DNA from: an uncultured Spirochaetota bacterium
GTDB lineage: Bacteria; Spirochaetota; Spirochaetia; Treponematales; Rectinemataceae
Reading direction: 5' to 3'
DNA length: 40,100 nt
Assembly: GCA_903821875.1 (NCBI GenBank)
Contig: CAIJMU010000014.1
Coordinates: 1-40,100, forward strand
In this document: piece by piece, positions 1 to 40,100 of the stretch
How positions within the stretch are numbered: the stretch's first letter is position 1
Layout of the letters: each line of letters starts with the position of its first letter
Position numbers and translations under genes: made by a program
The notes under the pieces: model-generated
What the model saw: the letters and a program-made list of their open reading frames with translations, nothing else
Told to the model about the DNA's origin: nothing
Databases searched by the model: none

Positions 1-134
1 GGCTATGCGGAGTGCAGATACCTCAAGTGCCTGATACTCTCGGCTGAATAGGCAGGTTTTCCTGCCCGCTACGATTTCCGCTTTTTTTTCCCATGGACGC
101 AATCGCAGAAGCCCGCTGTGGGCGTACTGCCTGC
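1..134. other. 5' edge, no recognised gene
   Basis: No gene is recognised here. A perfect 6-bp hairpin (GGCAGG, loop TTTT, CCTGCC) lies at 51-66 and a run of eight T at 82-89. Together they resemble a loose rho-independent terminator for a plus-strand gene left of the window, but the T run is about 16 nt away from the stem, which is too far for a standard terminator. Confidence 0.3.
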
Positions 135-1211
135 ATGAAGAGACACAAGGCGTCGCGGATCGCCACCTTTTCCGCATTCCTCGCCCTTGCCTTCCCCTGG
201 CTGTTTTCCTGCTGCACGCCATACAGCGCTGCGCAGGGCAGCCAGGGCCTCCGCATCATGTCCTGGAATGTGCTCTCGCTCTTCGACGGCCAGGACGATG
301 GAAACGAGTACGCAGGCTTTTCGGTAGCCAGGGGCGAGTGGAGCGAGGCGAGGTACCGGGCCAGACTCGACCTCATCGCGAAGGTCATCCTGGGGGCAGG
401 CGCAGCGGGGGGCAAGCCCGGACCGGACATCTGCTGCCTCGTCGAAATCGAAAAGAAATCGGTGCTGGATGATCTGGCGGATGGCCCGCTCTCGAAGGCT
501 GGCTACAGCCATCGCGCCTTCGCCGCGGCCAAGGGCAGCCCCATCGGGCTTGGCATCCTCTCGCGGCAGCCCCTCGCCGACGCAAGGGCCTGGGGCCTGA
601 CCTTCGGCGAGCGCGCAGGCAGGCCCGTGCTCGAGGCCCGCGTGGAGCGTCCCGGCGGCGACCTCGTGGTCCTCCTGTGCCACTGGAAGTCCAAGCTCGA
701 GGGGGCCGAGAAGACCGAGGCGGAACGTCGCGGGGCGGCACGGCTCCTCGGGGACCTGTTCAAATCGCGTTATACGGAGCAGCCAACTGTGTCCGTCGTG
801 GCCTGCGGGGACTTCAACGAAAATCCCGACGAGTCAGCCCGCGCAGGGGGGCGCTACGCGACGGCCTTCGCACGGGATCCCGGGGCGGCCGGGAGGAGCG
901 ATTCCATACTCCTGGGGAGCCGGTCGGCAACCCTGGCTGCCGATCCTCCCGGATCGACACTGTACAGCCCCTGGGACGACGTCGACTCGTACAGTTATAG
1001 TTATAAAGGAAAACGGGAACGCATCGACGGTTTCGTGCTCGGGCCTTCGCTGCTGGATGGCCGTGGCCTCGACTACGCCGCTTTCCGGGTGCTGGGCGAG
1101 GGACTCATGGACGGCTCGGGGAATCCGATAGCCTGGTCGCGGAAGACGGGAACGGGGTGGTCCGACCACCTGCCCATCCTCCTCGAGCTATCCTTCAATC
1201 CCCTTCCCTGA
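135..1211 (+). CDS. Exported endonuclease/exonuclease/phosphatase (EEP) family lipoprotein
   Basis: Member of the EEP superfamily (Mg-dependent phosphodiesterases such as DNase I, sphingomyelinase and inositol phosphatases). The start at 135 gives a basic N-terminus (MKRHKASR), a hydrophobic segment and a lipobox-like LFSC, so the mature protein is probably lipid-anchored outside the inner membrane. An upstream in-frame ATG at 93 would add 14 residues before the signal peptide and is less likely. Family motifs appear in order: MSWNVLSLFD near the mature N-terminus, a glutamate in CLVEIE, GDFNENPD (catalytic Asp/Asn), and SDHLPILLEL at the C-terminus (catalytic Asp-His). The length fits the family. 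The substrate (nucleic acid, lipid headgroup or phosphoinositide) cannot be told. The 3' end overlaps the convergent MFS gene by 24 bp. Confidence 0.85.
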   Translation: MKRHKASRIATFSAFLALAFPWLFSCCTPYSAAQGSQGLRIMSWNVLSLFDGQDDGNEYAGFSVARGEWSEARYRARLDLIAKVILGAGAAGGKPGPDICCLVEIEKKSVLDDLADGPLSKAGYSHRAFAAAKGSPIGLGILSRQPLADARAWGLTFGERAGRPVLEARVERPGGDLVVLLCHWKSKLEGAEKTEAERRGAARLLGDLFKSRYTEQPTVSVVACGDFNENPDESARAGGRYATAFARDPGAAGRSDSILLGSRSATLAADPPGSTLYSPWDDVDSYSYSYKGKRERIDGFVLGPSLLDGRGLDYAAFRVLGEGLMDGSGNPIAWSRKTGTGWSDHLPILLELSFNPLP

Positions 1212-2522
1212 TCCCTGACCGCGCTGCGCAGGGGCCAGAGGCGCCCTCTGCGTCTTCCCGCGGATGAAGAAAATCCAGAAGAGGAGGGTCCCGAGCGTGT
1301 AAAGGATCGCAGTGATGGTGAAGGAGGGGGCGAAGCCGCCCTGCCAGATCAGATAGCCCGAGAGGCGGGCGGAGATGGTCCAGGATCCTGCCCACGCGAG
1401 CATTTTCACCGCGTTGACGGTGATCATCCTGGAGGGCGGGACGAGTTCGAGGGCGAACATGTCCTGTATGGGTGTCGCCAGGTTCATCAGGGCCTGGCGC
1501 GCCATGTAGGCGATGATCGCCAGGGGGAGCCAGTGTATCCACGCGAGCACGAGGATCAAGGGGACGGAGATGCTCTGTGTTATGAGGATCGTCAGGGGCT
1601 TGCCGAGCCTGCGCGCGAAGAGCGGCCCTGAGGCCATGCCGAGGAAGGTGGCGACCTGCCCCGCTGCGACGGCTACCCCGATGGCCCCGTCCCCGAGCCT
1701 GAAGACATCCTTGAAATAGAGGTTGAGGTAGGGGATGGTGAGACCCGCGCCGAGTCCTATGAGGAAGCCAGGCAGGATGAGCTTGATCCAGAGGCCTGCG
1801 CCGATGGCATCGCTCCTTGAGTCCCCCTTCACCGGGACGCGGCGGATCTCGGGGGCCGTGCCGTCCTTGAGCCGTGCGAAGGGCAGGAGGGCCGAGAGCA
1901 TGAAGGCTGCTCCGATGGAAAGTCCGATCCGGTAGGCGAGGATCTCGTCCGCACCGAGCGCCACCGCGAGGTCCTTCACGCCGCCTCCAAGGAGCGAACC
2001 GACGACACCCGTGCCCATGGAGAGGGCCCCGTTCAGGCTGAAAAGGTGCATGCGTTCGCCCTCACCCGAGTTGCGCATGAAGAAGGGACCGGAGCTGACC
2101 TGGAACACGGTCGAGAAGGAACCCGCGAGAAAGGCTGCGGCAAGCACCACGTTGCCTGAATCGGCGATACCCTGGGCGAGGTTCGCGAGCGCTACGAAGA
2201 CGGCCGCGAGGGGGAGAAGTTTCTTCAGGTTGAAGCGGGCAGCTATGAATGAAGCGGGGAGGGCGACGAGGGCCGATCCGAGGGCCTTGGTCGCGAGCAC
2301 CCCTCCGATCGTATTCTCCGAATAGCCAACGCTCTTGAGATAGAGGCTGAGGAGGAGGGCGAACTGGTTTGTGCCGATCCACAGGAGGGTCTGGCCGAGG
2401 AGGTAGAGCCGCGCATTCCCGCTGAAAGCCGTGAAGGCTTCGCGATATTCCGCAAGCATCCTTCCCGCAGGGCCTTTGGCGAACAAGGGCCTTCGTGCTG
2501 CGGGTGGATGGACTTGGGGCAT
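1188..2522 (-). CDS. Major facilitator superfamily (MFS) transporter
   Basis: A 444-residue polytopic membrane protein with about twelve hydrophobic segments in two halves, split by a hydrophilic loop near residues 215-240 (RLKDGTAPEIRRVPVKGDSR). This is the usual MFS layout. The N-terminal half has an MFS-like RFNLKKL loop after the second or third helix, and the second half has FARRLGKPL in the equivalent position. The substrate is not recognisable; drug or metabolite efflux is possible. The ATG at 2522 is used here, but the ATG at 2459 (MLAEYREAF) just before the first helix is an alternative, since the first 21 residues look unstructured. The gene converges on the EEP lipoprotein and overlaps its 3' end. 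Confidence 0.8.
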   Translation of the reverse strand: MPQVHPPAARRPLFAKGPAGRMLAEYREAFTAFSGNARLYLLGQTLLWIGTNQFALLLSLYLKSVGYSENTIGGVLATKALGSALVALPASFIAARFNLKKLLPLAAVFVALANLAQGIADSGNVVLAAAFLAGSFSTVFQVSSGPFFMRNSGEGERMHLFSLNGALSMGTGVVGSLLGGGVKDLAVALGADEILAYRIGLSIGAAFMLSALLPFARLKDGTAPEIRRVPVKGDSRSDAIGAGLWIKLILPGFLIGLGAGLTIPYLNLYFKDVFRLGDGAIGVAVAAGQVATFLGMASGPLFARRLGKPLTILITQSISVPLILVLAWIHWLPLAIIAYMARQALMNLATPIQDMFALELVPPSRMITVNAVKMLAWAGSWTISARLSGYLIWQGGFAPSFTITAILYTLGTLLFWIFFIRGKTQRAPLAPAQRGQGSGKGIEG

Positions 2523-2587
2523 CCCCTGAGGCTAGCGCGTGGGAGATCGATGGTCAACGGGAGCGATGAAGGCAGCTCTCCCTTGCC

Positions 2588-2617
2588 TTGCTCCTCCCCC
2601 CCGCTTCGGCGTACACT
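2588..2617 (+). promoter_or_regulatory. Putative sigma-70 promoter of the XPB operon
   Basis: TTGCTC at 2588-2593, an 18-bp spacer, and TACACT at 2612-2617. The XPB ATG at 2627 is only 9 nt after the -10 hexamer and has no Shine-Dalgarno sequence, so the transcript would be leaderless or nearly so. Predicted by eye. Confidence 0.4.
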
Positions 2618-2626
2618 AGACCGGAT

Positions 2627-4327
2627 ATGGCCGATGGCAGACCCCTGATCGCGCAGGGAGACCTTACTCTCCTCCTTGACGTGCACGATCCTGCCTTTGA
2701 TGCGGCGCGGGCGGAGCTTGGCGCTTTCGCATCGCTCGAAAAAAGCCCGGAGCACCTCCACACCTATCGCATCGGCCCCCTTTCCCTCTGGAACGCCGCG
2801 AGCGCAGGCCTTGCGCCTGATGACGTCATCGCCTCGCTCGAGCGCTGGTCGCGCTACGAGCTCCCCCGTGACCTTGCCTTCATCGTTCGTGACACCATGG
2901 CGCGCTTCGGGCGCCTCGTATTGTCTGAATTCCCAGGATCCGGGGGCCGCGAACTCCTCCTTGTCTGTTCCGACCCCGAGCTTGCCTCCGAGATCGGTGC
3001 GACACGCAAGATCTCGCAGTGGCTCACCCCGGCCCGGCTGCCCCAGGGCGAGGCCGAAGGCGAGGGCCGGGGCACGAGCTTCCTGGTCCGGCTTGTCGAT
3101 CGTGGCACGGTCAAGCGCGAGCTGCTCAGGCTCGGCTGGCCCGTCCGCGACGAGGCCCCCCTGGTGGCAGGCGATCCCCTCACGCTGAACCTTTTGCCCG
3201 AGCGGCGCTCCGGCGGTCCCTTCTCCCTCAGGCACTACCAGTCCGACTCGCTGGCTGCCTTCATGGGCGGCGGCCTGCCGGGCTCGGGCTACGGGGTCAT
3301 CGTCCTGCCCTGCGGCGCCGGCAAGACCATCGTGGGCATGGCCGCGATGTCCGCCATCGGAGCGAAGACCCTCATAATTACTACCAACATCGCGGCTGTC
3401 CACCAGTGGATGGACGAGCTGCTCGACAAGACCGATTTGCCGCGGGAGTCCATCGGCGAGTACACAGGCGGCGCCAAGACCGTGCGCCCGGTGACCGTGG
3501 CCACCTACCAGATCCTCACATGGCGGCCCGACAAGGAATCCGACTTCCCCCACTTTGACCTTTTCCGGAAGGAAAAATGGGGTCTTATCATCTATGATGA
3601 GGTGCATCTCCTGCCCGCCCCGGTGTTCCGTGTCGTCGCAGAGATCCAGGCGGTCCGCCGCCTGGGCCTCACCGCTACGCTCGTGCGCGAGGACGGCCGC
3701 GAGGAGGACGTGTTCAGCCTGATAGGACCCAAGCGCTACGACGTTCCCTGGAAGGACCTCGAGAGGAAGGGTTTTATCGCCGAGGCATATTGCCACGAGA
3801 TCCGCATACCCATGTCGGAACACGACGAGCTGCGCTACTCGGTGGCAGAGCCCAGGGAGCGCCACCGCCTGGCGGCCGAGAACACGGCCAAGTTCGAGGC
3901 GGTGCGGCAACTTGTGGAGAACCATCCCGACGACCTGGTGATGGTGATCGGCCAGTTCCTCGACCAGCTCGGCAAGATGTCGAAGATCCTCGATGCGCCC
4001 CTCATCACCGGCAAGACGCCCAATGCCGAGCGCGAGCGCATCTACGAGGAATTCCGGCGGGGCCGCACCAAAGTCATAGTTGTGTCTAAGGTGGCCAACT
4101 TTGCCATCGACCTTCCCGATGCTTCGGTCGCCATCCAGATGTCCGGCAGTTTCGGGTCCCGTCAGGAGGAAGCCCAGCGCCTCGGCCGCATCCTCAGGCC
4201 CAAGGCCCGGAATTCGTTCTTCTATTCCCTCGTATCGCGCTATACGGTAGAAGAGGAATTCGCATCCAACCGCCGCAAATTCCTGGCCGAACAGGGTTAC
4301 CGCTACCAGATCGAGGCCTGGGAATGA
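2627..4327 (+). CDS. XPB/ERCC3-type DNA repair helicase (SF2)
   Basis: Bacterial homologue of the eukaryotic/archaeal XPB (Ssl2/ERCC3) 3'-5' superfamily 2 helicase, 566 residues. The N-terminus (PLIAQGDLTLLLDVHDP) and the following HTYRIGPLSLWNAASAG segment are the XPB N-terminal domain signature. Walker A is PCGAGKT at about 228-234, the DEVH box is at 324-327, motif III is in LGLTAT, and motifs V-VI lie in NFAIDLPDASVAIQ and QRLGRILRP. The RED-like segment REDGREED is also present. The start at 2627 is chosen because homology begins there; in-frame residues upstream of it are non-homologous. It is translationally coupled to the next gene (ATGA overlap at 4324). XPB proteins act in nucleotide excision repair or DNA unwinding; in bacteria the exact role is less settled. 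Known in spirochaetes and actinobacteria. Confidence 0.93.
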   Translation: MADGRPLIAQGDLTLLLDVHDPAFDAARAELGAFASLEKSPEHLHTYRIGPLSLWNAASAGLAPDDVIASLERWSRYELPRDLAFIVRDTMARFGRLVLSEFPGSGGRELLLVCSDPELASEIGATRKISQWLTPARLPQGEAEGEGRGTSFLVRLVDRGTVKRELLRLGWPVRDEAPLVAGDPLTLNLLPERRSGGPFSLRHYQSDSLAAFMGGGLPGSGYGVIVLPCGAGKTIVGMAAMSAIGAKTLIITTNIAAVHQWMDELLDKTDLPRESIGEYTGGAKTVRPVTVATYQILTWRPDKESDFPHFDLFRKEKWGLIIYDEVHLLPAPVFRVVAEIQAVRRLGLTATLVREDGREEDVFSLIGPKRYDVPWKDLERKGFIAEAYCHEIRIPMSEHDELRYSVAEPRERHRLAAENTAKFEAVRQLVENHPDDLVMVIGQFLDQLGKMSKILDAPLITGKTPNAERERIYEEFRRGRTKVIVVSKVANFAIDLPDASVAIQMSGSFGSRQEEAQRLGRILRPKARNSFFYSLVSRYTVEEEFASNRRKFLAEQGYRYQIEAWE

Positions 4328-6537
4328 GCGCGCGCGTGGTACGGCCCCGGCGGCTGGTCGGAGAGGTTCCGCCCGAGGGCGCCTGGGAAGCCCGTCTGCT
4401 TTCCATGGGGACCGGCAAGCTGCTGGCGATGGCGCGCAACTATCTCGGGCCCGTCAAGACGCCCTATGACAAGCGGGAGATCGTCGGGCGCCTCGTTGGC
4501 TTCGTGAGGAGGCCCGAAACGAGGGTAGCCATAGCCGGCCTCCTCGATCCCGTGGATGCCCGGCTCGTGGGAGCACTCCTCCTCACGGGCCCCCTCCCCG
4601 AGGACGCCTTGCGCGACCTCTTCCGGGAGGACATCCGTGCCTTCGATTTCGGGCTCAGGCTTGCGAACCTCACCGATCGGCTCGTGCTCTTCGAGCAGCC
4701 CTCAGGCCAGGGCTCGCTCATTGCGGTAAACCCACTCCTGGCACCCGACCTTGCGCGGCTCTGCCTGTCCGCACGGGTCATCGTGGGCGCCGTGTCGAAG
4801 GAAGCGAAGCAGCCCTCCCTGCTGGTGGTACCTGCTGCGCCGGCAGCTACAGGAAAGGCCGGTCATCGACCCCTGGGGGCTGCCCTCGCGGCCGCTTTCA
4901 TCGGTCTCCTCCACCACAATCCTGCGGGTCTCAGGAAGGGTGGCATCCTTGGAAAGAAGGTCGAAGCCCGGCTTTCGGTCCTCCTTCCGGAACTCGCCGC
5001 CGACAAGGCGCGCCTTGAAACGATGGTCCGCGGACTGGCTGGAACGGGAGCGCTCTCCCGCGGCGAGGGTGAAGGCGAGGAAGCCGGAGTGGACGCAGCG
5101 GCCTTCATGGCGCTGGCCGGATGCTGGGGCTCGAGGCTCCCCCTGCGACTCGCGGTGGCCTCTGCCTTCGGTGGCGCGGTAAATGACCAATTGATCAATG
5201 CTCCCGGACCCGATGAATTCACCCGCTTCCTGGGTGGAGCCCTGTCGGCGCTTCCGGAAGGGACAGTACTGCCGGCTGCCGGCCTGCGACGCTGGATAGG
5301 CATCGCGGCCCTCAGGGCAGGCATTGCCCGGGACCCTGCCTTGCTCGAGGCTACCCTGTCCGCACTCATCGACCTGGGCTGGCTCTCACGCGAGGGTGGC
5401 GGGAGCGTCCGCCTCGAGGGCGATCCCCACGATAGTACTAAATATGATGAAGTCAGGCATCGGAGGGTGTTCGTGACCGACGGATCGCACTCCCTTTCCG
5501 TGTTGCCGGAGGCTGGACTCGACGACAGGATCTTCGCGCTCCTGGTGGCGGTACCGAAGGTCTACGGCAAGGTATGGGAGCTGGAACTCGGGCGCGATTC
5601 CATCCGCAGGGCCTTCGGAGCCGGCCTCGAGGCCGGCGAGATCGTGACCAGGCTTTCGGCCGGTTGCGGCATGCCCCTTCCGCAGAGCCTCGCTTTTTCC
5701 ATCGAGTCCTGGCGTGACGAATACCGCTCGCTGCGCCTTTTCCATGGTTTCGTCCTGGTCTGCGACGAGCGGGGCAGGCGCATCGTGGAAGGCCATCCGG
5801 AACTCTCCGCGATGGTGGCGGCTCGCCTCGGTGACGGGGTCTTTGCCATCGCCGCCCGGAGCCACGACGAGATCAGGTCGCGCTTCGCCGAGGCCGGGCT
5901 CGAATTGCCCGGAGAGATCCACGCCTTCGGTGCGCCAGATTCGCTTGTCGTTCCGGGCAGTGTGCCCGCGGAGACCTACCAGGCTGCCGGGATCCAGAGA
6001 GAAGACTTTGCCGCCATCGCCGGCTCGCTCTGGCGCGAACTCGTGGACGCGGAGGACAGGGCAGGGGAAGCGGGCGCCAGTGACGGTGTCCGTGAAAGTC
6101 CCGGCGACCTCGATCCTGCGCCGCGCCTCGAGACGCTCCGGGCCCTCCTTGTCGCCAGGGCTGACGGTGTGCCGACGGAGCTCACACGTGAGCTGTCGGA
6201 GCGGATAGAATCGCGTCTCATCCTCGACGCTGCCCAGCTCGCGCGCGCCGACGTCAGCCTCGGTGCCATAGAGGCGGGTGGTCTCGACTATGGCGGCAAG
6301 ACGCGGATCGCCGAACGTGCCCTGCGGACGCGCGGGGACCGCCTTGAAATTCGATACCAGTTGAGTGGAGAGCCGCCAACGGTCGCCATCGTGCGTCCAA
6401 CGCGCCTCGAGAAGACCCCCAAGGGCATCGTCCTCGAGGGCGAGGACCTGTCGACGGGCTTCCCGCTCAGGCTCCCCCTCGGGGCAGCCAGCATGGTGCG
6501 CAGGCTGCGCGCCACACCATTCGGAGATGATCAATGA
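4324..6537 (+). CDS. XPB-partner protein with helicase-associated (XPB/Ssl2 N-terminal-like) domain
   Basis: A 737-residue protein starting inside the XPB stop codon (ATGA) and ending in an ATGA overlap with the next gene, so all three products should be made in step. Middle and C-terminal parts resemble the stand-alone helicase-associated domain family (Helicase_C_3, PF13625). In particular the stretch FVLVCDERGRRIVEGHPEL followed by ARLGDGVFAIAARSHDEI resembles the fold used at the N-terminus of XPB (an LIVQ.D..VLLEV..P type strand plus a typical HTYRI/PLSLW region). The N-terminal 350 residues are rich in Leu and Ala with winged-helix-like segments (LIDLGWLSREGGGSVRLEG). No nuclease motif was recognised. 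Inference: a regulatory or DNA-loading subunit for the helicase. The family call is moderate; the functional partnership is inferred from coupling. Confidence 0.7.
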   Translation: MSARVVRPRRLVGEVPPEGAWEARLLSMGTGKLLAMARNYLGPVKTPYDKREIVGRLVGFVRRPETRVAIAGLLDPVDARLVGALLLTGPLPEDALRDLFREDIRAFDFGLRLANLTDRLVLFEQPSGQGSLIAVNPLLAPDLARLCLSARVIVGAVSKEAKQPSLLVVPAAPAATGKAGHRPLGAALAAAFIGLLHHNPAGLRKGGILGKKVEARLSVLLPELAADKARLETMVRGLAGTGALSRGEGEGEEAGVDAAAFMALAGCWGSRLPLRLAVASAFGGAVNDQLINAPGPDEFTRFLGGALSALPEGTVLPAAGLRRWIGIAALRAGIARDPALLEATLSALIDLGWLSREGGGSVRLEGDPHDSTKYDEVRHRRVFVTDGSHSLSVLPEAGLDDRIFALLVAVPKVYGKVWELELGRDSIRRAFGAGLEAGEIVTRLSAGCGMPLPQSLAFSIESWRDEYRSLRLFHGFVLVCDERGRRIVEGHPELSAMVAARLGDGVFAIAARSHDEIRSRFAEAGLELPGEIHAFGAPDSLVVPGSVPAETYQAAGIQREDFAAIAGSLWRELVDAEDRAGEAGASDGVRESPGDLDPAPRLETLRALLVARADGVPTELTRELSERIESRLILDAAQLARADVSLGAIEAGGLDYGGKTRIAERALRTRGDRLEIRYQLSGEPPTVAIVRPTRLEKTPKGIVLEGEDLSTGFPLRLPLGAASMVRRLRATPFGDDQ

Positions 6538-7337
6538 AGAGCAATCGTAACAATTCAGATGATTTTGGACACCAGGGGCAGCTCAAGCTCGCCGTGCTGG
6601 TCGATGCAGACAATACCCAGGCCTCCATCGTGGAGGGGCTCCTCGGCGAGATCGCGAAGTACGGGGTGGCCAGCGTCAAGCGCATCTACGGCGACTGGAC
6701 GAGCACCAACCTCCGCTCGTGGAAGGAGAAGCTCCTTGAGTACGCCATCCAGCCGGTGCAGCAGTTCGCATACACCTCGGGCAAGAACTCCACCGACTCC
6801 GCGATGATCATCGACGCGATGGATCTTCTCTACACCGAGAACCTCGACGGATTCTGCGTCGTGTCGAGTGACTCGGATTTCACGCGCCTCGCCGCCCGCC
6901 TCCGCGAGGACGGCAAGCTCGTCCTGGGCTTCGGGCAGAAGAAGACGCCCAAGCCCTTCGTCGCCGCCTGTGACAAGTTTGTCTACACGGAGATCCTGCG
7001 GGAGAACGAGGATGACAGCCACGGAGGCCGCGAGCCGAAAAAGGAAGCCGCCCCCGACATGAAGGGCGACAAGAAGATCAATACCCTCCTCAGGGCCGCG
7101 GTCGAAGACTCGGCCGATGAGTTCGGCTGGGCCTATCTCGGCGCAGTCGGTACCTACATCGCCAACCGGCTGCCGGAATTCGATTCCCGCAACTATGGCT
7201 TTCGCAAGCTCGGCGACCTCATCAAGGCCTCGGGGCTTTTCGAGATCGATGAGCGCGACAATCCCTACAACCCCGGCAAGCAGCTCTATATGCGCCTGCT
7301 CCAGAAGGGCAGCGAGAAGGGTGGCGGGAGGAGGTAA
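6534..7337 (+). CDS. NYN-domain (PIN-like) putative RNase with C-terminal OST-HTH/LOTUS domain
   Basis: A 267-residue protein of the LabA/NYN family. The N-terminal NYN domain contains LAVLVDADNTQ (acidic D24, D26), NSTDSAM (D88) and VVSSDSDFTRLAARLRE (D113, D115), which together form the PIN-like metal site. A charged linker (about 160-185) leads to an OST-HTH/LOTUS-type module (FGWAYLGAVGTYIANRLPEF, then YGFRKLGDLIKAS), a fold that binds RNA. It is translationally coupled to the helicase-partner gene and is the last gene of the XPB operon. Family knowledge: NYN+LOTUS proteins are predicted RNases with RNA-directed specificity. Why one is co-translated with a DNA helicase is unknown. Confidence 0.88.
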   Translation: MKSNRNNSDDFGHQGQLKLAVLVDADNTQASIVEGLLGEIAKYGVASVKRIYGDWTSTNLRSWKEKLLEYAIQPVQQFAYTSGKNSTDSAMIIDAMDLLYTENLDGFCVVSSDSDFTRLAARLREDGKLVLGFGQKKTPKPFVAACDKFVYTEILRENEDDSHGGREPKKEAAPDMKGDKKINTLLRAAVEDSADEFGWAYLGAVGTYIANRLPEFDSRNYGFRKLGDLIKASGLFEIDERDNPYNPGKQLYMRLLQKGSEKGGGRR

Positions 7338-7374
7338 GCGGGTGCATGAAGGGGATAGATCCTGGGTTCCAGGA

Positions 7375-7971
7375 CTACCTCAGCAGCCGCGATTCGGGAA
7401 CACCTAGAATTGCTGCGGCGCGGACGCGGTCGCCCGCGCTGCGTGAAAGGGCTTCGGCAATGTGGCGGGCCTCTACCTCCCTGAGCGTGAGGAAGTGCCC
7501 CGGAGGATCTTCGTATAGCAAGCTCCCGGTTTCATCGGACTCGCAGCGATCGAGCTTGCTGCGAAGGGCGATGTGCTGGCGGGCCTTGGCCAGGATCGTG
7601 CCCACGCGCGCCACAGAGATCGGTTTAGCCACGAAGTCGAAGGCGCCCTTGGCGATGCACTCCGACACTGTATCGGGATTCTCGTCACCGGTCACCACGG
7701 CAACGAGGCTCTGGGGCGCCATTACCCGCACCTCATGAAGTATCGAGGTACCGACCCTGTCTCCGAGGTCAAGGTCGAGGAGCACTAGATCAAAGCGCTG
7801 CTGGGCGAGGGCAGCAAAGAGTTCCTGGGCCGAGGCCGCCGTGTGATAGCGGTCGTCGCCCATCATCTCTACAGCACGCGTCTCGAACTCGAGGGTTGTC
7901 GGCTCGTCATCGACGAGGAGAAGCGACAGGCTGGGATCGTCGACGTTCCCGGAATGCAAGATGCGGTTCAT
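7375..7971 (-). CDS. Response regulator: receiver plus Fis-type helix-turn-helix
   Basis: A 198-residue protein with an N-terminal receiver (SLLLVDDEPTT acidic pair, phospho-acceptor Asp in LVLLDLDLGD, conserved Lys in VAKPI) and a C-terminal Fis/NtrC-type HTH (LTLREVEARHIAEAL, then AAAILGVPESRLLR). There is no AAA+ sigma-54 domain between them, so it is of the PrrA/ActR/RegA type. The HTH stops right after SRLLR, several residues before the family's usual end (YRKL...), so the recognition helix is minimal. A -10-like TACACT (plus-strand 7979-7984) sits 7 nt before the ATG with no ribosome-binding site, suggesting a leaderless message. No histidine kinase is adjacent. It converges on the NYN gene with 37 bp between them. 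Confidence 0.85.
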   Translation of the reverse strand: MNRILHSGNVDDPSLSLLLVDDEPTTLEFETRAVEMMGDDRYHTAASAQELFAALAQQRFDLVLLDLDLGDRVGTSILHEVRVMAPQSLVAVVTGDENPDTVSECIAKGAFDFVAKPISVARVGTILAKARQHIALRSKLDRCESDETGSLLYEDPPGHFLTLREVEARHIAEALSRSAGDRVRAAAILGVPESRLLR

Positions 7972-8001
7972 GCCAGAGAGTGTAGCGCGAAGATCCGGAT
8001 C

Positions 8002-8757
8002 TCACCAGCCTAGAATTCGCTGCCTGTTCCCCTTTCCGATCCGTGCAAGTTCATCCCGCAACGGAAGACCGGGATCCCTCTTTTCCTTCATCTCGATCGC
8101 GAACTGGTTCATGGAGAAATGACGGAAAAGGAGGACTCCTTCCCGGAGCGCCGGTGCATCGGCGTAGGACTTCGCGAGTTCCTCTGCATAGGTCCGGAAG
8201 AGTCCCCGCGGACCGAGTTCTCCGTAGCCCGAGATCCACAACGGCACGCCCAGGGCCCCGTGCATGCGTCGTGCGATGCGCGCCATTTCCACCTGGCTCT
8301 CCCCGAGGAGGGCCTCGAGGTCGCGCCGGGTGCCGCCGCCGTGTCTTTCCGCGATCGCAAGCAACTTCCCCAGCCCGGCCGTCCTGGACGTGTGGACCGG
8401 CGTCTTGTTTATAATTATGACATCCCGCCGGAAATCGAGGCCAAGCTCGCGGCGGAACCAGCCCTCGGCGAGCTTGCCCGACTGACCGACGAGGTAGCGG
8501 CGGTTCTTTGACAATTGCTCGTTTTTTCCGGGATTGTCCGCGACCAGGACAAAGGCGGGTTCGTCGGCTTCCCTTATGTCGTCGAGGGCCTCGTTGTAGA
8601 CCACTGGATTCTCGATCCTGTAGTCGTCATTGCCCAATTCCTGGCGAAGCTCGTCCTGCAGGGAAGCGAGGTCGGGAACCGCCTTCTGCCATGCCCCCAC
8701 CCGTGCTCGGAAGTCCTCGCGCAGCTCCGAGAAAGCGGAATATGCCTTCGCCTTCAC
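8002..8757 (-). CDS. Uracil-DNA glycosylase superfamily-like protein
   Basis: A 251-residue protein. The GTG start at 8757 overlaps the HAD stop (GTGA) and is preferred over an ATG at 8826, which would add 23 residues lying wholly inside the HAD gene. The motif ADNPGKNEQ followed by RYLVGQSGKLAEGWF matches the GD/EAPG..E ... F/LVG..G.. motif of the UDG superfamily (families 4/5-like), and a HFSMNQFA segment near the C-terminus lies where the HPS-type loop is expected. The usual four Fe-S cysteines of family 4 are absent. Glycosylase activity is therefore uncertain; it could be a divergent nucleic-acid-binding member. It is the last gene of the vapBC-HAD-UDG transcription unit. Confidence 0.65.
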   Translation of the reverse strand: MKAKAYSAFSELREDFRARVGAWQKAVPDLASLQDELRQELGNDDYRIENPVVYNEALDDIREADEPAFVLVADNPGKNEQLSKNRRYLVGQSGKLAEGWFRRELGLDFRRDVIIINKTPVHTSRTAGLGKLLAIAERHGGGTRRDLEALLGESQVEMARIARRMHGALGVPLWISGYGELGPRGLFRTYAEELAKSYADAPALREGVLLFRHFSMNQFAIEMKEKRDPGLPLRDELARIGKGNRQRILGW

Positions 8758-9566
8758 GCGTATCCCATCCAGCGCCCGAGGGCGTCGGCCACGAAGTCCT
8801 CGTCGTTCGACAGGGGGGAGACCCATTTTGCGGCCTCCTTCGCGGCAGGGACGGCATTGGCTGGCGCGCAGGAAAAGCCCGCCTCGCGGAGCATGTCGAT
8901 GTCGTTCATTGCGTCGCCCATGGCGATGCAGCGCTCGAGGGGGATGCCGAGGCGGGAGGCGAGCCGGGCAAGCCCGACTCCCTTGTTGACGCCCAAGGGG
9001 AGGACTTCCAAGAAGCAGGGCTTGGAAATAAGGACCTCCGCCCTGCCTCGGAAGTGCGCACAGATCTCCGAGAGGAGCCCAGGCATGAGGGCAGGATCGC
9101 CGGGAACCACGATCTTGAGTGTACGGCGTTCGAAGTAGGGGCCTGGGTCAGCAAGGGGCAGGGTTTGCTGGCCGGTCAGGCGGCTGTCCTCTGCGGTCCA
9201 CTCGCTCCATCCGTGGTGGTAGATGACTCCGTCCTCGTAGATCTGCCAGGGGAAGCCCCTCGCCTCGATCTCGGAGGCAACCTCGTAGCAGAGCGCGGTT
9301 GGCAAGCGGGTCTCGTCGAGGACCTTGTCGGTGGCGGATTCCACGATCTCTCCGCCATTGGTCGCAATGATGTAGTCGTCGGGACCGCGGAGGCCCAGGA
9401 GCTCGACGTAGCGGCGCATGCTGTAGATGTTCCGTCCCGAGGCGAGGACCACCTTGGCGCCACATCGATGGCTGCGCGCCAGGGCCTCGCGGTTGGCATC
9501 GGATATGGAAAGGTCGGTGTGGAGGAGGGTGTCGTCCAGGTCGAGGGCGACAAGGTCGAAATGCAT
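8754..9566 (-). CDS. HAD superfamily (Cof-type) phosphatase
   Basis: A 270-residue class IIB HAD hydrolase. Motif I is ALDLDDTLL (nucleophile D9, acid D11), motif II is in VVLASGRN, motif III Lys is in VNKGVGLARLA, and motif IV is MGDAMNDIDML. The C2-type cap lies between motifs II and III. Such proteins hydrolyse sugar phosphates, flavin or pyridoxal phosphates in the cytoplasm; the substrate cannot be told. An AAAGG ribosome-binding site lies 8 nt before the ATG. The gene starts 2 nt after the vapC stop and ends in a GTGA overlap with the UDG-like gene, so four genes appear co-transcribed. Confidence 0.9.
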   Translation of the reverse strand: MHFDLVALDLDDTLLHTDLSISDANREALARSHRCGAKVVLASGRNIYSMRRYVELLGLRGPDDYIIATNGGEIVESATDKVLDETRLPTALCYEVASEIEARGFPWQIYEDGVIYHHGWSEWTAEDSRLTGQQTLPLADPGPYFERRTLKIVVPGDPALMPGLLSEICAHFRGRAEVLISKPCFLEVLPLGVNKGVGLARLASRLGIPLERCIAMGDAMNDIDMLREAGFSCAPANAVPAAKEAAKWVSPLSNDEDFVADALGRWMGYA

Positions 9567-9568
9567 AA

Positions 9569-10006
9569 TTAGGCCTTTCTGGTTCCGGGTATGCCCATGT
9601 TGCGGATCTGCGCGGCGTGGTAGGCGTCGTGGGTGATGTCTGAATGGGAAGCGAAGCCGAGTCCGGTCTCCTCTGCGAGGCTCTTGAGTTTCCTGTCGAG
9701 CGTAAAGATGCGGCAGGGCCGTGCTGCGCAGGCTGCCAGCAGTCCCGCATCGACCCAGCCGATGCCCCGGGCGGCAAGCTTTCGGGATTCAATGAAGTCC
9801 AGTATCGCCGCATCGGATGCCTGGGCGAGTTTGGGCAGGTAGCCGAGCAGGGACAGAAAGGCCTTGCGGTCATGGATCGAGCCGAGGGCCAACTCACCGA
9901 TCACCCAGGAATGGGAGAGGACCTCGTCCGCCTCGAGCAATTCCACGAGTTGCCGATTGCCTTGCCTGAGGTGGTCTATCCAGACGCTCGTATCAACAAG
10001 GATCAC
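9569..10006 (-). CDS. vapC: VapC-type PIN-domain toxin
   Basis: A 145-residue PIN-domain ribonuclease with the expected acidic residues: D5 in ILVDTSVW, E38 in VIGELALG, D86 in GWVDAGLL and D104 in FTLDRKL. VapC toxins cut tRNA or rRNA when the antitoxin is lost. The start is GTG at 10006, overlapping the antitoxin stop (GTGA), the coupling usual for vapBC. All catalytic acids are present, so the toxin looks intact. The C-terminal tail after residue 125 (DAYHAAQIRNMGIPG) is longer than in minimal VapCs. Confidence 0.9.
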   Translation of the reverse strand: MILVDTSVWIDHLRQGNRQLVELLEADEVLSHSWVIGELALGSIHDRKAFLSLLGYLPKLAQASDAAILDFIESRKLAARGIGWVDAGLLAACAARPCRIFTLDRKLKSLAEETGLGFASHSDITHDAYHAAQIRNMGIPGTRKA

Positions 10007-10251
10007 GGGCGTTCCGCGACGGCCTCAATGTCCTGCCGGCGTCCGGGCGCAAAGGCCTCCGGATCGCTGGCCCCGAAGGAGATCAGCCTCCTTCGGGCCT
10101 CCTGGGCGATCAGGGCCGAGAGTCCGGCCCTGACCAGATCGGAAATCCTCTCGATGCCCGATACCTCCCTTGCATGGGAGACAAGATCATCGGAAAGAAT
10201 AAGCGTACTTCTCATGAGCATGAATGTGCCACATTCATATGCGACATTCAA
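10003..10251 (-). CDS. vapB: VapB-type antitoxin (ribbon-helix-helix)
   Basis: A short antitoxin preceding vapC. The core RSTLILSDDLVSHAREVSG, then ISDLVRAGLSALI, matches the DUF2191/type II VapB (VAPB_antitoxin 2) pattern with an N-terminal DNA-binding RHH and a toxin-binding acidic tail. The start is ambiguous. A TTG at 10251 has a good upstream GGTGGAG, giving 82 aa; the ATGs at 10221 and 10215 begin right at the RHH (MRSTLILS) but have no ribosome-binding site. The second possibility would place the palindrome at 10220-10250 in the 5' flank as an operator. Confidence 0.8.
   Translation of the reverse strand: MNVAYECGTFMLMRSTLILSDDLVSHAREVSGIERISDLVRAGLSALIAQEARRRLISFGASDPEAFAPGRRQDIEAVAERP
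10220..10250. promoter_or_regulatory. Probable VapB operator
   Basis: Perfect 8-bp inverted repeat ATGAATGT (10220-10227) and ACATTCAT (10231-10238) around a 3-bp centre, plus a third half-site ACATTCA at 10244-10250. It lies exactly at the antitoxin start. RHH antitoxins bind palindromes of this kind to repress their own operon; binding here is inferred. Confidence 0.55.
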
Positions 10252-10304
10252 GTGCTCTCCACCATTTTTTGAATAACCGGTTTCTTCGCGGTATGGGCGA
10301 AACC

Positions 10305-11186
10305 CTACCGGGCCTCTCCCCTTCCATGGAGTGGAATAGGCGCGATTCCCGCCAGGTCGCCAATTACGTTGACAAGGTCGCCATTGGCGGGGAGGACGAT
10401 CTTCGAATTGTGCTGGAGGGCAGTCTCAACGGCTTGGAGCTTGCGCAGGATCTGGGCATTTCCCACAAAGAACTTTTCCGCGGCCTCGTTGACGAGGGCA
10501 ATGGCCTGGGCCTCGCCCTCTGCCTTGAGGATCTCAGCCTGCCTGATGCCCTCGGCCTTCTTTATCTCTGCACGCTTCTGGCCGTCAGCCATGGTTTCCG
10601 TCGCGGTCGCAAAGTCGACGGCAGCCACCTTCTCGTTTTCAGCCTTGACGACCTTGTTCATGGTCTCCTGCACGTCCTTGGGCGGATCGATTTCCTTGAG
10701 CTCGGTGCGGACCACCGAAATGCCCCAGGTCTTCGTCTCGACGAGAAGGGTTCCGAGGAGCTCGGAGTTGATGCGCGAGCGTTCGGAGTTGGCGCTCTTG
10801 AGCGTCAGGGTGCCGATGATGTTGCGGAGGGTGGTCCGTGCGAGGTTGACGATCTGGTTCTGGTAATTGTTGACATTGTAGACAGAGGCCTTGACGCTTT
10901 CCTCGTCGGCCTTGACGCGGAAGTAGACCTGGGCGTCGACGCGGGCGTTGAGGTTGTCGTTGGTAATGATCTCCTGGGGTTCGGCGTTGACCATCTGCTC
11001 GGTCGTGTTGACCTGGTAGAGCTTGGCGATGACGGGTATGACCCAGTGGAATCCCGGTTCGGCGAAGCTCCTGTACTTGCCGAGGACCTCGATGAGTCCG
11101 CGGTGAGTCGGGCGGACGATGCGGATGCCGGCGAAGAAGATGAAGACCACGAGAAATGCGAGTGCGTAAAGCAGACCTTCAGTCAT
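10305..11186 (-). CDS. SPFH/band 7 membrane protein (stomatin/paraslipin type)
   Basis: A 293-residue stomatin-like protein. One N-terminal membrane helix (LLYALAFLVVFIFFAGIRIV) is followed by the band 7 domain (RPTHRGLIEVLGKYRSFAEPG, then LARTTLRNIIGTLTL and ELKEIDPPKDVQETM). A long charged coiled-coil follows (AEIKKAEGIRQAEILKAEGEAQA), which drives oligomer rings. The start at 11186 has AGGGAGG five bases upstream; reading frame further upstream on the same strand is antisense to the neighbouring genes and is not real. Paraslipins organise membrane microdomains and often partner with NfeD, which is not present here. It is divergent from a second SPFH gene. Confidence 0.9.
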   Translation of the reverse strand: MTEGLLYALAFLVVFIFFAGIRIVRPTHRGLIEVLGKYRSFAEPGFHWVIPVIAKLYQVNTTEQMVNAEPQEIITNDNLNARVDAQVYFRVKADEESVKASVYNVNNYQNQIVNLARTTLRNIIGTLTLKSANSERSRINSELLGTLLVETKTWGISVVRTELKEIDPPKDVQETMNKVVKAENEKVAAVDFATATETMADGQKRAEIKKAEGIRQAEILKAEGEAQAIALVNEAAEKFFVGNAQILRKLQAVETALQHNSKIVLPANGDLVNVIGDLAGIAPIPLHGRGEAR

Positions 11187-11333
11187 GGAGGCCTCCCTTG
11201 GGTTTGGATAGTCTGAAGTATACAGTAGCAAAGTCAATCCTGCGTGAATTTCGAAAGGCTTCCTTTGAAATCCTGATTTCAGAGTGATATCATATAGATA
11301 TCTTAGTGCAGGGAATCCCTGCGGGAGGCCTCC
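11187..11333. promoter_or_regulatory. Divergent promoter region between two SPFH genes
   Basis: A plus-strand promoter is suggested by TTGAAA (11265-11270), 17 bp, and TATCAT (11288-11293). GATATC occurs twice at 11286-11291 and 11297-11302 around ATATA, overlapping the -10, and GAAATC/GATTTC (11267-11280) overlaps the -35. Both genes share the same leader text. ATGGAGGCCTCCC (11185-11197) and GGGAGGCCTCCAT (11323-11335) form a perfect 13-bp inverted repeat holding both ribosome-binding sites and both start codons. Confidence 0.45.
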
Positions 11334-12221
11334 ATGGACGACACGCTTGAGAAAAAGATGTGGACTGTGAGCGGTTTTTTCGCACTTCTCGTCGAAATCG
11401 GGCTCTTCGGGCTTGCGGCCAGGCTGGTCGTAGCCGCCGTACCCATGATGGAGGGGAGCGACATGCCGACCCCCGGCTTCTGGCTGGCGATAGGAATCGT
11501 CCTCCTTGCCTCCCTCCTCATGGGAGGTTTTTTCATCATCCAGCCCAACGAGGCAAAGGCCTTCACCTTCTTCGGGGCCTACGCCGGTTCCTGCCGCGCT
11601 CCGGGCTTCCACTGGACCAACCCCTTCGTGAAAAAGCGCGCGGTCTCCCTCCGGGTGCGCAATTTCGCGAGCCAGACCCTCAAGGTCAACGACCAGGGTG
11701 GCAATCCCATAGAGATCGGGGCTGTCATCGTCTGGAGAGTCGTCGACTCGGCCAAGGCCCTCTTCAATGTTGATAATTATGAGAGCTTCATAACGGTGCA
11801 GGCGGAGACGGCCATACGCTACATGGCCAGCCGCTTCCCCTACGATGCAGGTCCCGAGGTGGAGTCCCTGCGCGGCAGCCAGGACGAGGTGGCGGCCGAG
11901 CTGCGCAAGCAGCTGCATACGAGGCTCGCCGGCGCCGGCATCGAGGTCGACGAGGCCCGTCTCTCGCATCTCGCCTATGCGCCGGAGATCGCCCAGGCCA
12001 TGCTCCGCAAGCAGCAGGCCGGAGCCGTGATCGCCGCAAGGCGTCTCATCGTCGATGGAGCCGTCGGCATGGTGAAAATGGCCCTCACCGAACTCGAGGA
12101 ACAGGGTGTGGTCACACTCGACAACGAGCGCCGCGCGGCAATGGTGAACAACCTCCTCGTGGCCCTCGTCTCCGAGTCCGAGGCCCAGCCTGTCATCAAC
12201 ACCGGCAGCCTTTACACCTGA
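11334..12221 (+). CDS. SPFH domain-containing membrane protein
   Basis: A 295-residue protein with two N-terminal membrane segments (about 12-37 and 48-68), followed by a band 7/SPFH domain (FFIIQPNEAKAFTFFGAYAG, GFHWTNPFVKKRAVSLRVRNF, ETAIRYMASRFPYD, EVDEARLSHLAYAPEIAQAML). Its C-terminal part is the AARRLIVDGAVGMVKMAL type, distinct from the paraslipin next door. GGGAGG lies 6 nt before the ATG. It is followed 21 bp downstream by an Arc-type repressor gene, a pairing seen for this SPFH subfamily in other bacteria. The role is unknown; membrane scaffolding is inferred from the family. Confidence 0.88.
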   Translation: MDDTLEKKMWTVSGFFALLVEIGLFGLAARLVVAAVPMMEGSDMPTPGFWLAIGIVLLASLLMGGFFIIQPNEAKAFTFFGAYAGSCRAPGFHWTNPFVKKRAVSLRVRNFASQTLKVNDQGGNPIEIGAVIVWRVVDSAKALFNVDNYESFITVQAETAIRYMASRFPYDAGPEVESLRGSQDEVAAELRKQLHTRLAGAGIEVDEARLSHLAYAPEIAQAMLRKQQAGAVIAARRLIVDGAVGMVKMALTELEEQGVVTLDNERRAAMVNNLLVALVSESEAQPVINTGSLYT

Positions 12222-12242
12222 TCCGGTACGGGAGGCGCAGCC

Positions 12243-12398
12243 ATGGCCGATGAGGAAAAAAAACGTTTCCTGCTCAGGCTCGACCCTGCGATCTACGCGG
12301 CCCTCGAAAAGTGGGCCGCGGACGAGCTTCGCTCCATAAACGGGGAAATCGAGTTCATCCTGAAGGAGGCGCTCAGGCGGGCCAGGCGTCTGCCTTGA
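12243..12398 (+). CDS. Arc family ribbon-helix-helix DNA-binding protein
   Basis: A 51-residue protein that is easily missed. The RFLLRLDPAIYAALEKWA strand-helix and RSINGEIEFILKEAL second helix are characteristic of Arc/MetJ-like RHH repressors, where NGEIE matches the conserved turn. GGGAGG lies 8 nt before the ATG, as for the upstream SPFH gene with which it is presumably co-transcribed. It probably acts as a dimer on DNA, perhaps on the SPFH promoter (inference). Its last 26 bp overlap the 3' end of convergent aroK. Confidence 0.8.
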   Translation: MADEEKKRFLLRLDPAIYAALEKWAADELRSINGEIEFILKEALRRARRLP

Positions 12399-12903
12399 GG
12401 CGTCCGACGATCTCGTCGGCCACCTCGTCCACGGTCTTGCCGTTTGTGTCGAGGTGCCATTCCACGTGGGAATAGGCGCTGTGACGGGCGTCCATGAGCT
12501 CGACGATGCTCTGGTAGGGATCGTCGGTCGTAAGGAGGGGCCTGCGCCGGTCATCCCTGAGCCTTTTGTAGATTTCCCTGGAATCCGCATCGAGGCAGAC
12601 CACGAGGGCAGCCTTGAAATGCTCCCGGTTCGTCGGATTGACGAAGACCCCTCCGCCCGTGGAAATGACGAGGTTCTCGCGGGCGGCGAGCCTGGAGCAG
12701 AGTTCCGATTCCAGTGTCCGGAAATATGCCTCGCCATGCATCTCGAAGATCTTTGGGATGGACATTCCCTCGGCCTTTTCTATGGCCGCGTCCATGTCGA
12801 TGAAATCGCAGCCCAGGCGCCTGGCGACGGCCTTTCCTGTGGAGGTCTTTCCGGAACCCATGAAGCCGGTGATTACGAGGGGCGATTTTCCATGGCCATT
12901 CAT
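12373..12903 (-). CDS. aroK: Shikimate kinase
   Basis: A 176-residue kinase that phosphorylates shikimate at the 3-OH with ATP (step 5 of the chorismate pathway). The Walker A motif GFMGSGKTS is at 13-21. The shikimate-binding Asp is in FIDMDAAIE, Arg in YFRTLESE, the GGG loop in ISTGGGVF, and the lid Arg in RDDRRRPLL. The start at 12903 is preferred (AAGGA eight bases upstream); a start at 12960 would add 19 residues without homology. The gene lies antisense to the Arc gene's 3' end and is separate from aroD and aroE, which follow in other orientations. Confidence 0.93.
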   Translation of the reverse strand: MNGHGKSPLVITGFMGSGKTSTGKAVARRLGCDFIDMDAAIEKAEGMSIPKIFEMHGEAYFRTLESELCSRLAARENLVISTGGGVFVNPTNREHFKAALVVCLDADSREIYKRLRDDRRRPLLTTDDPYQSIVELMDARHSAYSHVEWHLDTNGKTVDEVADEIVGRLKADAWPA

Positions 12904-13053
12904 CAGGGATCCTTGAGCTTGCGCTTTGCCAGAGTCCGGTGATTCTATAAGACCTCGCAAAATGGCGTCAAGGCGATGGCCAGCGCTTCATGCTTGACCG
13001 TAGACAAGCCACGAAGGCACCATGATTCGTATCCGTGAATGGAGGAGCCTGGC

Positions 13054-13812
13054 ATGAAACGCGTATCAATCGGCAGCGGCGCATCGCCGCTCATCTGCAC
13101 CGCCCTGGTCGGGAGAACCACAGAAGCCATCCAGGGCGAACTTGCCACGGTGCTTCCTAAGGAACCGGATGTCATCGAATGGCGCGCGGATTTCTTTTCG
13201 GCCCTCTCCGATACGAAGGCAGTCATCGAAATGGCCCGCAGGATCGAGGCAGTTACCGCTGACCGGGCCCTGATCTTCACCATCAGGTCGCTGCGCGAAG
13301 GTGGCCAGCCGATCTCCCTGTCGGACCGCGAATCGATAGAGCTTGCCGCGACGATCTGTCGCGAAACTGGTTTCGACTATGTCGATTGCGAACTCAGCAA
13401 GGAGGCGCTGCACATCGAATACCTGCGCGACATCGCCCATTCATGTGACACGAAGATCATCGCTTCCTATCACAATTTCGAAGGTACGCCGGAAAGGGAG
13501 TTCCTTGTGGGCAGGATCCTGGCGGCGAAGGACCTCGGACTGGATGTGGCCAAGCTCGCGGTAATGCCTAAGACGGAAGGGGACATCCTGACCCTCCTCG
13601 GAGCGACACTCGAAGGCAGGCAGCGCTCAGGACTGCCCCTGATCACGATGTCCATGGGCGCCCTTGGGGCCATCAGCAGGATGGTCGGGGGAGCCTTTGG
13701 TTCAAGCCTCTCCTTCGCGGTGGGGCAGAGCGCTTCGGCTCCAGGTCAGGTACCGATCGAGGAGCTCAGGACCGTGCTCGGGATCGTGGAAAGGGCGAGG
13801 GGAGTTCGCTAG
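13054..13812 (+). CDS. aroD: Type I 3-dehydroquinate dehydratase
   Basis: A 252-residue class I enzyme that dehydrates 3-dehydroquinate to 3-dehydroshikimate through a Schiff base. Catalytic residues are visible: K167 in DVAKLAVMP, H140 in YHNFEGTP and E42 in EWRADFF. Substrate-binding Arg lies in FTIRS. The start at 13054 is chosen because the upstream ATG at 13039 itself overlaps the ribosome-binding site TGGAGGAG. The third pathway gene nearby, aroE, lies convergent 63 bp downstream. Confidence 0.95.
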   Translation: MKRVSIGSGASPLICTALVGRTTEAIQGELATVLPKEPDVIEWRADFFSALSDTKAVIEMARRIEAVTADRALIFTIRSLREGGQPISLSDRESIELAATICRETGFDYVDCELSKEALHIEYLRDIAHSCDTKIIASYHNFEGTPEREFLVGRILAAKDLGLDVAKLAVMPKTEGDILTLLGATLEGRQRSGLPLITMSMGALGAISRMVGGAFGSSLSFAVGQSASAPGQVPIEELRTVLGIVERARGVR

Positions 13813-13875
13813 GCGAGGCTCACCTGCGTCTCCTTTTGACCGATCCCCATGGCCATGGCGTCTTGCTCCGCGCCT

Positions 13876-14733
13876 TCAGTTGTCCGGGAATACCTTTTTT
13901 CTTACTAGTTCCACCGGCATGTCCTGGCCCGTCCAGATCCGGAAGGCCTCGGCCCCCTGCCACAAAAGCATCCCAGATCCATTGATGGCCGTGCAGCCCG
14001 CCTCTTCGGCCAATTTCAGGAAGACAGTCTTACCCGGAATGTAGATCAGATCGGTCATCACCAGAGAGGGGCGGAGCAGTGAGGAGTCCGGGATCACGCA
14101 AGCTTCCTCGTGGGGATGCATGCCCAGGGCAGTGGTGTTGGTGAAGATGTCCGCCTCGGCAATCCGTGGCGCGAGTTCCCCTTGGGAGAGCTGGATCGCC
14201 TCGACCTTGCAGGCCGGGATATGTGAGGCGATGAGTCGGCGGATGGACTGGGCCTTCTCCAGGCTGCGGTTGGCGATGACGATTTCAGCTGCCCCGTCGA
14301 GGGCCAGTTGCACGCACAGGCCCCGGGCTGCGCCACCGGCGCCAACTATGAGGATCCGCGTGCCCTTGACTTCCACCCCGTGGTTGTGCAGATCGTGGAT
14401 AAAACCCGTGCCGTCGGTGTTGTGGCCGATGAGCCTGCCGTCCTCGATGGTCACGGTGTTGACCGAGCCGATCATCCGCGCAGCGGGGCTCATGTCATCG
14501 AGCAAGGGCAGTATGGCCTTCTTGAGTGGCATGGTGCAGTTGAAGCCCTTGGCGTTGAGGGCCCTGAGGGCAGCCACCGCAGCTGGAAGCTCTGCTTCGT
14601 TCGACCGGAATGCGAGGTAGACGTAGTTCAGGCCCAGGTGCGCGAAGGCTGTATTGTGCATCCTCGGCGAAAGGCTGTGGCCCACTGGATCGCCGAGAAG
14701 GGCGACAAGCCTGGTTTCTCCTGTTATCTCCAA
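13876..14733 (-). CDS. aroE: Shikimate dehydrogenase (NADP+)
   Basis: A 285-residue enzyme reducing 3-dehydroshikimate to shikimate. The substrate-binding motif GHSLSPRMHN, catalytic K71 (CTMPLKK) and D107 (GHNTDG), the dinucleotide-binding GAGGAARGL and NRS (NADP-type) are all present, and the C-terminal NGSGMLLWQGAEAF matches the family. The start is a TTG at 14733, supported by GGAGGT six bases upstream; there is no in-frame ATG before the conserved N-terminus. Confidence 0.95.
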   Translation of the reverse strand: MEITGETRLVALLGDPVGHSLSPRMHNTAFAHLGLNYVYLAFRSNEAELPAAVAALRALNAKGFNCTMPLKKAILPLLDDMSPAARMIGSVNTVTIEDGRLIGHNTDGTGFIHDLHNHGVEVKGTRILIVGAGGAARGLCVQLALDGAAEIVIANRSLEKAQSIRRLIASHIPACKVEAIQLSQGELAPRIAEADIFTNTTALGMHPHEEACVIPDSSLLRPSLVMTDLIYIPGKTVFLKLAEEAGCTAINGSGMLLWQGAEAFRIWTGQDMPVELVRKKVFPDN

Positions 14734-14945
14734 AGGTCTACCTCCAGAGCCATGGTCCCAGGCTCATTCCTTCCGGCAGGCTGCCGGGCGCGAGTGTGAT
14801 ACGGATAGCTTTGCCGAGACAAGCCATCCCGATTCTGCAAGAAAGGATGGCGGGCCCCTGCCCTGCACTTTGATGTCGTATTCCGCAATCGTCGCGCTTT
14901 ACAGGAAAATGGAGCTTAATATCGCCGCCTGTTAACGTCTGAGGC
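14734..14945. other. Intergenic region between aroE and the BmpA gene
   Basis: No gene is seen. The region holds the aroE leader and two hairpins: CCGGCAG/CTGCCGG at 14773-14787 (the arms meet around one base) and GCCATCC/GGATGGC at 14823-14851. No purine-riboswitch core was recognised, although one would be plausible upstream of a purine-nucleoside receptor. Confidence 0.4.
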
Positions 14946-14974
14946 TTGTCCAAAAGGCCCGAGGCATATAGAAT
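14946..14974 (+). promoter_or_regulatory. Putative sigma-70 promoter of the BmpA-type gene
   Basis: TTGTCC (14946-14951), a 17-bp spacer, and TAGAAT (14969-14974). The resulting leader to the ATG at 15021 is about 40 nt and ends with GGAGAG as the ribosome-binding site. Confidence 0.5.
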
Positions 14975-15020
14975 GTTTTCATGGCCCGCCTGTGGGCACA
15001 TCTTATTCCAGGAGAGCTTC

Positions 15021-16079
15021 ATGAAAAGCAAGATTCTTCTTCTCCTCCTCATTCCCGTAATCCTTCTCGCCAGCTGCGCGAAGAAGGCAGAACCCAAGGC
15101 CATGGCCAAGGCATTCACTGTCGGACTCGTCACCGATGTCGGAGGTATCGATGACAAGTCCTTCAACCAGGGCACCTGGGAAGGCGTCAAGGCCTTCGCT
15201 GACGAGATGAAGCTTTCCGTCGACAAGGACGTGAAATACCTCCAGTCCACCGCCGAGGCAGACTACCTCCCCAACCTCTCGGCCTTCGCCGACCAGAAGA
15301 TGGATCTTATCGTCGCGCCTGGCTTCCTCTTCAACAACGCGATGCTCGAGGCTGCCACCAAGTACCCGAACCAGAAGTTCCTCATCATCGACTCCGTCGT
15401 TGCTGACAAGGACGGGAAGAACATAGCCAACGTCGCCAACGCTGTATTCGCCGCCAACGAGGGTTCCTTCCTCGCCGGCGCCGCAGCCGGCCTGAAGGCC
15501 AAGGCTGACGGCAAGAAGGTTGTCGGCTATGTCGGCGGCATGGAGTTCCCCCTCATCCAGAGCTTCCAGGCTGGCTTCGAGCAGGGCGTCGCCGCCGTGT
15601 TCCCCGAGTGCAAGATCCTCGTCGACTACGTCGGCAACTTCACTGACGCCGGCAAGGGCCAGGCCCTCGCCGCCAAGCAGTTCGGAGCTGGTGCCTACGT
15701 CATCTTCCAGGTCGCCGGCGGCGCGGGAAACGGTGTCATCAAGGAAGCCAAGGAGCGCCAGGCCAAGGCTGATGTCCGCTGGGCCATCGGCGTCGACAAG
15801 GACCAGTACAACGACGGCGTCTTCGCCGACGGGAAGTCCGCTGTCCTGACCTCCATGATGAAGCGCGTCGACAACGCTGCCAAGGATGTCGCCACCCTCG
15901 CCATGAACGGCAAGTTCCCTGGTGGCACCGTCACGGTCTACTCCCTCGCCAACAACGGCGTCGGCCTCCCCGCCACCAACCCCAACCTCTCCGACGACAT
16001 CGTCAAGCAGGTCCAGGGCTATGCCGACCAGATCAAGGCCGGAACCCTCAAGGTCGCCGAGATGCCCACGAAGAAGTAA
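15021..16079 (+). CDS. BmpA/PnrA-type purine-nucleoside-binding lipoprotein (ABC receptor)
   Basis: A 352-residue BMP-family (Treponema PnrA/TmpC, Borrelia BmpA) solute receptor. The signal peptide MKSKILLLLLIPVILLASC ends in lipobox LLASC, so Cys19 is lipidated. The fold motifs VGLVTDVGGIDDKSFNQG, KVVGYVGGM and WAIGVDKDQY are typical of the family, and the Asp and Phe that hold the ribose and base lie in these. It delivers nucleosides to the ATPase and permeases encoded at 18054-21614, although two regulator genes and a strong terminator lie between. The codon choice is strongly biased to C-ending codons, more than neighbouring genes, consistent with high expression. Confidence 0.93.
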   Translation: MKSKILLLLLIPVILLASCAKKAEPKAMAKAFTVGLVTDVGGIDDKSFNQGTWEGVKAFADEMKLSVDKDVKYLQSTAEADYLPNLSAFADQKMDLIVAPGFLFNNAMLEAATKYPNQKFLIIDSVVADKDGKNIANVANAVFAANEGSFLAGAAAGLKAKADGKKVVGYVGGMEFPLIQSFQAGFEQGVAAVFPECKILVDYVGNFTDAGKGQALAAKQFGAGAYVIFQVAGGAGNGVIKEAKERQAKADVRWAIGVDKDQYNDGVFADGKSAVLTSMMKRVDNAAKDVATLAMNGKFPGGTVTVYSLANNGVGLPATNPNLSDDIVKQVQGYADQIKAGTLKVAEMPTKK

Positions 16080-16153
16080 GCCTAATTAGGCCGATCGACC
16101 ACCTTCGGGGCGGCGATCGGCTCCTCTCTGCCCGGCGACCCGGGTGGTAGATC
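16080..16153 (+). other. Structured 3' untranslated region with alternative stems
   Basis: Starts with a 12-bp perfect palindrome GCCTAATTAGGC (16080-16091) one base after the stop codon. CCGATCG (16091-16097) can pair with CGATCGG (16114-16120), while GATCGACCACC (16093-16103) can pair at 10 of 11 positions with GGTGGTAGATC (16143-16153). The two pairings exclude one another. The second ends exactly where the terminator stem starts. Confidence 0.45.
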
Positions 16154-16184
16154 GCGCCTGGACAGGTTCCAGGCGCTTTTTTTT
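16154..16184 (+). terminator. Strong rho-independent terminator
   Basis: A 9-bp perfect stem (GCGCCTGGA at 16154-16162, TCCAGGCGC at 16168-16176) with a 5-nt loop, followed by eight T (16177-16184). It ends the BmpA transcript and separates it from the regulator and transporter genes downstream. Confidence 0.9.
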
Positions 16185-16204
16185 GTGCGCCCGGCAGGGC
16201 CCAT

Positions 16205-16233
16205 TTGCCCCTCGTCCTGATTGCGACTAGAAT
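16205..16233 (+). promoter_or_regulatory. Putative promoter giving a leaderless transcript
   Basis: TTGCCC (16205-16210), 17 bp, and TAGAAT (16228-16233). The response-regulator ATG at 16240 follows the -10 by 6 nt, with no ribosome-binding site, so the transcript would start at or next to the start codon. Confidence 0.45.
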
Positions 16234-16239
16234 GCTTCC

Positions 16240-16779
16240 ATGAACCCAAGGATCCTCGTCGTCGATGATCAGGCTGGCAACCTGAAGCTCTTCGTGCCGA
16301 TGCTCGGTGACGATTACGAGGTCTCGATAGCGACGAGCGGGGAGCAGGCCCTCCGGCGCATCTCCGCAGGGCCGCTTCCTGACCTCATCCTCCTGGACAC
16401 CCTCATGCCTGGCATCGATGGCTACGAGGTCTGCTCGCGGCTCAAGGCCGATGCACGGACGAGCGGGATCCCCGTCCTGTTCCTGTCGGAACAGGACTCG
16501 GGGGAGGACGAGTCCCGGGGCCTCGGCCTCGGCGCGGTCGATTTCATCCAGAAGCCCGTGAGGGCTGCCATCATGAAGGCGCGCATCCGCACCCATCTGG
16601 AGTTCAGGCGCTGCCGGGATCGCCTCGAGAAGCTGGCAGGGGAAGGGATGCTCCAGATCGAGACCCGGTCTGCCCCGATCTCGGAAGAGTTGTGCGATTC
16701 AGATGCAAGCCCTGGCACCCCGGGCGGTTTCGACGCCATGCAGGGGGTTCCCGGCCATGTGAAAGGATGCTCAGGATGA
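16240..16779 (+). CDS. Receiver-domain response regulator
   Basis: A 179-residue protein whose first 120 residues are an intact receiver: acidic pair in ILVVDDQ, phospho-acceptor D53 in ILLDTLMPGIDGYE, S83 and K105 in FIQKPV. The remaining tail (RCRDRLEKLAGEGML onward) starts as a short helix and then becomes disordered and rich in Gly, Ser and Pro. There is no output domain. It overlaps the next gene by ATGA. Inference: it passes the phosphorylation state to the coupled pseudo-receiver/phosphatase protein. Confidence 0.87.
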   Translation: MNPRILVVDDQAGNLKLFVPMLGDDYEVSIATSGEQALRRISAGPLPDLILLDTLMPGIDGYEVCSRLKADARTSGIPVLFLSEQDSGEDESRGLGLGAVDFIQKPVRAAIMKARIRTHLEFRRCRDRLEKLAGEGMLQIETRSAPISEELCDSDASPGTPGGFDAMQGVPGHVKGCSG

Positions 16780-17954
16780 GACCCGAAGGATTGGGCCGGG
16801 CCCCCGCCGACCTGCGGATGGAAAGAGGCCCCCTGGCCCTCGTCATCGATGGGGACTCCGAGGAGTCGACGAGGCTTTCGTCCATCCTCCGTGATTCGGG
16901 CTTCCGTATGGTCGTGGTGGATTCGGGAGCCGAAGCCCTTGCCCGTTTTCGCATGGTGGCACCGGAGCTCATGATGATCGCAGTCAGGCTTCCCGACATG
17001 GACGGCTTTGAGGCCTGCGAGCGCCTGCGGGCCCTGCCGGGAGCGCCGGGGATTCCCGTGGTTTTCATCGCCGACCACGACGATGCAGCCAGCAAGCTGC
17101 GCGGACTTTCCATCGCAGGCGCAGACTATGTGACGCGCCCCTTCGAGGTTCCCGAGATCCAGAAACGACTTCGGCTTCATATGGGAATCAGGCAGGCGAG
17201 GCAGAGGAGCCGCGATGAGGAGCGCCACCGCCGGGCGGAACTCCGACAGTCCTGGAAGCGAACAGCCGGGGAACAGGAATCCCTGCCTGGAGCGCGTTGC
17301 GCGATCCATTACCAGCCCTCGCAGGATGTGGAAGGCGATCGCTGCGATGTCGCGGATCTTGGCTCCGGACGCCTCCGCTACTTCATGGCGGACATCCACA
17401 CAGGTGAAGCGCCTGGGTTAAAAGCTACGGAGAAAGTCCTCGATGAGGGCTTCGACCTCTCCTTAATCGAGGCTGCCCTCCACGACAGCCCGGGTACCCC
17501 GCCAGAAGCGTTGCTCTCCAGCCTCAATGCGGCCATCCTCACCCGATACCAGGGGGAGTTCACTGTTTCCGCTTCCATACTCATCCTCGACCGGGAGCGC
17601 TTTCAGGCTACCTTGGTTGCCGCTGGCCAGCTCCCCCTCCTCCTCGCCCGACCGGACGGGAGGGTAGAGGAATGGATAGCAGAGGGAGAGGCCCTTGGAT
17701 CCACCGACTCGCCGGTCTTCCATCCCTCGACGATGAAGGCCCAGGCAGGGCTGCGCTTCTGGCTCTACACCGATGGAGTGGTCGAGGAACAATCGATGGG
17801 CCGCACACGCCGCATGGGCATCGGATCGCTTGCAGCGAGGATTGCCGGAAGCTCCGGTCGTCCCCTCGCCCAGGCGCTCACGACCGTGGTCTCAGGCTTC
17901 CTGCCCGAAGGTCCAGGAGGCGCAGACCGTCTCCTTCTCCTCTGCGAAATGTGA
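16776..17954 (+). CDS. Degenerate receiver fused to SpoIIE/RsbU-type PP2C-like phosphatase domain
   Basis: A 392-residue protein coupled to the upstream receiver (ATGA). Residues 20-130 form a receiver fold (ALVIDGDSEEST, RLPDMDGFEACERL, IPVVFIADHDDAASKLRG, GADYVTRPFEVPE). The phospho-acceptor position is A69 (MMIAVRLP) and the conserved Lys is R121, so it should not be phosphorylated. Residues 165-392 form a SpoIIE/RsbU domain (EGDRCDV, FMADIHTGE, ILILDRERFQATLVAAGQLPLLL, FWLYTDGVVEE, GADRLLLL). The first GD..D and AD motifs are kept, but the final DD..T motif reads ADRLL, so metal binding may be reduced. Family role: dephosphorylating anti-anti-sigma or similar partners. An upstream start at 16692 lies inside the previous gene and is unlikely. 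Confidence 0.82.
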   Translation: MRPEGLGRAPADLRMERGPLALVIDGDSEESTRLSSILRDSGFRMVVVDSGAEALARFRMVAPELMMIAVRLPDMDGFEACERLRALPGAPGIPVVFIADHDDAASKLRGLSIAGADYVTRPFEVPEIQKRLRLHMGIRQARQRSRDEERHRRAELRQSWKRTAGEQESLPGARCAIHYQPSQDVEGDRCDVADLGSGRLRYFMADIHTGEAPGLKATEKVLDEGFDLSLIEAALHDSPGTPPEALLSSLNAAILTRYQGEFTVSASILILDRERFQATLVAAGQLPLLLARPDGRVEEWIAEGEALGSTDSPVFHPSTMKAQAGLRFWLYTDGVVEEQSMGRTRRMGIGSLAARIAGSSGRPLAQALTTVVSGFLPEGPGGADRLLLLCEM

Positions 17955-17975
17955 GAAGGGCATTCGCAGCGCATT

Positions 17976-18003
17976 GCCGGGAAGTGCATGATATACTCCC
18001 GGC
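17976..18003 (+). promoter_or_regulatory. Extended -10 promoter within an inverted repeat, nucleoside transporter operon
   Basis: TG at 17989-17990 and TATACT at 17992-17997 make an extended -10. It is bracketed by a perfect inverted repeat GCCGGGA (17976-17982) and TCCCGGC (17997-18003), which suggests an operator covering the promoter. The GTG start of the ATPase lies 51 bp downstream. Confidence 0.45.
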
Positions 18004-18053
18004 GCGGCCGCTACCCGGCGTGTGCCGCCGACTGATTTCCCAGGGAGGCTCCC

Positions 18054-19574
18054 GTGGCATTTGTCATCGAGATGCTTGACATCACAAAGGATTTTCCAGG
18101 CATCCGGGCCAACGACAGGATAACGCTGCAGGTCGAGGAAGGCTCCATCCACGCCCTTCTTGGCGAGAATGGGGCAGGAAAATCCACCCTGATGAGCATC
18201 CTTTTCGGGCTGTACCGGCCTGACTCGGGCTCCATCAAGGTCCGGGGCAAGGAAGTCCGGATCACCGATCCGAACGTGGCCAACGGACTTGGCATCGGCA
18301 TGGTGCATCAGCATTTCAAGCTCGTGCACAATTTTACCGTCACCGAAAACATCATCCTTGGACTCGAACCCAGGAAGGGCCTTGTCATCGACCGCAGGCG
18401 CGCAGCCGCCCGCGTATCGGAAATCTCCAGACTCTACGGCCTCAACGTCGACCCGGATTCCCGGATCGAGGACATCGGCGTCGGCATGCAGCAGCGTGTG
18501 GAGATCCTCAAGATGCTCTATCGCGATGCGGAGATCCTCATTTTCGACGAGCCGACCGCCGTGCTCACACCCCAGGAAATCACCGAACTCATGGCGATCA
18601 TGAAGCGGCTCGTCGGTGAGGGGAAGACCGTCCTCCTCATCACCCACAAGCTCAGGGAGATCAAGGAGGTCGCCGACTCCTGTACGGTGCTGCGCCGAGG
18701 CCGCCTGATCGGCACCGTGCCCGTGTCCGAGACCAGCGAGGAGCGCATGGCCGAGATGATGGTGGGCCGCGAGGTCAATTTCCATGTCGACAAGGCTCCC
18801 GCGAAGCCCGGCGAAGTCGTGCTCCGGGTCGAGGACCTCGATGTGATGAACCAGAAGGGCGTGCTGGGCGTGCGGAAGCTTTCCCTGGAAGTGCGGGCGG
18901 GAGAGATACTTGGCATCTGCGGCATCGACGGCAACGGCCAGACAGAACTAATTAAAGCTATTACGGGGCTTTCGCCGATCGTCGCCGGTCGCATCCTGCT
19001 CGGTGGCGTCGATATGGCGAAGTCTGGCATCAAGGAGCGAGTCGAGGCCGGACTCGGCCACATACCGGAGGACCGCCACCGCCACGGACTCATCCTCGAC
19101 TTCAGGCTCTCCGAGAACCTGGTGATACACGCCTATGCCCGGACCCCCTTCGCGCGTTTCGGGATCCTCGACTTCGAGGCGATCGGCAAGAACGCCGACC
19201 GCCTCATCGAGGAATTCGATGTGCGCTGCGCCCAGGGTGGGGCGACCCCAACGCGCTCCATGTCGGGGGGCAACCAGCAGAAGGCCATCGTCGCCCGGGA
19301 GCTCGACCGTTCACCCCGGGCCATGGTGGTCGCACAGCCGACGCGGGGCCTCGATGTCGGGGCGATCGAGTACATCCACAAGCGGATCATCGCCGAGCGC
19401 GACAGCGGAAAGGCCATCCTCCTTGTGTCCCTCGAACTCGATGAGATACTCGACGTCAGCGACCGGATAGCCGTCATACACGGCGGCAGGATCGTAGGTG
19501 TCCTTGACGCGGCAAAGACGGACGAGAACGAGCTTGGCCTCCTCATGGCCGGTTCGAAGAAAGAGGTGGCCTGA
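18054..19574 (+). CDS. Nucleoside/BMP-type ABC transporter ATPase (two ABC domains)
   Basis: A 506-residue fused double ATPase of the NupA/NupO-RbsA type. The first domain has Walker A GENGAGKST, a signature degenerate to GVGMQQRVEI, and Walker B ILIFDEPTAVL. The second has an altered P-loop (GIDGNGQTE), signature SGGNQQK and AQPTRGLDVG. The degenerate first signature and atypical second P-loop are normal for this family. The start is GTG at 18054 with GGGAGG seven bases upstream. It is followed by two permease genes within 1 nt and -4 nt, so the transporter is made from a single transcript; the matching receptor is the lipoprotein at 15021. Confidence 0.94.
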   Translation: MAFVIEMLDITKDFPGIRANDRITLQVEEGSIHALLGENGAGKSTLMSILFGLYRPDSGSIKVRGKEVRITDPNVANGLGIGMVHQHFKLVHNFTVTENIILGLEPRKGLVIDRRRAAARVSEISRLYGLNVDPDSRIEDIGVGMQQRVEILKMLYRDAEILIFDEPTAVLTPQEITELMAIMKRLVGEGKTVLLITHKLREIKEVADSCTVLRRGRLIGTVPVSETSEERMAEMMVGREVNFHVDKAPAKPGEVVLRVEDLDVMNQKGVLGVRKLSLEVRAGEILGICGIDGNGQTELIKAITGLSPIVAGRILLGGVDMAKSGIKERVEAGLGHIPEDRHRHGLILDFRLSENLVIHAYARTPFARFGILDFEAIGKNADRLIEEFDVRCAQGGATPTRSMSGGNQQKAIVARELDRSPRAMVVAQPTRGLDVGAIEYIHKRIIAERDSGKAILLVSLELDEILDVSDRIAVIHGGRIVGVLDAAKTDENELGLLMAGSKKEVA

Positions 19575-19575
19575 C

Positions 19576-20670
19576 ATGGCGAACAAGCGAAACGCAGTAC
19601 TCGTACCGCTTATCGCCATCCTCGGGGGCTTTGTCCTCGGCGCCCTCGTCGTGCTCGGCACCGGCCGCGATCCCCTGGTGATGTTCTCCGCGATGTTCCA
19701 GGCTTCGACCGGCATCAATCCCGCAACCGGCGGCTACAACCCCCGCCTGGTCGGCGAGTTCCTCGTGCAGGTGATGCCCATAATGCTGACGGGCCTCTCG
19801 GTGGCCTTCGCCTTCCGCTCGGGGCTCTTCAACATCGGCGCCGAGGGCCAGCTGATCGCCGGATCCACGGCCTCGATAGGGGTAGCCCTCTTCGTGCATG
19901 CGCCGCCGGGGCTGCACCAGCTCCTCATCCTCCTTGCGGGCATGGCTGCCGGCGGCCTCTGGGGCGCCCTGCCAGGCTGGCTCAAGGCGCGGTTCAACGT
20001 CCACGAGGTTGTCGTTACAATAATGATGAATTATGTTGCCTTCTACCTTAACAACTGGATGGTCCTCAAGGTCTATGGGACGATCGACGGGATCAAGACC
20101 GTGAAATTCCCCGAATCGGCTGTACTCAGGGACTCCTTCCTGTCCTCCATCACCAATGGCTCCCAGTTCCACTGGGGCTTTGTACCCGTGCTCCTGGCCG
20201 TAGCGGTGTCGTGGTTCCTCGTCGAGAAGACGACCTTCGGCTTCGGCCTCCGCGCAGTCGGCTTCAACAAGGAAGGCGCGCGCTATGCCGGCATGAAGGT
20301 CGAGGCCAGCATCGTCTGGTCCATGGCCATCGCAGGAGCCTTCGCGGGCCTTGCCGGGTCAATCATAACAATTGGAACATTCTCCTTCGGACGGGTCCTG
20401 CCCGGCATGGAGGGCTACGGCATGGACGGCATCGCAGTGGCCCTTGTCGGGGCGAACACCGCAGTCGGGGTCTTCCTCGCGGCCATCCTCTTCGGTGCCC
20501 TCAAGGCGGCCCAGACCATCATGCAGGTCAACTCGATCCCGAAGGAGATCGCGAGCATCATCCAGGCTTCGATCGTGCTCTTCATCGCCATGAAGCTTGG
20601 CATCGATTACCTCCTGGCCCGTTTGAGCCGCAAGGCGGAGCGCGCTGACGGCGAGGGGAGCAAGCCATGA
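19576..20670 (+). CDS. ABC transporter permease, nucleoside type (BPD_transp_2)
   Basis: A 364-residue integral membrane protein starting 1 nt after the ATPase stop. It has about 8-10 hydrophobic helices and the branched-chain/ribose/nucleoside permease motif around FRSGLFNIGAEGQLIAGS and GFGLRAVGFNKEGARYAGM (cytoplasmic coupling helix). It is the larger, NupP/YufP-like subunit of the heterodimeric channel. It ends in an ATGA overlap with the second permease. A short AT-rich codon patch lies at 20014-20040. Confidence 0.93.
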   Translation: MANKRNAVLVPLIAILGGFVLGALVVLGTGRDPLVMFSAMFQASTGINPATGGYNPRLVGEFLVQVMPIMLTGLSVAFAFRSGLFNIGAEGQLIAGSTASIGVALFVHAPPGLHQLLILLAGMAAGGLWGALPGWLKARFNVHEVVVTIMMNYVAFYLNNWMVLKVYGTIDGIKTVKFPESAVLRDSFLSSITNGSQFHWGFVPVLLAVAVSWFLVEKTTFGFGLRAVGFNKEGARYAGMKVEASIVWSMAIAGAFAGLAGSIITIGTFSFGRVLPGMEGYGMDGIAVALVGANTAVGVFLAAILFGALKAAQTIMQVNSIPKEIASIIQASIVLFIAMKLGIDYLLARLSRKAERADGEGSKP

Positions 20671-21614
20671 ACATCCTCTACACCATGATCCCCATGGCCC
20701 TGGCCTACGCCACACCGCTCATCATAGCAGCCCTCGGCGGGCTGTTCAGCGAGCGTGCGGGGATTGTCAACATCGCCCTCGAGGGCATCATGATGATTGG
20801 CGGCTTCACGGCCGCCGCGGTCACCGTGGTCCTGGAGCCCCTGACACCGATGGCGGGCTACTACGGGCTCCTCGCGGGAGTCGCCGCCGGAACCGTCTAC
20901 TCCCTCCTCCATGCCTTCGCGAGCGTAAACCTGAAGGCGGACCAGGTGATCTCGGGCACGGCGGTCAACATCCTCGCGGGCGGCCTGACGATCTACCTGG
21001 CGCAGATCATCTTCCACCAGCAGCGCACCCGGTCATTCCAGACGGGCCTCGGGAAATTCTCCTTCCCGGTCCTCGGCGACATCCCCGTGATCGGGCCCCT
21101 CCTGTTCAAGGACGTGTATCCTACCTTCTGGATCGCGATAATACTAATTGCCTTGACTTGGTTCGTCATATTCAAGACCCCTTTCGGGCTCAGGCTCCGC
21201 GCCTGCGGCGAGCATCCCCAGGCCGCCGCCTCCATGGGCATCAGCGTGATGGCCTACCGCTACTATGGCGTGATGATCTCCGGAGCCTTCGCGGGACTCG
21301 CCGGCGGCGCGCTGGTCCTGACCCAGGACATCCAGTATTCGGCGGCCTCCATCCACGGCGCGGGCTTCATAGCGCTGGCCTGCCTCATCTTCGGCAAGTG
21401 GAACCCCTTCGGGGTCATGGGCGCGGGCATCTTCTTCGGCTTTTCCCAGGCGCTGTCCCTGTACGCCAAGGACATCCCCTTCCTTGCGAACATCCCGCTC
21501 GAGTTCTTCTATCTCCTTCCCTACGCCCTGACCGTGATCGCCCTGATCGTGTTCAGCGGGAAGGCGGTGGGGCCGAGGGCTGCGGGGGAGATCTACGATG
21601 CCGGCAAGAGGTGA
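20667..21614 (+). CDS. ABC transporter permease, nucleoside type, second subunit
   Basis: A 315-residue NupQ/YufQ-like permease with about eight to ten helices. The family motif FSERAGIVNIALEGIMMIGG is near the N-terminus and the coupling helix is in GLRLRACGEHPQAAASMGI. It overlaps the first permease by ATGA, so the two should be made in equal amounts. With the ATPase and the BmpA-type lipoprotein it completes a purine-nucleoside importer. Confidence 0.93.
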   Translation: MNILYTMIPMALAYATPLIIAALGGLFSERAGIVNIALEGIMMIGGFTAAAVTVVLEPLTPMAGYYGLLAGVAAGTVYSLLHAFASVNLKADQVISGTAVNILAGGLTIYLAQIIFHQQRTRSFQTGLGKFSFPVLGDIPVIGPLLFKDVYPTFWIAIILIALTWFVIFKTPFGLRLRACGEHPQAAASMGISVMAYRYYGVMISGAFAGLAGGALVLTQDIQYSAASIHGAGFIALACLIFGKWNPFGVMGAGIFFGFSQALSLYAKDIPFLANIPLEFFYLLPYALTVIALIVFSGKAVGPRAAGEIYDAGKR

Positions 21615-21629
21615 TATGTGGAGGGTACT

Positions 21630-21833
21630 ATGAGATTCCTGTGGACATTCGAGGACCAGGCCAAGCTGGACAAATTCACGGCCGTCCTCGCCGACCATGA
21701 AATTGCCTATGAGATCAATTCAAAGACCACGGAAAACAAGACCAACCAGCTTACCATCTCCGTGGAAGAAGCTGATTACGAAAACTCCAAAAAGCTCCTC
21801 ATGCGGCACAGGAAAAGGAAGGCGAGCAAATAG
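21630..21833 (+). CDS. Small protein, possible rhomboid-N-like or DUF2007-like fold
   Basis: A 67-residue protein with GGAGGG five bases before the ATG at 21630, 15 bp after the permease. The layout is strand-helix-strand-strand-helix: FEDQAKLDKFTAVLADHEI, then LTISVEEADYENSKKLL. This resembles the cytosolic N-terminal domain of rhomboid proteases and the small DUF2007 proteins, which share an alpha/beta fold. No rhomboid membrane domain follows (the next gene is on the other strand). Function unknown. A Lys/Arg-rich C-terminus (RHRKRKASK) could bind nucleic acid or lipid. Confidence 0.6.
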   Translation: MRFLWTFEDQAKLDKFTAVLADHEIAYEINSKTTENKTNQLTISVEEADYENSKKLLMRHRKRKASK

Positions 21834-21835
21834 GC

Positions 21836-21859
21836 CGAGGGTCGCAGGCAGGCCCCTCG
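21836..21859. terminator. Weak hairpin between convergent genes
   Basis: CGAGGG (21836-21841) pairs with CCCTCG (21854-21859). It lies between the small protein and the end of the convergent chemoreceptor, followed by a pyrimidine-rich stretch. No long T run, so termination is only plausible. Confidence 0.35.
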
Positions 21860-21867
21860 TCGCTCTT

Positions 21868-23664
21868 CTATAGCCGGAACCTCGAAACGATGGCTGCGAG
21901 GCTCCTGATCGCGAGGTCGTTGCGCTTGGCGAGCTCCTTGACCTGGTCGCCGGCGCTCTGGATGACGCTTGCAGCCGACTCGATGTCGCCGACACCCACG
22001 CGGAGGTCCTCCGAGGCGGCGGCTATGTTCTGCATCTCGCCGCCGATGGATTGCGAGCCTTCCATGATCTCGTTGGAACCGTTCCTGACGTTCACTGTAA
22101 CGGAATTTATCTCGCCGATGGCCTGGAGGACCTGCTTTGAGCCCTCGCTCTGCTCGTCCATGGCCTGCCGGATCTCGCGCTCGAAATCGCCCACGGTCGC
22201 GAGGTGTTCCATCACAAGTATGAAGGCTGCCTCGGCCTCGGTGGAGGTGGTGGCTACTGAATCGATCATGCCCTTGATGCGCTTGATGTCGCTCGCGATC
22301 TCCTTGGACTTGCGGGAGGACCCGATGGCGAGGCTGCGGATCTCGTCGGCGACGACGGCGAAACCGAGGCCGGAATCGCCGGCGTGGGCGGCCTCGATGG
22401 CAGCGTTCATGGCCAGGAGGTTGGTCTGGCTGGCGATGGCGCTGATGGCGCCGTTCGCGTCGTAGAGCTTTTCCGACTGCTCGGCGACGCCCTTGGTGAG
22501 TTCCACCATGGCGCGCAACTTCGTGCGTCCCTCGTTGGAGGCTTCCTGCAGCTTGGCGAAGTAGACGGCCATCTGTTCCACGGTGTGGGTGACTGCCTGG
22601 ATGTTGGCCACCATTTCCTCGATGGATGCGGAGGACTGGGTGACGCTCGCCGCCTGGTTTTCGACCTCTTCGTTGAGGGTCCGTATATTGCGTATCATTC
22701 CGTCGATGGTGGCGGAGGTTTCCGTCACGCTCGAACTCTGGTAGATGACGTGGTCGCGGGCGGACTCCACGGCGGCGACGATGCCGTCCACGCTGTCTGA
22801 GGTCTTTTCGGTCGCGGAGGCGAGCTCCGAACCCACGGCCTCGAGGTCGCTGGAACTCGAATCGATGCGCCTGATGTTCTCGGCCAGGCTGCTCCGCATC
22901 TCCTCGATGGAACGCCCGAGGTCTCCGAGTTCATCGTGCCTTGCGAGGACCCTCTGGTTGGGCGCTTCGGCGAGGTTGCCTTCAGCCACCGACCTGGCCG
23001 TCCGTCCGAGGATGGCGAGCGGCGCTACGATCATCCTGGTAGTGAAAATTCCAAGGAGGAGGGCGATGACTACAGAAAGCGCCATCATCGCAATCGAAAT
23101 GACAAGGCTGATTCCCGCCAGCGACCTGGATCGGGCGGTGATTTCGTCAGTCTGCTGGGTGTTCATGGTGAACAGCTCAGTAAAGACGCTGTCGAGCTCG
23201 CTGGTTGTCGTGCTTGCCTCGCCGCTTACCATGCGGCTCGCCTCGGCCTTGTTGCCGCCGGTCGAGAGGGCGAAGATCGAATGCGCGATGTTCTGGAATT
23301 TCGGGAAGAGGCGGTCGAAGTCCGCGAGGAGCACTTTTTCCTCATCGCTGTCGACAAGGGGACGGTAGCTGTCCATGTCCTTTGCGAGGTCGGATGTGTA
23401 TTCCTCGAACAGGTCGTTTATCTGCTTTTCGTCGGCAGCGCTGGCGAGTACGTGGGCATACAACAGCCCTCGAATCCGCTGGAACTCGACTTCCGCGTCC
23501 GAGATGGCGGTCATGGACTTGATGAGGATGTCGTGCGTGTAGGCTGACTGGTCCATGATCTGCCTGAGCGACCAGATCCCGTAGCCGCTGAGGGCGAGCA
23601 GCACGAGCGTGATCGCGATGAAGCGGATCATGACCTGACCGCCGAGCCTGAGCTTCCCGAACAT
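21868..23664 (-). CDS. Methyl-accepting chemotaxis protein
   Basis: A 598-residue chemoreceptor. The first membrane helix is at about 12-30. A periplasmic four-helix-bundle sensor follows to about residue 180 (MDQSAYTHDILIKSMTAIS, 4HB_MCP type), then a second helix at about 184-206, a HAMP domain (RMIVAPLAILGRTARSVAEG) and the signalling coil. The hairpin tip reads QTNLLAMNAAIEAAHAG then FAVVADEIRSLA. The start at 23664 has GGAGG 5 nt upstream; longer in-frame extensions upstream run antisense through modC and are not real. No C-terminal NWETF-type tether. The ligand is unknown, and no flagellar or che genes are nearby. Confidence 0.93.
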   Translation of the reverse strand: MFGKLRLGGQVMIRFIAITLVLLALSGYGIWSLRQIMDQSAYTHDILIKSMTAISDAEVEFQRIRGLLYAHVLASAADEKQINDLFEEYTSDLAKDMDSYRPLVDSDEEKVLLADFDRLFPKFQNIAHSIFALSTGGNKAEASRMVSGEASTTTSELDSVFTELFTMNTQQTDEITARSRSLAGISLVISIAMMALSVVIALLLGIFTTRMIVAPLAILGRTARSVAEGNLAEAPNQRVLARHDELGDLGRSIEEMRSSLAENIRRIDSSSSDLEAVGSELASATEKTSDSVDGIVAAVESARDHVIYQSSSVTETSATIDGMIRNIRTLNEEVENQAASVTQSSASIEEMVANIQAVTHTVEQMAVYFAKLQEASNEGRTKLRAMVELTKGVAEQSEKLYDANGAISAIASQTNLLAMNAAIEAAHAGDSGLGFAVVADEIRSLAIGSSRKSKEIASDIKRIKGMIDSVATTSTEAEAAFILVMEHLATVGDFEREIRQAMDEQSEGSKQVLQAIGEINSVTVNVRNGSNEIMEGSQSIGGEMQNIAAASEDLRVGVGDIESAASVIQSAGDQVKELAKRNDLAIRSLAAIVSRFRL

Positions 23665-23770
23665 CAATCCTCCCCGACGGGCAGGGCACCGCCATCCCCT
23701 GCATTGTGTCATCGAGCGTGGAAAATTGACAGGCCCATGACCAGGGAAGGAGGAACAATGAAGAAGAGGG

Positions 23771-24445
23771 CTATCCGACGGGACCTGCGCGTCCGGGCTT
23801 CCTGACCTGCCCGGCCTCGAGCTCGATGACCTCGTCGCAGAGCCGGAAAACGTCATCGCGCGAATGGCTGACGAGGATCGCAGTGACGCCAGTCTCCCGC
23901 TGGATCCGCCTGAGTTCTTCGCGGAGCGAAAGCCTGAGCTCCTCGTCGAGGGCCGACAGCGGTTCGTCGAGGAGGAGGAGCAAAGGCTTTCTTCCGAGGG
24001 CACGGGCAAGGGCAGTACGTTGCCTCTGGCCGCCGGAGAGCTCCCTCGGGAAGTGCCGCGCCTGAGCGTCCATGCGCACGAGTTCGAGGAGCTCCATCGT
24101 GCGCGCGTGGTCGCCGGTTGCATATTGGACGTTGCCGTAAACGGTCATGTTGGGGAAGAGGGCGTAGTCCTGGAAGACCAGTCCCACGGGCCGCAGCCTC
24201 GGGGGCACGAAGACGCGGGAGCTAGAATCATACCAAGTATGATCGCCAAGGGAAATGCAGCCTGAGTCGGGCCTGTACAGCCCCGCGAGTCCGCGGAGGA
24301 GGGTGGTCTTGCCGCTCCCCGAGGGGCCCAGGATGCCGAGGAAGGACCCTTCCTGTACCGGGATGTCAACCTCGAGGCGGAAGCTCCGGCCGCCTTCGGG
24401 CGCACATCCGCCCTTGAGCTCCTTCCCGAACGAGATGCTCAGCAT
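23771..24445 (-). CDS. modC: Molybdate ABC transporter ATP-binding protein (short ModC)
   Basis: A 224-residue single ATPase domain. Walker A is GPSGSGKTT, signature LSGGQRQR, Walker B LLLLLDEPLSALD, followed by the switch His in LVSHSRDD. Classical ModC proteins of about 350 residues carry a C-terminal TOBE (MOP) molybdate-binding domain, which is missing here, so molybdate sensing by the ATPase is probably absent. It is the last gene of the fur-modABC operon, starting 2 nt after the modB stop. Confidence 0.88.
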   Translation of the reverse strand: MLSISFGKELKGGCAPEGGRSFRLEVDIPVQEGSFLGILGPSGSGKTTLLRGLAGLYRPDSGCISLGDHTWYDSSSRVFVPPRLRPVGLVFQDYALFPNMTVYGNVQYATGDHARTMELLELVRMDAQARHFPRELSGGQRQRTALARALGRKPLLLLLDEPLSALDEELRLSLREELRRIQRETGVTAILVSHSRDDVFRLCDEVIELEAGQVRKPGRAGPVG

Positions 24446-24447
24446 GC

Positions 24448-25116
24448 CTATCGTCTCGCTTCCCTGCGCTGGACGAGGTTCAATAGAAGCATGCCTGAGT
24501 ACGAGAGGATGACGAGGATGGCCGCGTAGACGTGGGCTGCCCCGAAGTTGAGGCTCTCCACCCGTTCGTAGACCGCGATGGAAACCACCTTGGTGACGCC
24601 GGGGATGCTCCCCCCGATCATCAGTACTACACCGAACTCCCCGATGGTGTGGGCGAAGGTGTTCACGATGCCCGCGACGAGTGCTCCCTTCATGTTCGGC
24701 AGGACCACGCGGGCAATGGTCGTGAATCTGCCCTTGCCCAGCGTGTACGAGGCCTCAAGGAGCTGGGTGGGCACAGACTGGATGCCTGTCTTGAGCGCCG
24801 TGAGCATGAAGGGCAGCGATGACACGCAGCCAGCCAGGACGATCCCCGGGAAGGAGAAGGCGAGCCGTATGTGGAAGGTCCGCATGAAGAAATCCCCGAC
24901 AGGACCCTGCGGGGAAAGGAGGAGGAGGAGGTAGAATCCGAGCACGGTCGGCGAGAGCACCAGGGGGAGGGAAGTCGTCGACTCGATCCAGGGGACCCAG
25001 CCCCCGGGAGACTTCGCCAGGACCCAGGCGAGGGGGAAGCAGGTAATTAGGAGTATCGCGGTAACCCAGAGGCCGAGCTGGGTGGAGACCCAGAATGGTA
25101 CCGGATCGAAGGTCAC
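24448..25116 (-). CDS. modB: Molybdate ABC transporter permease
   Basis: A 222-residue permease with about five to six membrane helices. The EAA-type coupling loop is LLEASYTLGKGRFTTIARVVLPNMKGAL, and the ModB-like AHTIGEFGVVLMIGG segment is diagnostic. The start is GTG at 25116 overlapping the modA stop (GTGA). It pairs with ModA and ModC encoded on each side. Confidence 0.9.
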   Translation of the reverse strand: MTFDPVPFWVSTQLGLWVTAILLITCFPLAWVLAKSPGGWVPWIESTTSLPLVLSPTVLGFYLLLLLSPQGPVGDFFMRTFHIRLAFSFPGIVLAGCVSSLPFMLTALKTGIQSVPTQLLEASYTLGKGRFTTIARVVLPNMKGALVAGIVNTFAHTIGEFGVVLMIGGSIPGVTKVVSIAVYERVESLNFGAAHVYAAILVILSYSGMLLLNLVQRREARR

Positions 25117-25886
25117 GGGGACCCCGCCTCCGGCGGGCCATAACCGAAGCGGGCGAAGACGGCCCGCGCCTGTGGCGAGGACAGGAATGCTGCAAAGGCG
25201 CGAACGGCGGGCCGGGTCTGGTATCCTTTCATCACGACAAAGCCCTGCGTGATCGGCTCGTAGAGGGCAGGATCGACCGCGAACCAGTAGCGCCCTTCGA
25301 TGTCGAAGGGTGCGACCTCCTTTGCAGCCAATGCGGACTTGTTGACAAAGCCACCGTCCACGCTGGTCAGGGTGAACTGGAGGGTCTGCGTGACATTCTG
25401 CCCCATGACGAGCTTGGACCTAAGCTTTTCGTAGATCCCTGCATTGACGAGGGCCTGCCTTGCGGCCAGGCCGTAGGGCGCGGTTTCGGGATTGCTGATG
25501 GCGAACTGGATCACGGCCGGATCGAGGAGGAGTGCCAGTCCCTTCGCCAGATCGAGCTTCCTCGTAGTCAGGAATATCAGGGATCCGAGCGCGTAGACCT
25601 GGACCGCACCCTCGGTGAGTCCGCCCTCGACGAGGCGCTGCGGCATGGCCGTATCCGCCGACAGGAAAAGCTCGAAGGGAGCCCCGTTGAGGAGTTGCGC
25701 TACGAGGGCACCGGAGGCGCCGAAGGTGAATTCGACAGTGTTGCCAGGATAGTTTCGCGCGAAGGCCGAGGCCAGCGCTGGGGCGACGACACCGAGGTTG
25801 GAGGCGGCAGCGACCAGGACCCTTCCCTGGGCTCCGAGGCCGACAGATACGAGGAGGGCGAAGAGGAGCGCGAGGGATTTTCTCAT
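25113..25886 (-). CDS. modA: Molybdate-binding periplasmic protein
   Basis: A 257-residue solute-binding protein. The signal peptide MRKSLALLFALLVSVGLGAQG lacks a lipobox, so it should be a soluble periplasmic protein. The ModA motifs VAAASNL, FGASGALVAQL, PFELFLSAD and NPETAPYG are present. The Ser residues in the first two ligate oxyanion. Tungstate or molybdate is the expected ligand. It starts in an ATGA overlap with the upstream Fur-family gene, so it is co-regulated by that protein. Confidence 0.9.
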   Translation of the reverse strand: MRKSLALLFALLVSVGLGAQGRVLVAAASNLGVVAPALASAFARNYPGNTVEFTFGASGALVAQLLNGAPFELFLSADTAMPQRLVEGGLTEGAVQVYALGSLIFLTTRKLDLAKGLALLLDPAVIQFAISNPETAPYGLAARQALVNAGIYEKLRSKLVMGQNVTQTLQFTLTSVDGGFVNKSALAAKEVAPFDIEGRYWFAVDPALYEPITQGFVVMKGYQTRPAVRAFAAFLSSPQARAVFARFGYGPPEAGSP

Positions 25887-26344
25887 GACGAGGTTTCCTT
25901 TTCATCCGGGCCTGCCGCAGTCGCCCTCCCCTGGGCACAGCCGGGGCAGATCCCCTCCACCAGGAATTGCTTGCCGCGTACCTCGAAGCCTGTTGGTAGC
26001 TCGAGGTGGGGAAGGCGGAGGCCTTCGAGGCAGGTGAGGGCGCCGCAGGACAGGCAGAAGAAATGGGGATGATTGCCTGGGCAGGAGCTTCCTGAAGTCC
26101 GGTTGGCTACGAATCGGGAGACTCCATCGGTTCCTCGAACCTTGTGGAGGAGGCTGCTCTTCCGCAATTGCTTGATGCAGCGGAAAATAGTCACACGATC
26201 AAGGTCAGGCAGACGGGAGACGAGATCCTTGTGTGAAAGGGCCGCGTCGGTTGCCCAAAGGGCTTCGAGTGTCCGCTCCCGGAACCTGGTCGGGCGGAGA
26301 CCTGCCTCCTTTAGCCGCTTTGCTGCTGCAGTTGGAGCGTCCAT
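25883..26344 (-). CDS. Fur-family metal-dependent repressor
   Basis: A 153-residue regulator with an N-terminal winged helix (LRPTRFRERTLEAL, then LDRVTIFRCIKQLRKSSLL) and a C-terminal dimer domain. Zinc-type cysteine pairs are C97/C100 (FFCLSCG) and C133/C136 (GICPGC); H92 and H94 may take part in the regulatory site. It could be Zur, Fur or PerR-like; the sequence does not decide. It leads the modABC operon (ATGA overlap with modA), where ModE would be the usual regulator. A perfect 11-bp palindrome lies 25 bp upstream of its start and is the likely autoregulatory operator. Confidence 0.88.
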   Translation of the reverse strand: MDAPTAAAKRLKEAGLRPTRFRERTLEALWATDAALSHKDLVSRLPDLDRVTIFRCIKQLRKSSLLHKVRGTDGVSRFVANRTSGSSCPGNHPHFFCLSCGALTCLEGLRLPHLELPTGFEVRGKQFLVEGICPGCAQGRATAAGPDEKETSS

Positions 26345-26368
26345 TGGTCATGTAAGCATGGTTTTGAT

Positions 26369-26393
26369 GGTAATGCAACTGAGTTGCATTACC
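26369..26393. promoter_or_regulatory. Palindromic Fur-family operator
   Basis: Perfect 11-bp arms GGTAATGCAAC (26369-26379) and GTTGCATTACC (26383-26393) around a 3-bp centre. The arms and spacing resemble Fur/Zur-family boxes, and the site is 25 bp upstream of the Fur-family ATG. It lies between this gene and the GntR gene, and could affect both. Confidence 0.7.
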
Positions 26394-26435
26394 GCAGCTC
26401 GTTCTGTGCCTTGTACAGGGCCTCGCGGACGGGCT

Positions 26436-26466
26436 TTGTCCTGGACTTGCCAAACTGATATATCAG
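26436..26466 (+). promoter_or_regulatory. GntR promoter with overlapping palindromic operator
   Basis: TTGTCC (26436-26441), 17 bp and TATATC (26459-26464) form a promoter. The -10 lies inside a perfect 12-bp palindrome CTGATATATCAG (26455-26466), suited to a GntR dimer that represses its own operon. Confidence 0.55.
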
Positions 26467-26481
26467 GGCTATGCTTTGGCT

Positions 26482-27156
26482 ATGGAGACGGAAGCGGGCC
26501 CGGACAACTGCGCCACCCTGGCCCTGAGGGTCTATGGCGAGCTCAAGCTTCGACTCAACTCTGGGCTTCTCAAGCCTGGCGCTTACATCGATCAGGGAGC
26601 CTTGGGAACGGAGCTCGGCATGAGCCGGGCGCCTCTCCGCGACGCCCTCATCAGGCTCGAGACGGAGGGCTTTGTCAGTGTCCTTCCCCGCCGAGGCGTG
26701 AAGGTGCGTGTACTCGACCTTCCGACAATCCGCGACGTCTACGAGATCATCGGAGCACTGGAGTCAGCGACGGCGCGTTCGTTCCAGCCCTGCGATACAG
26801 ACATAATTAATATGAAAGCCCTCACTGTCGGGATGGATGAAGCCCTCGGTCGTGACGACTTCGATGCCTACTATGCCGCCAACGTAGCCTTCCACGAGGT
26901 CTACCTCTCTGTTTCGCCCAATACCGAGCTTCGGAAGCAGGTAACCCTCCTCAAGGAGAGGCTCTACGATTTCCCGAGGAAGCGGGGCTTCCTGAAGGCC
27001 TGGGAAGTCGCGTCGATGGCCGAGCATCGCGAGATCCTCGCGCGCTTCGGGAGTGGAGACTCCTGTGGGGCAGCAGACTGGATACGCGATGTCCACTGGT
27101 CCTACTCTTTCCAGGAGCCCTTTATCCGTGAGTATTACCAGGAGGCCTCAGGGTGA
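26482..27156 (+). CDS. GntR-family transcriptional regulator (FCD/FadR type)
   Basis: A 224-residue regulator. The N-terminal winged HTH is LRLNSGLLKPGAYIDQGAL, then LGMSRAPLRDALIRLETEGF and LPRRGVKV; the C-terminal all-helical FCD ligand domain follows (DLPTIRDVYEIIGALES, then AFHEVYLSV and EHREILARF). The metal-binding His and Asp positions of the FCD fold appear in place. The start at 26482 (ATG) is used; a TTG at 26476 two codons earlier has better spacing to an AGGG. It ends in a GTGA overlap with the activase gene, so it likely regulates the glycyl-radical operon in response to that enzyme's substrate or product. Confidence 0.9.
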   Translation: METEAGPDNCATLALRVYGELKLRLNSGLLKPGAYIDQGALGTELGMSRAPLRDALIRLETEGFVSVLPRRGVKVRVLDLPTIRDVYEIIGALESATARSFQPCDTDIINMKALTVGMDEALGRDDFDAYYAANVAFHEVYLSVSPNTELRKQVTLLKERLYDFPRKRGFLKAWEVASMAEHREILARFGSGDSCGAADWIRDVHWSYSFQEPFIREYYQEASG

Positions 27157-28151
27157 GCCAGGGCGGGATCGGCTGCCCGGCCGAGCTCCGGATAGGCGAC
27201 AGCATGGTGGAATCTGGTGGAGAGGCCCGGGTATCCACCGGAGTGGTCTTCGACCTCCGGAAATTTTCCGTGCGTGACGGTCCTGGCATCAGGACTGCCG
27301 TCTTCCTCAAGGGCTGCCCCCTCGACTGTCCCTGGTGCCACAACCCCGAGGGCCACGATCCAGGGCCGGCGATCCTCAAGCGCCCAGAGCGCTGCATTGC
27401 ATGCCTTTCATGTCTCCGGGCCTGCCCGCTGGGAATCGACCCACGGCTGGTCGCCGGTACCTCCGCCTGCGACGCCTGCCCCGATTTCGGCTCCTGCGCC
27501 CGGGCCTGTCCCTCGGAGTCGCTCCAGACGGTGGGCGAGATGCGCGACCTCGCCTGGGTCATGGACGCCATCAGGAAAGACCGTCCCTTCTATGATGAAT
27601 CGGGGGGAGGGGTCACCTTTACCGGTGGAGAACCCCTGGCCAGGCCGGGCTTCCTCACAGCCCTTCTCGATGCCTGCCGCGTCGAGGGCATCCACACGGC
27701 CATCGAGACCTCGGGCTTCGCAAGCCGCGCTGTCATGCTCGACATCGCTCGGCGCTGCGACCTCCTCCTCTACGACCTGAAGACCGCAGAGGCGACAAGG
27801 GGCCGAGAACTTACCGGCATCGACTACTCGATCTGCCTCGACAACCTCGCCGCCGTCGTCCGAGCCCGGCTTGAAGATAAGCACTATGCGGATATCCGCG
27901 TGCGGATACCCCTCGTTCCCGGAGCCAACGACTCGCCGGAAGCCCTTGGAGCCATGGCCGATTTCGTCGCCTCCCTTGCGGTACTTCTTCCCGTCGACCT
28001 CTTGCCCTACCACGGGTCGGCCGAGGGGAAGTACCGCCTCTGGAATCTCAACTACAGGATGGCCGGGACGCCGGAGCCCGACTCAGCCGCCCTCGACGCG
28101 GCAATTGCTGTTTTTTCCTCGCGCGGTATCGCTGCGGGGAAGGAAGGATGA
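27153..28151 (+). CDS. Glycyl-radical enzyme activating enzyme (radical SAM, two extra Fe-S clusters)
   Basis: A 332-residue activase. The radical SAM CX3CX2C motif is C55, C59 and C62 (GCPLDCPWC). A ferredoxin-like insert with CIACLSCLRACP and CDACPDFGSCARACP should hold two auxiliary 4Fe-4S clusters, as in activases of glycerol-dehydratase and HypD-type enzymes. SAM-binding GGE is in TFTGGEPL. It makes the glycyl radical on the enzyme encoded immediately downstream, to which it is coupled (ATGA). The start is GTG at 27153 with AGGAGG seven bases upstream. Both proteins require anaerobic conditions. Confidence 0.93.
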   Translation: MSQGGIGCPAELRIGDSMVESGGEARVSTGVVFDLRKFSVRDGPGIRTAVFLKGCPLDCPWCHNPEGHDPGPAILKRPERCIACLSCLRACPLGIDPRLVAGTSACDACPDFGSCARACPSESLQTVGEMRDLAWVMDAIRKDRPFYDESGGGVTFTGGEPLARPGFLTALLDACRVEGIHTAIETSGFASRAVMLDIARRCDLLLYDLKTAEATRGRELTGIDYSICLDNLAAVVRARLEDKHYADIRVRIPLVPGANDSPEALGAMADFVASLAVLLPVDLLPYHGSAEGKYRLWNLNYRMAGTPEPDSAALDAAIAVFSSRGIAAGKEG

Positions 28152-30544
28152 TCACTATGGGAACTATGATGAACGACAGGGTCAAGAGGCTGAGGGACGA
28201 AAGCTTTGAAACGAAACCCTCCTTCTCGGCCGAGCGCGCCCTTCTTTCGACGGAATTCTACAAGGAATGGGAGGGCCGGGTTTCGACACCTGTACTCCGC
28301 GCCATGAACTTCCGCTACCTCTGCGCGAAGAAGACAATATACATCGGAAGCGGCGAACTCATCGTGGGTGAACGGGGTCCGCGCCCGCGTGCCGTCTCAT
28401 CCTTCCCCGAACTCACCTGCCACAGCGAGGAGGACCTCCGCATCCTCGATTCGCGGCCCATGACGAGCTATCGCGTCGACGAGGCGGACATTGAAATATA
28501 TCGCAACACGGTCATTCCCTACTGGCGGGGACGCTCGATGCGGGACAGGGCCTTTGCAGCCATCCCCGAAGCATGGAAGCTCCTCTACGAGGCTGGCGCC
28601 TTCACCGAGTTCATGGAGCAGCGCGCTCCCGGACACACGAGCCTCGACGGCAAGCTCTATGTGAAGGGTCTGAAGGGTTTCCGCGCAGATATCGCGCAAT
28701 CCCGTAGCGCCCTCGACTGGCTCGGCGATCCAGGCGCCCTGGCCCGGGACGAGGAACTCCAGGCGATGGACATCGCCTGCGAAGGTGCCATCATCTTTGC
28801 CGAGCGCCATGCCGCGTTGGCCGACACTATGGCCCTGACCGAAGGAGCCCCCTCACGGCGTGCCGAACTCGCCAGGATCGCCGAGGTCTGCCGTCGGGTG
28901 CCTGCCGAAGCCCCCCGCGACTTCCATGAAGCCATCCAGATGTACTGGTTTGCCCACCTCGGCACCATCACCGAGCTCAACGGCTGGGACGCGATGAGCC
29001 CCGGCCACCTCGACCAGCACCTCGGGCCCTTCTATGCGCGGGGGCTGGCCGATGGCAGCCTCGATCGGACAAAGGCCAAGGAACTCCTGTCCTGCTTCTG
29101 GATCAAGGTGAACAACACGCCAGCGCCTCCCAAGGTCGGCGTCACTGCCCTCGAAAGCGGTACCTACAACGATTTCACGAACATCAACCTCGGCGGCCTC
29201 GACAGCGATGGCAACGACGCATCGAACGAAGTCTCCTACATGGCCCTCGAGATCCTCGACGAGCTCCAGCTCCTCCAGCCCCAGGCCAACGTGCAGCTGA
29301 GCGCCAAGACCCCGGAGCGTCTCCTTGAGGCTGCGGGCCGGGTCATCAGGCGTGGCTCCGGCTACCCGTCCCTTTTCAATGCTGACGAACTCGTCGGGGC
29401 TATGGTGAAGATGGGCAAGAGCCGGGTCGACGCCCTCGAGGGTGGCAGCTCGGGCTGCATCGAGACCGGTGCTTTCGGAAAAGAGGCCTACCTCCTCCAC
29501 GGCTACCTCAACCTGCCCAAGGTCCTCGAACTCGCGCTCAACGACGGTGTGGACGCGCTTTCGGGTACGCGTATCGGTCTGGCGACCGGGAAGCCTGAGG
29601 ACCTCGCGACATTCGAGGAGCTCTACAGAGCCTTCGAGCGGCAGCTGGCCCACGTCGTGGATCTTAAAATAAAAGTGTCCAACTACCTCGACCGGCTCTT
29701 TGCGCGCGACGCGCCGGCTCCCTTCCTCTCGGTCCTCATAGACGACTGCATCGCGCGCGGCAGGGACTACTACGACGGCGGGGCGCGCTACAACACCGAC
29801 TACATCCAGTGCTGCGGGATCGGGACGGTAACCGATTCGCTGTCCGCGATCGCCACGCACGTGTACGGAGCCGCCACGCTGAACCTGAAGTCGCTCAACG
29901 CGGCCCTCGAGGCGAACTGGGAGGGCTACGAGGCGGACAGGCTCCGCATGTCCAACAAGAGCCCCCGTTTCGGAAACGACGATGACAGGGCTGACGACAT
30001 CGCCCAACGCGTCTTCGGGACCCTCCTTTCCACCATCGACGGACGGCCCTCGCCCCGCGGCGTGCCGGGTGACATGGGCACCTGGCGCATCAACATCCTG
30101 TCGACCACCTGCCACGTCTATTTCGGCCTCCGGACGGCGGCGAGTCCCGATGGGCGCAAGGCCCACCTCCCCATTTCCGACGGCTTTTCGCCCGCGCAGG
30201 GGGCCGACCGCAACGGTCCGACAGCCGTCGCGAAATCGCTGTCCAAGCTCGACATCTCGAGGACCGGCGGCTCCCTCCTCAACCAGCGTTTCCTGCCCGC
30301 GACCCTCGAGGGGGAGGGGGGCATCAGGAATCTGTCGGCATTGGTACGGACCTACTTCAAGCTCGGCGGCCATCATGTCCAGTTCAACGTCGTGGACACG
30401 GCCACCCTCCGGAAGGCCCAGGAGCGTCCCGAGGATTACCGCGACCTTCTGGTGCGCGTGGCCGGCTACTCCGACTACTTTGTCGACCTCGACCGCAACC
30501 ACCAGGAGGAGATCATCTCCCGGACTGCGCAGGAGGGGTTCTAG
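28148..30544 (+). CDS. hypD: Glycyl-radical enzyme, HypD-like (trans-4-hydroxy-L-proline dehydratase family)
   Basis: A 798-residue glycyl-radical enzyme (PFL2 class). The thiyl-radical Cys and catalytic Glu form GCIE (about C437, E439), and the glycyl radical lies in VRVAGYSDYF (about G773). The neighbourhood of the active Cys, CIETGAFGKEAYLLHGYLN, and segments DDCIARGRDYYDGGARYNT and TGGSLLNQRF closely follow HypD sequences as I know them, rather than pyruvate formate-lyase, choline lyase or glycerol dehydratase. HypD converts hydroxyproline to pyrroline-5-carboxylate; here no proC reductase lies alongside. The ATG at 28148 overlaps the activase stop, but homology to the family begins at about residue 8 (MNDRVKRLRDES), so a start at 28169 is possible. 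Substrate remains to be proven. Confidence 0.72.
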   Translation: MITMGTMMNDRVKRLRDESFETKPSFSAERALLSTEFYKEWEGRVSTPVLRAMNFRYLCAKKTIYIGSGELIVGERGPRPRAVSSFPELTCHSEEDLRILDSRPMTSYRVDEADIEIYRNTVIPYWRGRSMRDRAFAAIPEAWKLLYEAGAFTEFMEQRAPGHTSLDGKLYVKGLKGFRADIAQSRSALDWLGDPGALARDEELQAMDIACEGAIIFAERHAALADTMALTEGAPSRRAELARIAEVCRRVPAEAPRDFHEAIQMYWFAHLGTITELNGWDAMSPGHLDQHLGPFYARGLADGSLDRTKAKELLSCFWIKVNNTPAPPKVGVTALESGTYNDFTNINLGGLDSDGNDASNEVSYMALEILDELQLLQPQANVQLSAKTPERLLEAAGRVIRRGSGYPSLFNADELVGAMVKMGKSRVDALEGGSSGCIETGAFGKEAYLLHGYLNLPKVLELALNDGVDALSGTRIGLATGKPEDLATFEELYRAFERQLAHVVDLKIKVSNYLDRLFARDAPAPFLSVLIDDCIARGRDYYDGGARYNTDYIQCCGIGTVTDSLSAIATHVYGAATLNLKSLNAALEANWEGYEADRLRMSNKSPRFGNDDDRADDIAQRVFGTLLSTIDGRPSPRGVPGDMGTWRINILSTTCHVYFGLRTAASPDGRKAHLPISDGFSPAQGADRNGPTAVAKSLSKLDISRTGGSLLNQRFLPATLEGEGGIRNLSALVRTYFKLGGHHVQFNVVDTATLRKAQERPEDYRDLLVRVAGYSDYFVDLDRNHQEEIISRTAQEGF

Positions 30545-30616
30545 GAGGAGGGGCATTGCGAGGGGGGGGGTACTGCGCTGCCATAGGGATTTCGCGCATT
30601 GTAGGCTGAAGCGGGC

Positions 30617-30644
30617 TTGCCGGTTTCAATCCAGACTGTACAAT
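30617..30644 (+). promoter_or_regulatory. Putative promoter of the WYL regulator and CRISPR locus
   Basis: TTGCCG (30617-30622), 16 bp, and TACAAT (30639-30644). The palindrome CTGTA-CAA-TACAG (30636-30648) covers the -10, and AATCCAG (30628-30634) with CTGGATT (30654-30660) forms an outer 7-bp inverted repeat; both suit a dimeric regulator. Confidence 0.5.
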
Positions 30645-30648
30645 ACAG
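30623..30648 (-). repeat. Solitary crRNA-handle-like element (minus strand)
   Basis: Read on the minus strand, a 5-bp stem-loop (CTGTA, TTG, TACAG at 30648-30636) and two bases (TC) are followed by TGGATTGAAAC at 30633-30623. This is identical to the last 11 bases of the CRISPR repeat, which are the crRNA 5' handle left by Cas5c after its stem. The stem sequence differs from the repeat's, but the order hairpin then handle is the same. No second repeat follows within 40 nt. A minus-strand promoter is not evident, except for a lone TTGACG (30676-30671). Exact match and location are seen; function is inferred. Confidence 0.5.
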
Positions 30649-30676
30649 GTATCCTGGATTCTAAAACGAGCGTCAA

Positions 30677-31657
30677 ATGGGAAATCTCGAACGAATAGTC
30701 TTCATCGACAGCAAGTTGCGGGCAGGTGATGGTTTTCGTCTGGCGGACATCGTGGAACGCTTCGAGGTTTCGGAGCGGCAGGCGAAGCGGGACATCGAGT
30801 TTCTCCGCTACAGGCTCGATGCGCCGCTGGAGTGGGACGCCTCGAAACGCAGCTATCGGTACACTGAAGAGTTTTCCGGCCTCGATTTTGCCGACGAGAA
30901 AGCACTCCTGTTCTATGTGTTCGCGAGGGCAGCCGCTGGTACCCTGGCCTACGTTCCGCTCGCCGAGGCTGGCGCGCTTGAACGGCTCAGGGAACTCGTG
31001 CCGCGACAGCTTCGCGGTCTCGAAAAGGCCCTCCGCTACGAGCTTCCGAACTTCGAACCGATCAATGCAGAGTCCCTTGCCCTCTTCCTCACCGCCATCA
31101 AGAAAGGTGAGGCGATCTCGGCGCTCTACCGTGATGCGGCCGGGCTCGAAGAGCCTCGAACAATAGTACCCCGACGACTGGTGAACTATGGGGGCACCTG
31201 GTACTGCATCGCCTACGATCCCTCGCACCGGCAGCTGCGTACCTGGAAGCTCTCCCGCTTTGGTCCGCTCCGCGTTGTCGCAGCCGAAGAGGGGAGGGGT
31301 CCCGATGAGGCCGAGCTGGATTCCTTCCTCGACAGATCCTACGGCATGTTCAAAGGCGATGGAGCAGAGCTTGCCCGCCTTCGCTTCCGGGGACGTGCGC
31401 GAGAAATTGTCCGTGGCGAAATCTGGCACCCTGAGCAACTGGCAGCTGAACGTGACGATGGGAGCGGGCGGACCTGCCTCGACCTCGAAGTGCCAGTCAG
31501 CAGGTGGGAGGAGATCCTTGGCCGGGTGCTTCGATTCGGCGCCGAAGGGGAAGTTCTCGGCCCTGCGATATTCCGTGAAAAATGGCTCGCCGAAATCGAG
31601 GCTATGGCGGAAGTAGCCCGCAGGGCACGAGGATCTGACACTACTCCACAAACGTAG
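30677..31657 (+). CDS. WYL-domain transcriptional regulator
   Basis: A 326-residue regulator with an N-terminal HTH (GFRLADIVERFEVSERQAKRDIEFLR, split as an HTH_11 fold), a central WYL domain (ISALYRDAAG, then PRRLVNYGGTWYCIAYD and LRTWKLSRFGPL) and a WCX C-terminal extension. WYL proteins bind nucleic acid ligands or small effectors and commonly control CRISPR-Cas and other defence loci. It lies 62 bp upstream of cas3 in the same direction and is likely the locus regulator. Base composition is already close to that of the host genes rather than the cas genes. Confidence 0.9.
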   Translation: MGNLERIVFIDSKLRAGDGFRLADIVERFEVSERQAKRDIEFLRYRLDAPLEWDASKRSYRYTEEFSGLDFADEKALLFYVFARAAAGTLAYVPLAEAGALERLRELVPRQLRGLEKALRYELPNFEPINAESLALFLTAIKKGEAISALYRDAAGLEEPRTIVPRRLVNYGGTWYCIAYDPSHRQLRTWKLSRFGPLRVVAAEEGRGPDEAELDSFLDRSYGMFKGDGAELARLRFRGRAREIVRGEIWHPEQLAAERDDGSGRTCLDLEVPVSRWEEILGRVLRFGAEGEVLGPAIFREKWLAEIEAMAEVARRARGSDTTPQT

Positions 31658-31661
31658 GGGA

Positions 31662-31678
31662 CAGAGGGTGTCCCTCTG
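31662..31678 (+). promoter_or_regulatory. Inverted repeat between the WYL gene and cas3
   Basis: CAGAGGG (31662-31668), TGT, and CCCTCTG (31672-31678) form a perfect 7-bp palindrome; GGGACA/TGTCCC is an alternative stem on the same bases. Without a T run it is not a normal terminator. It could be an operator or an attenuating hairpin for cas3. Confidence 0.4.
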
Positions 31679-31719
31679 CGGGGAATAAGATGGAATGAAA
31701 AAAGGTGGCGGGAGGGAAA

Positions 31720-34044
31720 ATGGCAGGTGAACTCATTGCGCACGCAAAAAAGGAGCCTTCAGGCACATGGGCCTTGCCACACAGCCTTCTCGAGCATGTC
31801 CGCGGCGTAGCTTCGCTTTCCGAGTGCTTCGCTGCGGATTTCAAAAATGGGGACTGGGGACGCTTGGCAGGGCTTTGGCATGACTTAGGCAAGTATCGTC
31901 TGGAGTTCCAGGAATACATCCGCAAGGTTAGCGGTTTCGAGAATGACGAGGCCAATGAGGGAGGCCCCGGACGTGTGGATCACTCTGTAGTCGGCGCGCT
32001 TTGGGCAGCGGAGCGATATAAGGAGTATCCCGTAGGGCCAGCCCGAGTCCTCAGTTACCTTATCGCAGGGCATCATGCAGGACTTCCGGACTGGAATAAT
32101 GTGGCAGGCATAGGTGCTTCGCTCGAGGTTCGGTTACGGGACTCTTCCCCTCTCGAATCTGCCATGAAGGGGAACCCTCCAAACGAGCTACTTCAAGCAG
32201 AACTGGCTACTAGTCAGCCCTGTGGAAAGGACCAGACGCTTGAGGTTGCTGAAGAGCTCCGCTCACAATTCCACCTTTGGATCAGGATGCTTTTCTCCTG
32301 CCTTGTAGACGCTGATTTCCTCGATACCGAGGCTTATATGACCCCTGCGGATACGAAGCGCAGGGCTGAGAGTCAGATCAGCCTGGAAGAGGCAAGAGTC
32401 ATGCTGGATCGCCACCTCTCTGATTTAGGAAGGTCAGCGGCGCAGACCGACATCAACCAGGCACGACAGCAGATACTCAATCAATGCAGACAATCTGCCG
32501 TGCTCGATCCTGGGCTGTTCTCGCTGACGGTGCCTACGGGAGGAGGCAAAACCCTGGCTGGAATGGCCTTCGCGCTCGAGCATGCGATCGCCCATGGGAA
32601 GCGCAGGATTGTGGTCGTGATACCTTATACCAGCATCATCGAGCAGACAGCAGCGGTTTACCGGGGCGTATTCGGCGATGAAGCCGTGATCGAACACCAT
32701 TGCAATCTTGATCCTGATCACGAAACGCGAGCCTCGAGGCTCGCCTCGGAAAACTGGGATGCACCCATCATCGTGACGACGAATGTCCAGTTTTTCGAGT
32801 CCCTCTTTGCGTCGCGGAGTTCTGCGTGCAGGAAACTCCACAACCTCGTCAATTCAGTAATCATCATCGACGAGGCCCAGATCCTGCCAGTGGGGTTCCT
32901 TCAACCCGTCGTCGAGGTCATGAGGGGGCTGGTTGAATTGTTTGGGGCGACGTTAGTCCTCTCAACCGCGACCCAGCCCGCACTGGCAGGTAGTCTTGGT
33001 TCGGGCCAAGCTATTTTTCGGGGTTTCACGGATGGGGTCGTGCGCGAAATCATCACCGACCCTCCTGGGCTGGCAAGACGACTCAGACGAGTCGAGATCT
33101 CAATGCACCAAAATAGTGAGGAGGCTGTCCCTTGGGAAGAACTTGCGGTAGAGGTCGGGAATCACGAGCAGGTACTCTGTATTGTTAATACCCGAAAGGA
33201 TTGTCGCGATTTCCACGCACTGCTTCCCGAAGGGGCCGTGCATCTGTCTGCCCTCATGTGTCCGGAACACAGAAGCGAGACGATCGCAAGGATCAAGGCT
33301 GACCTCGCAAGTGGCAGAGCAATCAGGGTTGTGAGCACACAATTAGTTGAGTCGGGCGTTGATATTGATTTCCCTATTGTCTACAGAGCGCTTGCTGGCC
33401 TCGACTCCATAGCCCAGGCGGCAGGGCGATGCAATCGCGAGGGGCGACTCGGCGAGGGAAAGCTTGGCAAGGTTATCGTATTCATGTCACCTATGGCAGC
33501 CCCTTCAGGCATGCTCCGGAAGGGACAGGATGCCGGGCGCGAAATGATCCGGCTCTTTCCCGAGGAGGTGGCCCGGCTGGCGCCTGAGACCTTTGAACGC
33601 TATTTCAAGCTGCTTTACGGTCGCGTAAACAGTTTTGACGAGAAGGGCATCATGCGGCTCCTTGCGGGACCGGATATCGAAGAGGCAAAGGTACAGTTCC
33701 GAACTGCAGCTTCGCGATTTTCCCTGATCGATGATGGGGGGCAACAGGCGATAATTGTTGACTTTGCGAGCCAGCGGAGCAAAGCTGATGAAGGTTTGTC
33801 TGCTGCTGCACTGGTTGCCAAGGTGGAAGCCTTTGGTCCCGACCGAGCTACCATGCGGCGGCTTCAGCGCTACACGGTCAATGTGCCTCGGAATGTTTTT
33901 AGGTTGCTTCAGGCGGATGGCTCCATCCGCGTTTTGCAGAGACTCGATGGCTTGTATGTTCAAGCGCTGCCGGGACTCTATGACGGAAACTTCGGACTCA
34001 GGCTCGACGGCCCGATCCTGAGTCCTATGGATTTCATTGCATAA
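31720..34044 (+). CDS. cas3: Cas3 helicase-nuclease (type I-C)
   Basis: A 774-residue HD nuclease fused to an SF2 helicase. HD residues: H21 and H26 (HSLLEH), H54-D55 (WHDLGK), D87-H88 and H118-H119 (GHHAGLPDW). Helicase: Walker A PTGGGKT at 272-278, DEAQ at 384-387, motif III STATQP, and motif VI QAAGRCNREGR. It unwinds and degrades target DNA after recruitment by the I-C complex. The start at 31720 has GGGAGGG four bases upstream; a GTG at 31705 is possible but less likely. All catalytic motifs look intact. Confidence 0.96.
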   Translation: MAGELIAHAKKEPSGTWALPHSLLEHVRGVASLSECFAADFKNGDWGRLAGLWHDLGKYRLEFQEYIRKVSGFENDEANEGGPGRVDHSVVGALWAAERYKEYPVGPARVLSYLIAGHHAGLPDWNNVAGIGASLEVRLRDSSPLESAMKGNPPNELLQAELATSQPCGKDQTLEVAEELRSQFHLWIRMLFSCLVDADFLDTEAYMTPADTKRRAESQISLEEARVMLDRHLSDLGRSAAQTDINQARQQILNQCRQSAVLDPGLFSLTVPTGGGKTLAGMAFALEHAIAHGKRRIVVVIPYTSIIEQTAAVYRGVFGDEAVIEHHCNLDPDHETRASRLASENWDAPIIVTTNVQFFESLFASRSSACRKLHNLVNSVIIIDEAQILPVGFLQPVVEVMRGLVELFGATLVLSTATQPALAGSLGSGQAIFRGFTDGVVREIITDPPGLARRLRRVEISMHQNSEEAVPWEELAVEVGNHEQVLCIVNTRKDCRDFHALLPEGAVHLSALMCPEHRSETIARIKADLASGRAIRVVSTQLVESGVDIDFPIVYRALAGLDSIAQAAGRCNREGRLGEGKLGKVIVFMSPMAAPSGMLRKGQDAGREMIRLFPEEVARLAPETFERYFKLLYGRVNSFDEKGIMRLLAGPDIEEAKVQFRTAASRFSLIDDGGQQAIIVDFASQRSKADEGLSAAALVAKVEAFGPDRATMRRLQRYTVNVPRNVFRLLQADGSIRVLQRLDGLYVQALPGLYDGNFGLRLDGPILSPMDFIA

Positions 34045-34054
34045 GGAGGTGGAA

Positions 34055-34771
34055 ATGGAGCATTTCAACAAGATTTTCTGCTTGGAGGTGCAGGGTGACT
34101 ATGCCTGCTTCACGCGGCCGGAGATGAAGGTGGAGCGTGTAAGCTACGACGTACCAACGCCTTCAGCTGTGCGGGCGATCTTTGAGGCAATCTTCTGGAA
34201 ACCGGCGGTTAGGTGGCGGGTGTGCAGGATCGAGGTTCTCAAGCCCATCCGCTGGACATCCGTTCGGCGCAACGAGGTAGGATCGGTGATGAGCGATCGC
34301 AGCCCGGGACTTTTCATCGAGGATGTCAGGCAGCAGCGGGCTGGGTTGTTCCTTCGCGATGTTGCCTATCGCCTTCATGCGGAACTCGAGTTCATTCCCA
34401 GGGAAAAGCGTGGAGCAACCGTTCATCCACAGCCTGACTGGCTTGTAGACACGGCAGAGCGAGAAGGCGATATCACTGGCAGGGACGAGAATCCCGGCAA
34501 GTACAACGCCATGTTCGAGCGCAGGGCGAGGAAGGGACAATGTTTCAACCAGCCCTACCTCGGGTGCCGGGAATTCAGCTGCTCGTTCGCCCTGGTGGAA
34601 TCCAATGCTATGGTAACTAGCCCTATCGATGAGACTCGGGATCTTGGTTTCATGCTCTACGACCTTGATTTTACGAAGCCGGATGACATCAGGCCAGCAT
34701 TTTTCCGCGCCAAGCTTGAAAAGGGAGTCATTGCGGTGCCTCCATGGGAAAGCGAGGATGTACGCCAATGA
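34055..34771 (+). CDS. cas5c: Cas5c (Cas5d) pre-crRNA processing endonuclease
   Basis: A 238-residue RAMP protein that, in type I-C, replaces Cas6 and cuts the repeat 3' of its hairpin. The N-terminal CFTRPEMKVERVSYDVPTPSA and C-terminal GQCFNQPYLGCREF are family signatures. The catalytic Lys-His pair known from Bacillus halodurans Cas5d is at K149-Y150 here (NPGKYNAMF): Lys is kept, His is Tyr. The nearby GQCFH is GQCFN. The start at 34055 has an ideal AAGGAGGTG upstream; an ATG at 34037 lies inside the cas3 end and is unlikely. It overlaps cas8c by ATGA. Confidence 0.94.
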   Translation: MEHFNKIFCLEVQGDYACFTRPEMKVERVSYDVPTPSAVRAIFEAIFWKPAVRWRVCRIEVLKPIRWTSVRRNEVGSVMSDRSPGLFIEDVRQQRAGLFLRDVAYRLHAELEFIPREKRGATVHPQPDWLVDTAEREGDITGRDENPGKYNAMFERRARKGQCFNQPYLGCREFSCSFALVESNAMVTSPIDETRDLGFMLYDLDFTKPDDIRPAFFRAKLEKGVIAVPPWESEDVRQ

Positions 34772-36510
34772 TACTCCAGGCCTTGTTTGAATACTATCAG
34801 AGGAAGGCTGCTGACCCGGAGAGCAGTATTGCCCCAGAGGGCTTCGAGTGGAAGGAGTTGCCTTTCCTGATCGTCATTGATGACGATGGTAATTTTGTCA
34901 GGCTTGAGGATACGAGGGAGGGGGAGGGTAAAAAGAAGCGAGGCAAAAAATATCTTGTCCCTCAAGGGGAAAAAAGAACGGTCGGTATCGCAGCAAACCT
35001 CCTTTGGGATAATCCTGAATATGTGCTCGGGGCCAATTATCGCGGACGCTCGGATGTAGCATTACGGCATGAAGCCTTTATCGAACGCTACAAGATGGCC
35101 TTTAGCTCAAGTTTTCTGAATCCGGGTGTCGTAACCGCTATGAAATTCTTGGAGTCCAACGCAGAGAAAAAGAAAGCCATAGATGCGCTTTCAGACGAGG
35201 CATGGAAAGAATTCCTCGAAAGCAATGCAAACACCTCAATCAGAATCGAAGGTAGGAGCCACCAGACAATCGCTGATGAGATCGCTTCTCTAGCCGTTGA
35301 GGAATCATGCGATGAAAAAGGTGTCTGCCTGGTTTCAGGCAAAGACGACTTGATCCCGGCGCTCAACCCGGCGATCAAGGGTGTCCGGGATGCCCAGTCC
35401 TCTGGAGCAGCATTAGTCTCATTCAACTTGCCGGCTTTCCGGTCCTATGGGAAGGAGCAGAACGAGAATGCTCCTATTGGCAAGAATGCTGTTTTTGCGT
35501 ACACCACCGCGCTCAATGGCCTATTGGGGGACGACCCCAACCATATTCAGATCGGCGATGCAACCACCATTTTCTGGGCACAAAAAAAAGATTCGGTCTT
35601 TGAAAAGAACCTGAAGCCCTTCTTTTTTGCCGCAGGCAAGAAGAAGGACGACCCCGATCGCGATGCTGCCGATACGAAAGCGAATCTTGAATCAGCCCTT
35701 TCGGGCATTCCTCCTGCAGAAATGGCAACAAGGTTCTACATTCTTGGGCTTTCGCCCAACGCGGCACGGATATCCGTTCGCTTCTGGCACCAGGGTACGG
35801 TTGGTGAATTCTGCATGACGATGAAGCGTCATTTTGCGGATCTAGAGATTATTGCTCCAGCCTATGACCCCTGCCGTATGAGCCTCCAATATCTTCTCGG
35901 GGCTACGGTACGGGACTGGAAATCAGAGGATATCCCGCCGAACCTTGCGGGGAATGTTATGCGGGCAGTATTGAACGATACATTGTACCCTGAAACCTTT
36001 TCAAATCAATGCATCAGGCGTATCAGGGCAGAACGGGAGGTTAGCCGAGCGCGAGCCTCGATTCTCAAGGCATGCCTGAACAGGAAGACGCGTTCATCAT
36101 GCAGTGGCAAAGAAAAGGAGATGACTGTGGCACTTGATTCTTCGAATACGAATGTGGGCTATCGGCTAGGGAGGCTTTTTGCGGTGCTTGAGAAAATCCA
36201 GGAGGACGCTAGCCCTGGCCTCAATGCGACCATCCGGGACCGTTACTACGGGGCAGCGTCCTCGAGTCCATCGACAGTGTTCCCTCGTTTGTTAAGTCTC
36301 ACGAACCATCATCTTGCCAAGCTGGAGAACCGAGGACAGAAAATCAACCATGAAAAGCGCCTTGCAGTGATTATTGATGGACTGACGCCTTCGATGCCTG
36401 CCCACTTGGTCATGGACGACCAGGCACGCTTTGCTATCGGTTACTACCACCAGCGCCAGGCGCTGTTTACCTCGACAAAAGACAACACCCAAGGAGCAAG
36501 AAATGAATAA
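34768..36510 (+). CDS. cas8c: Cas8c large subunit
   Basis: A 580-residue type I-C large subunit (Csd1), which recognises the PAM and holds the R-loop. Start at 34768 in an ATGA overlap with cas5c. Family segments are visible: FLIVIDDDGNFVRLED near the N-terminus, VCLVSGKDDLIPALNPAIKGVRDAQSSGA in two parts, ISVRFWHQGTVGEF, and YLLGATVRDWKSEDIPPNLAGNVMRAV. The C-terminal 127 residues are also made separately as Cas11c (see next entry). It overlaps cas7c by 8 nt. Confidence 0.95.
   Translation: MILQALFEYYQRKAADPESSIAPEGFEWKELPFLIVIDDDGNFVRLEDTREGEGKKKRGKKYLVPQGEKRTVGIAANLLWDNPEYVLGANYRGRSDVALRHEAFIERYKMAFSSSFLNPGVVTAMKFLESNAEKKKAIDALSDEAWKEFLESNANTSIRIEGRSHQTIADEIASLAVEESCDEKGVCLVSGKDDLIPALNPAIKGVRDAQSSGAALVSFNLPAFRSYGKEQNENAPIGKNAVFAYTTALNGLLGDDPNHIQIGDATTIFWAQKKDSVFEKNLKPFFFAAGKKKDDPDRDAADTKANLESALSGIPPAEMATRFYILGLSPNAARISVRFWHQGTVGEFCMTMKRHFADLEIIAPAYDPCRMSLQYLLGATVRDWKSEDIPPNLAGNVMRAVLNDTLYPETFSNQCIRRIRAEREVSRARASILKACLNRKTRSSCSGKEKEMTVALDSSNTNVGYRLGRLFAVLEKIQEDASPGLNATIRDRYYGAASSSPSTVFPRLLSLTNHHLAKLENRGQKINHEKRLAVIIDGLTPSMPAHLVMDDQARFAIGYYHQRQALFTSTKDNTQGARNE
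36127..36510 (+). CDS. cas11c: Cas11c small subunit, internal in-frame start in cas8c
   Basis: In type I-C systems the small subunit is translated from within cas8c. An AAGGAG at 36115-36120 sits 6 nt before an in-frame GTG at 36127; an in-frame ATG at 36121 is too close to it. The product would be 127 residues, beginning VALDSSNTNVGYRLGRLF, a length and position typical of Cas11c. The text LGRLFAVLEKIQEDA and ending GYYHQRQALFTSTK match the Cas8c C-terminal helical domain. Expression was not measured; the call rests on the ribosome-binding site and the established biology. Confidence 0.75.
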   Translation: MALDSSNTNVGYRLGRLFAVLEKIQEDASPGLNATIRDRYYGAASSSPSTVFPRLLSLTNHHLAKLENRGQKINHEKRLAVIIDGLTPSMPAHLVMDDQARFAIGYYHQRQALFTSTKDNTQGARNE

Positions 36511-37414
36511 TCCACTTACCCGCCGCTATGACTTCGCCTTCTTTTTCGATGTGCAGGACGGTAATCCCAATGGCGATCCGGATGCGGGCAACCTGCCGCG
36601 CATCGATGCGGAGACGGGCATGGGTCTCGTGACTGATGTGTGCCTGAAAAGGAAAGTTCGTAATTATGTTCAAATCAGGAAAGAGTTCGTCCGGCCTTAT
36701 GATATTTTCGTGAAAGAAAAGGGGATATTGAATGTCAAGATAGCGGAGGCCTATTCTGACCTCAAGATCGATCTTGACGCGATTCCTGTGGATACTGCAG
36801 ACGGTAAGAGACGCAACTCAAAAGGCGAGGCGCAGGGTGGGGAAGTAAGCAAGGGCCGAAAATACATGTGTGACCGCTACTTCGATATCCGAACATTTGG
36901 AGCGGTGATGTCGACTGGCGCGAATGCCGGGCAGGTCCGCGGTCCCATCCAGCTTGTGTTTGCGCGCTCTGTGGAACCAGTAGTCACCCTCGAGCACAGC
37001 ATTACCCGCATGGCTGTGGCCACGGAGGCCGAGGCCGAAAAGCAATCCGGAGACAACCGGACGATGGGTCGAAAGTACACGATTCCATATGGTCTGTACA
37101 GAACGCATGGCTTCATCTCAGCGCACCTTGCCGCACAGACGGGCTTTGGCGAGGAGGATCTCGCGCTGTTCTGGGAGGCTATGCAAAACATGTTTGAGCA
37201 CGATCGCTCGGCCGCACGGGGACTGATGTGCTCGCGAAGGCTCATTATATTCGAGCATGCTACGCCTCTAGGAAACAAGCCAGCACATGAGCTTTTCGAG
37301 CGCCTTACCTGGAAAAGGACGTCCGAGGGACCTGCGCGTGCCTTCACTGACTTTGAGATTTCGCTAGACGGTAAGGGCTTATCAGAAACGACTACGGTTG
37401 TGAAGGTCGGCTGA
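36503..37414 (+). CDS. cas7c: Cas7c (Csd2) backbone subunit
   Basis: A 303-residue RAMP that coats the crRNA in multiple copies. The N-terminus RRYDFAFFFDVQDGNPNGDPDAGN and IDAETGMGLVTDVCLKRKVRNY are hallmark Csd2 motifs; later ITRMAVATEAE, MGRKYTIPYGLYRTHGF and LFWEAMQNMFEHDRSAARG also fit. The start at 36503 has AAGGAG 6 nt upstream, just before the cas8c stop. It is followed by a hairpin (37422-37450) and a 344-bp gap before cas4. Confidence 0.95.
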   Translation: MNNPLTRRYDFAFFFDVQDGNPNGDPDAGNLPRIDAETGMGLVTDVCLKRKVRNYVQIRKEFVRPYDIFVKEKGILNVKIAEAYSDLKIDLDAIPVDTADGKRRNSKGEAQGGEVSKGRKYMCDRYFDIRTFGAVMSTGANAGQVRGPIQLVFARSVEPVVTLEHSITRMAVATEAEAEKQSGDNRTMGRKYTIPYGLYRTHGFISAHLAAQTGFGEEDLALFWEAMQNMFEHDRSAARGLMCSRRLIIFEHATPLGNKPAHELFERLTWKRTSEGPARAFTDFEISLDGKGLSETTTVVKVG

Positions 37415-37757
37415 TACCAGTCCCATGGCAGGCTACGAGCTTGCCGTGGGATAGGGCTTTGGCAGCTTCCCTACTTATTATATGTCGCATTTGCAATTAC
37501 ATGAAGTGCCATTAGTGATGGCGTTTGTCATGCCATACGCCATGAATGATGGCTGGTATGGTGGGGAGGTGAAGGCGATGACCCTTGTGTGCGATCGGGA
37601 CTTGGCGGGCCTTAAGGCCCTGCGTGAGGGGGTAGGCTTGTGTGCTATATCGTCGTCTGAATGCAAGGGAGACCGGAATTGCGCGAAGGGATAGAGATCG
37701 TGCCTTGGCAGTATTTCCTTGATGTCCTTTGGAATGGGTCGGTTCTGAAAACCGATT
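37415..37757. other. 344-bp gap in the cas operon, palindrome-rich, no confident gene
   Basis: No recognisable protein. A 70-codon frame at 37482-37694 has no ribosome-binding site and no family resemblance. Seen in it: a hairpin 37422-37450; ATGGCGT (37518-37524) with ACGCCAT (37537-37543); a perfect 14-bp palindrome GGGCCTTAAGGCCC (37607-37620); a repeat-like stretch at 37616-37640; and TCGGTT/AACCGA at 37739-37755. The direct repeat CTTGTGTGC occurs at 37584-37592 and 37637-37645. The gap probably holds a noncoding or regulatory element. Confidence 0.5.
37422..37450 (+). other. Hairpin after cas7c
   Basis: An 11-bp stem (with two G-U pairs) formed by CCCATGGCAGG (37422-37432) and CTTGCCGTGGG (37440-37450), loop of 7 nt. 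No T run follows, so it may be an mRNA stabiliser that raises cas7c output rather than a terminator. Confidence 0.5.
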
Positions 37758-38393
37758 ATGTCGATGTACGATGACGATGACCTGCTTCCGCTTTCTGCAC
37801 TGCAACACCTCTTGTTCTGCGAGCGGCAATGCGCTCTTATCCATATCGAGCAGGCTTGGGCGGAAAATTCATTTACGGCGGAAGGGCGACTGCTCCACGA
37901 GCGGGCTCACTCGGAGAAAGGAGAGCGGCGTCCGGGCAAAAAAAAGGAATTTGGCATGCCCATACGTTCGCTCAAGCTAGGCTTAATTGGAAAGACCGAT
38001 GCCGTTGAGTATGGAAACGATGGCAGTGCGCTAGTGGTCGAATACAAGCGAGGAAAGCCGAAAAGAGGGCGGGAGGATGAGGTCCAGCTTTGCGCGCAGG
38101 CTCTCTGCCTCGAAGAGATGCGAAATACTTGCATCCAGTCAGGGGTACTGTTCTACGGGAAGACGAGAAGGCGTAAGGAAGTTGCGTTTGACACAGAGCT
38201 CAGGGCATTAGTCATCAATACCGCACAAAGGCTTCATGAAGTGGTCGCATCCGGAAAGACCATCAGGGCAAGCTACGAAGAAGCCAAATGCGCACATTGC
38301 TCCTTGCTGGAGCTTTGCTTGCCTGCCCGAGGGAAGCGAGAGCGAAGCGTTACTGCTTATGTTGAGCGAATGACGAAGGAAGCTGAACCATGA
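37758..38393 (+). CDS. cas4: Cas4 exonuclease
   Basis: A 211-residue RecB-type nuclease that trims prespacers and checks their PAM. The 4Fe-4S cysteines are C21 (or C25) near the N-terminus and C178, C181 and C187 near the C-terminus. Nuclease residues D81 (IGKTDAVE), E95 and K97 (VVEYKRGKPK) and the QLCAQALCLEE helix (about 110-120) are intact. No clear ribosome-binding site precedes it, and a small stem (37739-37755) lies just upstream. Overlaps cas1 by ATGA. Confidence 0.95.
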   Translation: MSMYDDDDLLPLSALQHLLFCERQCALIHIEQAWAENSFTAEGRLLHERAHSEKGERRPGKKKEFGMPIRSLKLGLIGKTDAVEYGNDGSALVVEYKRGKPKRGREDEVQLCAQALCLEEMRNTCIQSGVLFYGKTRRRKEVAFDTELRALVINTAQRLHEVVASGKTIRASYEEAKCAHCSLLELCLPARGKRERSVTAYVERMTKEAEP

Positions 38394-39421
38394 AGAGGAT
38401 GCTTAATACCCTTTTTGTCATGACACAAGGTTCATATCTCAAGAAGGAAGGGGAAGCCGCAGTTGTGAAGGTAGGAGAGGTCGTGAAGCTGCGCGTGCCA
38501 TTTGTCTCCATATCTTCGATAGTATGCTTCGGGGACGTCATGATGAGCCCCTATCTCATGGGCGCCTGTGCAAAGGCTGGGATATCGATATGCTGGTTGA
38601 GTTTGTACGGAAGATTCCTGGCGAGGGTCGAAGGACCGGTGCACGGAAACGTGCTACTGCGACGGGAGCAGTATCGGGTATCCGAGGACCGAAACAAGGC
38701 AGCCAGCATTGCGAGGATCATGGTCGCGGCTAAAATATCCAATTCTCGTGCTGTGCTATTGCGTGCAATGCGCGATCACGCCGACAAATTTGATACCGCG
38801 CGCATGGATGGCGTTTCAACTATCCTGAAACGCCGAGTCGAAGATGTCCTCGGTGAAAGCGACCTCAATAGGATTCGAGGATATGAAGGGGACTCCGCGA
38901 AAGCGTATTTCTCAGTTTTCAATGAATTAATACTTGTTCAGAAAGCTGATTTCTCATTCACCGACAGGAACAGAAGACCGCCTCGCGATCGAGTTAACGC
39001 GTTGCTTTCGTTTGTCTATACAATGCTCTATAATGACTTGCGATCGATGCTTGAAGTCACTGGTCTCGATCCGGCTGTTGGCTTCCTTCATCGCGATAGG
39101 CCAGGACGCATGAGCCTCGCTCTTGATCTCATGGAAGAGTTTCGCCCTTTCGTCGCAGATCGATTAGTCCTGTCGTTGATAAACCTGAAGCAGGTCGCAG
39201 GCAAAGCCTTCGACATTTCTGAATCCGGTACCGTCATGATGCATGAGACTGCTCGCAAAACGGTGGTGGCAGCCTGGCAAACCAGGAAGCAGGATGCATT
39301 AGTACATCCATTTCTTGAAGATGAGATGCATATAGGCATCGCTATGCAAAGCCAGGCGATGCTACTCGCCCGTCACCTCCGTGGAGATATCGACGGATAT
39401 CCGGCTTTTTTTTGGAAGTGA
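38390..39421 (+). CDS. cas1: Cas1 integrase (type I-C)
   Basis: A 343-residue Cas1. Metal-binding residues E166 (RGYEGDSAK), H234 (VGFLHRDRPGR) and D246/E250 (ALDLMEEFRP) are conserved. With Cas2 it inserts new spacers at the leader end. It is coupled to cas4 by ATGA and followed 3 nt later by cas2. All active-site residues are in place. Confidence 0.97.
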   Translation: MKRMLNTLFVMTQGSYLKKEGEAAVVKVGEVVKLRVPFVSISSIVCFGDVMMSPYLMGACAKAGISICWLSLYGRFLARVEGPVHGNVLLRREQYRVSEDRNKAASIARIMVAAKISNSRAVLLRAMRDHADKFDTARMDGVSTILKRRVEDVLGESDLNRIRGYEGDSAKAYFSVFNELILVQKADFSFTDRNRRPPRDRVNALLSFVYTMLYNDLRSMLEVTGLDPAVGFLHRDRPGRMSLALDLMEEFRPFVADRLVLSLINLKQVAGKAFDISESGTVMMHETARKTVVAAWQTRKQDALVHPFLEDEMHIGIAMQSQAMLLARHLRGDIDGYPAFFWK

Positions 39422-39424
39422 AGC

Positions 39425-39712
39425 ATGATGGTATTGGTGAGTTACGATGTTGCGCAGAATGACCATGGTGCGAGAAGGCTTAGAAAAGTCTCCAAAACCT
39501 GTCTCAATTACGGCCAGCGTGTGCAGTATTCGGTGTTTGAATGTCTGATCGATCCTGCCCAGTGGACGGTTTTCAGGCAGCAGCTGATCTCAGCTATAGA
39601 TAAAGAGTACGACAGCTTGCGTTTCTATTTTCTAGGAGCTAACTGGAAGCGAAGGGTAGAACATATAGGTGCCAAGGCCGTCATGGACCCAGAAGGGCCG
39701 ATGATAGTGTAG
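39425..39712 (+). CDS. cas2: Cas2
   Basis: A 95-residue Cas2 of the I-C type: VLVSYDVAQNDHGARRLRKVSKTC, then NYGQRVQYSVFECLID and LRFYFLGANWKRRVEHIG. These are the ferredoxin-like strands and helix of the Cas2 dimer that bridges two Cas1 dimers. It is the last cas gene before the leader. Confidence 0.96.
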   Translation: MMVLVSYDVAQNDHGARRLRKVSKTCLNYGQRVQYSVFECLIDPAQWTVFRQQLISAIDKEYDSLRFYFLGANWKRRVEHIGAKAVMDPEGPMIV

Positions 39713-39877
39713 CGCGAACCAGAAGCTGACAGAATTTCCGCAGCCTAGGATAATTTCATAATTACATACTGTATAACTATATATGTATGGTAGCCATTCG
39801 GATGATGATAAACACTATTGAGGTTCGCGCAAGCTATGCGATAGCTCATTGATGGAGAATGGGTTAAAGTATATGGC
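39713..39877 (+). promoter_or_regulatory. CRISPR leader
   Basis: A 165-bp A/T-rich leader between cas2 and the first repeat. It is bracketed by a perfect 9-bp inverted repeat GCGCGAACC (39712-39720) and GGTTCGCGC (39822-39830), and has a palindrome AGCTAT-GCG-ATAGCT at 39832-39846, 31 bp before the first repeat. TATAAC at 39772-39777 is a possible -10 for the array. These are candidates for leader-anchoring or IHF-like integration signals. Confidence 0.7.
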
Positions 39878-39975
39878 GTCGCCCTCTTCGCGAGGGCGTG
39901 GATTGAAACGACAAACGAGTCATCGACCTGCTGCTAGAGAGGAGTCGCCCTCTTCGCGAGGGCGTGGATTGAAAC
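39878..39975 (+). CRISPR. Type I-C CRISPR array start: two repeats, one spacer
   Basis: Two identical 32-nt repeats at 39878-39909 and 39944-39975, separated by a 34-nt spacer (39910-39943). Each holds a 7-bp stem CGCCCTC/GAGGGCG with loop TTCGC and ends in TGGATTGAAAC, the standard I-C pattern. No third repeat lies in the remaining 125 bases, where one is expected at about 40010. Spacer 1 is GC-rich and has an open frame. Confidence 0.95.
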
Positions 39976-40100
39976 ATAGCGAGACTCATAGCGGCGGAGA
40001 ATGCCTTCTGGACGGTGAACGTCCTCGTGCGGGCGATCCCGGCGCCGTCGGGCATCGAGTACGAAGACGGATACCTCCTCGCCCTCTATGGGGACCAGGA
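39976..40100 (+). other. Open reading frame with no start, running from the second repeat to the window end
   Basis: The frame beginning at 39976 is open for 41 codons to the edge with mostly G or C at third positions, reading for example AIPAPSGIEYEDGYLL. The codon just upstream in the repeat is TGA two codons back, and there is no ATG. It looks like the inside of a protein gene (viral or host; not recognised) that begins abruptly at the repeat edge. It may be the second spacer joined to its protospacer by the assembler, or the flank of a two-repeat array. Confidence 0.5.

Follow-up and report, generated by a model that had tools for sequence, protein, structure and literature searches.

The window, which is the complete contig C14 and the whole stretch of DNA analyzed here (40,100 bases), holds a type I-C CRISPR array, one spacer of which is phage-derived, together with what is most likely an informative assembly artefact. 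Judged by homology, the 125 nucleotides (nt) that follow repeat 2 are one in-frame piece of a phage YqaJ/RecE-like recombination exonuclease gene. Spacer 2 very probably derives from the exonuclease gene of a phage, the assembly having run from the spacer into the protospacer of that co-sampled phage. The join between array and phage is thus probably an artefact of assembly rather than real DNA; we infer both the exact phage and its presence in the sample.

A type I-C locus probably divided between two contig ends

The bin that includes contig C14 comprises 193 contigs (4.68 Mb), and the CRISPR-Cas system of C14 is an ordinary type I-C system. The signature genes cas8c, cas5c and cas7c are present, with the models TIGR01863, TIGR01876 and TIGR02589 all over cut-off, and lie beside cas3 and the adaptation genes cas4, cas1c and cas2 (Table 1). 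In cas3, the HD model is above its cut-off and the helicase model TIGR01587 reaches 93.7 bits, below its cut-off of 102.45. The operon order, cas3-cas5c-cas8c-cas7c-cas4-cas1-cas2, is the usual order of type I-C. A stretch of ∼340 nt within the operon (37415-37757, between cas7 and cas4) is free of assigned genes. The features shared with other type I-C systems are the gene content, the 32-nt repeat ending in GAAAC and the spacers of 33-35 nt; a putative 5′ TTC/TTT protospacer-adjacent motif (PAM) would be a further one. Nothing about the system on C14 is unusual; its one oddity is the contig end.

Table 1. Features of the CRISPR-Cas locus at the end of contig C14
Feature	Coordinates	Strand	Evidence or remark
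cas3 (HD nuclease + helicase)	31705..34044	+	NCBIfam TIGR01596, 97.1 bits, over cut-off
cas5c	34049..34771	+	TIGR01876, 252.5 bits
cas8c/csd1	34744..36510	+	TIGR01863, 551 bits
cas7/csd2	36503..37414	+	TIGR02589, 389.1 bits
cas4	37758..38393	+	TIGR00372, 133.2 bits
cas1c	38390..39421	+	TIGR03640, 482.5 bits
cas2	39425..39712	+	TIGR01573, 69.7 bits
Presumed leader	39713..39877	+	165 nt, cas2 to repeat 1; position only
CRISPR repeat 1	39878..39909	+	32 nt; weak Rfam CRISPR-DR9 match, below gathering score
Spacer 1	39910..39943	+	34 nt, between the two repeats
CRISPR repeat 2	39944..39975	+	Identical to repeat 1
Spacer 2	39976..40009	+	In frame, codons 1-11 of the phage exonuclease piece
Phage YqaJ/RecE-like exonuclease gene, continued past the spacer (protospacer flank)	40010..40100	+	Runs to contig end

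The array stops on C14 because the contig ends there. The last 125 nt of C14 contain no third repeat; the best match to the repeat has 16 of 32 identities, with a mean of 15.0 and a maximum of 19 among shuffles. Another contig of the bin, C80, terminates in seven further identical copies of the repeat. Read in the direction of the array, C80 opens with a cut spacer of 19 nt, followed by seven repeats with six spacers of 33-35 nt. The other half of the array therefore also sits at a contig end, which lies 19 nt past the outermost repeat. Together, C14 and C80 hold nine identical repeats and seven full spacers, all of 33-35 nt, and it is from this length that the 3′ edge of spacer 2 (40009) was set. 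The cut spacer of C80, compared by eye, differs from the end of spacer 2, so that C14 and C80 are separated by one or more missing repeats. Should the pieces belong to one array, as their ends suggest, it comprises at least ten repeats and was broken by assembly.

A reading of C14 made from the sequence only had described an array that stops after two repeats. The description holds for the contig, which has no third repeat, and fails for the array, which continues with seven repeats on C80. The alternative offered by that reading, the shortest possible array beside a gene fragment, is contradicted by the same second piece. The repeat was not found in the other 29 genomes of the family, and neither the repeat nor spacer 1 has an exact match in the viral contigs of IMG/VR. 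On C80, the stretch past the last repeat (∼25354-26853; L005 1-1500) contains a frame resembling a transposase; inspection by eye also suggests a small nucleotidyltransferase/HEPN-like pair.

Identity of the 125 nt after repeat 2

Starting at 39976, frame 1 runs for 41 codons without a stop; it lacks a start codon and carries G or C at the third position in 34 of the 41, in agreement with the G/C-rich third positions noted earlier. The sequence-only reading had singled out this one frame; it is indeed open, although three of the six frames are open across the 125-nt tail. An open frame is present in 785 of the 796 125-mers sampled from the window, and its openness in the tail is therefore no evidence of coding. 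The frame is taken as real on the basis of homology.

The tail has only weak matches in phage records, with a best E value of 0.3 for DNA and 0.7 for protein (tblastn). The exonuclease identity was first suspected because three of these weak matches, by tblastn in phages GBK2 and phi1422 and by DNA in Prairie, all fall within a YqaJ/RecE-like exonuclease gene; the next gene after it is annotated as RecT or RecT-like in GBK2 and Prairie. The remaining weak DNA matches and a protein match in an E. coli phage were left aside. A protein search of 390 genomes of the order gave best foreign matches with E values of 8e-5 and up (per genome), mostly exonuclease genes. Of its 14 loci, 11 were kept; L040, L044 and L045 are not exonucleases and were dropped. 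A motif scan of IMG/VR yielded 11 contigs, each with an exonuclease frame of the YqaJ/RecE-like kind. The contig L046, retrieved with a degenerate pattern for FWTVNVLV, was rejected as a chance match.

The 41 residues of the tail have no match in Pfam or PHROGs. The tail begins after the PF09588 catalytic core, which is carried by the relatives (10 of the 10 given), and a piece of only 41 codons that lacks the core is hence left unscored by these databases. It continues the YqaJ/RecE-like family (PF09588, phrog_434) just C-terminal of the core, with the FW and PAP motifs kept. A profile was generated from a family picked by the catalytic core and not by the tail, consisting of 61 viral and 24 genome loci. 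Ten loci on contigs that the motif scan had also found were removed to avoid circularity, leaving 75 independent loci and 62 distinct proteins. This 62-member profile scores the tail at 25.4 bits (E 3.8e-10, one sequence searched), while the best of 2000 shuffles reaches 2.0 bits. In the opposite direction, the exonuclease of the closest phage, used as query against the 390 genomes of the order, finds the C14 tail with an E value of 5.8e-11 and 61% identity.

The likeness to the family extends across the edge of the spacer. Codons 1-11, within spacer 2, score 18.7 against the family with a control maximum of 8.3 (n=63,749, window), and codons 12-41, past the spacer, score 24.6 with a control maximum of -2.8 (n=46,070, window). 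DNA identity to the closest phage gene is 26/34 in the expected spacer and 66/89 past it. Since both sides of the edge fit the family at near-equal identity, spacer 2 and the sequence that follows it are, on this homology, from one phage gene.

The same relatives provide a view of the PAM. Residue and codon comparison drew on 76 distinct proteins, one of which was too short and was dropped, leaving 75 members. The residue before the matching stretch is phenylalanine in 47 of these (TTT in 35, TTC in 12), including all 23 members most similar to the tail. In the closest phage gene, which belongs to a relative and not to the target phage, TTC lies directly upstream of the stretch matching spacer 2, where the sequence-only reading had said to look for it. 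The type I-C PAM of Neisseria lactamica is given as TTC and TTT, located 5′ of the protospacer (PMC10865793). The PAM of the target itself is probably TTC or TTT, as deduced from its relatives.

Phages related to the target

The closest phages are two IMG/VR contigs, 3300048575_000392 and 3300048578_000349, which match all 125 nt at 75% identity by blastn (E 6.6e-20 and 3.1e-20, respectively) are identical to the tail at 26 of 41 residues and have TTC before the matching stretch. Neither is the target phage itself, as 8 of the 34 positions of spacer 2 differ. Spacer 2 and two 26-nt flanks have no exact match in the viral contigs of IMG/VR. The search of phage databases with the 125 nt, which had been proposed beforehand, thus recovered related contigs at 75% but not the exact phage. 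The tail has no match in plasmids.

The phage related to the target looks temperate from its gene content, as the closest contig carries an integrase, a RecT-like gene and an RtcB-like ligase. On the related phage L150, an RtcB-like RNA ligase, the conserved phrog_2045 of unknown function and an integrase are located at 6238-7458, 4390-5205 and 14897-16144, respectively. The other spacers of the array have no clear match in the related phage; none but spacer 1 exceeds its shuffles, at 23/34 where the shuffles reach at most 22.

The 24 genome loci of the exonuclease family include 15 titled Treponema, one Treponemataceae and one Spirochaetia, a count biased by a search alignment drawn mostly from this order. 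One single-contig genome of the order (G129:C1) harbors the exonuclease gene in three almost equal copies, at 1160348, 1837839 and 2645331, which perhaps represent three related prophages.

Origin of the junction and its meaning

The proposed course of events begins with the acquisition of spacer 2 (39976-40009) from a phage YqaJ/RecE-like exonuclease gene, beside a TTC (or TTT) PAM. The target phage would have been in the sample too. Its protospacer and spacer 2 would match without a difference over ∼35 nt and would therefore give rise to graph nodes common to both at small k-mer sizes. The assembler would then have left the array at spacer 2 and followed the phage for ∼91 nt to the contig end, while the true array would go on, across one or more further repeats, to the C80 piece. 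The sequence-only reading had proposed such a jump from spacer 2 into a phage protospacer, and its interpretation is supported by the exonuclease genes of relatives, which match the 125 nt unbroken across the spacer edge, and by the TTC just before the match in the closest of them; its observations are confirmed in part.

The contig ends of the bin bear on the method of assembly. Exact end-to-end overlaps among 124 contig ends are 141 (three pairs), 119, 106 and 36 bases long; 12 ends of six contigs (C18, C22, C41, C43, C55 and C60), whose sequence appears to be masked, gave only artificial matches and were ignored. The overlaps of 141 and 119 bases indicate a multi-k de Bruijn assembly. Both values are present in the default k-mer list of MEGAHIT, whose smallest default k-mers are 21 and 29. 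Array and phage would share nodes at k 21 and 29 and not at 39 and above, and a wrong path chosen early in assembly can persist. The 125-nt overhang does not fit a k-mer size, being neither 119 nor 141, and simple k-mer sharing therefore does not account for where the contig stops. The 141- and 119-base overlaps also suggest that contigs such as C8 and C16, and C6 and C35, are graph neighbors. CRISPR repeats can yield chimeric contigs and fragmented assemblies (PMC6617893). The passage in question concerns repeats, while the case of C14 would be a jump through a spacer. Among the listings and abstract openings covered, no paper describes an assembly that passes from a spacer into the protospacer matching it, which is not proof of absence.

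Other origins of the junction can be envisaged. A phage or prophage may have recombined with the array through the identity of spacer and protospacer in some cells, so that the two are now joined at spacer 2. Homology-driven joining is conceivable, since array and phage meet exactly at the spacer and the target exonuclease is one half of a recombination pair, a RecT-like partner being encoded nearby in the related phage. Such an event would, however, be expected to leave traces that the bin does not show: there is no second junction (phage-spacer 2-repeat), and the 125 nt, spacer 2 included, occur once. Furthermore, the cut spacer at the start of C80 is a different one, no YqaJ gene in the bin passes the cut-off, and the bin contains no other phage gene of this exonuclease kind. 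A real junction of this sort is very unlikely. In its more specific form, a phage encoding both an exonuclease and a RecT would have entered the array by recombination over the 34 nt that spacer 2 shares with the protospacer, so that the array's own target broke it; this is extremely unlikely.

The length of the spacers and the position of the gene piece weigh on the remaining explanations. If spacer 2 were an abnormally long acquisition, with 125 nt or more taken from the phage gene, the junction would be real without any jump; the PAM and reading-frame evidence would look identical, and the contig stops too early for a third repeat to appear. All seven complete spacers are nevertheless 33-35 nt long, and Cas1-Cas2 acts as a fixed ruler for spacer length, which renders such an acquisition highly improbable. 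The array could also truly end after repeat 2 and adjoin a chromosomal prophage remnant, given the phage-like DNA and an unbroken contig at that point. However, the first codon of the gene piece directly abuts the repeat and is the one following a conserved phenylalanine (TTC/TTT), as spacer acquisition predicts, and seven more repeats are present on C80; a remnant at this position is exceedingly improbable.

On the favored explanation, an assembly path from spacer 2 into the protospacer, an uncultured bacterium of a spirochaete order is linked to a phage through a spacer that is near the leader and probably recent. A phage gene and a probable PAM are thereby obtained without a phage genome. 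The end of a contig just past a CRISPR repeat can hold sequence from the flank of a phage protospacer, which annotation pipelines would mistake for a short array or a gene of the host. Searching specifically for contig ends of this type could provide further links between hosts and phages. The join of array and target, though probably not real DNA, shows what the bacterium was defending against.
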